Shown in pieces: positions 1-63,335 of a stretch of DNA of 63,335 bases. This DNA is from Fragilaria crotonensis (Eukaryota > Bacillariophyta > Fragilariophyceae > Fragilariales > Fragilariaceae). Each line of letters begins with the position of its first letter. Within the stretch, counting starts at the first letter, position 1. The stretch is from NCBI GenBank assembly GCA_022925895.1, contig JAKSYS010000345.1:1-63335 (forward strand), written 5' to 3'. The notes beneath the pieces were generated by a model, which had not been told where the DNA came from, did not search any database, and saw only the letters and a program-made list of their open reading frames with translations. Position numbers and translations under genes: made by a program.

Positions 1-27
1 CCACCATTGTCTTCTCAAACAGTTCCG

Positions 28-498
28 TCATGCTTCCTTCACAGCTCCTAGGGTATCAGCACTATACTTGGTGACCATGTCCAATTGATGTTCCAATGCA
101 CCCATACAATGCATCGCTTTACACAGTTGCGATTGCATGCGAATAACATACGATGAATCCGTCGATTCTGGAGACGCTTCTTTTAATATATTGGCATATA
201 CATGAAGACCTCCATTCTGTTGGAGGACGTTGGATTTAAGTTGCGCAATCTGCTTTGCAAGTCCGCTCCTGTGTTTTTCAAACTTTTCCTCTAGATGAAT
301 GCGCGCCACTCGCGCAGTTGCAGAATCTGTTCTCGCTTGATGAAGCAATGCTCTCATTTCCACGATCTTGCGATCACACGCTTCAGTAGAAACGATCAAC
401 TGCTGAATTTTGCGATCCCGTTCCACAATCATTTCTTGAAGCAGCGCTTCTTCTTCGCCTGTTCCTGATTCTACCGTTTCATCGATTCTGGCCGACAT
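28..498 (-). CDS. Small coiled-coil protein, member of a local paralog family
   Basis: A complete 156-residue ORF with ATG at 498. There is no signal peptide or membrane segment. Residues 15-90 are heptad-rich and charged, as in a coiled coil. Residues 97-150 carry a conserved block (YANILKEASPE, then SSYVIRMQSQLCKAM) that recurs as YANLIKGVAPK and SQYVMKLQSQLAKA in the neighbouring gene at 1193-2062. The two genes are therefore paralogs, arranged head to head 694 bp apart. I recognise no enzyme domain and no function can be assigned. The upstream neighbour lies outside the window. Confidence is high that this is a gene because of the shared block. Confidence 0.75.
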   Translation of the reverse strand: MSARIDETVESGTGEEEALLQEMIVERDRKIQQLIVSTEACDRKIVEMRALLHQARTDSATARVARIHLEEKFEKHRSGLAKQIAQLKSNVLQQNGGLHVYANILKEASPESTDSSYVIRMQSQLCKAMHCMGALEHQLDMVTKYSADTLGAVKEA

Positions 499-1192
499 TT
501 GAAGTTTTGTGGATTAATAGCTGATGGTTAATGCGCAGCGACAGCAGGTTTAGAACGGCGATCGTGATGAAGGTTTACAGAGTGCTGCGAGAGTGATCTC
601 GATTTCTTGCTCATCCCTCGCTATAGAGAGATAACCGCGCATGCCAATTACGGAACGTGGAGACAGGACAGCTGGAGCGAGAACACACTGTATACTAGAG
701 AGATATGTCATATGTCATATGCATACATTTATGCGACACACGTCGCACCAGGCCAGTCTTCCAGTACCCGGTACTCCAGTACAGTACCATTGGTAGCCGG
801 TTACGCCGGACAGAATTCAATAACCTACGATATGGCGCATGGTACAAGTAGTACTCCGAAAATGAGTTGCCAGATTATGGAGGTACAGTCCCAGAGTACC
901 GGTACAGTCGTACCTGGTACTGTATCATAGAGACTTATCAGGTTTCATCAACGAAATTCTGATACAATCCGCCGGAATGACAGTCACGTGACTGCTTTCC
1001 AAGCACACCCTACGATAGATATCACGACATATATCATATGCGGAGGAGGTTTCGACTTGAAGCCGAATTTGGCCAACCGGTACGGTATCAAACGAAAAGT
1101 AACCTCGGTGGATAACAACACTTTAATCCCTTGCCAAGAATCATCTCTACCCTCTCTTTCCCAGATTCCTCTCCACAGCACCGACTCTCAAG
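499..1192. promoter_or_regulatory. Shared upstream region of two divergent coiled-coil genes, GTAC-dense
   Basis: This 694-bp stretch lies between two divergent start codons and should hold both promoters. Positions 721-930 contain 11 copies of the tetranucleotide GTAC where about one is expected by chance. The short ORFs here on both strands look like low-complexity chance ORFs. I see no clear TATA box or other assignable element. Confidence 0.4.
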
Positions 1193-2062
1193 ATGATGCG
1201 CCAACTCTCCAAAGGTCTCGGTCGCAACAAGGGAGGAGACGGATTCGATGGTCGTCCAGAAGCAATCGATGACCCGAACGATCACCGTGCCTCGCTGGAG
1301 CGCTCCGTTCGCAGTCGCGATGCTACCGTGTCTGGAATGGAGAAGAAGCGCCAGGAAAAGGAGGCAGAACTTGCGGCGCTTCAAAAGGAATTGGAGCATG
1401 AGCGCTTAAAACAAATGGAAGAAGCCATTTTACATCGCCTCGAGGCTGATCGATTGCAGCGACAGACTCAGGCGATGGAAGAGAGGTTGGCCGCGTTGGA
1501 GAGGGACATGCAAGATAAGGATGCTATCCATGAATATGCGAATCTTATCAAAGGAGTTGCCCCTAAGAGTGGTGTCGATAGTCAATACGTCATGAAATTG
1601 CAGTCGCAGTTGGCGAAAGCCGTGAAGAAGATGGAGGCAACATCACAGCAGATGGAGATGGTGGAGCAATCGTGCAACGAAGTTGTGGCTTCGCTTAAAA
1701 CAGAGATTACGGAAATCGTCGAAGATCGCTGTCGCACTGAGTTGGAACTCCGCAAACAGTTGGAATTACTCGAGGAGCAGAAGTTGGAGATGCAAAAGGA
1801 TTACGACGAACAAATCCGCAAAAATCAAGAAGAAATGGAGCGACTTCAAGAGCGAGCAAGTGCGGAAGGGACAGAGGTTGACCTCCAGAAGGAGTTGGAG
1901 GAAGCTGAGAGTCGCTTGGAGTGCTTGAACAAGACCAATGAAGATCAAGACAGGCAAATCAGGGAGTTGAGTGCCACGTTGAACAGGGTACATACTGCAT
2001 ATGCTGACGGAGGCGAAGACGTCGACAATGGAGCGAAAGGAGGTGATTCGAAGGACGAGTAA
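1193..2062 (+). CDS. Coiled-coil protein, paralog of the gene at 28-498
   Basis: A 289-residue ORF starting at ATG 1193, with a second ATG at 1196. The N-terminus is basic and glycine-rich. Long charged coiled-coil segments follow at about residues 50-115 and 165-265, and the tail is acidic. The block at about residues 115-172 (YANLIKGVAPK, SQYVMKLQSQLAKA) is shared with the divergent neighbour. There is no catalytic motif, signal peptide or membrane helix. A structural or scaffolding role is plausible for a coiled coil but unproven. The 3' end faces the next coiled-coil gene on the opposite strand. Confidence 0.8.
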   Translation: MMRQLSKGLGRNKGGDGFDGRPEAIDDPNDHRASLERSVRSRDATVSGMEKKRQEKEAELAALQKELEHERLKQMEEAILHRLEADRLQRQTQAMEERLAALERDMQDKDAIHEYANLIKGVAPKSGVDSQYVMKLQSQLAKAVKKMEATSQQMEMVEQSCNEVVASLKTEITEIVEDRCRTELELRKQLELLEEQKLEMQKDYDEQIRKNQEEMERLQERASAEGTEVDLQKELEEAESRLECLNKTNEDQDRQIRELSATLNRVHTAYADGGEDVDNGAKGGDSKDE

Positions 2063-2449
2063 GACACAAAGTCTGCGTTTTCCAAAATCGATTGTCGGCA
2101 GTGGACCTTGCCGTCGAGGTCCAACTTATCCTTTATATAGAGAAGCGTTTTTATATTGCTTTTGGTCGCCTACGTATTGTAAACCGGCATCGAGTAGGCC
2201 GCGTGTGAAGATGAATTGAGAAGGGTATTGGCAGATCACAAGAATGTAATGTGTGATGCGCGATGCCAATGCTGAGGTGACTGATCCCGCTTGAGCTTGC
2301 AAACGTCCAACTCATGCCTATGTGCATGTCACCAACAACGAAAACGAATGATGTGGTACCTTCCGCTGGTTCATCAGGTTGACACATACTACAATAGACA
2401 GTTAAATGTACAGGACACAGGGGATAACTTCGAACTCAGAAGAGGAACG
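2063..2449. other. Convergent 3' spacer
   Basis: A 387-bp spacer between the stops of two tail-to-tail coiled-coil genes. No ORF or repeat in it is convincing. Confidence 0.4.
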
Positions 2450-3337
2450 TCAGTGATACGGTGAAACTATGTGACTGCTTGCACTGAAAGTCGAAGTTTC
2501 CTCAGTCGGAGGTTGATTGGTCGCAGAACCATCGCGCGCATGTTCCTGACTAGAAGGCGTGGAGGCGTTCGCACCTTTTTCGTACAGCATGCGCGCATAC
2601 CGAAGTTCGATAACTTCCGTCCGAAGTTTTCCAATCTTTTGGTCTTTAATTTCAAGCGCATTTCGTTGTTTCACCACTTCCGACTGGGCATCCAACAATT
2701 TTGTCTCCAATTCAGCGGCCGCGTCGACGAAAAGCTTCGTTGTGGAACGATGACTTCCATCAAGTGTCAATTCCTTGAGGTCTTGCTCAAGGGCCGCCAA
2801 TTTAAGTTCCTGCGCATCACATTCAAGCAGGCAATGTTGCGTTACTTGCTCCGTGCGGATCTTTTCTCGCTCGGCGTCACGTTTCATCTTTTCGATTTGC
2901 GCGTGCAGATTCTCAATCGTCTTGGACTGCAAAACCCTTTCACTTTCTAGCGTCTCAACGCGTTCCTCCAAAAATCGAGTCTTGCATGGCGGTCGTTCTG
3001 GTCGAAACTCTGGTTGAACTTGCTGGCTGCCTTCTTGGCATTCAGACGGATGAAGACCAGTCTTGAGTGACGATTCTGAATCCCCTCTAACACGAGCAGC
3101 TTGGAGAGACTTCTCCAAGGAAAGAATTTTGACCAGATACTCATTATTTTCCTGTTTCAGTTGCGAGACCTGAACTCTGTTTTGGTGTCGTTCCTTCCTG
3201 TAGCGCATTTCCAGGGCTTTGAAATCTGACGTGACGTGGTCTGCCATTGAAGGAGACGGCGTTTCTTCGCAAGCGGACATGCTCCCCAAAGATACCGGCT
3301 CTTTGACCTTCTTTTTCCTCCAGCTCATTATCCCCAT
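2450..3337 (-). CDS. Coiled-coil protein
   Basis: A 295-residue ORF; I place the start at the ATG at 3337, since the codon before it is TTG. A short basic N-terminus (MSWRKKKVKEP) precedes coiled-coil stretches at about residues 35-85 and 120-250, and the C-terminal 40 residues are low-complexity Ser/Thr. It lies in a run of four coiled-coil genes but lacks the YAN/QSQL block seen in the first two. No known domain is recognised. The short basic start resembles a surface-interaction or nuclear-import patch, but that is only inference. Confidence 0.7.
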   Translation of the reverse strand: MGIMSWRKKKVKEPVSLGSMSACEETPSPSMADHVTSDFKALEMRYRKERHQNRVQVSQLKQENNEYLVKILSLEKSLQAARVRGDSESSLKTGLHPSECQEGSQQVQPEFRPERPPCKTRFLEERVETLESERVLQSKTIENLHAQIEKMKRDAEREKIRTEQVTQHCLLECDAQELKLAALEQDLKELTLDGSHRSTTKLFVDAAAELETKLLDAQSEVVKQRNALEIKDQKIGKLRTEVIELRYARMLYEKGANASTPSSQEHARDGSATNQPPTEETSTFSASSHIVSPYH

Positions 3338-3431
3338 CAAGTTACGCTTCTTTTTTCCTTCTGCCAGCCGTGTGTGTTATCCAATACTAATTCCTTCGGA
3401 GGGGAGGATGTGTTGTCACCTCCCGCTGTTG

Positions 3432-4391
3432 CTAGGTTCCCTCGACACTAGGTGTCTTGCCGAATTCGCCCATAGCAGAAAGAAATCGGTCGTCGTGAAT
3501 TTCCAAGTCGACCTCTAGTTCCACAATGCGACGCGTTTTGGAATGAAGCTCTTGCTTAAGATCATCGATTTCTTGGTTCTTTGCGAGAAGTTGATATTCA
3601 CAATACTCAAGCTGTTCGTTTTTGGAAGAGGCATCCTTTTGTGTCCAAACAACCTCCTCATATGCGGCAGCGAGCTTGTTCTGCTGGTGCGACCCCTTGT
3701 CATGAGCACCGTCACCATCAAAACCACTCATCGACTTCTGTTCCTCGACATTCTTCTGCATGGCGGCCAGCTGCTGTTGCACAGCGTTGTTCTCGTCGCG
3801 GAGCCGGCGAACTTCATTCTCCAATTGTGATTTCTGCTCGACCCCTTCTTTCAAAGAGTTCGAGAGGCTCTTCAGTTCGTTTCGTAACGTACAACTTTCT
3901 TCCTTTTGAACCTTCAATTTCATCGCAGCTGAAAGTGCCGCTTGTGACAAGACACGGATTGCTTCCCTGCGGTCTGCCTCTTCCTTTCCGTACATGATAA
4001 TTTTCGGGAGCTCGCTTGCACACGAGTCGTCATCGATTGACGAGCTGCAAGAAGGCTGCGCGTCCCTCTGTGCAATCATCCTGGTCAGAGCCCTCTCTTT
4101 CTCCCGGAGTCGCTTTCGTATTTCTTCGCGCTTCGAGATGCAGGGCTCCGTCGGGAAGGCCCCCGTTTCTCCTGCAGGAGGAACAACAACGAACGCAGAT
4201 GCTGGTGTATCGCACACGCTGTCCACCGAGGCTTGCACTAGAATCGGAACAGTACCTGATGCGTCCTCTTCCAATACAAGAGTGGGGGATGCATCAATAC
4301 TGCCCGAATCAGACAATTTCCCGTGCCCCAACATCTTCTCTCTTGGGAGAGGGGCTCCAACCCCGAATTTGGTTGGCGTTACTGTAGCCAT
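3432..4391 (-). CDS. Coiled-coil protein
   Basis: The frame is open back to 4478, but the first ATG is at 4391, giving 319 residues. About 110 disordered residues are followed by a heptad-rich coiled coil from about residue 130 to the end, with leucine-rich segments (LRNELKSLSNSLKEG, LRDENNAVQQQLAAM). No catalytic domain or membrane helix is seen. It is transcribed in the same direction as the gene at 2450-3337, 94 bp upstream of that gene's start. Co-transcription is not usual in diatoms, so each gene probably has its own short promoter. Confidence 0.65.
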   Translation of the reverse strand: MATVTPTKFGVGAPLPREKMLGHGKLSDSGSIDASPTLVLEEDASGTVPILVQASVDSVCDTPASAFVVVPPAGETGAFPTEPCISKREEIRKRLREKERALTRMIAQRDAQPSCSSSIDDDSCASELPKIIMYGKEEADRREAIRVLSQAALSAAMKLKVQKEESCTLRNELKSLSNSLKEGVEQKSQLENEVRRLRDENNAVQQQLAAMQKNVEEQKSMSGFDGDGAHDKGSHQQNKLAAAYEEVVWTQKDASSKNEQLEYCEYQLLAKNQEIDDLKQELHSKTRRIVELEVDLEIHDDRFLSAMGEFGKTPSVEGT

Positions 4392-4886
4392 ACCCTTCCC
4401 AGTGGAATGTGAGCAAAGGCTCCCCTCTTGATCTACGTCAACCTGCGCTAGCCGAAAGGATAAGCCCTGGGTTGACAAGTAATGTGCTTGTGTGCGTCCT
4501 TGTCAAAGAACAGCCTGATGATGTCACAAGGAGATGAAGCGTGCAGTGTGCACTGCTTGAGTTTGGTGGCAGCTATCGTCAGCTGCAGCCGGGAGGGTCT
4601 GGCTATTGACCATTTCCGAACTCTCAGTACCAGGTCCAGTAGAATGTACTTGGAGCACAATGCTGTATGACAAACAATACCAAGACACCAGGGGCATAAC
4701 TATTTCAGAGACCTACTGTGGACACTTGAACATAAAATATCCAGGAAGGTCCGGCCACGCACCTCTGCTTGGTATTCATTGCATGTAGAGGCTACGAGAA
4801 GAAACGTCATTTTACCGGACCTCCCAGTAGAACCAGCCATATGCTACATACTGTATGCAGAACACAGCCTGAGTGTGTGCTTGTAT
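4392..4886. other. Intergenic spacer up to the retroelement repeat
   Basis: This is 495 bp between the ATG of a coiled-coil gene and the left direct repeat of the retroelement. It must hold the promoter of the minus-strand gene. Small ORFs on the plus strand are not convincing. Confidence 0.35.
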
Positions 4887-5138
4887 GTATGGCGTGCGCC
4901 ACAGTCGACGAACGGACACCCCCCTACCGATTACCTACTACTTGCTGTGCGATCGTGGGAAGTGCCTCAGTAGTAGTCAGTAGTAGCAAGTAATCGTAGA
5001 AGGTCCTATCACTCAGACAGATAGTCAGAATTCTGCAGCTGTTCAGAGCTGATTGGAGCAGAGTAAAGAACCAACCTGGTACTTCATTATTTTCTACCTT
5101 GTCGTTTGAGAAAACGAATCCGATAGGAAAAAGGGTAA
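4887..5138 (+). repeat. Left direct repeat of the YR retroelement
   Basis: This 252-bp sequence starts GTATGGCGTG and ends AAAAAGGGTAA. It matches 11312-11562 apart from one base in a C-run (six C here, five there). The gag ATG lies five bases downstream at 5144, so the repeat acts as the 5' leader. Confidence 0.9.
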
Positions 5139-5143
5139 GGAAA

Positions 5144-7329
5144 ATGGCCGACCACCCGGAGCTTGCCGAGTTAGCCGGAGCGCAAGCTGTTGCGCTTCAA
5201 CGGCCCTACGCCGCTGACCCTGGTACCCTGACGGGGTGGTTAGTGAAAGATACGATCGGGGCATCCGACGACGAGGTGCTCCGCATTTTGGCCGCGACAA
5301 ATGCAAAGTATGCAAACGTCAACGCCGCTGATGTGAATGTGGACGTGGCGGCAAACATCATCAAGGAACTGGCCGAGGACGTGTTTGCAGCCGAATCGTT
5401 AGAGACGTTCCTTACGGTAGTGATACCTGAAGGAGGGGAATCAACGGTCATGGTGATTTCGCGACTGTCCCGGTACCGACCGGAATTGGGTGTGGTGTCG
5501 CCATGGACGGGCCAGGGCTTTGGATTCCTGGGCGAGGTCGAAGAAGGACAGCTGCCACCACTTGTGAAGCTGCCAGACACGATGTCGTTGCGCCAGGCGT
5601 TGGCCCCAAAAAGAGGTGCTAGCACCGACGTGGGCGGAGTGGAACTCCCATTTCGGTCTCGACGCTCGCGAGGTTCGGATCCGCGGCGAAGAGCTAATGA
5701 CGGTAGAGGGTGGGGAGGATGCCGGCAGGAGGGTGAAAGTAGCCAAGCTACAATACATCCCGCGGGCATGGGCCCCCTATTTCTTCGGCGGTACCACACC
5801 GGAGCAAGCCATGAGGCTTATACGACAACTGACCAGGTCATTGGCGACCGCGCAGCAAAAGGAGAGCGCGGCGTCACTGGAGCGATGGTGTGCTGTGTCG
5901 TGTGTACGCAGCGGTATCGTGGGAAACCTGCGTTCACGCAGCAAGAATTGCATCTCGTGGGTGTCTCCGGCAGGGGCACTGGATAGAGCCCTTGTTCGAT
6001 GGAGCGCACGCAAGATGGCACCGTATATAACGGTGCCGCCGCCACCGATGATGGCGATGTTCCCGCCGGTGGCGGCGGATCATGGGGACGGGGTCATGCC
6101 TGTTCCCGTGCGGGGGGGGCTCCGGCATACGAACCCAGCAACAGGGACAAGGTCTATAGTCCCTATGAGCACGAAAGGATTCGGGTGTCGTGCGGGCTCA
6201 CACAAGCGAACTATGAAGCGAGTCGCCCTCCCATCTATGCTGCCATGCTCACCGAAGGGCGGACCGTGGCGAAGGTAGAGGCAGTCCTACAACGTTTCTT
6301 CGCCCCAGAGCCGACTGACTGGGACCCGGTGAAGGTCTACGTGTCGACTGAGTTGACGCGGGACGTGAAGGACCTTCGCTTCGGGTACGGGAACGAGAAC
6401 ACGTATGATACGTGTCATCGTGGTATCACACCGTTCGCGGTGCTGCAAGTCTCCATGGAGCAGCAGAACAAGCGCCGCAAGATCCAGGAACGTGCAGATC
6501 GAGCAACGCACATCTCGACCGAAGATGTCCGAGAGATGGAGGTGGCACCGGGCAGCTGCCCAAGCACCTATTTTACTATGCTGAGCCTACTCAGAAAGTA
6601 TATTCGGCTCCTAACGGTGCTGTTTGGAGCCGGGTGTGCCCACCTATCAGAGGTGCAGGGGAGTCTATCAGATCCTGTCGGCAAAGGCCGATGTATACGA
6701 ACCGATGTCCGCAGACTTGGTCGCGGAGACCCTCTGGCATGTCTTCATTGATGCCCGCGAGTATTTCAGCCACACAGGACCGGAACTGCCGGACTCGCAA
6801 CTTTTGCGCTGCGCGACTGCCTCAGGAGTTGTTCGCTGAAAGTGACAATCAACTGCCCGGTGGACTTGTTATTGGGACGAACGGCACCGTCGGTGGCGAT
6901 GGTGTCGCGAACGAGCGCTGGTGGCGGCAGTCGCGCGAGTCACGGAAGTGCGGGATCGACATCAACAATGTCAACTCTTACCGGATCGGCTGCGGCATCG
7001 AGAGCGGCGCCCGCAATGATTGGCGGGAAGTGGGTGAACCCGACTCCGATTCCGGAGATTGTGACGATCATGGCGGCCTTCAGAGGTCGGATGCCGGGGG
7101 TAGACATGTACACCCTGATGCGATCCCAAAAGCTCCTTATGTCCGATGTTGGCATCGGGGGCCGCGGGCAATGTATGGACTTTATGTACTTCGGCTAGTG
7201 TGGGATTCGGGATGTACGTATTCCCACATCGCGGGAACCGTGTCGGCCGGAAAGCGGCGCGACGTCATCAAGAAGATGACGAAGGCAGTCGCCGGATACA
7301 TTGCGGAGGATACCGGTGCAGGTGGCTGA
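5144..7329 (+). pseudogene. Gag-like ORF of the YR retroelement, frame-broken
   Basis: The start is ATG 5144, directly after the left repeat. The first segment reads to about 5640 (MADHPELAELAGAQAVALQR onward). The protein then continues in another frame (WAEWNSHFGLDAREVRIRG, about 5625-5830), another (about 6130-6600), another (about 6625-7195) and finally to the stop at 7329. Each segment looks protein-like and they join in order, so at least four frameshifts interrupt one gene. I see no CCHC zinc knuckle. The gag-like role is inferred from position before the reverse transcriptase. Confidence 0.6.
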
Positions 7330-7911
7330 CGGCAAGGGGAAAGCACGACGGACGGAGGGAGTAGTAGGAAACGCAGAAATCTAGAAAAAGAATCTACTCT
7401 AGTGGTTCCCACATCATCGTCCATGTCGTGTTCATTCCCCCACATGCAACAAAAACATATCATTCGGGATTCCGCACGTATCGCGAAGGCAACCCTACGC
7501 ACGGGGACGGACGCGCATTATCTCGTAGTCGCATCACCAGCCGCTAAGCGACAGGTAAGTTTTGCGTCCGCGCGCGTTCTGCTCCAGAAGGCCGACACGC
7601 ACCAGCAGCCGGAGGTCAGCCCCTCGCTTCGTTCGGGACACCGGTGGATCACCACCACTGACCCCGGCATCGCTGACGTCACCCGGGACCCGGGACCGTT
7701 GCCACGAGTAGCGGACAGACGCGCGACAGTTTCACGACCGTTACGGCGGCCGACAGACAGACCGCTGGAGTTTCTTCCCAGTACGCGACTGACACCGGCG
7801 GATCCAGACTCACGCGCACGCCCCACCGGGCCACCCGGCAACCGAATTGAGCCACCTGGCGGCTCCCCCCATAAATTAGCACAAGGTAAGAGAAAAAAAA
7901 AAAAAAAATTG

Positions 7912-9690
7912 ATGGATCCAGAACCCTGGATGCAATTCCATCCCTTTGTGTCAACATTAGAGCAGTGGTCCAAGGGGGTACCAGTTGACTGTGGCCCCCC
8001 TTGGACATGGAACGCCATACAGACCGCAGTAGCCAGAGGACCGCACACCAGTGCGCTGACGCCGGAGGCGCGCCAACTCGTAACAGAAGAGATAGAATAC
8101 CAAGTTCACACACCCCTGCGTGGCGGCAAGCGAGCGCGACGAGCATGCACTACTATGGCCCCCTTAGCCCCATCAGTAAATGATACAACAACCAAGCATT
8201 CGCCAATATATCCTGTGAAAGAAGTAGGCCGGGTCCTTGTGCGGTTACTCCGGTTCATGGCTGCGGTACCCGCGGAGGAGACAATCATGTTTGCAAAGAT
8301 CGATCTGTCCGACGGCTTTTGGCGCATGCTAGTAGCGGAAGACTATAAATGGAACTTTGCCTACACTTTACCAGGGAACATGCATGAACCGGTACGCATA
8401 GTCATTCCCCATGCCCTCCAAATGGGGTGGACAGAAAGCCCAGGTTACTTCTGTGCGGCAACAGAGACCGGACGGGACATTATGCAAGCCTTAATAGACG
8501 GTGGGACCACCTGCCCCCGCATGTGCTGGACACATTCATGACACCGCCGGCTCCCGCGACGCCAGACCAGCCCGGAAACGGAGCGAGCATGGCAGATGTC
8601 CGCGGTGTACGTCGACGACTATATCCTGGCTGCAGTGGAGGACCGGGCCGGTACCATGCTCCAACGCACCGGTCGCGCGGCCCTGCACACAATCCACGGC
8701 TTATTTCCGTCACCGGAACGGTCAGGCCACCACGGCGGGAAGGACCCGATCTCAATGAAAAAGCTCGAGGCCGGCGATGCCCGATGGGCGCACACCAAAG
8801 AACTCCTCGGTTTCGTGTTTAATGGCAAAGACCGCACTGTGCACCTCACCCAGCGAAAAGCCGCCGGCATCGCCGACGACACGGCAAAACTACTGAAGAA
8901 AAATCGGGCAACACTCCCTAAATTTCAATCTATAGTAGGCAAAATGCGTCATGTTACTACGATCCTGCCCGCAGCACGCGGCATGTTTACCCCACTGAAC
9001 CAAGCCCTCCGAGGGGAGCCAAGGGTCATCTCTCTGAGTGCCACAGGGGAGATCCGTGCCGCCTTACTGGACCTGCGGCAGCTTGTGCTGAAGCTGTCGG
9101 ATCGCCCCACGCACGTGAATGAGATCCTGCTGCACGGCGCCCCGGACTACATTGGCTACTGCGATGCAAGTGCCTTCGGCGCCGGCGGGGTCTGGTTCAG
9201 CGGCGCTGAACCACTACCCGAAACAGTCTGGCGACTGCAATGGCCGCGGGATATCACCGCGGCTGTCGTTTCTGAGAGCAACCCCACCGGGAAGCTAACT
9301 AACTCAGACCTTGAGATGGCGGCGGTAGTCCTACACCTAAGTGCGTTAGAAAGTGTTGTGCCTTCCCTTCGGCACAAACATATCTTCGTCCATAGTGATA
9401 ATACTCCAAGTGTAGCATGGGTGACTAAAATGGCTACCAAAACGGCGCAATCCGATGCTGCACACCGACTCGTCCGAGGATTGGCCCTGCGCCAACGTAT
9501 GCTGGAATCTGCCCCCGTGAGCATTAGTCACGTTGCGGGGACAGACAATGTATTAGCTGACATCGCATCACGCCCCATTCCCACCATTGATGACGACTCT
9601 ATGTTCCTAACGTTCTTTGATTCTACATTTCCGTTACAGAACAGATACTGGCGTCGTGCCAGCCCAATACCCGCGCAATTATCCAATGTG
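7912..9690 (+). pseudogene. Reverse transcriptase-RNase H of the YR retroelement
   Basis: An ATG at 7912 follows an A16 run (7893-7908). Reverse transcriptase motifs are visible: FAKIDLSDGFWRM (near 8290), LQMGWTESPGYFC (near 8415) and the catalytic YVDDYI (near 8610). Between about 8515 and 8590 the frame shifts and returns: the conserved-looking stretch LPPHVLDTFMTPP is read in another frame and the original frame has a stop at 8539. RNase H-like motifs follow (YIGYCDASAFGAGGVWF, then HVAGTDNVLADIASR near 9535). After about 9665 the protein continues in a third frame into the recombinase. Family assignment is firm; activity is unlikely as assembled. Confidence 0.8.
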
Positions 9691-10776
9691 ATTTTGACGC
9701 TGCGCGGGCAGCGCTTGACAATGCAACGGTGGATACTGCAGTCCGAGCCGCCAACTGGCGCTGGTGGGACCAGTATTGCACCGAATGTGGAGTTGATTCC
9801 TGGCTCCGCGACATTGCCCCGCCCACCCGGCTCCAATTATTGCTGGGCTTTGCCGCACGGACTCGAACTGGATACTTTGGGAAGGGCAGGCAGGTTACTT
9901 CCCAAACTGTTGAAAAAGCCATGCGTCATGTGGCACAAGCCTTCATGCTGGAAGGATACCCCGACCCACGATGCCCGGCCGGATCCAGCGGCATCGCCCT
10001 GGCTCTGCCCGTTACCCACTTACTTAAATCCTATAAAGACCGTGATCCCGCCCCCCGTCCACAAGTTGCCCTCCCCGTCGTCGCCATCCAACTGGCGTCC
10101 GCCGCCCGCCTAGACACTGCTGCTCCCCCCCGGGAGCAGGCAACTGCCCACCTAGTTGTCATGGCGTTCTACTTCCTCCTGAGGGTAGGCGAATATACGC
10201 TACCCCCAGCTCATGTCACCACCCGCACCATCCAATTCCGTGTGAGTGACACGCGTTTTTGGCAAGGCCAAACGTTGCTACCGCCGACCAGCGAGGCAGC
10301 CATCCTCGCAGCCGCCACCTCTGTGACACTGCTGATGGACAATCAAAAGAATGGGCACCGTGGCGACACCATCCATCAGGAGGCATGTGCCACGGACTTT
10401 TGTCCCGTTCGCTCAGTCGCGGCACTCGTTAGTGCCATCATGGCCCAAAACATGCCATTGTCTACCCCGCTGAGTTTTGTACAACCAGGCACTTACGTAC
10501 AGCCCGGCCATATCCTCCACGCCGTCAGGCGGGGGCTCGTTTAGCTCAGCTTGAGGCAAGCGGCTACCATTAACCCGTATCGGTGCGCACTCGCTGCGCG
10601 CCTCGGGTGCCATGGCCTTGTGGTTATCCGGTCATGGCCCGGAAGCGATCATGAAATTGGGGCGGTGGCGATCTCAAACCTTCCTTACATATATCCACTC
10701 CCAAATCGCTGCCCTAACCACGGGTACCTCTCGTAAGATGGGGCGTCCAGTCAACTTCCACAATGTGGGTGGGTGA
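9675..10776 (+). pseudogene. Tyrosine recombinase of the YR retroelement
   Basis: The N-terminal core-binding part (NWRWWDQYCTECGVDSWL) and a middle part (VVMAFYFLLRVGEYTLPP, holding the first Arg of the R-H-R-Y set) run to the stop at 10544. The C-terminal box continues one frame over: HSLRASGAMALWLSGHGPEA, then KLGRW and TFLTYIHSQIAAL, ending at a stop at 10774-10776. It holds the expected His-x-x-Arg, the second His/Gly-His and the catalytic Tyr. A frameshift near 10530 and an in-frame TGA at 10552 separate the halves, so the enzyme is not intact here. Tyrosine recombinases integrate YR elements in place of DDE integrase. Confidence 0.8.
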
Positions 10777-11311
10777 ACTAGCCCCACGACTGTACAATCG
10801 AATAGCGCCGGATCCTGCTTAAGTTATTAGAATCTGTGTATATCTCCTACAAAGTGTTCCCCGGTTTCCGCAGGTTCCCTGGGTGGCCATTCGGCGCCCG
10901 AATCCTGCCGGCCTGTTCGATCGGGACCGGCGCTAGCACCGCGCCGGCTTCCCCGTGCACTTGTAGCTCTGTCACGGAACCCTGCCCGGGGTGGGTGTCC
11001 TTGGCACCGTTTACAAGGCCAAATTAGCTGGCGCAAATACGACACCACAAAGCAAACGGCACCGAGTGGGGGATTATCCGGGGGAGGGAACAAACCAAAA
11101 GAACCAAGTGTTCTGTGGAAATTCCTAATCCTATAGATTCCTTTCTACGGCCACCATGCTATTGTAGTAGTACTGTAGTTGACAGCACTGGTGCCAAATG
11201 ACAACTAGCACTGATGAAGGATTCCAATGGAGGAATGGCATACTGTACACTATGGGAGTTACTCCCCAGGATATTCGAAGACAAAGCGCACAGCCCCCCT
11301 ATCTCTGATAG
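10777..11311 (+). other. 3' non-coding part of the YR retroelement
   Basis: This 535-bp stretch between the recombinase stop and the right repeat is GC-rich at 10855-11000. By the Ngaro/PAT model a B1 repeat should lie here, but I could not match any of it to sequence after 11562. Confidence 0.4.
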
Positions 11312-11562
11312 GTATGGCGTGCGCCACAGTCGACGAACGGACACCCCCTACCGATTACCTACTACTTGCTGTGCGATCGTGGGAAGTGCCTCAGTAGTAG
11401 TCAGTAGTAGCAAGTAATCGTAGAAGGTCCTATCACTCAGACAGATAGTCAGAATTCTGCAGCTGTTCAGAGCTGATTGGAGCAGAGTAAAGAACCAACC
11501 TGGTACTTCATTATTTTCTACCTTGTCGTTTGAGAAAACGAATCCGATAGGAAAAAGGGTAA
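11312..11562 (+). repeat. Right direct repeat of the YR retroelement
   Basis: A 251-bp copy of 4887-5138 differing by one C in a homopolymer. The near identity suggests recent insertion or copy correction between the repeats. Confidence 0.9.
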
Positions 11563-11776
11563 CCCACCCCCCCTCACCTGTCGTGTGACTAGCACACGAC
11601 CACACCCCCCCTCCGGGTCATAGCTCATAGCTCATATGATAGCTGAGAGATTCAGAGTTGCAGACATATTATATGTACACCGTTCACGAGTACAAGTACG
11701 CCAGTACTACAACACTTGTTCTGGGTTCTGGGACAAATTAGAAATTCAGGGTGTTGGACATATATATGACATATAA

Positions 11777-12945
11777 GGCCCACCCTTACGGTAACGAAAA
11801 GTTGAGATGAAAAACTGACCCCCCAACTTTTTTTTTCATGTTCACCGGCCTTATGGATGAAAAGTTGCATGAAAAACCAAGTTGGACCGATCTCAACTTT
11901 TCATCGAAAAGTTGGTGGTAAAAGTTGGGGCCCAACTTTTTATCAGCAACTTTTCGATGAAAAGTTGAGAGCATCGAGTCGAGTGAATCATAAAGTGGAA
12001 CAACACCAGCGACGACGACCCCGGCACCAGACGTCGCGAGTCGCGACGACGACACTAGCGACGGCAATGTCGCTCGTCGTCGACGTCAACGAGCAACACT
12101 GACGACGACAGTGTCACTTGACCTCGCGGCGATGACGACGAACGACGACGGCGACTAGAGACGCTAGCGACGACGAGGAGGCGACACGAAACCTCGCCAC
12201 GACAACGACACAAGCGAAAGCGGCGACACTAGATGTTACCAACGCGGACGAGCGACACTCGCAACGACGAAGACGGCGACTAGAGTGGCGACCATGACGA
12301 GGACAACGGCACTATGATAGACCTGGCGACGACGACGACGACACTAACAACGACAAGGCGACAGTGGACGTTGTCGACGACGACACAAGCGACGCTCGCG
12401 ACGTCAACACTAAATCTCGCGACGACGACACAAGCGACACGAAACCTCGCGACGACGGCATCACTTGACGTCGTCGACGACGACGACACTAGCGACCCTA
12501 CTCCTTGCGACACTAGACGCTAGCGGCCATGATGGCGACGCTTTCCGAGAACTGCTTCCTCAAATGTTACCATGTATGGTATTAGCTTATATTTGTTCTA
12601 AACTAAGGATCTACTACGTCTACTCTAGCTAATCCTAACAAAACAACTATCGTGCATTATTGCCACTCGTCGTCGTCGTCGTTCTCAAGATAAGTATGGA
12701 GGGTAACAAATGCGGGAGGGGGCTGCATTCCCTGCAGTCATCAATAACGGTGTGCGGTGGAATTTGTTTGAAAGAATACTGGAGTACTCCGAGTATGGAA
12801 TAAAATGCGACACTAGGATAAAGAATGACCCGGAAAACACAACTTTATTTGTATTCACGATAAGGCCGGGGAAACGACATTTTCTAAAACAAAAGTTGGG
12901 GGGTCAGTTTTTCATCGCAACTTTTCGCTACCGTAAGGGTGGGCC
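11777..12945. mobile_element. Non-autonomous TIR element with 3-bp TAA target duplication
   Basis: Terminal inverted repeats of about 55 bp face each other: the left begins GGCCCACCCTTACGGTAACG at 11777, and the reverse complement of the right end (12945) begins GGCCCACCCTTACGGTAGCG. TAA flanks both sides (11774-11776 and 12946-12948). A 3-bp TWA duplication is typical of PIF/Harbinger elements, so that superfamily is the best guess. No transposase is encoded. Inside the left end, 11850-11970 is packed with palindromes of AAAAGTTG/CAACTTTT. The core is a GAC-rich array. Confidence 0.75.
12006..12515. repeat. GAC/CGA-rich degenerate array inside the TIR element
   Basis: About 500 bp built of variants of GACGACGACACTAGCGAC and relatives (CGACACAAGCGACACGAAAC). 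The periodicity is imperfect: triplets with longer units of roughly 20-45 bp on top. It can be read as Thr-rich peptide on the plus strand but shows no sign of coding. Confidence 0.7.
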
Positions 12946-13541
12946 TAAATATATATTTCTGGGGCAGTGTGAAATATGAACTGGAAGATATGATAATAGT
13001 CCTGTTGATAGTAGAGATACATACTGTACATAGCTGCAATGTCCCAATCAAGGATATAAAACGTAACTGTTTTTTTACACAGGCATAATATCATACGTCA
13101 TACGTGAGATACTTACGTATGTATTATGTATGATACAAAGGTACAACATCCTACATATTGGTACAAGTACAATTGTACTCCGAGCTCTGAGTGCATAAAT
13201 CCAGTATGCAGATATTACAGCTGTACGTCTATAACGACAATCGCTGCATGTATCCATATATACGGTTACTACGTACACGCCTACGATAATATGAGCACAG
13301 TACTCCGAGTATCGAGTACTACGATTTACGGTAGTTGTAGCGTACTCGACTACATGCCAGTATATCTCGTTTTTCTCGGTCCCACGACCGGAATACGGCA
13401 ATTGAACATTTTGAATAATTTCTCACTCCTCAATTTCGTTTTCAACGATCTCGGTGCTCGGCGAACATCTGCGATGTTCCGTGTACAGAACAAAAAAAGA
13501 TACAGAATTCAGATGTTCGGATAACGATTTCGAGAGGGATT
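12946..13541. other. Intergenic, GTAC-rich
   Basis: About 600 bp upstream of the reductase gene. It has many GTAC and TATGTA-type words at 13020-13350 and no convincing ORF. It presumably holds the reductase promoter. Confidence 0.35.
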
Positions 13542-14309
13542 ATGCAATACTTCGCAGCCTTCGCACAAATCTGTCTGCTCGTCTCGCTTCATCTCAGTCC
13601 AACGTCGGAGGCCTTCACCATGTCCAGTCCACTTGCTTCCAAGGTTGTTGCTATCTTAGGTGGTGGTAGCGTCGGAACGACCCTGGCAAACGCCATTCTT
13701 GCTTCGGGCAAGGCCAAGAGTGTCATCATTGCGGCTCGCGATCCTGTCAAGACTCAAGCCAAGCTCGATGAACAAGGTCTTTCTCTAAAGGCTGAAATCG
13801 TGTCCTCCGCCCTGGACGCTGCAGACATTATCATCATGGCAACTCCAAGCATTCACTCCGACGAGGGCATTGAGGAAATGGCCAAATCCTTGGGTGATGT
13901 TTCTGGCAAATGCATCATCGACGCTGTCAACCCCGTGTCGGAATTCCAGGATGGCCTGCAGGCTCGTTGGTCTCAGGGAACAAGTGGAGGAGAAGTCCTT
14001 CAGAATGCTCTTCCGAACGCATATGTCTTCAAGGCATTTAATACCTTGGGAGTCGAGCACATGGCGAATGCAAAAGGGAAGGATATGATATTTTGTGGAC
14101 CTTCTGAGAATGAGGAGGCGTTGGGTTTGGTTACTGAAGTGGTATCTGCTGTCGGATTCAAGCCTTACTATGTTGGACCAATTCGCTACGCTCGTAACTT
14201 GGAAGCCATCGCAGAGTTGTGGATCCACTTAGCGATTCCTCCTCTCCCGGCTGCCGACTTTGGCCGCGATTGGACGTTTGCCATTGCCGGCAACCCATCG
14301 AACAACTGA
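13542..14309 (+). CDS. NADP-binding oxidoreductase of the F420-dependent NADP reductase type, with signal peptide
   Basis: A single-exon ORF of 255 residues. Residues 1-25 form a signal peptide ending in TSEAFTM; a Phe at the predicted cleavage point hints at plastid import, although the following transit part is short. A Rossmann domain follows: VVAILGGGSVGTTLANAI is the dinucleotide loop, then IIIAARDPVKTQ and IIIMATPSIHSDEGIEEMA. The C-terminal part (VFKAFNTLGVEHMANAKGKD, then IRYARNLEAIAELWIHLAI) matches the NADP oxidoreductase, coenzyme F420-dependent family. Related eukaryotic proteins are usually NADPH-dependent reductases without F420. The substrate is unknown. A hairpin lies 58 bp past the stop. 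Confidence 0.8.
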   Translation: MQYFAAFAQICLLVSLHLSPTSEAFTMSSPLASKVVAILGGGSVGTTLANAILASGKAKSVIIAARDPVKTQAKLDEQGLSLKAEIVSSALDAADIIIMATPSIHSDEGIEEMAKSLGDVSGKCIIDAVNPVSEFQDGLQARWSQGTSGGEVLQNALPNAYVFKAFNTLGVEHMANAKGKDMIFCGPSENEEALGLVTEVVSAVGFKPYYVGPIRYARNLEAIAELWIHLAIPPLPAADFGRDWTFAIAGNPSNN

Positions 14310-14880
14310 ATGACGTAGGTTGCTGCAGTCGATTATGATTCGGTAAGCCTCCTAGGAGGGTAGTAGCGAAAAATCATCACAACTAGTTAGCACTGTTGTA
14401 AACGGATGATTTTTCTGCCTAGTGTCATCGGGCGCGACGGCCCGCAAGCGGCAAGATAGTGCCAATTTTCATCGTCGCATCTTGGGAGAGGCAAATGCTT
14501 AGTCAGGAATTGCCTTATTTGGTTGTGCCCGACATCTGGCCGGGGTGTGCACTGAAACACTCAATAACGACGACGAGAGGGAGCTACGCAGTGTTTCTCC
14601 ATGGTCTTCGCAGTGCCGATTCATTTGGGAGCAGAAATCAATGCTTAGCATCCACAGTAGCCCCACCACCGGCTAAATTTTGACCGCGTATCGCGCCTAA
14701 AATCTGATTACATTTGAGTCCTCTCGGAGTAGTGCTTCTTGTTACGGAAGATTCAACTTGGATGTGACACAAGTCCTCTGGAAGTTTATACTCTGAAACA
14801 TGCATAACCCGCTTTACGTGTATAATTAAAAACTAAAGCTAGCGGCGACCGTGCGAAGTCTTCCAGTGCCTGCAGGACCC
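14310..14880. other. Convergent spacer with an 11-bp-arm hairpin
   Basis: A 571-bp spacer between the reductase stop and the copine stop. Positions 14368-14378 (GAAAAATCATC) pair perfectly with 14405-14415 (GATGATTTTTC), and ACAAC/GTTGT pairs inside the stem. It is probably transcribed in the 3' UTR of the reductase. Nothing else is recognisable. Confidence 0.5.
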
Positions 14881-17176
14881 TTAATAAGGAACTGGGAAAA
14901 CACCGCCAGCTGGAACACCTTCGGGGACGGTGACGATCATCGGAAGCTGAGTTTGTGGGTTCACAATCTGAAGCTGCTGACCTGCAAATACACCGGGAGG
15001 GACTTGCACATGAAAGACAGGTTGAGTAACGACAGAGGCCGTCACAACTTGCGGCTGGCCATAGCTGTGCTGAGGAGGTGGGAATGGTTGTGCGTACGAA
15101 GATTGCCCGTAATCTGGTGGTGCACTTGCATTGGGCGCATATGAGCCTTGCGGAGGTGCTCCGTATCGCTGCTGTGGAGCGTAAGCTTGAGGATATGTTG
15201 AGGGAGGTGGAAGTGGAGTAACTCCAGCAAAGGTGTCGTACGTGCCGTAACCGGTATCATCAACCACACCACCACAGTCACTTCCAAGATTGATCTCGCC
15301 CTCTTCATCAATATCCAAGTTGAGGTCGATCTCCTCGTCTTCATTGTACTCATCAGCCACAATTGAAACTCTGCTACCATGAATTTCAGGTAACGGCTTG
15401 ATGCCGTTACCATGGAAGTAGTCAACAACTTGGTCGGGAATTTCTTCCAATGTTGCTTGTGTGAGGTGGATCTTGTTCGATTGGTGACGCTGAAACTCGA
15501 CGAACTGACAAATGTCTCGGCCAGCACCCTCTTGACTCATGAAGTCATCAAGGAATTGCATCGCGCTAAAATCAGCACCGCCAATGCCGACAATGACAAT
15601 CGACAAGGGTGCATCACTGACGCTCCTGATAACCCGTTTTGTTTCATTAATATCCGATACTGCACCATCAGTCAAGATTAGGAGAATGTGGTAAGCTTGC
15701 TGGCCAATTCGCCTGCTAGCCTCTTGCTTGCTCCTTGCCTGCGCTGCTGCGAGCTGAATAACCTCCGAGAAAACAGTTGGACCGCTCATGGTCAAACCAG
15801 TCTTAAAGGTTCCTCGATAGGCATCCAGCATGCCCTTGATGCCGTTGACTTCGGGGGTCGGCCCTAATTGGAAGGCGTGGTTGATGATACCGCGGAACTT
15901 GGCACCGAATCCAAGCATGGGGAACTTTTGGTCCGAATCGTACCTCGCTACGATCGAGCCAACCGCCGTCAGCGCCTTTTCGTAGTCATTTAGCTGAGAG
16001 CCGGAACGATCAATGTAGTGAAGCGTTCCCGGTTTGCGGGGATCTCCGTTTGACCCCGTGAAATCGATTGCCACGGAAAGCTGCAGTTCCAGGCCACCAC
16101 TGAGGTAATCAACAAATTTGGGTCGAGAAGACATTGACGCCGTTGGTGTCGGCGCAGGAGAATACGCCACGGGTATAGCTGTCGCAGGGGTCTCAAATGC
16201 GTTTGCAAATCCGTCCCGCACATTCGGCGGTTCGGTACTGGTACTCAGATTTTCGCCTTCAACAGAGGCCACAGCTACCACAACATTACCAAACGGTTGA
16301 CCTCTCTTTTTTAACACGAATGCCTTGGACATGTCAATTTTTCTGGGGTCACCAGCAGCTGTGGGGACCTTCGCATTCAACAGGGCATTGACTGTAGTTT
16401 CAAAGGAACCCAGGGAATTATGCCTTCCGTTCTTTTCAAAGTCGAAGACAGATATTAATACGGGATGGTCCTTGTCGCCGCCACATACATCGTTTACAGA
16501 TACGGAAGCGGCCTTCCATTTCGGGTTCAGATCATTCTGGATTACTTCGGAACGGTAAACGACTTGCCAGGTAGGACCACCCCCTCCTTTGAGCTGCGTC
16601 GATACTTCGAAGAAAGGGTCGCTCTTTGAAAAAATTCCATCTGCATTGGTGTCAAAGGGTTGAGTTAATCATCTGGACAATCGCTGATCGCGTTCCCTTG
16701 CAAAACACATGCGACGAACGACACGTACCAACATTCTTCAATTTGACTCCTCGTAACTGAAAGTAAAACGTCCCTGCATTCGACATTGGGGCCTTCTGAA
16801 CACGACAAAAGAGTGTTCCCCCGCCCTTAATCTTCTTAGCCTTAATGTTTCCGCGTGCTCCCAATATTTCCCCAATTTCAAACATGGCAGAGCCCATGGG
16901 CTTGGCACCTTTTTTCTTCTTCACTTCATCGTATATTCCCACGTTGATTCGTGTGGGTTTCGCAAATTCATAATCGAGCTCAAAGGTAGTGACCCACTGA
17001 GGGGATAAGTTGTTCTTGATAACTTCCGTCTTGCCCAATATTTTTGGTTGTTGCCCAGGTTCGCTTGCGACGAGGGTCACCACTGCGTATGGGTCCGATG
17101 TCCCATGAAACGCGCCGGCAACGTTCTTGAGCTTTTGAGCATGAAGTGAAATCTGAACTCGATCAGTAGCTGTCAT
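14881..17176 (-). CDS. Copine (C2-C2-vWA), two exons, with a proline-rich tail
   Basis: Exon 1 runs 17176-16729 and exon 2 runs 16640-14881. The 88-bp intron begins GTACGT and ends ATGCAG, joining LKNV to DGIFSKSDPFFEV. The product has 735 residues. C2A spans about residues 8-130 (TSDPYAVVTL) and C2B about 142-235 (SDPFFEVSTQL). The copine vWA domain spans about 335-560 with its MIDAS motif DFTGS. Copines bind phospholipid in response to calcium and act at membranes. The last 170 residues are Pro/Tyr/Gln-rich and end with a VQVPPGVFAGQQLQIVNP-type module, which also occurs in other stramenopile proteins. Start, frame and splice all agree. Confidence 0.9.
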
Positions 17177-18509
17177 CGTTGTACTCAGAAAGAGTGCTTG
17201 TAGATTGGTTGTGCTTTGGGTTGTTGATTAGTTATTCTATGTCAAGATCAGAAAAGCAAAAGTAGGAGGAGACGTTTGGTATTGAGTTTCCCAACAATTG
17301 CCAACACAGCGAGCGTTCGCATACCCAAGACAGGATAAAAACACAAAGCGAATTCCAAACAGGTGATTTCCGGCTTCCGGTTGGAGTTCGCACTTCGTAC
17401 GCGGTGGTCTGTTGTTATGTATTAGCATAGGATACTGTACGGAGTAGTTGCACAGTTCCTACAGGAATCACCACACAATCAGATTATCCCTATCTCTAAA
17501 AGAGATTAAATCATGCTTAACATAAGCAATAAGCATGTTTCAGAGATGATCACGTAGACAATTGGCGACAGTGTTGTGCACTCCACGACTCGGACTATAA
17601 GTATCCTCCAGCCACTGGATTCCATAGTCAAGTTGAAGCGGTTCGATAGTTGATGAGACGTGCAGAACCATGTGACGTCTCGCCCGAGTCCCTCACAAAG
17701 TCACAGCATTTTACTTGTTCCAGATTCGCTTACCGGCTAATGGTACACGACACACCGCTGAGATTTGAACTCCTACTACCACCGTTGGTCCTTCATCACC
17801 GCGTTGCGCAATCGGCATTGCGCACAGCTGGGTCAATTCAACTTTCCAGAAGCTATGTTCCTGGCATAGTACATCGTACCGGTAGATTAGAGAGGTATCC
17901 AAAGTTCATCTGTAACTGGGAGAGGTGTTCATACAGTAGTAGCGTTGCTAAAATGGGAAATGGGGCCCCGATATCAGGGATCAGGGTCCGCTTAATGTAC
18001 TCTATCATAAATCATAACTGGTATAGCGGTATAGTCTGTCAGTACTTTTTCCGTGTACGTGTGTATTATGAAATACGACTGGTATATAGTGTCGTATGTA
18101 CGCTAGTATTCGAAGTGCACTCACAGACAAATCACAACTCACAACTGTACGGCAGTACCAGTACGACTAGTAATCCGTAATCCGTAGGTAGCGAGCTCCG
18201 GGTGCCGGTGTGCGAAAGATTACATCCGGGTCTTCAATTCAAATTGCCTTCTGCTTTTCATACATTTTTCATATGGCGCGGACACCATCCTGGCACCGCT
18301 CCAGCCACTTGTGCGGAAATTCAATGATCGAGAGATTCTTCGTTATGATAGTTCATCAGTTCATCGAGAAAAATGTCAACAACTGTACTCAGAGAACTTG
18401 ATTAATCCAGATTCTTGATGATCCTTTCAGCTCTTCTTACTAATTTTCTTCGCTTCTAAGACAATACTGTCGCAGTGGAATACTCGGCATCATCCTTGTC
18501 GTTCGAGTC
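17177..18509. other. Divergent intergenic region
   Basis: About 1.3 kb between the starts of the copine and RING genes. It must hold both promoters. GTAC words cluster at 17990-18170. The ORFs here (for example 17650-18180) have no recognisable domain and biased composition, so I do not call them. Confidence 0.35.
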
Positions 18510-19834
18510 ATGGACGACGAGGGCGAAGGAAATTCCTGTGTGATTTGTTGCGAGCCGTTGTCATCCTTACCAGTAGGTACGACTGTTCCATGTGGACATG
18601 TCTTCCACGTTGATTGCTTTGGAGAATGGGGTGCTCGAAGCGCATCGAACAGAGATCTGAAATGCCCCATATGCAATGGCATTTGCTTCCGCCAAATGCC
18701 GTTTGTGAGGCTCTTTGTTAACTTGGCAGCAGCAGCAGAAATGTGTGAATCTGACGATGAAACTTTGGATTCCGATATTTCCGACAACAATGAGGTGGGA
18801 ATCGGGACCAGTCAATTGGAAGCACCTCAATTTCTCTATGATGATGATATCTTGGAAGTCACCGTAAAAGTGGGGAGAAGACGGAACCGGCCATCAATGC
18901 GAATCGCAACATTGATCCTTCTACAAATAAATACAAGAGGAAAGCCAAAGTTCTCAAATCTAGAGTCAAACAGCTTGAGAAACTAAGAGAAGAATTCTCC
19001 GAAAGGGCACGATCGTTCGAAACAACGTTTAAGGAAGTCAAGGCAAAGTCGGATGCCGTCAATGCCAACATTCAACAACTCACGGAAGAAAACAAGAATT
19101 ATCGTCTTGAACTTCAAGAAGCCAAGGTAGCGTTGCGACGCAACGTTGCCCTACTCGAAAAATACAAAAAGGAAGCCAATGACTTTAAGCAACAGGCGGC
19201 ACAGGTCACGGCCGCCCTAGACGCAGTCCAAGAGGGGCACCAGCAGGCCCTGCGAGCAGCGCAGTCAACGAGTCTCGCGGAAGTGCGTGAACTTCGCCGG
19301 GACCATACGGCGCTATCAACGGAACATCGAATCATAAGTCAGCAGCTTGCCAAATGAAATGACCAAGTTCTACAGCTGCAACGACGTGTTAAGGATCTGG
19401 AAGCAAAGGTGGGTGGTAGGAATGTGGAAGGAAGTGACCTTCAACGACACAACCTTAATGATTTACAAGCGCATCGTCGCCAAGCAATCGCTGTGTCTCA
19501 ATACAAATCCCAGTGGCGACAAGGAGAGGATCGCGAAATTGCCCGTGGTGAACGAAAAGAGCTTCAACAAAAGATGAGTGCCAAAGGCACAGCTCTTGCT
19601 GCACGAATGTGTCGGGCGTCGGAAAAGAAGATAGTGTCCTCGACCGCAAACCAAGTCCTCGATGTTTTGGACATGAGCGTGCCCAATAAGAAGAGACATG
19701 TTGAACCGAGCATCCAAATCAGAATCGAAAAGACGATGCCGTCATTTGTCAAGAGAAAGGATGCCCTGGTTGTCAAGAATTCCGCAGCACCAAAACGAAG
19801 CGTGCAGAATGATATCCGAGACATGTTTCGTTAG
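18510..19834 (+). CDS. RING-H2 / coiled-coil E3 ligase, TRAIP-like, reading frame interrupted
   Basis: The start is ATG 18510. Residues 10-52 form a RING-H2 finger: CVICCEPL, CGHVFHVDC and KCPIC supply the zinc ligands. After an acidic linker the frame changes near 18867; one extra A in the AAAA run there would join EVTVK to SGEKTEPAINANR. A long coiled coil then runs 18930-19480 with one in-frame TGA at 19355-19357. The C-terminus is basic and ends QNDIRDMFR, which resembles a PCNA-interacting (PIP-type) peptide. RING plus coiled coil plus C-terminal PIP box is the layout of TRAIP, a replisome-linked ubiquitin ligase. The breaks mean a pseudogene, an unseen intron, or assembly errors. Confidence 0.6.
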
Positions 19835-20071
19835 TAGCTAAGCAGCGTGTAGATTATTCTGTGCAATAACGACTCGCTCCGTCATGGCGACCTCCAGTAC
19901 GACGATTCAACAGAATTTTGAGACACTACCAAAACCGCAGAGGGACACGGGGCGGTATGGTTATTGCAGCACAACGTGAATAAGCTAATAGGATAAGAAA
20001 CTACTTCCATTGACATTCGGAGATCAAGCCGGGGCCGCCAGAGCGTTGTATGCCCTTCCTAAAGTTCCTCA

Positions 20072-22257
20072 TTACTTGTTCCAAACATCAGATTCCCTGA
20101 AAAGCTCCTCACCTATGCCAATGTCCCTGGTGGCCACAAGGAACAAGTCGAAGCTCAAGTGATGACGATCGTAGACTGGAGAGAAAATCGGACGCGTACG
20201 ACGCGGCACCCATCGCCCAACATTAGCCTTCGCATCGTTTGCTTGAATCAGGAACGAAGCACCAACTTCAACATAAGTCTGACCCAAACCTGGTTCACTG
20301 GAGTTGTGGCCAAACTTGTCGATGAACTTGACGGCATCTGCAATGACCTTGACGTTTCCGTCCACTTCAGTATTTTGACGGAGGCCGGCCAAGACTTCAT
20401 CCTGGATAATAAAACTGCTGGCAAGATGGGAGGGCATGATATAGGAGCCCTTCGAATTTCGCGGATCGCCGTAACCTTGGGAATCGTCTCGTGAGGTCCA
20501 AGGAATTCCACCTTGAACGAACCGTTTTGTTCGTCATCGACATCATACTCATGCAATTCGGCGTTGGGATCGAGTGCAATGTAGGCGCATTCAAACGGTG
20601 TAGGATCGCGGCGACAATAGACCGTCTCCCAAGCCTTTGGTGGGTAGCGGTACGAAAGCTGAGTCGCACCGTCAAAATGAACCAGGGCTGGCACCTTGGA
20701 CTTTGTAGGCACGATGCGGTCGTAGATATCATAATCAAAGCGACCCGGCCCATCTTGCCATCGGCCTCGGCACAAGACGCTCTTGCACACGACCAAAAAG
20801 GCATGTGGCTCGAGGAATCCACAATGAGCCTCTTCGTAAGCAAACATGGCCTTGACAGAGTCTTGGATTTCCAGCATATTGAACATCCGCTCACGACGTT
20901 GATAGACGCCATGGTCGGCGCGCGGATCGTGGATGTTGGGAGCGGTCCCAACTTGAATGATAAGGACGCCTTCGTCAGAGAGCGACGTCAACAGAGCATT
21001 TGCAAAGTTCGCGTCGTTATAAAGCATTTCTGCAACTTGTACATCGTCCTCTGGATCAAGAGCATCAAGGATGATGACATCGAAAAGGTGGTCCGGCTTC
21101 GGCTGGGAAGGTTCTGGTCCGAAACGATCAACGAACCATTTGACACCTTCGGCAAAGACTAGTTTGGTTCTGCTGTCATCAAAACAGTTAGGTGCGCTGC
21201 CGAAAAGATCCGAACAGTTGTTCATTTGAGGCAAATATTCACGCGCAATTGCCACAAGTTCCGAATCCAACTCAATCATGGTGACAGTTTCCACCGACTT
21301 GTGCTTGAGGACTTCGCGCAGTGTCGCTCCTTCTCCGCCACCAATCAATGCCACGTGTTTTGGCGACGGGTGTGCAAACATGGCGGGGTGAACAAGGGCT
21401 TCGTGGTATTCGCGTTCGGTTGACGAGAGGGACTGTAAGGTGCCATCGAGGAACAGGAGACGATCTGGAGTTGCAATTTCGGGCGTCAACCAGCGTGGAT
21501 CTCCGGGTTGCAAGTTGTGCTGGAGAGCATCGTCGTAACTTGGTGTGTCGTCGACCTCCAAAACATCCCAAATATCGATTTGTTGAAACTTGGATCTGGT
21601 CGAGATGATACACTCCTTGGTATGCATCTCAAGAGGCGACAAGACCCAAAATGCAAGATCCGAGGAATGGTCTAGGTAATTGGTGCGGTTCTTATCAAGA
21701 CGGAAACCTCTGAGTTCGTGCGACCATTGAGTAACAGTATTCTCTCCAATTGCGAACAATTCCTCAATCTTTGGAACGACCGGAAGGAGAGGGTTGGATC
21801 CACAAGTGAAAAGATCCAGCGTGATGACACCATCATCAGGCCAAGTGTGGAAAGAAATGTGCGACTCCAGCAAGACACCAACACAGGAAACTCCTGAAGG
21901 AATGAGTTTGTGGCAATGGTACGACAGCATTGTAAGGCCGCCAGCTTTGACAGATTCCACCATAGCGTGCGCCAGGCGGTCTACCGAATCCAGAAAGTCT
22001 CCGTCAATGTTCTTGATATCAATCAACAAGTGTTGACCAGAAGGTTCATACACAGCTGAATCAATCGTTGGCTGTTGGACAACTGTGCGATCTGCAACGG
22101 TCTGCCACTTGTTCAATTCGACTTGGCCAATGCTAGCAATCATGTCTTCTGGTCCAAAGGCTACTCCTGCGCCAAATGCCAGCACCATGGCACAGGTGAT
22201 GCTCAAGAGAAAGACTCGAATGTCAATCGCATAACGTTTCGTCGTTTCGGCGGGCAT
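20072..22257 (-). CDS. Fused S-adenosylmethionine decarboxylase-aminopropyltransferase with membrane anchor and SET-like tail
   Basis: The start is ATG 22257. Residues 13-35 form a signal-anchor helix. Residues 70-175 are a bacterial-type (SpeD) AdoMet decarboxylase: GQHLLIDIKNID and LESHISFHTWPDDG, where Glu131/Ser132 form the self-cleavage site that yields the pyruvoyl group. Residues 230-540 are a spermidine synthase domain (VALIGGGEGATLREVLKHK; VIILDALDPEDD). The frame breaks at 20449-20455 (CGAAGGG). One added base joins REIRKGSYIMPSHLASSF to the rest, ending at 20072, about 728 residues in all. That tail ends in VATRDIGIGEELF, like the last strand of a SET domain. In diatoms such fusions are proposed to make long-chain polyamines for silica. 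Secretory targeting fits that. Confidence 0.85.
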
Positions 22258-22618
22258 GGTAGAGGAGGTTGTTCGAGAACTGAACGCACCGGTTTCGACC
22301 GCGCTGTGAAGGCTACAGTTGAGTTTTGGGAGTTGAGGAGTTGACAGTTGAGAATTGAGAACGGGTCTTGTGACGTCGAACGGGTGTCGAATAATATTGA
22401 GCCGTATCGTTGTCCATCAGTTTTGTATATTTGGTGCTCCACGGTGCCGTACGAATCTTTTGAAAACTCACTCCGACGTCCGACGGGTGACCTCGAGCGC
22501 AACGGTCGACGACGAGAAGACGTTAGACCTGAGACATGATACATGATCGTTATTAGCATTGCCACTTGGTCCGAAAGAGTATCTGATTCTATTTATAGCT
22601 TTGTTGCAACTTGCCACC
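22258..22618. promoter_or_regulatory. Bidirectional promoter region between the polyamine synthase and SFT2-like genes
   Basis: A 361-bp head-to-head spacer. Both genes act in or through the secretory pathway, so coordinated expression is possible. No specific factor site is recognised. Confidence 0.4.
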
Positions 22619-23283
22619 ATGGGATTCTTCGACAAGGCTCAGGAAGCCGTGGGGCTTAGGCCATCAGAAGATCAACAAGAAGAAATGGACGAATCAGTTT
22701 TTGGTTCGATCTGCCCGAAACTAACGTTTCAACAGGTGAGTGATGTTGCGGGTGGATGGCAAACGCGTACGAGTATTCCACTCGAGAGCCCTCGTTGAAA
22801 ACATATTGCTCACTTTTTGTTTCTCATCAATATCTCCCTTTTCACGGAACACAGCGCGTCGTAGGCTTTGCAATATGCTTTACTGTGGGCTATCTCATTA
22901 CTTTCTCCTCCTTCAAACACTTTGTCCAACTCATTGAAGGAAATCCCCTACCTTTTGCCGTGTCCTATACGATTGGCAACATTTTGGCGTTGCTGGCAAG
23001 TGTATTCCTTTGCGGTCCCGAACGACAGCTCAAACTCATGATGGATGACAAGCGCAAACACTCGGCAGCCGTTTACGTATCGTGTATTGCCCTGACGCTG
23101 ATCATTCTATTTATTCCAATGGAACGGCTCATCAAGTTACTCATCATATTCTTGGTGGTCATGGTTCAACTCGCGGCAGGTGTTTGGTACAATCTTTCCT
23201 ACATACCGTTTGGTCGTAGGGCATTTTGCAAGTGTTTCAAAAGCGTGGCTGGTGTCGAAGACGACGGGAACAACGTGGTATAA
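22619..23283 (+). CDS. SFT2-like vesicle transport membrane protein, two exons
   Basis: Exon 1 is 22619-22735 and exon 2 is 22855-23283. The 119-bp intron starts GTGAGT and ends AACACAG, joining LTFQQ to RVVGFAICF. The product has 181 residues. The start codon sits in a good context (CCACCATGG). The short cytosolic N-terminus is followed by four membrane segments (VVGFAICFTVGYLITF, FAVSYTIGNILALLASVFL, YVSCIALTLIILFI, LLIIFLVVMVQLAAGVWYNL). This is the fold and length of the Got1/SFT2 family, which acts in retrograde vesicle fusion at the Golgi. The 3' end converges on TAF1 with 132 bp between stops. Confidence 0.85.
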
Positions 23284-23415
23284 ATTTTTAGAAGAAATTC
23301 ATTGTGTACGAGTACAAGTCATTGCAGCTCGTGAAGGACTAAATAGTATAGTTCGAACTGGCTTTGCGCGACGAAGATAGGATGAAATGGCTCGAGTCAC
23401 TAGATATCGACCAGC

Positions 23416-26400
23416 CTAACCAGTCTCCTCATAGATCGTGATTTCGGCTCCGCTGTCATCGCTATCCGAGTCATCGTCGTGTTGCAAATCATAACCTACC
23501 ACTACCCCGTCGACCGTGACACTATCGGTAGGGCTCTTGCTCGGAGTCTTTTTCTTCTTTTTGCCGCCATTCATTTCAAGTAGCTCGTTCTCCATGTTGG
23601 TAAGTTCAGCGCGGTCTGCGTCAATAGAGTGTTTCACTTGATCGTATATTCTGCTGGCTTCCATGGCAAGTGGATGAGAAATTCCATTGAACTTTTCAGC
23701 ATTGCTCTTCATGAGAGCGAATTCCCGAAGGAATGAATCCGCCGTCTTGTACTGAAACTTTTGATTCTTGTCGCGAATGGTTTGCAAATCAATTGGATCA
23801 CTAATCTTCTCGTAGTAATGAGGGATTTTACGTCGATCCACAGGTCTGCTGAAGGGCCCACTGCTAGGGAAGCGCTCCACATTCAAACGGATCTCCTCTA
23901 GCTTCTGGGAGAATCGCACGTGCGGAAGTTGTCGTCGCCCGCTAGCGCCGCGTTCGCGACGATTGTTGAGTTTCTTGCGCTTGGAAGGTGCAACATACAA
24001 CTCGGCTTCTTCCATTTCCTTTTTGCGCTTCTTAAGTCTCTTGTCGGTTGTTAATTTGGACCTCATTCTGCCCGCCTGCGCAATTGGTTTCCGAACCTTG
24101 GCGCCCTTGACGAGTCCTCCTTTTCTACCAGCTGTAGAATGCGCACGGTGAATTTCGGTGGATGCCAATTCATAATTGTCGTCGTCCTCAAACATGGCAT
24201 GACCATAGATTCTGTCGTTTTGCCTATGCACTTGCTTGTGCTTCCTGGATCGTATCCCGGACATTCCTTGCTCTCTTTTTTGCATCCGAACTTTCTCAAT
24301 CTCATCCTCGGCAAAGATGAATTTGAACGTGATCGTTTGCGTGCCGTCAGCGTGTGTTTTGGTGATGCGACGACGAACAACCTTCTTGCCGACCATTGAT
24401 CGGTTCGTAGGAGCGGCCTTGGCAGCGTGACTGATGCCGTCTTGAGTGGCCTTTTGCTCCTCCTGGTTTCGTCGTAACGCAGCCAAATCCCTTGCATCCT
24501 GCTTGGATTCCTCAGTGGTATCCTTCTGTGACGAGAGGAACTGGTTACCAGCCCTTTCATCTTGAAAATCATCCATTAGCATGGCTTCCAATCCCTCGTC
24601 CTCGGAGTCGTCGTCTGAGGTATTTGGTGCCTCCTTAACTTTCTTTGTAGGAGACACGGCCTCCGACAGTGCCACTCCATCGTCCTCTCCGTCGCCCTCC
24701 CCAGACTGTCCAGCTTGGCGGAGATCACCCGCATCAGACGATAAAGAAGTTCGTTGACGGTTCCAAATTGTTTGAATACGCTGTTGATAATCCTCCTTCT
24801 GCTCGCTCAATTTCATCTTTTCTCCACGAGCGAACCTAGAATGTTCCCCAACGCCATCCGACGCAGCTTTGGTGCTGAGATCTCGAATCACGTGAACACG
24901 ATCCCAGCGCTTGAGCGTGTCGATCTTGCTTTGCGGCATATTGAAGGATCGCAACATTGCCCCCATCTGCTTCATAGTAAGCTTGCGCAAATCATTGTCA
25001 GTTCCAGTGATTTTCTTGATTTGAGCCTTCAACGCCCCATCACTGCTAAGCACGATTCCCTTCTTGCCCTTAGCCTTGGCCTTGTCGGCTGCTCGTCGGA
25101 AATCGAACCCTTCCCCCACTCCACTCGGATCTGCAAACCCTGTGAGTTCTAACTGTCCAGGACCGTGAGCGTGTTTGTGCACATCAATGAATTCGAAAGT
25201 CAAATGCCACGGAGCGAAGCACAGCTCTTCAAAAATGAACTGCGCAACTTCATGTTTTCGCTTTAGTTCCTTGTAAAGGTCGTCGAGTTTCTTGTATGCC
25301 TTTTCATACATCGTTATTTTGAATGATGGGACCTTACTCTTGGGCGCTTTTGCTGCATCCAAAGCTTGACTCATTCGCTTCGCTTGCTTCCTCGCATCAT
25401 CAACTTTTGCCTTTCCCGCAATGTACGCGATGGCAAGACTAACAGCCTGCACAGTAGCGCCAGTCCCAACGTACAGAGTATTGATACCTATATCCTGCAA
25501 TCGTCTCGTGGCAGCACAAGCTGTCTCGTAGCAGACAATGCCTTCAGGTGCAATCTTACGGCCCAACGCTTCCACCCCGGGGTAGGAATCAGGATAGTCT
25601 CCGTCATCAGAGATGGGCCTACTTTCCCATATTTGGGTGTTAGAGTCATACTCGGCAACAATCTTGATTCTCTGGCGAAGGGAAGTGTTTTGTATACCAG
25701 AGCCGGCCCACATGGAAACGATTTCATTGAAATTGAGGCCGCGCCCTTCGTGTCGCTCAAAGTAGGTGAGATGTTTCGCAACATGGTAGGATACAAAGTG
25801 CTTCAAAAATTCCTTTTCTCCCGACGTCTGCGGAGCATGAACTAAGCCGCGCTCCCTTGGCTCGACCTGGCCAACAACGTACATACTCGATGGGAGTGGT
25901 CTTAAGACGACACTCATTCTGTCAGCGAGCCCTTGTCGCTTGCCAGCACCAATAAATCGCTTGCCGAGAATCATGAGAAAGTCCGTAGACTCAGGTTCGT
26001 GACGGAACATTGGGGCGACGAATAAATTATTTACCAAGCCAGTCTGACAGACACCCTCCTCAATTTTACCCAAGAAGGGACCATGGACATGCTTGGTCAA
26101 GATTTCCGTCACACCCTCAGGCAAGATATCTATCTTTGGCTGATCGATGTGTTCGTCTCGGTGCTTTTTCTTTGGTGCCTTTCCAATCCAATCGTCCACG
26201 CTAATTTTGGCGTTAAGCCCCTTGAGACGAGGTGGTCTTTCAACTTTGCCAGACGACTCAACCTTCTGCGTCGCAGACGTAATGTCAGCACGTTTACGTC
26301 TGGTTGGGCGATCGCCACCACCGGCACTGACAGGGCAGCGCGACTTGTCGCCGCGGTAGTAGTTAACGATTTTGCTGGACATGCCTTTGTTGAGTTGAAT

Positions 26401-27669
26401 GGGAGGGCGCTCTTCGCAGTATTCTAAAAGTACTAATTGGCCTTCGGTTGGATTTAGATCGGCCTCAGTTCGAATCTTCGCGTGCGACGTGGATCCAGCA
26501 AGCTGATTCATGTAGGAAGAATTCACAGCTGTAACATCTGTCTTCTTGGGTGTTGGTATGTAACGAATTTGAAATTGCCAGACTCTGTCGCGACGCACAA
26601 AGCTAAGAGGGAGCTTCGGGCGATGCAACTGGCGAAGCTCCACAATACTTAGTTCTGGTTTCGAAAAGACATGATTATACACCATGTCTAATTGCTCCAA
26701 ATATTCAGCATCGTGAGTCTCTGTAGACCCAGTAACACCCCGCGCCGGTCTTCCGGTGCGTTCGGTTCCACCAGGACCCATGAGGGACGAGGTAATTGTA
26801 CGTCCCTTACCACCTCCTAAATCGACCGTACCCAAGGCTTCAGTGACACGCCTCGTTTTTTCCAATGCCATGTGAGCTCGCTTCTTTTGACGAGCTTCAA
26901 TTTGACTGGCCATGGCTTCTTTATTTTGATGCAACGAATGCTTTTTCTCTTCTGCTGCAGAGGTGACCGGCCAATCAAATCGTCGTTGATATTCTTGTGT
27001 TTGATCGAAAGGGAGTGGCCTTGACACCGGCAAGGATTGCTTTGCGACCGATTGGCCCGCTATGCCAAGCTCGAGGATGAGATGAACACGACTTGCCTTG
27101 AGAATGCCATCAGCCCTGCTTCCCTCCCAGGAAACATTCGAATCGTCGAATACCAACGTATCTAGATCTGGATTTCGGGGTTGAGCCATCAGTGCCAGCG
27201 CCGTTGATTCCTCACCTTGCTTTTCGTCCTCTTTTGCTTTAATCTCGTTAGCAGTTGCACCCTCCCATTCAATTTTGTCTTCCCAGTTTCCCATGGTAAC
27301 CTCGTGAAATGATGGAGGCAACGACTTCCAGTCATGCTGCTCTTTCCGAGGCCACGAACGAACCATTTGTACGATATCGTCTGTTCCATCGTAACCATCG
27401 TCGTCGTCATCATCGACAACATTCAAATAGGTCGGAGTCTTTGAAATAAGCTTTTGCACCAACCGAGAGGCTTCCAAATCGGACGCACAAGTATTCAGCG
27501 AGTTGTTGTGTAGGACAGGTTGCTTGTTCTTGGCATGATGTACCTTGTGTTTCTTCTCCTTTGCGTCTGGTCTGTACGCTTCCTTGATTTCCAATATTGT
27601 CACTCGGGCTGGTTGTGCATTAGCGGAGAGTAGGGATGCAAAGTCAAGCGTCGCCATAGGCTGGGACAT
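23416..27669 (-). CDS. TAF1: TFIID subunit 1 (TAF1-like), with one bromodomain
   Basis: A single open frame of 1417 residues from ATG 27669. The conserved TAF1 core (DUF3591) spans about residues 340-960, with signatures such as KLPLSFVRRDRVWQFQIRY, LVLLEYCEERPPIQLNKGMS and KRFIGAGKRQGLADRMS. Acidic and basic linkers follow, with a likely nuclear signal (KLTTDKRLKKRKK). One bromodomain lies near residues 1260-1360 (RRKIPHYYEKISDPIDL, then AEKFNGISHPLAMEASRIY); human TAF1 has two. TAF1 is the largest scaffold of TFIID, binding promoters and acetylated histones. No intron is needed, which is notable for a 4.3-kb gene. Confidence 0.9.
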   Translation of the reverse strand: MSQPMATLDFASLLSANAQPARVTILEIKEAYRPDAKEKKHKVHHAKNKQPVLHNNSLNTCASDLEASRLVQKLISKTPTYLNVVDDDDDDGYDGTDDIVQMVRSWPRKEQHDWKSLPPSFHEVTMGNWEDKIEWEGATANEIKAKEDEKQGEESTALALMAQPRNPDLDTLVFDDSNVSWEGSRADGILKASRVHLILELGIAGQSVAKQSLPVSRPLPFDQTQEYQRRFDWPVTSAAEEKKHSLHQNKEAMASQIEARQKKRAHMALEKTRRVTEALGTVDLGGGKGRTITSSLMGPGGTERTGRPARGVTGSTETHDAEYLEQLDMVYNHVFSKPELSIVELRQLHRPKLPLSFVRRDRVWQFQIRYIPTPKKTDVTAVNSSYMNQLAGSTSHAKIRTEADLNPTEGQLVLLEYCEERPPIQLNKGMSSKIVNYYRGDKSRCPVSAGGGDRPTRRKRADITSATQKVESSGKVERPPRLKGLNAKISVDDWIGKAPKKKHRDEHIDQPKIDILPEGVTEILTKHVHGPFLGKIEEGVCQTGLVNNLFVAPMFRHEPESTDFLMILGKRFIGAGKRQGLADRMSVVLRPLPSSMYVVGQVEPRERGLVHAPQTSGEKEFLKHFVSYHVAKHLTYFERHEGRGLNFNEIVSMWAGSGIQNTSLRQRIKIVAEYDSNTQIWESRPISDDGDYPDSYPGVEALGRKIAPEGIVCYETACAATRRLQDIGINTLYVGTGATVQAVSLAIAYIAGKAKVDDARKQAKRMSQALDAAKAPKSKVPSFKITMYEKAYKKLDDLYKELKRKHEVAQFIFEELCFAPWHLTFEFIDVHKHAHGPGQLELTGFADPSGVGEGFDFRRAADKAKAKGKKGIVLSSDGALKAQIKKITGTDNDLRKLTMKQMGAMLRSFNMPQSKIDTLKRWDRVHVIRDLSTKAASDGVGEHSRFARGEKMKLSEQKEDYQQRIQTIWNRQRTSLSSDAGDLRQAGQSGEGDGEDDGVALSEAVSPTKKVKEAPNTSDDDSEDEGLEAMLMDDFQDERAGNQFLSSQKDTTEESKQDARDLAALRRNQEEQKATQDGISHAAKAAPTNRSMVGKKVVRRRITKTHADGTQTITFKFIFAEDEIEKVRMQKREQGMSGIRSRKHKQVHRQNDRIYGHAMFEDDDNYELASTEIHRAHSTAGRKGGLVKGAKVRKPIAQAGRMRSKLTTDKRLKKRKKEMEEAELYVAPSKRKKLNNRRERGASGRRQLPHVRFSQKLEEIRLNVERFPSSGPFSRPVDRRKIPHYYEKISDPIDLQTIRDKNQKFQYKTADSFLREFALMKSNAEKFNGISHPLAMEASRIYDQVKHSIDADRAELTNMENELLEMNGGKKKKKTPSKSPTDSVTVDGVVVGYDLQHDDDSDSDDSGAEITIYEETG

Positions 27670-29387
27670 GGCGAATCAGGGTGCGGACAGTGTCGGGTGT
27701 GTCCCAATCGAAGCTGTCGCGACTACCGGAAGGGACGGGCCTCGCGATTGCGAATTGCGTTGGACGATGGTTCGGAGTCGATGGACCGGTGTGCAAGTAC
27801 GAGTACGGCAACAACGGTACCGTACCATACCAAAGGGACAATTTCGACGTTCGAACCCAAGGAATTGCCGGTAGCTGCGGTAGCTACATACTACTGGTAC
27901 TGGCGAGCAATACGATATACGATACTTGTACTACAAGTATCGCACGAGGACTGTTGCACTCCTAACTCAGTTACTGGCACTACTACTACTAGCTAGCGCC
28001 GAGTTCGAAATTTTTACTCGACTTGGGCGCCTTGTCGAGCCCCATCGCCCATCGCCCATCGCCCATCGCCCATCGCCCATCGCCAGGCCACCCTAAAAGT
28101 GGGAAAAAGCACTATTAGCCACCACTTATACTGATTTTTTACCGTTGAATCTATACTAGTGACTTGTATGCACATCCTATCAATCAAATTCCATGGCAAA
28201 GGACCTCAAATAAGCAAGCAAACAATTCTGTTAAATGTCATTGTTTACGGTGTAACAGTATGCTAACAAGATGCAAGCACAAAGAAGGCAGCATAGTTGC
28301 GTTTTGCTATCATGTGTTTACATTTTGGCTGTCAAGTGATGATTTGTACCTAACACTGCTCCAAGGCTACAGAGAACATTCAATACTTTGGAAACCCTGT
28401 CTTTGAACTCATGTCTACAGCCGACATGTATGGCTTCACAGCATTCAGCGCATTGGCTCTCATAGTGGTACAAACAATGTTTGTTAGTTGTGTTTCTGTG
28501 AATACATTTTGGTCATGATGAGGAATGGACAATTAGGGCCAAATGCAAGGCCACAGAGAACATTCAGTACTTTGGAAGACCACTATGAGCTGATGGTAAG
28601 AGCCAACACATGGTTTCACAGAGTTAAGTGCATTTTATGGCAAAGTGCATACCACGACAACAAGTTGTTTGACAGAGGAACAACTGAAGACCGTCATTTT
28701 CAAGAATGCTGAGCAACAACCACAACAACCAGCTGCAGCAATGCCCTTGCATCACATTCCTTCAGTGGATATCAAGCCATGGCATTTCTTTGTGAACAAT
28801 GGAATCACTGACATTATAATCGACAAAATGTTTGTCCACCTGAGTGCCTGAGGACCTTCTGTGGAGGCACCACAACAGTATTTCAAGCACCATCAACTAT
28901 TGATAGTGACTCCTCTGTTCACAACAAGTGAGAGAAGGACCTTTGCTGCTGGTGGATGGCTTCACAGACATTTCTCTGGAAGTTGTTCTGCTTTCCAAGC
29001 AAATGTACATGGCTTTTATCCATTTCTCCTTAATGCATCTTGTTACTGGAGGAGTACATCATTTCGTGATTCCACGAGTAAACCACTACTCAGGTACTGT
29101 AGCTACTACAGTGACCAGTGGCCGGTGGGAGAGTGATGAATGACCCAGCCGACACGTTCAAATGTTCAAATCGTGCGCCGTCCTAATAATGGATAGGCGA
29201 CCACCTTCCATCGTAGCCACCGGTACAGTAGATGTGATGGGACCCGTTGAGAAGTTGGCGTTTCATCCCATTGTGTGTTATCATCTCTAAGGCCAAAGAT
29301 TACTACAATCTGGTCCCGTCGACGACATCGTGTATCGCATTCACTTACATAATAACTGTTCCGTCCCCCAGAAGCTAAGGCTGAAGC
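27670..29387. other. Intergenic with a minisatellite and a decayed duplicated sequence
   Basis: About 1.7 kb between the starts of two divergent genes. It holds a small 7-bp minisatellite (28041-28082) and two diverged copies of one sequence beginning near 28363 and 28548, both reading AAGGC(T/C)ACAGAGAACATTC then TACTTTGGAA. Read in frame the first gives KATENIQYFGNPVFELMSTA. The stretch 28740-29110 also has a partly open frame (LLLVDGFTDISLEVVLL). It looks like remains of an old coding sequence that I cannot identify. Confidence 0.4.
28041..28082. repeat. Six perfect copies of the 7-bp unit CCCATCG
   Basis: Six uninterrupted units at 28041-28082, flanked by unique sequence. No coding context. 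Confidence 0.9.
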
Positions 29388-31097
29388 ATGATTTCCCACA
29401 AGATTCCTCCCATTATTCTCTTACTACTGGCTCTTCGGTTGCTCAAAGACGAAGATTCCAACGTCCTGGCTGTCGTTATCGCTCTCCAGCGACATCCACC
29501 AGCACTCAGAGTCTTTCGAGCTCTTTTTGAAGTATCATTAATTATATTCGCGGCAGCGCTATCGGTTCATGTATGGACAAATGCTGTCGGAACCACAGTC
29601 GTCGGTCAGCTTTTGTTCCGCTCGCCGACTCGAATGGAAGAACAGCGACATGGACGATACCAACGAATATCAGGAGATGACCAGGATGAATTACGTGTCG
29701 ATTATGACGACGATAGTGATGATGACAAGGTCGTGAGCGGGCCAAGGCTTCAAAAACAAGATAGTTATTTGTCAGGAGACGGCATGGACGCCGACTATGC
29801 CAGTGATGGGGAAATCTCTGAGGGAGTCGGCCTCTGTGAACCAGATTCCGAAGTTTATCCTCCAACTTCGTTGGAGATTCTTGAAATCGCAGTTGATCTC
29901 TTTCTCTGGGTCCTCGTCTTCCTCTTTCTGTTTACCTTAAGCAGCGCTGGCGGTGGAAAATACATTAAGGGCATGCAAGGTGCTACTGAATCGCAGCTCA
30001 TGGCGAGTATTGCCGCTCCATTGTTTCCGCTGTTTTTGTTTGTCGGCGCATTGATGAGAACAATCTTCCCTTGGAGCAAGCGAAAGTCAATATGGCTTAT
30101 CCTCTTTACTACAATCGGTGCTCCTTTTTGCAATGTTACTTTTAGAGACGGCTTCGTTGGCGATGTCCTTACATCTTCTGTTCGACCAATGCAAGATGTT
30201 GCCTTTACAATATTTTACGTTCTGTCCGGTTTAAGAGGTTGGTGGTCCGATGCCTATAATCTGGACGATGCTGCACTTCCTGTTGAACGTTCTTGGATTG
30301 TTCGCACTGTTGTGCTTCCGTTATGCATGGTATCCCCGCTGTGGTGGCGCTTCAACCAAAACTTACGGCAGGTGTGGGATGCCAAGAAGAGGTGGCCATA
30401 CTTGGGAAATGCGTTCAAGTATTTGGCGGCCGCCGAAGTGGCCATGTTTGGTGTCTTTGATCCGACGCGGCGGACAAGCCCTGTTTGGCTTGTGTGCGCC
30501 ATTGCAGCAACGCTCTATCAAGTATGGTGGGATGTGGTCATGGATTGGGAATTGATTCGACTGGAGAGGCACGCAAAGTTCTCCACGCTACAACTCCGAG
30601 AGCAACGTCTCTATGGTAGCAAATGGATGTACTGGACAATTCTGGTGATAAACATAATCCTGCGATTCGGCTGGACCATGACATTTTTTCCGAAGCACTT
30701 CATAGATCGGACTGGTGCGTTGCGGAGCACATTCGAAGGCATCTTTATATACATCGATCCACTCCTCGCTTCGGCTGAAATTCTGCGTCGAATGCTGTGG
30801 GGATTCATTCGACTGGAATTGGAAGCGATTAAGAGTCATGCCAACGATCCGAAGGTGAACGAGCGATTGCGAAAATGCTGCGACGACGATGATTACAGCG
30901 GTGATGTCGAATTGAAATCCATGGAACTGCATGATCGAATACCACGTCCACTATATGATGACGGCGTGATGGAATTTGACTTGTCGAACGATTTAGGCGA
31001 CAAAAGCAGCATGCAAATAATCCTGGAGCTTTGTTTGTGGACTGGTGTTTTCCTTGCTGGGGGTGCAATTGCTGCTGCTCGTCGAGGGACTTTCTGA
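29388..31097 (+). CDS. EXS-domain membrane protein (ERD1/XPR1/SYG1 family), no SPX domain
   Basis: A single-exon ORF of 569 residues. A hydrophobic N-terminus and first membrane pair are followed by an acidic loop at about residues 100-150. A multi-spanning C-terminal part matches the EXS domain: SPLWWRFNQNLRQVWDAKKR, then YLGNAFKYLAAAEVAMFGVF and YQVWWDVVMDWELIRL are characteristic. Full phosphate exporters (XPR1/PHO1) carry an N-terminal SPX sensor, which is absent here. The layout is closer to ERD1, a Golgi protein in yeast involved in protein retention and phosphate recycling. Its 3' end converges on the hydrolase gene with 65 bp between stops. Confidence 0.85.
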   Translation: MISHKIPPIILLLLALRLLKDEDSNVLAVVIALQRHPPALRVFRALFEVSLIIFAAALSVHVWTNAVGTTVVGQLLFRSPTRMEEQRHGRYQRISGDDQDELRVDYDDDSDDDKVVSGPRLQKQDSYLSGDGMDADYASDGEISEGVGLCEPDSEVYPPTSLEILEIAVDLFLWVLVFLFLFTLSSAGGGKYIKGMQGATESQLMASIAAPLFPLFLFVGALMRTIFPWSKRKSIWLILFTTIGAPFCNVTFRDGFVGDVLTSSVRPMQDVAFTIFYVLSGLRGWWSDAYNLDDAALPVERSWIVRTVVLPLCMVSPLWWRFNQNLRQVWDAKKRWPYLGNAFKYLAAAEVAMFGVFDPTRRTSPVWLVCAIAATLYQVWWDVVMDWELIRLERHAKFSTLQLREQRLYGSKWMYWTILVINIILRFGWTMTFFPKHFIDRTGALRSTFEGIFIYIDPLLASAEILRRMLWGFIRLELEAIKSHANDPKVNERLRKCCDDDDYSGDVELKSMELHDRIPRPLYDDGVMEFDLSNDLGDKSSMQIILELCLWTGVFLAGGAIAAARRGTF

Positions 31098-31162
31098 TTG
31101 CACTTCTAAGTTCGTTCGGGTGAAAACAATCATTTTTGAAGATACAGTTTCATCTCGCGAGG

Positions 31163-32359
31163 CTACATAAAATTAGAAACTCCTACCACGACAGCTGTCG
31201 CCCCGGCGGCTGCGATAGCAAGTCCTTGCGGAAGGCCCACACCTCCTCGTGCTGGAGCAACGATCGACAAAAACTCTTGAATTGCATCCGCCGTTTGATC
31301 CGGTTGTTCCAAATGCGGCACATGGCCACATTCTTCAATCCAACGCAATTCTGCGTTTGGCAGTTCTTCCACAAACTTTTGGGCAAACTCATTTCCATCT
31401 AGAATTCCATCCTGACGACCCCACAAGACCAGAGCTGGCGCTTGAATTGTCTTCACTTTCGCCGATGGAGAAAACCCACCTGATTGCATGAAGGAGACAA
31501 GAGCTTCGCTCCATCCATCTTGTAAACAATGAAGCCGTCCAATTCGCACCGCGTCATTCGTTGCAAATGATGCTTTATCAAAATACGACATCTGATTCGC
31601 CGACGATCGCAATGGGACGCTCTTCAGTACTTGAACACCCAGCGATGCCAATGGAGTCGGCATCGATGCCATCGGACCAATGCCGTCGACAAATCCTTGC
31701 GCGTCGATAAGAATTAATCCTTGGCATAACTCTGCATTACGCGATGCCAATTCGATGACAGCAGCTCCGCCCAAACTGGCACCAGCGACACAAAAGGGTT
31801 TCCCTCGGAACATGGTGGTGGCAAAACTTTCCAACGCTTCCACCTTGGCCGCAGCCGAAAAAGACGTCACGTCTTGCAACTGAGTATATCCCCAGCCCAA
31901 CAAGTCTACTGCGTATGTATCGATCCCTCGGGCGGCCAAGAGAGAACCGAGGCGCCGGTACTCCAAGGCGCTGGAATCAAAGCCATGAATCATAATGAGC
32001 GGGAGGGACGAGGATGCTGAACCCCCCTGTGGATTTGAAGGCCAATGCACGTAAGAAATACCGACCTGACCAGATGGACTCACATCTTCAGAGACTGGTA
32101 CCAAGACACGTTTCATACGAGCTGCTGCTGCTTGGCAAGCGACTTCTTCGATAGTGGACATGTCGGGTTGGACGAAAGTCGGATCCAAGGTGGCTTGAAG
32201 ACTCGACGCTGGACTTCCTGGCCTTTGAGTCACACCGCGACTGTTTTGGATAGGCAGCGTAAAGGAATTTGATTGTTGCGGAACGCAACACAGAAGAAGC
32301 AAAGCTGTAGCAGAAATAGCGATCTTCATGGTACTTTTCGCTCGTTTTGTGTGTTGCAT
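31163..32359 (-). CDS. Alpha/beta hydrolase, predicted plastid-targeted
   Basis: 398 residues from ATG 32359; an in-frame ATG at 32329 would give a more standard signal peptide (MKIAISATALLLLCC). The presequence ends in SNSFTLP, an F-centred cleavage motif of the diatom plastid type. Hydrolase signatures are the oxyanion HGFDSS, the nucleophile elbow GASLGG, the acid in VLWGRQDGILDG and the base in EECGHVPHLEQP, so the triad is complete. Chlorophyllases, lipases and dehalogenases share this fold and the substrate cannot be read from sequence. It is the first of three consecutive genes with plastid-like presequences. Confidence 0.8.
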   Translation of the reverse strand: MQHTKRAKSTMKIAISATALLLLCCVPQQSNSFTLPIQNSRGVTQRPGSPASSLQATLDPTFVQPDMSTIEEVACQAAAARMKRVLVPVSEDVSPSGQVGISYVHWPSNPQGGSASSSLPLIMIHGFDSSALEYRRLGSLLAARGIDTYAVDLLGWGYTQLQDVTSFSAAAKVEALESFATTMFRGKPFCVAGASLGGAAVIELASRNAELCQGLILIDAQGFVDGIGPMASMPTPLASLGVQVLKSVPLRSSANQMSYFDKASFATNDAVRIGRLHCLQDGWSEALVSFMQSGGFSPSAKVKTIQAPALVLWGRQDGILDGNEFAQKFVEELPNAELRWIEECGHVPHLEQPDQTADAIQEFLSIVAPARGGVGLPQGLAIAAAGATAVVVGVSNFM

Positions 32360-32746
32360 TCGAGAAATTGGAGGTGTGGAAGGATTTTAGTTCTGCGTTT
32401 GTTCAGTGACGCGTATTTCTACTGTACAAGGTCATACAGTACGTCTAGTAGCAGTACTTGTAGATTCTAATGAAACAAACAACCAAACTGTACACAGTAC
32501 GACAGTACTAGTCGTTCGCACAATTGACAATTACCCAGTCAGCTTTTCAAAAATGACGTCAGGTGAGTGGACCTGGTTGTTGAAGTTCTAATTTGTTTGC
32601 ACTGTGCGATCTGCAGTGTAGTGGTACATACAGTACACACTGTCGCACTTGGTGAAACGCAGAAATGCTTCCACTTGAAACATCGCATCACGCGATCTTG
32701 GTCCTACCTTGCAGGTTTCTTGAAGCACATAGCGCCCTTCTTCACC
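32360..32746. promoter_or_regulatory. Divergent promoter region of the hydrolase and HopJ genes
   Basis: A 387-bp head-to-head spacer between two genes for predicted plastid proteins. GTAC words are frequent at 32415-32510. Confidence 0.4.
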
Positions 32747-33511
32747 ATGAAGCTCTCTCTCGTCGCCCTTTCCCTCGGTTCTGCCGCAGCCTTTGGTCCT
32801 GCGGCCTTTGGTGTCGTTCGGACTACTACTGCTTCTACTTGTAGTACGATTCTCGGCATGGCCCAAATTCGTGGTCCATCGGAGAAGAGTCAAGAGCTCC
32901 GTTTCGGTTGGGATGGAACCACTGCCTTGGGCGGTGCCGTTGTGGATTCGCAACCAGCACGTATGCTCGAAGACATTCGTGCTGTCGGAGAAACAATCCC
33001 CGATGAATGTGAAGTCTTTAATGCCAATGTCGAGATGAATGCGGACGATCTCAAGTTTGAAGATGTCATGGAGTTGATTGATACTCATTACGAATCGCAA
33101 TTGTTGGAGTTTAAGAACGGAGATATTCTTAACAAGCAAGGAGAGAATGAAGGGTCTGCCAAGCTCTTGTCCTATGCAGCACTCTCGAATATGGATAAGG
33201 ACACGACTCTCAAGGTAGGTTTTCTTGATGTTTCGACGTCCTACAGACGTTGTGACAACGACCGATAGATCGCTCGCCTTACCAACAGACAGCATCTAAC
33301 CCGATTCTATTGTTCCTTCTCTACCGTCTAGCTTTGGGGTCAATACTACCGAGAAGTCCTGGCCGACAAGGACGGCACGTCTCACCAAAACATTCGCAAC
33401 TTCATGAAGTACGGCTGGGATGGTGTCCCTTTCGAGAATGGTATTGCCTTGACTAAGAAAGCTGTTGGTGAGAGTGACTGGGATGCTTTTGCCGAATCAT
33501 GGATTCCATAA
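32747..33511 (+). CDS. HopJ-family protein, plastid-targeted, two exons
   Basis: Exon 1 is 32747-33214 and exon 2 is 33332-33511. The 117-bp intron starts GTAGGT and ends CGTCTAG, joining DKDTTLK to LWGQYYREVL. The product has 215 residues. The presequence MKLSLVALSLGSAAAFGPAA carries an AAAFGP motif, a classic diatom plastid signal. The mature part matches the HopJ type III effector family: VMELIDTHYESQLLEFKNGD, ENEGSAKLLSYAALS, then HQNIRNFMKYGWDGVPFE. The family is named for a Pseudomonas syringae effector but is widespread in bacteria and algae, with no known biochemical activity. The stop is 35 bp from the convergent neighbour's stop. Confidence 0.85.
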
Positions 33512-33546
33512 GTACGATACAACGACGTCGTTGTGGTAGAATGTAT

Positions 33547-35256
33547 TTAGACTGAAGCTGGGACCAAACCCTGGCCATCTGTAGCAGTACTACTAGCAGT
33601 CATACCAGTGACGTACTCTCGAATCGCTTTGAGATTGGTGCACATATCCTTGGCGATTCGTCCCTCCACCAATGAAACAGGCAAATACGCCCGTGGCGAA
33701 ACCTCCACGGCATACGTGAGTCTCATGGCCTCTTGTCCTTCTGGCGCACAACCGGGCAGGGGTTGCATGCGCCAGACTCCCTGGTAGAGTCGAAATTCTC
33801 CATCATCGCCTTCAATGCTTTGCATAGAAATGTCGCGCGAGGGTAACCTCGAAACAGCGAATGGGCGGGGAAATCGGTACCGCGTGAGCTTGATCTTGGC
33901 ATTTTCCAGGGCACGGTCCTCGCGGGTTTTGCCGGCAAACACGTCGTCGCGAAAGTGTGCCATGTCCGGTAGGCCGTGGGGCCATTCGCGAACTTCGAGA
34001 GTTGTCCGTGCGGAAAAGTTGATGCCAACTACTTTGGCACCACCGACTTGTTTCAGAAGGGCGCCCTTGAGTTGTTTCGAAATGGTTTGGCACTGTTCTT
34101 CGTCTGAGAGGGACGTGTCCACAACGATCTGATCCACTGGCGTGCCTTTAAATTCGGCCAACACTTCGTTAACGGTCAAGTTAGGTACGACATTCTGCAA
34201 GTTGGCATAGTCGGTAAGCAAGTTCCAAACAACGTCCACGCCAACTGGAATGTCGATACCGGCGTATATCCGTCTCGAATTCTCAGGCGCCTTCTCGACC
34301 CGGACCACGGCTTCGCCGGGAACCAAACATAAGTCCTCAGCGATAAAGGGTGGGGTCATTTCACTTGACTGGTACCCAACGTCATCATACGACAAAGATA
34401 ACACATCATCTGATTCAGAATAATCAAATAGATCGGCCATGACAATTGTAGCCGCCTTTTTCTCCACGGCTGCAACCGCCTCTGCGGTCCCCTTGGCCTG
34501 TGCGCGAGCTGCTGCTTCGACTGCTTGAACGGCCTGCGTCGCTTGGGCCTTGGCATCCTGCAACGACCGACGAGCCCTGACGAGTGCCTCCTCCATTTCC
34601 AACAGGGATGCCTCCATGGGAGCGAAGGCTTCTTGTACTAAATCTACGGCGTCCATTACCATCCTGGGACTGACGTCGTTTTCGTCATCGTCATCAATAT
34701 CGATAAAGTGGGGTGAAGCATTTCCACTGCGTGTTCTCGTCATGACTTCTTCAACTGCCATGTCGACGGCATCGACAGTGGCTTCTCGAATGACAGATGC
34801 AATGGCCAGGGGCATGGGAACGGCCGCGGCAATGGGCCGCAGAACCATGTTTTTCGCAAACCTGCTGAGTTTGTTTCGGAAGCGCACCCTTTGATTCTCG
34901 TCATTGCTGGAACTCCGAAAAATACTTTTGCTGTTGATATTTTTGCTATCTGACGAGATCTCGTCGGTAGCGCTGCTGTTGTCGACCGCTTGGTCCTTCT
35001 TAGGGTCGTCGAACGATGGCTCAGGATCAGAGGTAGGGGACGATGAGAACCGGGGTTGGCCTCGTACATTTGACAAATGCCCAGCATGGTACCTTCGAGC
35101 GGAGGGAAGTCCTTGCATCGACGAGGTGGAGCAGGAGCAGTGCATTGCTGCAGAGAACCCGTCGACCAGTCCAATTCCATCCAACAGCTGCAGCAGCAGC
35201 AGCAACAAGATTGCTCCATTGACACCAGCAATCGTATCTGTGAATGGGAATCTCAT
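33547..35256 (-). CDS. SRPBCC (START/polyketide cyclase-like) protein, predicted plastid
   Basis: A single-exon ORF of 569 residues. An N-terminal signal peptide (residues 12-34) ends near VDGFSAAM, so plastid targeting is likely. A disordered acidic region and an Ala/Gln-rich coiled segment (about 215-275) follow. The C-terminal 250 residues are an SRPBCC fold: IPVGVDVVWNLLTDYANLQN is the typical helix, then VNEVL and ARTTLEVREWPHGLP. The end (LPVSLVEGRIAKDMCTNLKA) matches plastid and cyanobacterial polyketide cyclase/dehydrase proteins. These bind lipids or other hydrophobic ligands; the ligand here is unknown. Confidence 0.75.
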   Translation of the reverse strand: MRFPFTDTIAGVNGAILLLLLLQLLDGIGLVDGFSAAMHCSCSTSSMQGLPSARRYHAGHLSNVRGQPRFSSSPTSDPEPSFDDPKKDQAVDNSSATDEISSDSKNINSKSIFRSSSNDENQRVRFRNKLSRFAKNMVLRPIAAAVPMPLAIASVIREATVDAVDMAVEEVMTRTRSGNASPHFIDIDDDDENDVSPRMVMDAVDLVQEAFAPMEASLLEMEEALVRARRSLQDAKAQATQAVQAVEAAARAQAKGTAEAVAAVEKKAATIVMADLFDYSESDDVLSLSYDDVGYQSSEMTPPFIAEDLCLVPGEAVVRVEKAPENSRRIYAGIDIPVGVDVVWNLLTDYANLQNVVPNLTVNEVLAEFKGTPVDQIVVDTSLSDEEQCQTISKQLKGALLKQVGGAKVVGINFSARTTLEVREWPHGLPDMAHFRDDVFAGKTREDRALENAKIKLTRYRFPRPFAVSRLPSRDISMQSIEGDDGEFRLYQGVWRMQPLPGCAPEGQEAMRLTYAVEVSPRAYLPVSLVEGRIAKDMCTNLKAIREYVTGMTASSTATDGQGLVPASV

Positions 35257-36839
35257 GTTTTTGGCGGAAACTTGTGAAGACTACGATTAAATGGGTTGTG
35301 CCTGGATGAGCGATCACGCTGGTTATCACTTTCAACAGCAAGAAGTGAGTGTACCCAGCAGGATCACATCCGGATCAACGATGTTGACACCTGTTTCACG
35401 TTTCATGGCTCACGTGTAGAAAACCTTGAACGACGTCCCTCGCCACAACATCCGAGTTGACCGAGTACGAGTACCGGTAGACTCTACCAGTACTCTGGGA
35501 GTGTGCCAGTCATGAGCCGTATTCATTCATGTCCCAGTGTGCGTCTTGATCCGCCCAACGTTTTTCCATGGTCAGCAGCAGACATCTTTTGTGAGCAGAT
35601 TTCTTTTGTCAGCAGGATCTGTCAGCAGATTTCTTTATGAAAAATTATCATTTTTGTCAGCAGATTCTGTAAGCAGATTTCTCTATTCTTATGCAGTTAT
35701 CATTTTTGTCAGCAGCAGATTCTGTCAGCAGCGTTCCCAATTCAGCAGTTCTTGTTTTTGTCACAAGATTCTGTCAGCACATTTATATAGTGAGCAGTCA
35801 TATTTCAACAGAGATTCTGTTGACAGATTTCTCTTGTCATCCGATTTGTATACATTGAACTGAATGGGAGTCAGCACTACTGGTACCGCTTGATGACATG
35901 TTAAGGTCAAAAACACCACTTGTTCTTAAAGCATGTTTTTCAGGAGGAGTGTCCATCATCAGAAGTTTTTCTTTTCCTAAGCAGGCAGCCAGATTGTGTA
36001 AAAAGATGTTTCATGTCAAGGGATTTTGTTTTTGTCAGCAGATTCAGTAAGAAGATTATTGTAGTCAGCAAATTCTATACTAACAAGCATGTTTTCTTCA
36101 TCAGCAGATTTACTTTTATCAGCAAAGTTCTTTTGATGTGTCACCAAAAAGATGCTCACACCAACATATTGAGTTTTGCGCCAACCTGTTTCATGACTGA
36201 AGCAGTTTCTCCTCTGGCTGGCACACATGTTTGCTTCAATCACAATTGCACTAGTTCTTTTGCCGGATCTTCCAAGAAGCAGAGGTAGTCGTAGCATGTT
36301 AGTAGGTTGTTATGCGCACACATTTTAAAAGTTTTTCATGCAAAAAGTTTTTATGTTTCACTTAGAACCAATAACGCCAGCCAAAACAAGGCAATGACAT
36401 CATTCAATATCTCAATGAATTTCTGCTATGCCACGACCAGTACAAGATTGAGGATTCAATGATTGTAGTAGCATACTAGTATAGAATTGTGAGGAGAATA
36501 TGCATACGCAACTGAACAGAAATGATGGACTGGGAAGTGGGAAGCTTCGTGGAAAAGATGAATTGAGTTGGAACACGCTTTAATAATTGATTTTGGTTCT
36601 TAGCAGTTGCTTTTAGGTGGTACCGGTATCCACCTTAACCTTTAGGTATGCAGTGGAATACTGTGCATACAGAAGGACAAGATTCCACCGTCAAGCACGG
36701 ACAGGAAAAAGATTCCTCGTTGTCACAACACGCACGGCGCCGTCAATTCTCATCGCGGAGAAAACATTCGTGTCACCGCAATGCATGTTTATTTTATGTG
36801 TGTTGAAAGTGTTACGACAGCCTTCACTACTAGAGCCTG
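35257..36839. other. Intergenic with imperfect tandem repeats
   Basis: About 1.6 kb without a convincing gene. Positions 35580-36130 are built of many imperfect copies of TTTTTGTCAGCAGATTCTGT and AGCAGATTTCT, with a longer period of about 60 bp visible at 35650-35740. The small ORFs across it simply follow the repeat. Confidence 0.5.
35580..36130. repeat. Imperfect GTCAGCAGATT tandem repeat
   Basis: More than ten variants of GTCAGCAGATTCTG spread over 550 bp with irregular spacing, partly as a 60-bp higher-order unit. Confidence 0.7.
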
Positions 36840-36845
36840 AACCCT

Positions 36846-37735
36846 GATGAAAATTGTACTTTATTGTACTTTTGTACTTTCAAAAGTACAAAACCCGGAA
36901 ATTAGACCCGGAAATGATGTACTTTTGTTTCCGGGTTTTGTACTTTCAAAAGTACAAAAAGACAATAACATTTTCAATAACATTTTCGATGTTAGGCGAA
37001 CCCGGATTGTACTTTATGTACTTTTTGCAAGATTTGGCGTGTGTTGTCGTTTGTCGTAAAACTTTTGTCGGGACTTACTTGCTTCTATGTATGACACTAT
37101 GCAGTACATCAGCACCCGTTGATACAGTCATAGCAGTACAACAACGAAACATTGCATCATGTCGTTGGAAAAGAAATGGCGTGCCCATGCAGAAGTTTAC
37201 ATCTGAAAAGCTGCGAGTGCCACTACAATGAGACAATGCTGTTCATATACAACACAACTCTATAGTGGCGACAACCACCGATGCAATTTCCGTTTCTACT
37301 ACAAATTTGACGACGAACAACGACGCCTATTTGCTACTAGTATGATCATGTGAGTGCACGATCCGTAATATTTGACGGATCGTGACAATTAGCTAGTATG
37401 GTGCGGTTCTTCGCCTTGTTTCACGGGACCGTTGCACAGTGAAGATCCAAGAGGAGCGAGGGTATGATTGGTTTGCACAATCTCCTGGTGATGTGATGAG
37501 CAGTGAGCAGGAAGTCATGAGTGGTGTGGGTGATCTTGTTTGCGCCTCACAGTTTTGACGGGCGCATATTCAGCTGAATGACACATGAACCCCAAAACGT
37601 GTACCGAAACGAAATTGCATAACGTAGAACTTTCTTTTGCCCTTCCGGGTGAGACCCATTGTACTTTTTGTACTTTGTCCTACAAAAGTACAAAGTACAA
37701 AAAGTAAAAAGTACAAATTTCATCCGGATAATGTG
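36846..37735. repeat. GTACTTT-rich palindromes facing each other, possible MITE
   Basis: A hairpin at 36870-36959 has 32-bp arms (36870-36901 and 36928-36959) with two mismatches. A second at 37663-37705 has perfect 16-bp arms of ACTTTTTGTACTTTGT. Outer sequences also pair in inverted order: GATGAAAATTGTACTTT at 36847 and the reverse complement of 37715-37731, GATGAAATTTGTACTTT. That suggests one element of about 890 bp with inverted termini. No transposase and no clear target duplication is seen. Confidence 0.5.
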
Positions 37736-37775
37736 CACCCTAAAGCTTACCTGGTACTCCAGTACATCTTAAATG

Positions 37776-38056
37776 CTACAGCCTACAGCCTAAAGCCTAA
37801 AGCCTACAGCCTAGTACAGCCTACAGCCTACAGCCTACAGCCTAGTACAGCCTAGTACAGCCTACAGCCTAGTACAGGCTACAGACTGTACAGCCTACAG
37901 CCTACAGCCTACAGCCTACAGCCTACAGCCTACAGCCTACAGCCTACAGCCTACAGCCTACAGCCTACAGACTACAGCCTACAGCCTACAGCCTACAGCC
38001 TACAGCCTACAGCCTACAGCCTACAGCCTACAGCCTACAGCCTACAGCCTACAGCC
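37776..38056. repeat. 7-bp minisatellite (ACAGCCT)n, left part
   Basis: About 36 copies of ACAGCCT with variants (AAAGCCT, AGTACAGCCT) ending exactly at the TA target of the DDE transposon. The array resumes on the far side at 41612. Confidence 0.9.
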
Positions 38057-38058
38057 TA

Positions 38059-41000
38059 TGGCTGGTTTCACGTCAAAGAAACCTGGCGCAGGCTGCAGTA
38101 CAGATTGTACACTAGAGAAAATTATTTGCGCCTGTGACGTCACGTTTAGAACAAGATATTGTCGTGCTGGAAGCAAGCGTTCCACAATGATATTGCACGC
38201 CGTTGTTTGCAACACCTCCACTCTTTACAATCAACCCAGCCCTGCCAGGAGCCTTCTCAATATACTTGATAAGCCAACTGACTAAGTGAGGTTGATTGCA
38301 CTCATGTCTGACAAAGGCATCCACACCATTTTGTTCAGGGCTGTCATGTTGCTTCGTGCCGATGACATGTATGGGCCTCGAATGTCAAATTGTTGGCTTC
38401 CTGCTGCAACTTGGGTAGAAGCAATACGGAAGTCTGGTCACATTGATGCCTCTCTCATAATTGACGTACGAAAATTTAATACCGCGATGTCCAAGTCAAG
38501 TTTATTTGGAGAACTCATGACAAGGTTTGACGGGTCAAACGCGACTGGCGTGTTCCGTATCAATTATCAACACCAATACTTCTACTATTTCACCGAGGAA
38601 ACAAGACAGGTGGCTTACCCGCGCCCTTTAGATGGTACATGGAAGGAAAGGGTCCTCCAATATGCTGCAAATGTTCTTGTAATTCCATCAACAAGAGGGA
38701 GACTGAATACTGTCGAAAATCCACCAGTACTGCCGACAACGAGAGTTGGGCATCCTGGCACCGATGAAAATGATAATACTTCCCCCCTTAAGCGCCAGAG
38801 GGTTGAGTGTCCTGCTGATTCATCTTGTTTGTATTGGCCAGAAAGTCCGGAAGCGTATCAGCTCTTCAGACCGAGGGAGTACAGTGGTGAAGGTGCCAAT
38901 ATCAGCGACAGTAGTGAAACGATGACTAATGAAAGTCCCCAGGAGGCCTTGGAGCGACGTATCATTCAGCTTCAGGCCGTACATGAGAGTGAAGATAGCT
39001 GGCGTGGTATTGTGAAAGGCGGAGACCCCGACAATATCTGTACAAAGGCAGAAGTCTTTGAGATTCGACAAAGGGCGATGTTTCTCTGTTTAGCTTACCA
39101 ACTCGCGCTTGCCAACATGAATGAATGGACGTGGCATCACTGCTGCAAAGTAGCTTGTCAAAGATTGAATAGTCTCGGGATGCATCAGGCTACTTTCTTC
39201 AAGACAATCGCCCAATGGAACATCATATTCAGGAAGCTCGAATGTTTTCCCCACCCAAACCCATACGTCCAATGTGGGAAGCGACCCTTGCCAAGGCTGC
39301 TGGAGATATTCCCCGATGCAAAAGACCAGATTGTTGCTTTCGGAGTCAGAAACTTAGCAACCCTAACAATAGAAGGTTTACACGACTTCATTGTTTCTAC
39401 CGTGATACCGAGACTTGCATCAGAATGGCAGAAGGACGAGGAGGTCGCAGAGGAAGCGGATACTAGTACCACTAGTAGAACTACCACGGGCGACACATTG
39501 CAACCTGCCGAGAACAACCACAACAACCAAGAAATCCTTAATGGATTGTTTCTTCATGCTCATAAACTTGAAAAGATGAGCTTCTCAACGGCATGGCGCT
39601 GGATGCGTCTACTTGGCTTTCGGTACGATACGCGACGAAAGAGCTTTTACGTCGATGGTCACGAACGGGACGACGTTGTGGCAAATCGTACGCACTTCTG
39701 CAAGAACTATCTGACTGAGTTAGAACCCTATTGTAATCGTTGGATACAGGTTTCTATTAGTGAGGCTATGACTGTTACAGATTTGGATATCAGATTCGGT
39801 CACAGCTACTTTGACATCGTCCGCAATGAACAACGCATCGAATTCCACATCGACTACTGGAATCGTATCCGAGGAGGCGCCGATGCTGCTTTGCAAAGAA
39901 GACTGGAAGATATCAAAGCAACAACCAGCATACAAGTGCATTCAAAAGCAAGGAGCCGGCCAACCATGATTGTTGGACAAGATGAAAGTGTTTTCGCGCA
40001 ATATTTGTTGGGAGCAAAGACTTGGATCGGTCCCAAAGGTCAGAGACCGCTACTCCCGAAGTCCGAAGGAGATGGCTATATGTTGTCAGCATTTGTATCT
40101 AGAGAATTTGGATTTGGCAGACTGTTGACAAGCAATGAGTTAGCGAAGATTAATTCTGCAAGGCGATCAAGCACAGCAACTTACACCGATAAGCACGCAG
40201 CGATGGAGATTTTGGGAACTATCAACAAACCGGTCTTGACGGAATCTCCATTCGTAAAATACTTGTTTATTGGAATAAACAACGAAGGCTACTGGAACTC
40301 GTATCACATGAGTCTTCAGTTTGAAGACGTCGTTGATTGTTTGCAAATACTGTACCCGAATTTTGACTTGGTGTTCATGTTTGATCACAGTCAGGGCATG
40401 CTCGCCAACGCGAGCATGCACTTAGTGCTCAACAAATGTCGAAGTCCTATGGAGGAGCGCAGCCAGAATGAGAGATACGACAATCATGAAAGACGAGGGG
40501 TTTCTTGGTCCACACTTACCTTCACTACGTGTTGCGGACACTCAGTCCTTGGTTTTTCAAGTTGATGATGTCGGTCCATGGTATTTATCAGACCATCAGC
40601 AGAGAATTCAACGCCATGACCGACCGACAGGCAAAACCAAAGTTGTTGAAAAGTCCAAGAAGGTGCTTCTTGAGGCTCTGAAAGATAAGGGAGTGACGCT
40701 TCAACAGCAACGAGGGTATACGAAAAAAGAGCTTCAAGATTTTGCGAGGAACAATGGCATCGAAGTAGTTGACATTAAGGAACAGATTGCTCCCGGATGG
40801 GAGGGAAAGCCTAAAGGCCTCCTGCAAGTTCTGGGGGAGCGAGGACTTATTGACAGAGCGTCATTAGAACAATACACCCTCGAAGGAAGAAAAGATGCAA
40901 TCACCGGCATGGTGGACTTACGTTATTCGCTTCGACACCTTCTTGCCGAATGTCATGATTTCAAAGAAGAGGAAACCGCTCTTCAGTATCTAGGCTCGCA

Positions 41001-41609
41001 GCTTGGAGTTGTGGTTAATCTAACGCCAAAATTTCATGCCGAGTTGGCTGGCGAGGGCGTTGAGTACAGCTGGGCACATGCCAAAGCATTCTATCGACGC
41101 ATGCCATTGTCAAGGAAACGAGGTCGCGACAACTTTAAGCAGCTTGTCAAAGATTGCACGTGCCCTATAAATGTGCTTACAAAAGAGAGGATTGAGAAGT
41201 TTGCTTCACGGGCGCGGGCATATATATGCACTTACCATTATCTTGAACAACAGCAGCAGCAATCAGTTGCTGCGGCCACCGCCAGCAGTTTGACTCATGT
41301 GACTCCGATTCCAAATCACATCAAACAGGAACTCCTATACTCCGACATTGAAAGGGTGAAGAAAGACTTAAAGACTCACAGGTGTGTTCTTGACTTCGAC
41401 AGCGGCTTTGTTCATTCCGAATTGAAAACAACAAGTGCAAGGGTCGAAGGTGACGTACGACGATAATGAGAGTCACAACTGAATGGATTCATAAATGGAA
41501 AAGATATTGATTGCAGAATTATTCGGCGGAATTTTACTCTGGGATTTTGTATCCGTAGTATGAAACATACCAAGCTGTACGCGAGGATGGTTGAGAGTGA
41601 AACCAGCCA
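38059..41609 (+). mobile_element. DDE DNA transposon with TA target duplication, inserted in a minisatellite
   Basis: Perfect 13-bp terminal inverted repeats TGGCTGGTTTCAC (38059-38071) and its complement (41597-41609) are flanked by TA (38057-38058 and 41610-41611). The length is 3551 bp. The TA duplication is typical of Tc1/mariner-like elements, and one transposase gene fills the element. The same minisatellite family lies on both sides, so the host locus before insertion was a continuous array. Confidence 0.85.
38304..41466 (+). CDS. DDE transposase, interrupted by two one-base frame breaks
   Basis: The first ATG in the frame is 38304. A long N-terminal part of unknown fold precedes a DDE domain. 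Signatures are FYVDGHERDDVVANR, GQDESVFAQYLLG (first Asp), FMFDHSQGMLANASM (second Asp), KGLLQVLGERGLID, and PKFHAELAGEGVEYSW, which supplies the Glu. Near 40434 the frame slips so that KMSKSYGGAQP is read, and near 40470 it slips again to MRDTTIMKDEGF. Each slip is repaired by one added A. The rest runs to the stop at 41464-41466. This kind of transposase, with a VDGHER motif, is common in fungi and algae with TA-flanked elements. Confidence 0.75.
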
Positions 41610-41611
41610 TA

Positions 41612-41706
41612 CAGCCTAAAGGCCTACAGGCCTACAGGCCTACAGGCTACAGGCCTAAAAGCCTAAAGCCTAAAGCCTAAAGCCTAAAGCTTAAAGCTTA
41701 AAGCTT
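41612..41706. repeat. Right part of the split minisatellite (CCTAAAG/CCTACAGG variants)
   Basis: Units drift from AGGCCTACAGGCC to CCTAAAG and then AAAGCTT. It is the continuation of the 37776-38056 array beyond the transposon. From 41707 to the LTR at 41967 there is no gene. Confidence 0.8.
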
Positions 41707-41966
41707 ATACCTATAATGCCTAATGCTTTGTATATGCATTTGCCACGTTCCATCATACCAACGGAACGATATAGGTAGTGCCACTACATGTAACAGGTAT
41801 TAGAACATGGCAAAATCGAAGACTTGGAGTGTTTCGTTAGGCGAACGCGATCCACAGTTTTGAGAAAGGATTAAATCGTACCAGTAGCATATCTTAATTG
41901 TATTCATAGTAGCCAGGCCTCTTGGAAAAAAAAAATTGTTGTCAATAAGAACATACATCCTAATAT

Positions 41967-42097
41967 TGAGTTAAGTACAGCAAACAACGATAGACGAACT
42001 ATAACGGACGAGTTAGAGTTGTGAGCCCATGTGTACTCCACGGCCTTACTGTACTACTGGCTATTGTGTACTGTACTAGACCGTCTACCTTTTGTCA
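41967..42097 (-). repeat. 3' LTR of the copia element
   Basis: 131 bp, identical to 48433-48563. It contains five GTAC words. Confidence 0.9.
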
Positions 42098-42238
42098 GTC
42101 CCCTCGACCTAAGATGGGCACGTTGGACATGTTAGGTCGCCGGAGTAGACGATGATCTGAACGCCGAGATTTAGCAAACACCGCATGGGCATGCAAGGGA
42201 ACCCTTAATAACCTTCGGACCTCATCGGAGGGGGAACA

Positions 42239-45200
42239 TCAAGCGTGATCAGTAATATCGTATAAGATGAGACCAACCAAATGATCTCTCTTCTGTCCAC
42301 CCGGGATAATCTTAGTACATAGATCAGCGGGATTATCGTGTGTCGAGATGTGAGCGGTGATACATTCGCCCATCGCGACAGCCTCACGCACGGCGTGATA
42401 ACACACAGAGTTTGACTTTTTCTTCAATGTAGACTCTGGACGTTGTGTATTATGTATGACTGACATATTGTCACCGTAAATCATAGATGGACCGTCAATC
42501 GGTACACCCATCATTCGTAATTTGTACCGGAGTCCCCTCAAAGCTTCCATGCCGTGTTTCATCGCGACGAATTCGGCACCAAACACACTGGTTTCAATCG
42601 TTGCCTGCTTCTTCGAGTGCCAAATTATCGGCGACATGTTGAGGTATATTAGGAACCCAGTCCTCGAACGTCGAGTACGTTGATCATTCGCATGATCCGA
42701 ATCGACAAATAGTCGAATATCCACATCTTTGCCTCGTGGCGGTGGTGCATTAGGTGGGATTGCTTCCGTCACATTCCCATAAAACGATTTCCAGTCACAT
42801 TCCTTGAAGGCTGAACGATCGATGTCCGGATACGTCGGATCGAAGACAATCCTAGCATTATGCTTCTTTTCAAGGTGGTTGAACAAATGAAACACAGCTT
42901 CAAGGTGCCCGTCACGTGGCATGATCAGGTGCGACGCAAGTTCCGACACTTCCGTTATAATATCGACTCGGCCCAACTCGACGCACCAACGTAACACTCC
43001 GATCTGCGACTGATAAAACGAAGCCTGTTCAGACGATAGCTCTGGTGTCACGTCCAACTCGGGTGCATAATTCAGCGGGAACGGGCCGGATGATCGCTTT
43101 GCCCATTTACGTGTCGGAAAGTGTCTCGCGTGAAATGCCTTGACGTTAGCAACCGCGGCCTGGATGTACTTGCTAGAGCTCATGCCCCACGCAACCACTC
43201 CATTCTGTAACGTCACCGGTCGCAACTTTGCCCCAAGATAATACTCTGGATCTCGCATCGACCCAGCCTTCGTTTTAAAGAAGTAGTCAATCTCCCTTAA
43301 GGCCTTGAGTCCGTCGTGATGGACAACCAGTATGTCATCCACATAGAGTAAACAGTAGGCATAGTAGCGGTAGTTATCCTCTTCCGAACCTCTGGTTTTA
43401 TCCACAAATCATGGTCCGCCTTGCACGGTTCCCATCCGAGGTGCCTCATACAATCCGCGAGATGGTTCCTGAATGACGCGCCCGCGGATTTTAGTCCGTA
43501 GAGCGCGCGGACGATGATTGCACGCTTACCAGCGTCCTGTCCAAATTCTGGCCCCAATTTGCACCAAATCCTTTCCCCAACTGGTGCGGTGAGATATGCA
43601 TTTTCAATATCTGCGGTTTTGACTTCTAAGTCATTCAGCGCAGCAAGGGTCAGTGCAATCCGTACCGATTCACGAGATACGACGCTGGCATATGTCACTG
43701 TTGCCGACGGCGGTACCGTCATGTGCCCGCCTGCAACAAGTCGTGCCTTGCGCTGGAAATCTTCCATCTTCACATCAAATACTAGGTGGCAACGCATCTC
43801 TTGAAACGTCGGCGGCGGGTCCTTCCCTTCCTCCAGGATTTCAAACGCCACCCGGACCTTTGACATTTCTTACGAACCGCATCTTGCCAGAGTGTGTTTC
43901 CATTCTCTCTGTCGATACGGATGCAATCTTCATACGTCTTGGGAACTTCGATCCCAAACTTGTGTGTTCGTTTGTGGTAGCGCTTGTTCACCGCGGCAAT
44001 GATACGGTTCCGACGCCTAAGGGTATAGGGAACCCACCATGCAAACGCAGCCTCAGAGTCAATTCCATGGGCCACCGCATATTCGGCAACTTCGATTGGA
44101 TTCGATTCCTTCACGTCGGCTAAACGCTCCCACGAGGTCGTACCATCCTTCCACTCTATACATAAGCGCCAGCCCTTCGTCGTCTGTCGCATTCGACGAT
44201 TCGAACCCCGAGTGATCCACATATCGGACTTCGCAATCGCAGAAGCATCTTTCCGATGGTCGACGATGCCCGATAGCAGTAGATATTGATTGCCCTCGGA
44301 GTCACATTGCGAGTACATGTTCTGCGCGATGATGTTGGCAGCAACCTCAGTCTTTTCTCCGTGCGGAAATTCTACCTCGTACGTACGTGTATCGAGGATC
44401 GGGTTGGCATTCGCCTTCCCACGGAGCGTTCCATCCGAGGACCGCTTGCGACCGCGAACGGTGGCCGTCATCATTTTGTCTCCTATCGGCAGGGATACTT
44501 GAGCTCCGACATATTGATCATACGTATCGTCGTCGGCCTCATCAATATCCGGAACAAAACGAAGTCCATCGTCATCCTCGCCGTCGCTGTATGGTTCATA
44601 TATCGGCGTTCCGAGATCCTCGAGCTCCGGGTCATTTACGAAGTCCTCATATTTGAACGCGTCACCAAGAGCCTTGTTCACGGACTCGGTAAACTTTTCC
44701 CGCTCCTCTTCATCGTCTCATCTGACATTTCGTCAGGAGTTAATGACCTGACAGTAGAGCGATAAACCACTTGCCCGTTTGCCTTGAGTATCTTCCTCGT
44801 CATCGCTGGTCCGATATCGATTGCTGGGCCAAGGTCTCTACCTAGCACCATTTTGTCGTCAGGGTACGTGGCCACTGTGTCGCGAAACATCACCCATTCA
44901 TACCAACTGAAGAGCGCCAGTGCGGAGATGTCGGCCGTGTTACCCATAACGATAGTTTCCGGCACTTGCCCATCAAGTTTGTAAATGTCGTGGGCAGTGA
45001 GGGAACGCACGTACGCTTCCCTCTCAGGCAGTGATCCCACAATCGCTTCGGTGACCTTGAGCGAACCATCTGGCGTCCGACGCCTTTCTTCAGCTCACGT
45101 ATCGCGGATTCAGCCGAGTTCGACCAGGGAGAGTACGGTTCAGTCTGTTTTACCCTTGCGCCAGCCTCTGCACTTCCGACGGAAGTTACCCAGCAGTTGT

Positions 45201-46328
45201 TCCTTGAGTTATCCATGATCAGCGTGTTTGGGACCCCTCACGTTGGAAGAGTAATGAAAGGCCCTCGTGCGCTTCGCTTTTCTTACGCATGGGATACGCT
45301 CGGGTCCAACCATCCGGAGTTGCGAAGATCTGAGCATACTTTTATTCCTCGAGCTTACGGTGTTCGACTCGAGGGTGTCCGTAAAACAGTCGATCGGAGC
45401 CTCCGATATCGCAATTGTCGGTCGTTTGTCCTGAACCTCCGAGTTAGGCTCGGGTGGAGCAATGTTCGAATACCGCGTTGCGTTGTCGCCTTCACGGTTC
45501 GACGTGCCGCGTTCATGTCAATTCCCCAATTCCTCGCAATCTGTTCAGCATCGAATTGCCTCCCAGGTGAAGAAGCTCTCACGGTCCGTATTGCAATTCC
45601 TGATGTGAGTTCCTGATAATGCGTCATCGTCAAACACAACAGAAATGCCATAGAGTGATATCCCAACGCCGTCGAGTTCGGAGTTAACGCGTCTTCCCAT
45701 CAAAGATGTGTTGGACACTACACAGAGGCGGTTGGCCAGTGGGAGGGTTCTACCCAATTCGGTCCCCTGTGTCCGATACATATTTGAGGAGAGCGTCTTC
45801 CTGTTCGGCATAAACGGGATCGTGCGGGTCGTAGTCGGGTGCCTCGCTCGTGAGAATAATGTGGGGCAGTTGATCATATTCCTCGCGTGTCGGTTTGCGG
45901 GTTGGAAACGACGAGGCTACCCCGATGATCGATAATGGTATGACGTACGGTGTGTCCGATTGTTCGATCGGAATTACCAACGAATGCGTAAGCTCAGTAG
46001 GTTGGTCAGTCAAGAAACGTGGAACATCGTTAACCTTGACGTCATTCAGTCGGAGCTGCATCGTAGAGAGTAAATTGTGTGATAAGTCGGGGATATAAAT
46101 AGCCTGATGCACAATTAAGATGACGGTTCGCCCTGTCACAGCGTCATCGTATGCGAGTGCTCCGGAGACCGTTCGTAGGTCTTTAGCTACCGGACCATTT
46201 GGGTCGTACCCCGAGACGTTTATCGGTCGATCATAATCGTGCACTAATAAGGCATTACGGCCGATCGCACATTGATCGGCGTGAGAGTCAAGGTCAGTTC
46301 GTGACTCCATCACCGACGTGTCGATCAC
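42239..46328 (-). pseudogene. Copia pol: protease, integrase, RT, RNase H, frame-broken
   Basis: In transcription order: protease with DSHADQCAIGRNALLVHDYD (46328-45750); integrase core with MDNS and YSPWSNSAESAIRELKKG (45666-44890); a linker with ATVRGRKRSSDGTLRGKAN (44681-43782); RT with HMTVPPSATVTYASVVSRES, VRALYGLKSAGASFRNHL and catalytic YVDDILVVH (43866-43200); RNase H with LFVDSDHANDQRTRRSRTGF and EFVAMKHGMEALRGLR (to 42239). The parts lie in several frames, with breaks near 45700, 45300, 45050, 44680, 43830 and 43390. Order and motifs are clear; an intact polyprotein is not encoded as assembled. Confidence 0.8.
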
Positions 46329-46394
46329 ACTAAAGGTCCGAAGAGTCGAAACGTTGCGCGTGCAGCCATGGCACGTACAACTGTGGCCTGCGTG

Positions 46395-47909
46395 TCACTT
46401 TGACTTAGTCGTCTGCCGTGTCAGGGACGCATTAGTACGATTCGTCCCGGACGCAGACTTGATAGAACGGGGTTGCGTCTCATTGGACGACTCGGTTGCC
46501 ACCGATGCATCGTCGGCGTTGATAAGATCGGTCTTAGTGATTTGCTTGGCGAGCTGCGCAACAGAACGATTCAGTGCCTTTAAGTCCTTGGCCATCGTCT
46601 TGGGTTTGAACTCACCACCAGACTTAGACTTCGAGTCCTTGCCGGTCTTGCTATCCTTCGCACCGGGAGTATGGCCACGCTTCTTACGTTTCTCAGCCAA
46701 GTCCCTTTTCTGGGCGGAGGTCAAGGCAGCATATTCCGCTTTTGTGTAGTAGCGGTCTTCAGCTTCGTCGCGCTTGCGTTTGTTACCGCTGTGGACCTTG
46801 ACCTCCGAAATGTTCACGTTGCTTGGACTACCTTTCGCCTTCGATGCCGTCTGCTTGATGAAGTCCTGATATAGGGTAACACAAGCATCGAAATCGTTTC
46901 GAAGAGCTGCGTCAGACATGATTCGTGTCTTTACAGAATCGTACTTGTCAGTGCGAATGCCGTCCATCAAGTATCGGACTTTAGAACGGGCGTCAATCCC
47001 ACTGTAACCGTATTCAACAAGCCCCTCGAGAATCGAGTGCTGCTGTTATGGACATTGATATATTTTTCAAAGTCCCATCTGCGCTGTTCGCCATTGTAGA
47101 CGGTCGATTGGAGCTTCTGCTCGGCCTGGGTTGCCATGTTATCGACATTATTGGGCCCCAAGTAATGAGTCCACAATGCAAGGTACGCCATCCTGCCGTC
47201 ACGAGTTCGTTGAGCGTCTTTCACGTACGTCCAGCACGAGTTCTCGCGAGTGATTCGCGCAATGATCTCCCAGACTTTCTGCCGGTTGACAAGATATGTC
47301 GGGTCGGGTTGCGTACCCCGCCGCGGTAATCCTGAAGTGAGGGGCGCGAGCGATCATCTCGTCCTGGACCGTCGCGTACCCACCCTCGGGCTCAACCGTA
47401 GGGACCGCCTCATCTTTACGGACGACGTATGCCAAAGGGATCATTTTATCACCGAGGTAGGAGCGTAGGTATTCGTGAATCGCTTCCATTGTTTTAGGCC
47501 AATCCTTGGCGTTAATCACAGGAAGATCGTCGGATGCCTTCCATGTGTCTTCGTAATCACGTAGCTCACGAATCGAACGAATATTTTCGAGCGTCACATC
47601 CGCTGGTGTAACGGTCCTACCAATGCGGACTTGATGCCTAAGGTAGAAGGCCGCGAGCTTCAAATTCGTTTCGGCTCTAGCGTTTACCTGAATGCCAGGG
47701 TTGGGGACAGCGTTCCCAGCTGCGTTGACTTGTCCAGGGATGACACCACCTGGGCGACGAATCAACTTGGCTAGGTTCGAGATCTCGTCGTCAGACAAGA
47801 GTCTGATTTCTTCCAGGGAGTCAATTCCTTGCTCGTCAGTGATGGCCTGAGCGGCAGCATCAAGGAAGCCAATGCGGACGAGAGCGGTGCGGACAGCGGC
47901 AGGTTCCAT
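46395..47909 (-). pseudogene. Copia gag, frame-broken
   Basis: It starts at ATG 47909 with MEPAAVRTALVRIGFLDAAA. The first frame reads sensibly to about 47340, the next (PTYLVNRQKVWEIIARI, MAYLALWTHYLGPNN) to about 47040, and the last (HSILEGLVEYGYSGIDA, KVRYLMDGIRTDKYDSVKTR) to 46395. Each junction is explained by one missing base. The C-terminal part is Lys/Ser-rich. No zinc knuckle is obvious. Confidence 0.75.
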
Positions 47910-48432
47910 GGTTGGAGTGAATTACCAGTTTCGATAACAATCTTGTGGTATCAGATCCACGTTTCGCTCTTGCTACTTTTACGTGGGTAGCCCACGGATG
48001 GGACGGTATCCGCGTCGGTTAGATGTTACTCCGGTTAAGATAAGTAATTGTGTCACTTAATACGTATATGTCGTACATTTGGTATCTATTTCCAAAATGT
48101 CGATATCGGTTTACCCGGATGGATCGGGAAGGAAATAGAGCGTCCTCTGAATCCTCTATAATGCAGTATATCCACGGTAGGATCCGTTGGATGGATATAC
48201 GTATCCTAGGCCAATGTACCATCCACATTTAAGGTGCACTAGGATAAGGCAGTTCAACGCATGCCCAGGCACGCAACTGTTTCATCATTTTCATGACTCA
48301 TGAATCCGGCATGATGACGGCTGCCGACGACCGTCGTTGATCAACTGTTTAACCCATTTCCAAATGGTTCATTCCAGACGTATAAGCAAAGGGTCCGACG
48401 CGACCAATGTGAGCTATCTGGGTCTGATAAAC
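47910..48432 (-). other. 5' leader of the copia element
   Basis: 523 bp between the 5' LTR and the gag ATG. The primer-binding site should begin right next to 48432; the minus strand reads TTTATCAGACCCAGATAGC there. I could not assign a tRNA. Confidence 0.4.
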
Positions 48433-48563
48433 TGAGTTAAGTACAGCAAACAACGATAGACGAACTATAACGGACGAGTTAGAGTTGTGAGCCCATGTGT
48501 ACTCCACGGCCTTACTGTACTACTGGCTATTGTGTACTGTACTAGACCGTCTACCTTTTGTCA
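48433..48563 (-). repeat. 5' LTR of the copia element
   Basis: 131 bp, identical to 41967-42097, beginning TGACAAAAGG and ending CTTAACTCA on the minus strand. Confidence 0.9.
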
Positions 48564-49187
48564 ATATTTCGAACCATTCAAATGTACCTGGAGCTCCGAG
48601 TACACTACCAGTACAGTTTATGGACGTCTTCAATTAAAGGTCGCTACAAAGGTACAGCACGCCGTGTGTCACAGAAAATGGAGGGAAACATCTTGTTTTT
48701 GCAGGAAATGGGTAGAGTACTCTATAGCTACTACAAGTAGTAGAGAGAGTTTTACTGCAGTATGCATACAGCCTACTCCGAGTACTGACTAAGCACGAAA
48801 AACATCCCCTGAAGGGAGAGGATGAACCTATCCTCACAACTACAAGTACCCAGTTCATTTAGATCAGACAGTGAACTTTTTTAGAGAGGCCTGTTCATAG
48901 CCAATGAAGGCTGCCCAAATGTGTTTATAGGTCTGATAGGCTGACTCTACTACGTCGAAGTGGTAGAAGCAATTTCCGGCCTTGTCCCCTTCGACTTCTC
49001 ATTTAGGCGTTTGTACTAACATTTTGGGCCTAGGAGAAAGGCTTGTTCAAGGCTTTTCTCTTCAAAGAAAGCAACAATGTTTTGAGCTCACACATTCACC
49101 CACTACCTCTCACGGAATCGACATTTCCAATTTGCATCAGTGGCGTTGTTGCAAACATCAGCAACTGCGGTAGGTTTCATCTTCGTC
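48564..49187. other. Spacer upstream of the NikA-like gene
   Basis: About 620 bp with several GTAC words and no recognisable domain in any frame. If the NikA-like gene has an upstream exon for a signal peptide, it would have to lie here. Confidence 0.35.
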
Positions 49188-50960
49188 ATGTCGACAAACT
49201 TGGGAAAGTGCAATGCTGTGTCCATCGATTTCATCGTCCGCGACACCGATCCCGAGATGGAGGCCGTTGAGGATGATATCAAGGGGGACCTGGCAAAGAT
49301 TGGTATCAAAGTCAACAGTATGTTTCTGAACGACGAAGATTATATCGATGCAGAACTGAACGGTAACTACAACGTTTTGTTTACTCGCACGTGGGGCGCC
49401 CCATATGATCCTCATTCGTACTTATCGTCTTGGGCTGTTCCAAGCCATGTCGAGTACTCTGCCATCGGTAACCTCCAGCCTCCCCTTACTCGTGATCTTC
49501 TTCTCCAAAAGATTGAAAAAGTCCAAAAGGAGCTAGATCCCCGAGCAATCCAGGAGCAGTGGCGAGAAATCCTTGACGATGTTCACCAGCAAGCTCTCTT
49601 CATGCCACTCTGGGGAACTCGTGTCCCGTACGTGATCAATCGGCGCTTAGTCGGTTTCGTCCCCGGTGAACAATCATGGGCATTCCCTTTGAATAACGTC
49701 AAGGTTGTCGAAGGATCCACCAGCGTTACGGTCTCTCCTGGAGCGGGTAGTCTCTTTACGAGCGTTGGTCCTCTCAACCCCCATCAGTACTCGCCCAACC
49801 AGCTCTTTGCTCAAGATTGGATCTACGAAGGCCTCGTGAGTTACGGTCAGGACGGCCAGATCGTTCCATCTCTAGCCTCATCGTGGGTAACCGAATCGAC
49901 TGCAGAAGGCCAGCGTGTCACATTCAAGCTCCGTCAAAACGTCACATTTCATGACGGAACGGCCTTCAACTGTACAGTTGCCAAGCTCAACTTCGACCAC
50001 GTCTTGTCCGATATCGTCAAAAAGCGTCACCAGTGGTACGGCGCCCCACAGCATCTCAAGTCATGGGTGTGCAACGACGCGGGCGATTTCGTTCTCGAGA
50101 CAACAACCCCTTTCTATCCGCTTCTTCAGGAATTGACTTACATCCGCCCTCTCCGATTTGCCTCGGCGTCGGCTTTTGCGAAAGGTGTCGACTCGAACCC
50201 AGACTTGCATAATTCGTGCGAGCCGGGAGGATTCGGTGAAAAGTGGAACTATCTCGAAGACAATGTCACATGCCTTGGCCTTACCGCCCCAATTGGAACG
50301 GGACCTTTCAAGTATGTATCGCGCGAAACCAACAACGGAACTGATGGTCGTGTCTACTTTTCACGCCATGATTCCTACTGGGGGCAAGTGCCTGACATTC
50401 AAAATATGGTTCTTGTCCCGTACGCCGACACGAATGAGGTGGAAGCCGCACTTCTTTCGGGGGAACTCGACATGACGCTTGGAATTGGCCCACTCTCGGC
50501 CAAACAGATTCAGGACATCAAGTTCAAACACAGCGACAAGTTTGATGTGCTTCACGGTGAGGTTCTCCAACACGCTATTCTTGTTTTCAATGGCAACAAG
50601 GCGCCCACCGACGATATAGAAGTCCGCCGAGCTATCATTCATGCAATTGACAAGGCTGCTTTCCTTGAAGAAGAGTTTGGAGGCCTTGAGCAACCCGTGA
50701 CGCAACTCCTTCCATTCACTGCCCCCTACTGCAACATTGATTTGAGTCCCAAATGGGGCTTCGACCTCGAAAAAGCCATGTCAATCAATTGTCCCCCAAG
50801 TATCCCCACTAACAGTCTTTCTGCCGGGGCCATTGCCGGAATTGTGGTCGCCGTATGCTTCGTTATATCTCTTGTTGCATTTGTTGCTAACATGATTCTT
50901 CGTGAACGTAGTGGACAGCCGATGTTTGCCCCGCCCTCGAAAGAAGCCGTTTCGGCGTAA
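49188..50960 (+). CDS. NikA-like solute-binding protein with reversed domain order and a C-terminal membrane anchor
   Basis: The frame opens at GTG 49140; the first ATG is 49188, giving 590 residues. Residues 10-140 match the C-terminal third of E. coli NikA (SBP family 5): TWGAPYDPHSYLSSWAVPSH keeps equivalents of Trp398, Tyr402 and the nickel ligand His416 (here Trp69, Tyr73, His87). Residues 150-530 match the N-terminal two thirds of NikA: LNPHQYSPNQLFAQDWIYEG, KKRHQW (Trp100 site) and RPLRF (Arg137 site), ending at DLEKA. Together they make one whole NikA in permuted order. A membrane helix (about 546-570) and a basic tail follow. No signal peptide is visible. Nickel or nickel-chelate binding is inferred. 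Confidence 0.75.
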   Translation: MSTNLGKCNAVSIDFIVRDTDPEMEAVEDDIKGDLAKIGIKVNSMFLNDEDYIDAELNGNYNVLFTRTWGAPYDPHSYLSSWAVPSHVEYSAIGNLQPPLTRDLLLQKIEKVQKELDPRAIQEQWREILDDVHQQALFMPLWGTRVPYVINRRLVGFVPGEQSWAFPLNNVKVVEGSTSVTVSPGAGSLFTSVGPLNPHQYSPNQLFAQDWIYEGLVSYGQDGQIVPSLASSWVTESTAEGQRVTFKLRQNVTFHDGTAFNCTVAKLNFDHVLSDIVKKRHQWYGAPQHLKSWVCNDAGDFVLETTTPFYPLLQELTYIRPLRFASASAFAKGVDSNPDLHNSCEPGGFGEKWNYLEDNVTCLGLTAPIGTGPFKYVSRETNNGTDGRVYFSRHDSYWGQVPDIQNMVLVPYADTNEVEAALLSGELDMTLGIGPLSAKQIQDIKFKHSDKFDVLHGEVLQHAILVFNGNKAPTDDIEVRRAIIHAIDKAAFLEEEFGGLEQPVTQLLPFTAPYCNIDLSPKWGFDLEKAMSINCPPSIPTNSLSAGAIAGIVVAVCFVISLVAFVANMILRERSGQPMFAPPSKEAVSA

Positions 50961-52190
50961 ACAATGTTTGTTGGCTTTCAGAAAGCGAACATGCTTGGTC
51001 TGACGAGATAACTGGGTATCGACATCGTGCTGCAACGTCTATGCGTCGTATGCGTACATACATGTACATGCAATATGGTTTTCAAATGAAGGGTAGGTTG
51101 CGGCCCCGAAGTCCTGTATGTAGGATACATTAGAATGTATTGCTTGTCCGTATCATACATAGTTACGCCCATCGACCGTGCGTATCATACTGCAGACTAC
51201 AGTACCCGGGTAAGGTATTCCGGAGTACGGCCAATGTATGTCATATAAAATGGGTATGAGGTATGAACCTCGCCACTCGCCACTCGCCACTCTCATCACT
51301 CATCTTCTCATCACACATTTTTCACTTTCAAAAATGCCATTGCTCCAAGTTCTACAGTACTACAGTATTCAGTACAACTCATTAGTCACAGTGCACCGGC
51401 ACAGGCTACAGTACCTACCTGTGGTATGGAAGACAGGGAACCATTCATCTCTTCACCCGTTCTCATCCCGACACAGCGACGAACAACACCACTATCGTCC
51501 TCAATATCCTCCTCACAATATCTATAATCTATATCTATACTGTGTAATACCTAATACCCTCGGTACGAAGTTGACAAGACGACGACAAGAAAGGACTATA
51601 CTAGCTAGTAGAGTGTGTTTTGCTGCAACAGTAATCATGGAGGAGTTTCATCAGCTGCCGCCACAGCCGCAGGCGAAGCATCATGTTGGCACAACGGCAA
51701 TCATTGCCATTTCGTGCTTCATTGTGCCATACATGGTCCCTGTCCTTGTCATGACCAATAGCAGTACGGCATCAATATTGAACGATGTTAGTTTGTTGCT
51801 TATCCAAATATTGAATTTGACATTGTACATTGTGGAGTAAGCTCTTTGATTCCTTATTTGGAGACATCCCTCCTGCGTTGTTGGGTAGCACAAGAAAGGG
51901 GTATGGTTCATGCCAATCGTGCAATTTTGACGACAATCCACGTACAGCCAAAAAGAGAATCCCTCCCCTCCAACCCTCAACATGGGCAGTCCAAGATAAT
52001 CTTGAGCAATTCATGAGCACACTCAGGGATTGTACCGCGATTATCATACTACGCATCCAAGTTAATGTGTGCGCAGGTTTCTACCTTAATAATGATTATA
52101 AAAAGCGAGAGAGCGAGACTGTTATACTATTCGTTCGACAAGATTGGACACACATATATATATATTCTTCGTCGCGTAACCAACACGCAT
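50961..52190. other. Convergent spacer with a doubtful small ORF
   Basis: About 1.2 kb between two convergent stops. GTAC words occur at 51180-51420. A frame from 51238 is open to 51840, but only its last part is protein-like (listed separately). Confidence 0.35.
51636..51840 (+). CDS. Possible small membrane protein
   Basis: 67 residues from ATG 51636 (MEEFHQLPPQPQAKHHVG) with two hydrophobic segments (TTAIIAISCFIVPYMVPVLV and VSLLLIQILNLTLYIV). GTAAGC just before the stop could be a splice donor. No homology is recognised and chance is a real alternative. Confidence 0.2.
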
Positions 52191-54218
52191 TTACATGCCA
52201 TTCACAATTGCGTTCTGGACATCTTCCACCGACACATAGACTTCCTCTGGCGCCAAGGACGGCATGCGTTGAGCTCCAGGAGTAATGAGCTTCATGGGCG
52301 ACATACTCTGTCTCGACGTATCATCCGCCGATTGCTGTCTCTTGCGCATCTCCGAGCGAACTCCCTGCAACAACAATTCCGCGACATTGCGGTCCAATCT
52401 CCATTCTTCGTCAGTGTTGCTGGCAATCAAGTCGGACAAATACTTGATAGTCAGGCCCTCGCCCGCCACGAGGCCCTTCATGCTGAGTTTGGACATGAAC
52501 ATGCGGGCGATTTGGGATGGAGTGGGGTCTGGCAATTCCAGACGCGTCAGGAAGTGTCCCTTAAAGCCAATGTCTGACGACAAGATGCGCTGCACGTTCT
52601 TGGAACTGCCCGTCATAATGACCAAGGGACTTCCAGAAGGTAAGGCGCGAGCGATTTCTCGCAAAGCCGCAGCGCCATGATCGCGGGCACGAGGGCGGGC
52701 GGTAGAGGGCAAGAGACTGGCAGCGTCGTTAATAAAGAGAACGCCACCGGACGCCTTTTCCAGTATTTTTCTGGTTTGGAAGACGGTGCGGGCCTCGCTT
52801 TTGCGATCAATAAAGTCTTCGCGAGTGGCTTCGACAAAGTTTGGGCTCTTGACGGCGCCCATCTTGTACAAAAGAGGGATCAAGAGACGGGCAATGATAT
52901 CCATGTTGGTCCCGGTGTTACCGACCAAGGCCATGTGACGAGGAACAAGTTTCTTGGTACCTTGCATCTCAAGGGTACGGCGAAGACCACGAATTTGGTT
53001 CTTGAGGGCATCCATTCCGATGAGCTGAGCGAGGGCAACCTCCACGTCGTCGTCAGGAGGGCAAAGCGCATCCTCAATCAATTCCGCCTCTTCTTCTTCA
53101 TCGCGGGCAGCCGCAGGGCTGTAAAGGGCAGACTCATCGCCGCCATCGCCCAAAACTCGGTCTCCATCAGCACCAGCCTTTCGAATCTGTGCGGTGATGA
53201 CAGTGTATCAAAGAAAATTAGATCAAGGCAATAATGTGCATGCACGCATCCAATCCACACACATCTTAACAGTGCACTTACCTGTTCCAACATGCCATCC
53301 AAATCTCCTGCTGCCTTGGGGTCAATACCAGCGGAATACAAGGCATGTGGATGGGCATCCTTAATGTCCATGAGCAAGGACAAGACGAGTTCCAAATCTT
53401 CATTCGACGAATCATGTTTCTCCATATTCCTCTGAAGTTCCTTCTCCATTCGCTCGCATCTGGCTTTGGCAGCTTCGAGTACTTCATCATCGGTCGGTGG
53501 CACAGTCTTTCCCTGCAAGAGTGCGACAACATTGGGCGACGCTCCATCGGCAATGGCGAGGTCGAGGGGCGTGTTGTTGTCATTGTTTTTCTGTGAGGCG
53601 CCCTCGGGGTAGGCGTGGTAAAGTGCCTCCACGACCTCGAGGGGTGCATTGTAGTGGGCGGCGTAGTGGAGGGGTAGGTTTCCGTGGTTGTTCTTTTGTG
53701 CGGCGCCTTCTGGGTAGAGTTTGAGCAAGAGACGTTCAACTTCGAGAGGTCCCTTCTTCCATGCTGTAAAGTGAAGAGCGAGGTTACCGTAGTTGTTGGT
53801 GCTGCGAGCAGCATCGGGGTTGGCTTCCAAGAGTGCTTCAGCAACTTCGAGCGGGGCGCGGAACGATGCAGCGGAGTGGAGAGGCAAGTTACCACGATCG
53901 TTCTTGATCAAGGCTTCGTGTCTGTGTGATGGGAAATGTGTGTGAGTGCATTATAGATACAATCAGCGACAAGCGGTTTCATTGAGTAGTAGTTGTCTCA
54001 AAGTGATTCTGTCAATACACTGCAGGAACACAAAGATCAACACTAGGGACCGCATATGTGTGCTAGTCCCGACACTCTGCAATCTGCACTATAACTCACT
54101 TGGTGGCAGGATCCGTGGCACGAGCAATTGCTGCCTTCCAACCTTTAGCCAATTCATGGAGATCCACAAAGTCTCCCGACGGCTGAAGCGACGAGGATGT
54201 TGCATTCATCTGCATCAT
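52191..54218 (-). CDS. Ankyrin repeat-AAA+ (CbxX/CfqX type) protein with degenerate Walker motifs, three exons
   Basis: Exons are 54218-54100, 53921-53282 and 53186-52191, with introns of 178 and 95 bp (GTGAGT...ACACAG; GTAAGT...GCACAG). The product has 584 residues. The first ATG in exon 1 is 54218; two more follow within ten residues. Ankyrin repeats (DRGNLPLHSAASFRAPLEV, NHGNLPLHYAAHYNAPLEV) fill about residues 45-165. The AAA+ domain starts near IGMDALKNQIRGLRR. The Walker A site reads GNTGTNMD in place of GNPGTGKT, and Walker B reads LFINDAAS in place of LFIDEAYT. The catalytic Lys/Thr and acidic pair are lost, so ATP hydrolysis is unlikely. The intact paralog lies divergently at 55192-57218. 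Confidence 0.85.
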
Positions 54219-55191
54219 GCTAGCACCTAGTTTTATGTATTGTTCTTTCGAATGTCGTCGAGTGTTGAGTTGATGACCTGGATGCCAAGTGTTGACTATA
54301 GGCAAAGGGTTTCCAAGGGTTGTTCAAGGGTCAAGAGTGAACTCAATTTACTGGAGACTGGTCGAAGTGCTTCAGGACAGTCGGAGAGAATTGAATTAGC
54401 GCAACGATAACCTTTCGTCGCAGAATGGATCAGAGTCGGCACAGAGCACCGTTTCGAGCAGTTTATCACAAGTCTCTCTTGAGAGCAGAGTGTCCCACAC
54501 ACAACCCATACTACATTTCTCGCTGTTCCACATAGTACCCGTAGCCCGTGAGCATTAGTACACGCCGGATAGGTGTAATTCTCAGCGTGCAGCCAGTCCA
54601 GCCAGCATCCAGTCGGGGCCAAAAAAACTAGCGATTTCAAACTGTTCCTGCTTAGAATTTCCGTTACTATGGCGTCAACGGCGGTTTCGTCGGAAATGAA
54701 CATATACAGACCCTTAATGAAAACATTGACATATCCCGCGCCCGTCGTGCCCATTCCTGCCTGGAATCCTGGATATCCTGGGAAACGCGTTTTTAGCGAC
54801 CCCCAATTAGTGTCGCGAAACCCCGAGTCCTGTGATCCTGCGCGTCAGGAAGGCACATGTAACATGTACAGTGTACAGCAGTGTACTCCACTCCGACTAC
54901 CACATAGGGATCGCTGCTGCAGGCACGCTGAAAGAGAAAACCGATGGGAGTTTCGAGTAACAACAAGAAGAGTAATAATAACAACTGATTAACGAGAGAA
55001 CGACAGCAGCACTCTACAGCCGCATCTTGTCATCACTTGTCGCATCGTTTCGATCAACGTGATTGCTTGCCATCTCTGGACACTCCTGAAGTCGTTACCG
55101 CAATCGACACCGATATTAAAAGCTGCAGCAACAGAATAATTTTCAAGAATTAATCCAAAGAAGACAGTAGCAAGCAAGAGCGAAATTCACC
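54219..55191. promoter_or_regulatory. Shared upstream region of the ankyrin-AAA+ gene pair
   Basis: 973 bp between the two divergent start codons. It should hold both promoters, a setting for coordinated expression of the two paralogs. No specific binding site is identified. The ORF at 54296-54754 (minus) has no recognisable domain. Confidence 0.45.
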
Positions 55192-57218
55192 ATGTCGACC
55201 GATACTACGCTCCATGATCTCTGCAAAGGTTTCGGGGCTCTCTTGAGTCGCGCAAAGGTGAGTTCATCATGAGCACCGGAAAGGAGGCAAACGCGGTGCA
55301 CAACGCAACGTTGAAAATCGTATTTATTCTGTGACGAATCTATGATGGCTTGTCTGCCATGTGAGCACGAGCTTGCAAATGTGTGATTGGCATTATGCTG
55401 CAGCTGCAATTAGCGATTTTCAGATTTTTGTGCATCCCTGGACTGGCCTGCCTAGTTCATCCAAGTTCAGCCCTAGCTTTAACGCGCCGTTCGTCTCACT
55501 TTGTCATTTCGCAGAATCCATCCTTCCCAGAAGAATCCTCGCGCCTCAACGAACGAGGAAATCTTCCTTTGCATGCCGCCTGCTCCTTCCAAGCCACCGC
55601 CGAAGTCGTGGAAACACTTCTCAAGGCATACCCCGGAGGAGCCTCCCAACCAAACTCGGCTGGAAACCTTCCCATCCACCAGGCCGCCATGTGGCAGGCA
55701 CCTGTAGAGACAGTGGAGCTATTGCTGTCGCGTCATCCTGAAGGAGCGACCGTGCGTAATCAGTACGGATCCCTACCCCTGCACATGGCAGCCTCCAACG
55801 AGGCATCGCCAGAAGTCATTCGCGTCCTTATCGATGCGTACCCAGACGCCCTCCACCTCCAGAATGACGACGGAATGACTCCCCTCGACCTTGCCCTCGC
55901 CGATGAGTCGGCAAGCGAAGCCATCATTGCCATGCTCGAAGGCCGTCCTCCTCCGCCGGAATTGACCCGCCGCCAAAAGGCCGAAAAGTACGAAGAACGA
56001 GCCATGGCACTGGAACGCAAACTCGCCTCATTGAAGGAATCCGGCGGCCGACAGGGCAAGGACTTGCACGAGGCACTCATTTGCGTGCGACGCTTGGCGG
56101 ACCGATTCCCCCATTCCCTCTATTCAGCGGGATTGGATCCAAACGAATTGGAAATTGCATTTTCGGAACGCCAGCAGGCGCCTGATTTGATTCTCATGGA
56201 TGCCATCAAGAAGAGACATTCCAGCGTCTCAAGGGATGTCAAGGGTGTGCCATTGACAGTTCAGACGCATGCCGCTACAGCGGCTGGTCCCAGAGATCGA
56301 GTTGAGGATTTGTTGGGATCCATCATCGGATTGGATCATATCAAGAGTCAGGTCCGCGGATTGCGCCGATCGACGGAAATTTCGGATCTCAAGGAATCGC
56401 TCCTTCCTGCCGCCAACAGCAGCCGACGCGGCCAGGCGGCTCTCTCGCTCATCAATCCAGCACTTTCGGAACTGACTGGCCGTCCCCATGCCAATCACAT
56501 GGTCTTTGTCGGCAACCCAGGAACCGGGAAGACAGCCGTGGCCCGTCTCTTGGCCAAGGCATATCACGAGCTTGGACTCTTGAGAAAACCCAAGTTTCTC
56601 GAAGTGGAACGCATGGACCTGGTTGGTCGCGACAAGGAACAGACGATCCTCAAGACCCGAGAGGTTCTGGACGAAGCCCGTGGTGGTATTCTTTTTATTG
56701 ATGAAGCCTACACTTTGGGAATGACCTCAAAGCGAAACAAGGTCGATACTGGAAGTGACGCTATGCTTGAAATCATCAAGTCCATGGAAGAAGCCAGCAA
56801 AAGTCCTGACAGCGAAGATAGCCACCCACTTGTCATTTTGGCAGGATTCCCTGTCGAAATGCAAACCTTTCTCAGCCATCAACCGGAGTTGCGCAAGAAC
56901 TTCCCGCTCACATTTGAATTCCCAGACTATTCTTGCCAAGAATTGGCCAAAATCTTCATCGATTTGGCCACTGCCAAGGGCTTTGATTTGGACGACGATT
57001 TGGATGAGGACTACATTGCCAAGATGCTGAGTCAGGAGACAACAGTTGCGTGGCGCGGAGAACGCAATGGCCGAGTGTGTGAATTGCTCATGGCAGGATG
57101 CCGCACGCAGGTGCGACGACGCATGCGTACAGCCCAGATTGAAGGCGATGACCACTTTGATCCGCACCAAATTATTCGACAGGATATTGAGGCCGTCATG
57201 ACGACGGATTTCAAATGA
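55192..57218 (+). CDS. Ankyrin repeat-AAA+ (CbxX/CfqX type) ATPase, two exons
   Basis: Exon 1 is 55192-55257 (MSTDTTLHDLCKGFGALLSR...) and exon 2 is 55515-57218. The 257-bp intron starts GTGAGT and ends TTTCGCAG. The product has 589 residues. Ankyrin repeats occupy about residues 35-165 (ERGNLPLHAACSFQATAEV, SAGNLPIHQAAMWQAPVE). The AAA+ domain has an intact Walker A (GNPGTGKTAVARLLAKAY, near 56510) and Walker B (GGILFIDEAYTLGM, near 56690). It matches the CbxX/CfqX family, which includes the red-type Rubisco activase CbbX, but the ankyrin part sets it apart and there is no plastid presequence. The diverging neighbour is an inactive-looking paralog, so a mixed ring is possible. Confidence 0.9.
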
Positions 57219-57330
57219 AGAAGCATGCGTTTGTGTGGAATGTGATTGATATATGTTTGTTGTCCAGCGGAAACCAGATGGAAAGCGATTGTGGAGAAGA
57301 TCGTAGTAATAAGAAGTTTATAATGATAAC

Positions 57331-57445
57331 ATGACCTGGCATGTGCGTATTACTCCTCGTCCAGATTCGTTCGACCCCTCCTCCGCCGGCACGAGTGTCA
57401 ACAGGATTACCAAAACAAGAGTCCCAACCAACTGTATGCAGGCTG
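57331..57445 (-). pseudogene. Duplicated 3' end of the MFS transporter gene
   Basis: On the minus strand this reads ITACIQLVGTLVLVILLTLV, nearly the C-terminus of the MFS gene at 58637-60271 (FITACIQLVGTLALVLLLPL). At DNA level GAGTCCCAACCAACTGTATG and further bases are identical. Similarity ends abruptly near 57440, where a different pseudogene begins. It is a partial duplication about 1.2 kb from its source. Confidence 0.75.
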
Positions 57446-58503
57446 TAATCAGCGGCACAGGCTTCTGTGGAGTCCAGGTTGTCAAGTTCTTGGTCGAGAA
57501 GTACCCCGACTGGAGAATTGTGATGGTATCGCGCAGCGCAAGCAGAATGGTCACTGTGAGTCGGATTCAACGGGTGTGCAATGAGCATGGCATTCCCATC
57601 TTCAATGCCGACGAAATTGAAGTGCTTCGCGGCGATTTCAAGAAGCGATATTTGGGTCGTACATTCGAAGATCTTGAAGCGGTTTGGAACGATATCGGGA
57701 GTCGTCTTCCGCTTTGCCATGTGCAACAGTTATATCATTCCTTACGAATGCAATTACAACTGGAACCAGAATCTTGACGTTATTTGCAGTTTATGCCAAA
57801 AGCATGGCGTACAGCTTCATGCAATGGGAGGAACGGGGTACCATGTCCTTGAGGACTGCGAAATCCCATAATCGTACCATCGTGGCAACACATGGTGCAA
57901 TGGCTACTTCCAGTTTAAGCAATTTCAAAGACTTTTGGTGGAGAAGTACGTTGAGCACGGATTATATGGTTGCACTTATGATGTTCCATACATTTTCGCA
58001 GATGTGGAACCCAAATCCGCGCGCACTCCTCGCGACTACGAGGCCGGTTTTGTTGTAAAGTTCATTCGCCATTTCGGCACGAAAGTTGGGTATAGTGGTG
58101 AGGTTGTCACTCCTAGGGGAAATTGCTGAAATCATTGTCAAGCATGCAGAAATTGCACTCACAAGAGGTGGAATGGAAAGCAAATACATGCACTTGTTCG
58201 TGCAATCGTTTAATGACGATGACCTCAACCGCCTCGTGCACGGACGGAAGCCAAGTCCCAAAATCGAGGAAACTATCCGTAACACCACAGAAAACAGTGA
58301 CGCATTGATCACTGCATACCGCGACTTGTTTCCCGACTTCATGGCAACACGGACATGCCGTCCCCTTACGTGTCCCACCTGGGCAAAAAGATATTCTTGA
58401 TGCGGTTGATGGTGAGGCAGTCTTACGCAAGTTTGTGCGTCAGTGTGATGACGAGGGAATGAGCATTGCTAGGTTTAAGAACCCCTCACGGAAGATTGAG
58501 TGA
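57440..58503 (+). pseudogene. Decayed NAD(P)-binding, thioester-reductase-like gene
   Basis: Protein-like segments appear in order in different frames: VISGTGFCGVQVVKFLVEKY (a GxGFxG dinucleotide motif), FRFAMCNSYIIPYECNYNWN, then VEKYVEHGLYGCTYDVPYIF, then GMESKYMHLFVQSFNDDDLN, ending with VLRKFVRQCDDEGMSIARF and a stop near 58503. At least four frame breaks separate them. The opening motif and the later segments resemble the extended SDR reductase domains found in acyl-CoA reductases and at the end of NRPS/PKS proteins. The 5' end is fused to the MFS fragment. The family assignment is moderate only. Confidence 0.5.
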
Positions 58504-58636
58504 AGTGGCTTGAAAACCTTTTCTCTTTTGCATGAACCAGCAGCAAACTATTGTGATGAAGGTAGTCAAAATAAGTACATGATTACATTATAATCATGTT
58601 AGATATCCATTAAGCTGAGGGACTAGCACGTGCATG

Positions 58637-60271
58637 TTACTCGTTGTCCGCAATCGTTGTATCCCTCCTTCGTCGGGACAAGGCATCCTCCCTTCGAGGC
58701 ACGAGTGGCAACAGGAGTACCAGAGCAAGAGTCCCAACCAACTGTATGCAGGCTGTGATGAAAAATGTCACGGTGTAATCCCATCGATCACTCAGATACC
58801 CACCTAACGCGGCACTGCCACACCATCCCAACCCCGAAATGGCTTCCAATGATTTCCATCGCGCTCGTTCCTGTTTTGGAACGTTGTCCATGAGAATCGA
58901 TTCCACTAGCGGGTAGGGTGCATTCATTAGCGCGGTTCTGACAATATAAATGGGCACCAGGATTACCTTGTGACTGTCCATGTAGTGGTGGAAGATAGCC
59001 ATGACCATGAGACACGATACACCAGACAGCTGCAATAGGAGGCTGGTTTGAACGCGTCCAAATGTTGATGCAATCATCGTACCGAAATGCGAACACACGG
59101 CCATGACGATTGGGACGATAACGTATATAAGTTGGACTTGGGTTGGCGACATGCCGATTTCTTCTTTGAAGTAGAGGGGAAAGAATTTGACAGTCATGCC
59201 GGAACCGATGGAGACGGTCGTCTCCGCCAAGAGGAGGATATAAGGAATCCACCTTCGGCGCTCTTGCATACAATCGTCATCGTCTTCATCAACATTGTGT
59301 TCTGTGTCCGATAGTAATGGAGACTCGGGGTCATCGGATTGCGGCAATAGCGTTGTTGTACCTTCCGTGCTACCATCACGAGCGTCCGCATCCTCGGCAG
59401 TGGAGGGATCTTCATTGTCTTCATCGAGTGCCTTGGAATCATCGAAAAGCATCATGAGCACAGAACTCACCAATCCTAATCCCAACCCTACGTACATAAT
59501 GATTTGCAGGGAATTCAAATCCCATTCATCGCCCGTCGTTTGAAAGAGAATGATGGACAAGATCGGCCCGATGCACGATGCCATTAGGTAGCCAAGAAAC
59601 AGGTATTGATAGTACTTGGTGCGCTCCCCGGCAGGTGTTGAGTCAGCATAGAGTGCTTGGCAGGGACCACTGACGATGCCATCTCCGACTCCCCAAAGCC
59701 CCATGAGTATGGCCAAGAATATCATGGATAGTTGTGACTTCGCCGGCGCCATGTTCTCTGTTCCAATCCAATGGATGAGAGTGGCCTGCAGGATTGTGGC
59801 AATGACAAAGAGGATCCCTCCCGCCATCATGACTTTGGAGCGTCCGTAGCGATCGGCGAGGTATCCAACCGGAAGTGCTGACAGGAGCACCGCCAACCCA
59901 TTAACAGCTTCAACATCTCCGATTGGCCCATTTTGACCTCCTCCGATTTGTTTCAAATAGGCCGCAAAGACGGTATCTCCCCACAGGGAATCGGAAACTC
60001 CGAGAAGAGTGACCACCAGGAGAGTCAAGACGACATTGTGGTTCATGTGAAATGTCTTCGAACCGCAACAGGGAATGGTACAAGTAATGTCATTGGCAGA
60101 GGGGATTGTTGTGTTGTTGTGTGGAGTCAAATCGGATGAGCGTGGTTCGTCATGGTCCTCCGCAAGATTCAGATCGATATGGATGTCATTATCAGAACTC
60201 GCCAGCAGAGGTTCGCGGAGATTCGACGTGAAACCCGGTGTACCGTTGCTCTCGTCATGGTTGTCGATCAT
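58637..60271 (-). CDS. MFS transporter
   Basis: A single-exon ORF of 544 residues from ATG 60271. An acidic N-terminal tail of about 75 residues precedes 12 predicted membrane segments in two halves. The loop between helices 2 and 3 carries the MFS signature GYLADRYGRSKVM. An acidic central loop (about residues 275-340) separates the halves, and the tail is basic (RREDALSRRRR). The substrate cannot be inferred. A decayed copy of the 3' end lies at 57331-57445. The divergent neighbour is the prolyl hydroxylase gene. Confidence 0.85.
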   Translation of the reverse strand: MIDNHDESNGTPGFTSNLREPLLASSDNDIHIDLNLAEDHDEPRSSDLTPHNNTTIPSANDITCTIPCCGSKTFHMNHNVVLTLLVVTLLGVSDSLWGDTVFAAYLKQIGGGQNGPIGDVEAVNGLAVLLSALPVGYLADRYGRSKVMMAGGILFVIATILQATLIHWIGTENMAPAKSQLSMIFLAILMGLWGVGDGIVSGPCQALYADSTPAGERTKYYQYLFLGYLMASCIGPILSIILFQTTGDEWDLNSLQIIMYVGLGLGLVSSVLMMLFDDSKALDEDNEDPSTAEDADARDGSTEGTTTLLPQSDDPESPLLSDTEHNVDEDDDDCMQERRRWIPYILLLAETTVSIGSGMTVKFFPLYFKEEIGMSPTQVQLIYVIVPIVMAVCSHFGTMIASTFGRVQTSLLLQLSGVSCLMVMAIFHHYMDSHKVILVPIYIVRTALMNAPYPLVESILMDNVPKQERARWKSLEAISGLGWCGSAALGGYLSDRWDYTVTFFITACIQLVGTLALVLLLPLVPRREDALSRRRRDTTIADNE

Positions 60272-60697
60272 GCTATCACGTCAATCACGGTCAATAACAC
60301 AAAAGTTGTGTGTGGTTCGAAGTTCGACCCTGCCGTCACGTTTGAGTACAAACGAAAAAGACAGAATTCGACTTTTCGTAGTTTTTGTACGTACACTGGT
60401 ACAGGTGTACTACCGGTACATTGTAGTAGTATCTGTAGGGTACTGCTTTAGTACTGGAGTACTCCAGTACTACACTCGGAGTACTCGTACCAGCTGCTGT
60501 AGTATTCTCTGTTGAAATTTATGTAGGCGGACAGATAGGCTTATCACAAGATCACAAGTACTTCTACGAGGGACTACAGTACCAGGTCCTACAGTACATC
60601 GATCACAAATGACTGATGGAGTGATCCTACAACCTACATGTACAACACCTGCACTCATTCCAGAAGAGCGGCGCGCAACTGACGATAGAAAAGCACG
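60272..60697. promoter_or_regulatory. Divergent promoter region, extremely GTAC-dense
   Basis: 426 bp between two divergent ATGs. Positions 60361-60600 hold 14 GTAC words in 240 bp against about one expected, often as AGTACT or GGTACA. Confidence 0.5.
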
Positions 60698-62321
60698 ATG
60701 ACATCGTCGACGTCCCTCCGCAGACTCGTTCTCGTCTTGGTGCTCTGGATTTCCGTCTCTGTCGGAGAAAACGGAAGGTGTTCATTCCGACTCGTCAATG
60801 ATGCGGGTGTCAAGATTGAGGTTTATTGGATTGAGCCAACATCCCGCGACGGAGTTCTCTTGACCACACCCGATGTTGGAATGCTCCCTGGTCTTGAAAT
60901 ACCCTTTGATTCATTTGTTGGACACGAATTTGAGATTCGTGAAATGCCAGCAGCAAACACGGGAGAATGTGCCAATGAGAGCAACGAGTGCCATTCTTCT
61001 TCTTTCATTGTTTCAGAAACCGAAGATCAATGTAAGTTGTTCGTTCGCCTGGTGATGTCATGAGCAAGGCTTTGCCAAGAATCTCTGGATCTGACTCGAT
61101 CTCATCACATCCTTCCACGCAGATGTTGTCGTCAAACCCGGACTAGAAATATTCTTTACCGATACCCTTACAGCATCCACTGCTAGTGCCGCCGACGTTG
61201 TCGCCGAGTGTCGTCAACAGGCGTTGGAATCACTTGTTTCAGATCCTGATAGTGCATTGGAAAGTATTAACCAATTGGCATCATGTGTAGAATTGGAAGT
61301 CGCTCGCAAATTCGAAGATGCCAACGTCATTGTGTCTTTCGAGGAGAAAGTTCGAACAAGCATGGCTGGCTTCTTGGAGAATTACACATGTGCCGACGAA
61401 ACCTTGGATTCGTCTCCAGACGTATCGAGCCATTATTGGACCATGCCAGACGCGACACGCATGGTTCATGTCAAACATGACCGCCCAGCGTCCAAAATTC
61501 ACGTGGTGGAAAACTTCATTTCGGAAGACGAATGCCTCGCAATGGAAACAGAGGCGGCGCGCACGCTGCACAGAGCAACCGTGGCGGATGGCAAGGGTGG
61601 ATCGCAGCTTAGTCCGAATCGCAAGGCCATGCAAGCCGGTATCACAGTGGAATGGGACAAGGAGGAAGAGGGTGATTTGATTGCCCGATTGAGTCGTCGG
61701 GTCTATGATTACGCGGAGCATGTTCTGAACTTGGGCATTAACGAGCATGGACAGGAGGATCTGATGTCGATTCAGTACTTTGGACGCGGACGCAACGACA
61801 CAGAGCCTGATCAATATACTCCGGTACGTGTGCAGTGTCCGCATCTCGTCGCCCTTTTGCGTCGCCTTGTATATTGCATGGAGGGCTGGTGCATGAGTTC
61901 AGTATTGATTTTTTGCTTTAACAATCCTTACGTTGTTGTCACTAACTATCGTTCTTCTCCCCTCTTGTCTTTCACCTTGCAGCATTGTGACGGTGACTGT
62001 ACTGGCCTTCCGCATAAGACTGGAACTCGTGTGGCCACGATGGTGATGTATTGCAAATTGCCCATCGATGGAGGGTCAACCAACTTTCGAAATTCGGCCG
62101 TACACATCAAGCCAGTGGCAGGAAATGCTATTTTCTTTTCCTACATTGACCCCATCTCTAGCACGATGGACACTGGTTTCACTGAGCACTCTGGATGCCC
62201 TGTGTTTGAGGGAGAAAAGAAGATTGTGACACAGTGGATTCGGTACGGTGTGGACGACGAGAACCCATGGGACACATTCAATACTTTGGGAATAAAGATC
62301 AGTGATGCGGATGATCAATGA
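60698..62321 (+). CDS. Prolyl 4-hydroxylase (2OG-Fe(II) oxygenase) with VHL-beta-like N-terminal domain, three exons
   Basis: Exons are 60698-61031, 61123-61823 and 61983-62321; introns are 91 bp (GTAAGT...ACGCAG) and 159 bp (GTACGT...TTGCAG). The product has 457 residues. Residues 1-23 are a signal peptide, so it acts in the secretory pathway. Residues 28-82 resemble the VHL beta domain (CSFRLVNDAGVKIEVYWIEP, then PGLEIPFDSFVGHEFEIRE). The catalytic domain spans about 265-440: iron ligands His346 and Asp348 (HCDGD), distal His414 and the 2-oxoglutarate Lys424 (HSGCPVFEGEKKIVTQW). All key residues are present. The likely substrate is a proline-rich secreted or wall protein. Intron 2 has no stop and is a multiple of three. 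Confidence 0.85.
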
Positions 62322-63335
62322 GAGGTCTTGTCGTTCATGGAGAATATGATAGCGAGGAGGACACGATGTTTTTATGACATGTACGAGTTCCTATAGGGTA
62401 GCTGTAGTTGTTAGGAAAGTTTAGAACGCATACATCTCGGCACAGCCACACGTGAACCTTACACATGACAATAACTCCGAGAGTATACTCATAGGAAGTT
62501 AGGTTGACGTCGAAAACCCCGCAAGCGTACTACCATCTGCTAAGTTCGTAGTCTTGACATTCGGGTCACTTGTTTCCATGGGAAGTTGAGCATCAACAAA
62601 TGAAGTTGTAAGATATCATGGATTTGGAATTGTTCTTTTGCAATCTTTCATTGATGTCATCCAATGGTAGACACCTTGGGGGATATGGCCATTGATTCCC
62701 ATGGAACTCTCGCCATATCAAGACTATCAGAGTGTGTGAATAGGCACCAAGGCTGATGGTCAGGAGTTTACATCAGCATGGCTGTCATTTTCATCTATAA
62801 TCTTGTTAAGACTATGCTTTAACTTTGATACACGAAGTCCAACACGATCGAGAAGATTCCTCTGACTATAAGCAAGCAAGTAATGGCATCAGCATCATTT
62901 ATGCCGCAGCACAACATGTTCGGTAGGCACGCATCACTACTGAATTGATCAAGCAGGAGAAGCTGCTGCAGACGTTTAGATTGAACAAGAAGATTTGGTT
63001 TAGAAGTTACGGATGATATCATTGTTCGCACGCTGAGTATACAAATTGATTATTCGACTGCAGATGCTGAACAATACTTGGCATTGAGGTTGAGCTGACG
63101 AGTTCCTCAGTTCCGAGGGGCAGAATAAGCAACGTGAAGCCAACATGAAGCATAAAACCATTTAAGTCTATATTCTTTTCCTCGAGTTTTTAGTACAAGT
63201 AGCTCCATGTGCTATACGCTACTATACTCTTTTCCTCGAGTTTTTAGTACAAGTAGCTCCATGTGCTATACGCTACTATGCATAGACCCTATGCCGTGTA
63301 CGTCCCCTAATCGAGCCGATCGAGCTTTTCAAAAA
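62322..63335. other. 3' intergenic to the window end
   Basis: About 1 kb with no recognisable gene. The minus-strand ORF at 62819-63031 is short and without a domain. A tandem duplication lies at 63174-63281. Confidence 0.35.
63174..63281. repeat. 54-bp tandem duplication
   Basis: Two adjacent copies, 63174-63227 and 63228-63281, both starting TCTTTTCCTCGAGTTTTTAG and nearly identical to their ends. A simple recent duplication. Confidence 0.9.

Follow-up and report, generated by a model that had tools for sequence, protein, structure and literature searches.

The window, the whole stretch of 63,335 nucleotides of Fragilaria crotonensis DNA that was analysed, carries on its forward strand an open reading frame (ORF) of 590 codons at 49188..50960, which begins with an ATG at 49188, closes with a stop codon ending at 50960, and lies in a frame already open from 49086. 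The ORF is annotated here as a permuted NikA-type binding-protein gene of subfamily A (defined below). Its product matches Pfam PF00496 (SBP_bac_5, the family 5, cluster C substrate-binding proteins) in two stretches, with 173.5 bits against a cut-off of 32.4, and its top NCBIfam match is NikA (TIGR02294), with 308.1 bits, below the curated cut-off of 393. A phmmer search against PDB sequences aligned the product to NikA in three stretches and in swapped order: with residues counted from the GTG at 49140 (other residue numbers are counted from the ATG at 49188), residues 26-175 correspond to NikA ~339-484, residues 207-349 to NikA ~10-148, and residues 375-548 to NikA ~150-317. The top PDB chain was 4oer (E = 1.9e-70), and the leading segment on its own reached an i-Evalue of 4e-17, far beyond chance.

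The first segment, the C-terminal part of NikA (~339-484), occupies 49215..49664 (+; PF00496 stretch 49224-49445), and the second, the N-terminal part (~13-317), occupies 49758..50783 (+; PF00496 stretch 49857-50780). Between them lies the junction (49665..49757, +), in which the former C-terminal tail meets the former mature N-terminus almost without a linker, the distance being about three residues longer than both NikA ends combined. The two anchors on either side of the junction are 42 residues apart in the window protein and 42-47 residues apart in 213 algal proteins, compared with 39 in Citrobacter NikA, given an assumed start of the mature chain. An earlier, sequence-only reading had proposed that the end of NikA precedes its beginning, which the phmmer alignments confirm, and that the two parts add up to about one complete protein, which agrees with the segment matches and the junction spacing, the former ends being joined and new ends opened. 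The same reading had placed the cut near NikA residue 350, a position that the alignments correct to NikA ~318-340.

The ORF product is a family-5 binding protein that falls outside NikA proper, because the order of its segments, its TIGR02294 score, and the ABC partner all fail; the ABC permease family PF00528 gave 0 matches in the genome with 14 of 14 controls positive, in a search that intron-rich genes could escape. It shares with bacterial NikA (TIGR02294) and CntA both segments, the fold of the N-part, and pocket residues Trp100, Arg137, Trp398, and Tyr402 (NikA numbering, taken from the alignments, here and below), but differs from them in the order of the segments, in a score below the TIGR02294 cut-off, in an added membrane helix and conserved cysteines, and in a genome in which no ABC permease was found. 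Sequence, relatives, and a predicted model together support the ORF product as a circular permutant with a C-terminal anchor.

Algal relatives and the origin of the swapped order

A second permuted gene occurs in the same genome (contig C706:18960-20642); its product is 45% identical to the window protein, has the same segment order, and combines an ATG, a signal-peptide-like start, and a C-terminal hydrophobic helix in one frame. The swapped order was found in 259 of 265 algal proteins (263 among the matches listed, plus both genes of this genome), and the remaining six are short (405-501 residues) and contain the second segment only. The 263 different proteins are the best 120 from each of three protein searches, with ~8000 candidates scored per search, and as best matches they form a sample that leans toward the same architecture. 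Similarly, BLASTP against Citrobacter NikA gave at least two segments in 220 of 239 algal proteins, in swapped order in 220/220. The source-given names of these relatives include Cylindrotheca, Seminavis, Nitzschia, Skeletonema, Thalassiosira, Pseudo-nitzschia, Symbiodinium, Chrysophaeum, and Pycnococcus, and one match carries the label Rhodomonas. Besides diatoms, members of the family were thus seen in Symbiodinium and in one pelagophyte and one prasinophyte; neither Phaeodactylum nor Thalassiosira pseudonana was named among the matches listed in the three protein searches. A first scan of genome contigs and a scan of viral contigs returned no relatives. The sequence-only reading had suggested searching diatom proteomes for the same order; that order recurs in other diatoms, and the protein that the reading called unusual is a member of a family and no isolated case. 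Two listed relatives are longer, P0196 with 981 aa and P0207 with 944 aa. Close to its front, P0196 has an additional match to Peripla_BP_2, and it may represent two fused binding proteins or else gene models that were joined.

A tree built from 213 algal and 79 bacterial sequences over 463 columns, its root placed arbitrarily on one bacterium, groups the algal sequences in one clade (0.94). This clade consists of two subfamilies: A, whose 95 rows include the window gene (0.995), and B, whose 118 rows include the paralog (0.949). The simplest reading is one permutation that preceded the split of A and B. Circular permutations usually arise by tandem duplication and loss of the ends, and a tandem duplication that lost its outer halves would be the simplest route here; the sequence-only reading had offered such a duplication as an alternative to permutation, and it is compatible as a route but is no rival. 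Among bacterial and archaeal genomes, a scan found 231 relatives, the best 80 of which were kept and examined: 79 of these bacterial NikA loci have the normal order with the N-part first, and the other (L053) is split between frames, again with the N-part first. Inheritance of the permutation from bacteria was rejected, as no swapped order occurred among the best 80 of the 231 relatives.

Predicted fold, membrane helix, and binding pocket

AlphaFold2 predicts the ORF product as a single confident fold (pLDDT 94.0, pTM 0.87), and closure of the pocket of the permuted protein is likewise predicted. The N-part of the model superposes; because Foldseek and VIA-align keep chain order, their alignments cover one segment at a time. 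The single C-terminal membrane helix suggested earlier is borne out as a prediction at residues 546-574 (50823..50909, +), where a helix in the AlphaFold2 model coincides with a hydrophobic peak. Cysteines stand at both new ends of the ectodomain: Cys8 (49209..49211, +) at the N-terminal end is Cys in 202/202 rows having a letter there, Cys535 (50790..50792, +) at the C-terminal end in 210/210, and the two occur together in 199/199 rows with letters at both positions. Two further pairs are similarly conserved, Cys262 with Cys295 in 213/213 rows and Cys344 with Cys362 in 212/213, and we infer that the three pairs may each form a disulfide. A tail motif, E[RKQH]xGxPxF, reads directly in the ORF as ERSGQPMF (50904..50927, +) and recurs in 78 of the 83 further A rows examined, a count that omits the eight truncated A rows, the window gene, P0009, P0024, and P0068. 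By group, it is present in 53/55 A rows with a short start, 25/28 longer A rows, and 9/118 B rows; none of the reversed tails contains it.

Alignments place counterparts of NikA Trp398 (W69), Tyr402 (Y73), His405 (H76), and His416 (H87) within 49392..49448 (+), of Arg97 (R280) and Trp100 (W283) within 50025..50036 (+), and of Arg137 (R320) at 50145..50147 (+). Counterparts had been claimed for Trp398, Tyr402, His416, Trp100, and Arg137, and all are in the window protein, which also has Arg97. In NikA, Arg97, Trp100, Arg137, Trp398, Tyr402, and His416 are residues of the chelate site, with ligand roles described in the NikA literature. Across both subfamilies, Tyr22, Trp100, Arg137, Trp398, and Tyr402 are nearly invariant, and the two diverge at Arg97 and His416. 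Subfamily A keeps Arg97 in 94/95 rows and His416 in 91/95; subfamily B has Glu at 416 in 107/118 rows and replaces Arg97 by Trp, Tyr, or Lys in 105/118, with a His two positions past 416 in at least 66/118 rows (counted over the eight commonest patterns). The paralog, for example, has Tyr in place of Arg97 and Glu in place of His416. NikA Tyr382 is without a counterpart at the aligned algal column and is present in 34/79 bacteria, so that it varies there too.

Proposed function and competing explanations

ZCRP-B (49168) is described as a diatom NikA homologue that increases at low Zn and Co and is located at the cell membrane, with the Zn/Co response given for three diatoms and homologues for diatoms, dinoflagellates, and prymnesiophytes (PMC9010474). 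Set against that published description, the algal permuted family very probably includes ZCRP-B, because both NikA-like genes of this genome are permuted, as are the diatom relatives named among the matches listed. Like the window protein, ZCRP-B is a diatom NikA homologue with one predicted membrane helix, and it localises to the membrane. It is 30.5% identical to E. coli NikA, which fits the algal median of 30.7% for the best segment against Citrobacter NikA (n=239). Unlike the window protein, ZCRP-B is described with a helix near the N-terminus instead of the C-terminus (PMC9010474), which speaks against its membership. As far as the main text of that report goes, permutation is not mentioned, and no report of it was found in the literature searched, which covered few subscription journals and no bioRxiv preprints. 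Since ZCRP-B was studied for zinc and cobalt (PMC9010474), "nickel-type" in the earlier reading describes the fold and not the metal. A likeness in proposed working only is found in ISIP2a/phytotransferrin, a one-helix surface metal catcher that is endocytosed, which differs in binding iron and in having no significant sequence similarity to ZCRP-B (PMC9010474).

The permuted protein is most likely a membrane-held catcher of metal chelates. On balance, it appears probable that a NikA-type (cluster C) protein was permuted once, folds as one unit, and acts as a surface metal-chelate receptor. A disulfide between the end cysteines would close the ectodomain, which would hang outside the cell from the membrane by its opened edge. 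Because the pocket keeps the chelate-holding residues of NikA, its cargo is probably Zn, Co, or Ni in complex with a ligand, and subfamilies A and B probably differ in the metal or the chelate. Since no ABC permease was found in the genome, delivery is proposed to follow a non-ABC route, either through a ZIP transporter or by receptor uptake guided by the tail; the genome also has matches to CobW-type, ZIP, and urease families. In the passages considered, a significant rise in Co uptake is named for overexpression of ZCRP-A only (PMC9010474). This counts against the receptor reading, as do the missing counterpart of NikA Tyr382 and the N-terminal position described for the ZCRP-B helix. More tentatively, the family could represent an ABC-independent class of algal metal-chelate receptors derived from a permuted bacterial NikA-type protein. 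The permutation would have shifted the anchor to another edge of the fold, the ectodomain would be closed by a disulfide joining the new ends, and traffic of subfamily A would be directed by its E[RKQH]xGxPxF tail; the two old subfamilies, distinguished by His or Glu at the metal position, would bind different metals or metallophores. The family bears on the capture of zinc, cobalt, and nickel by diatoms at picomolar levels; if ZCRP-B, a candidate surface catcher, is a member, the permutation shows a bacterial binding protein rebuilt as a membrane receptor. Comparison within the family names the pocket residues, divides the members into two subfamilies with possibly different metals, and flags a tail signal. 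A substrate-binding protein that was naturally permuted and has persisted in several algal groups would also be of interest for protein evolution.

The side of the membrane on which the binding domain lies is the weak point of the receptor reading. The same permuted fold could belong to signal-less A proteins that are tail-anchored, with a cytosolic binding domain that buffers or distributes metal, a reading that appears unlikely overall. In its favour, 55 of 95 A rows lack a signal peptide and start no more than 15 residues upstream of Cys8, and no signal peptide is visible from the ATG at 49188 in the window protein, which counts against an outside topology. The Met before Cys8 looks like a true start in these proteins, because it is followed by S, A, or T in 52/55 short-start rows and because the window gene, P0009, P0024, and P0068 keep this Met despite frames that run on upstream. 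N-glycosylation sequons are also without enrichment in short-start A rows (2.51 observed vs 2.88 shuffled), another count against the receptor reading, with 2.89 vs 2.56 in longer A rows and 2.26 vs 3.13 in B rows, and ZCRP-B still reaches the cell membrane when YFP is fused to its N-terminus (PMC9010474). Against a cytosolic domain, the conserved cysteines are kept in 98-100% of short-start rows, as in the other rows, and the mean net charge, between −1.2 and −1.5 ahead of the helix and between +1.3 and +2.4 behind it, favours the N-terminal side outside. Furthermore, a crude hydrophobicity rule gives a signal-like start in 25 A rows and 93/118 B rows (the other A rows being seven longer ones without such a start and eight truncated ones), and the tail motif is common to A rows with and without it. 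A scan for an upstream signal-peptide exon gave three candidates, and because at least three were found in 35/60 shuffles, it neither shows nor excludes such an exon.

A role in supplying nickel for urease, as in bacterial NikA, with the Zn/Co response belonging to the other subfamily or being indirect, is rather doubtful. The full NikA site is kept in subfamily A, including Arg97 and His416, urease is present in the genome, and T. pseudonana NikA is discussed alongside urease (PMC3797725), but the response of ZCRP-B in three diatoms is to Zn and Co (PMC9010474). Far less probable still, and nearly negligible, is a conventional tandem NikA of two domains whose upstream exon was missed, or else an artefact of assembly or contamination. 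The 34 codons of open frame upstream of the ATG leave room for the former, but a whole-genome PF00496 search gave nothing beyond the two stretches in this ORF and the two in the paralog, and the upstream exon with a normal NikA N-half that had been considered earlier was not found by this search; a missing upstream half was rejected on this ground. Artefact or contamination was similarly rejected in view of the permuted paralog in the same genome, the order shared by the listed relatives (259/265), and eukaryotic neighbours such as bromodomain, copine, and EXS genes.

Neighbouring genes and further observations

The region 49086-49211 combines an apparent true start lacking a following signal peptide with cysteines and charges that suggest export. 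Elsewhere in the genome, contigs C217 and C86 each have urease matches a few kb from cobW-family matches, which suggests that a pair of urease and metal chaperone is present twice. Scans of the window for Rfam families and tRNAs gave no hits. At 20251-22416 (−), S-adenosylmethionine decarboxylase and spermine/spermidine synthase domains share one frame as a polyamine-synthesis fusion, and such fusions have been described for diatoms. Ankyrin repeats flank both sides in opposite orientation, at 52194-53950 (−) and 55365-57215 (+), the latter gene also having an AAA domain. The frame at 52194-53207 has no Pfam match and is AAA-like by reading, because of which the two ankyrin genes may be an inverted duplicate pair.
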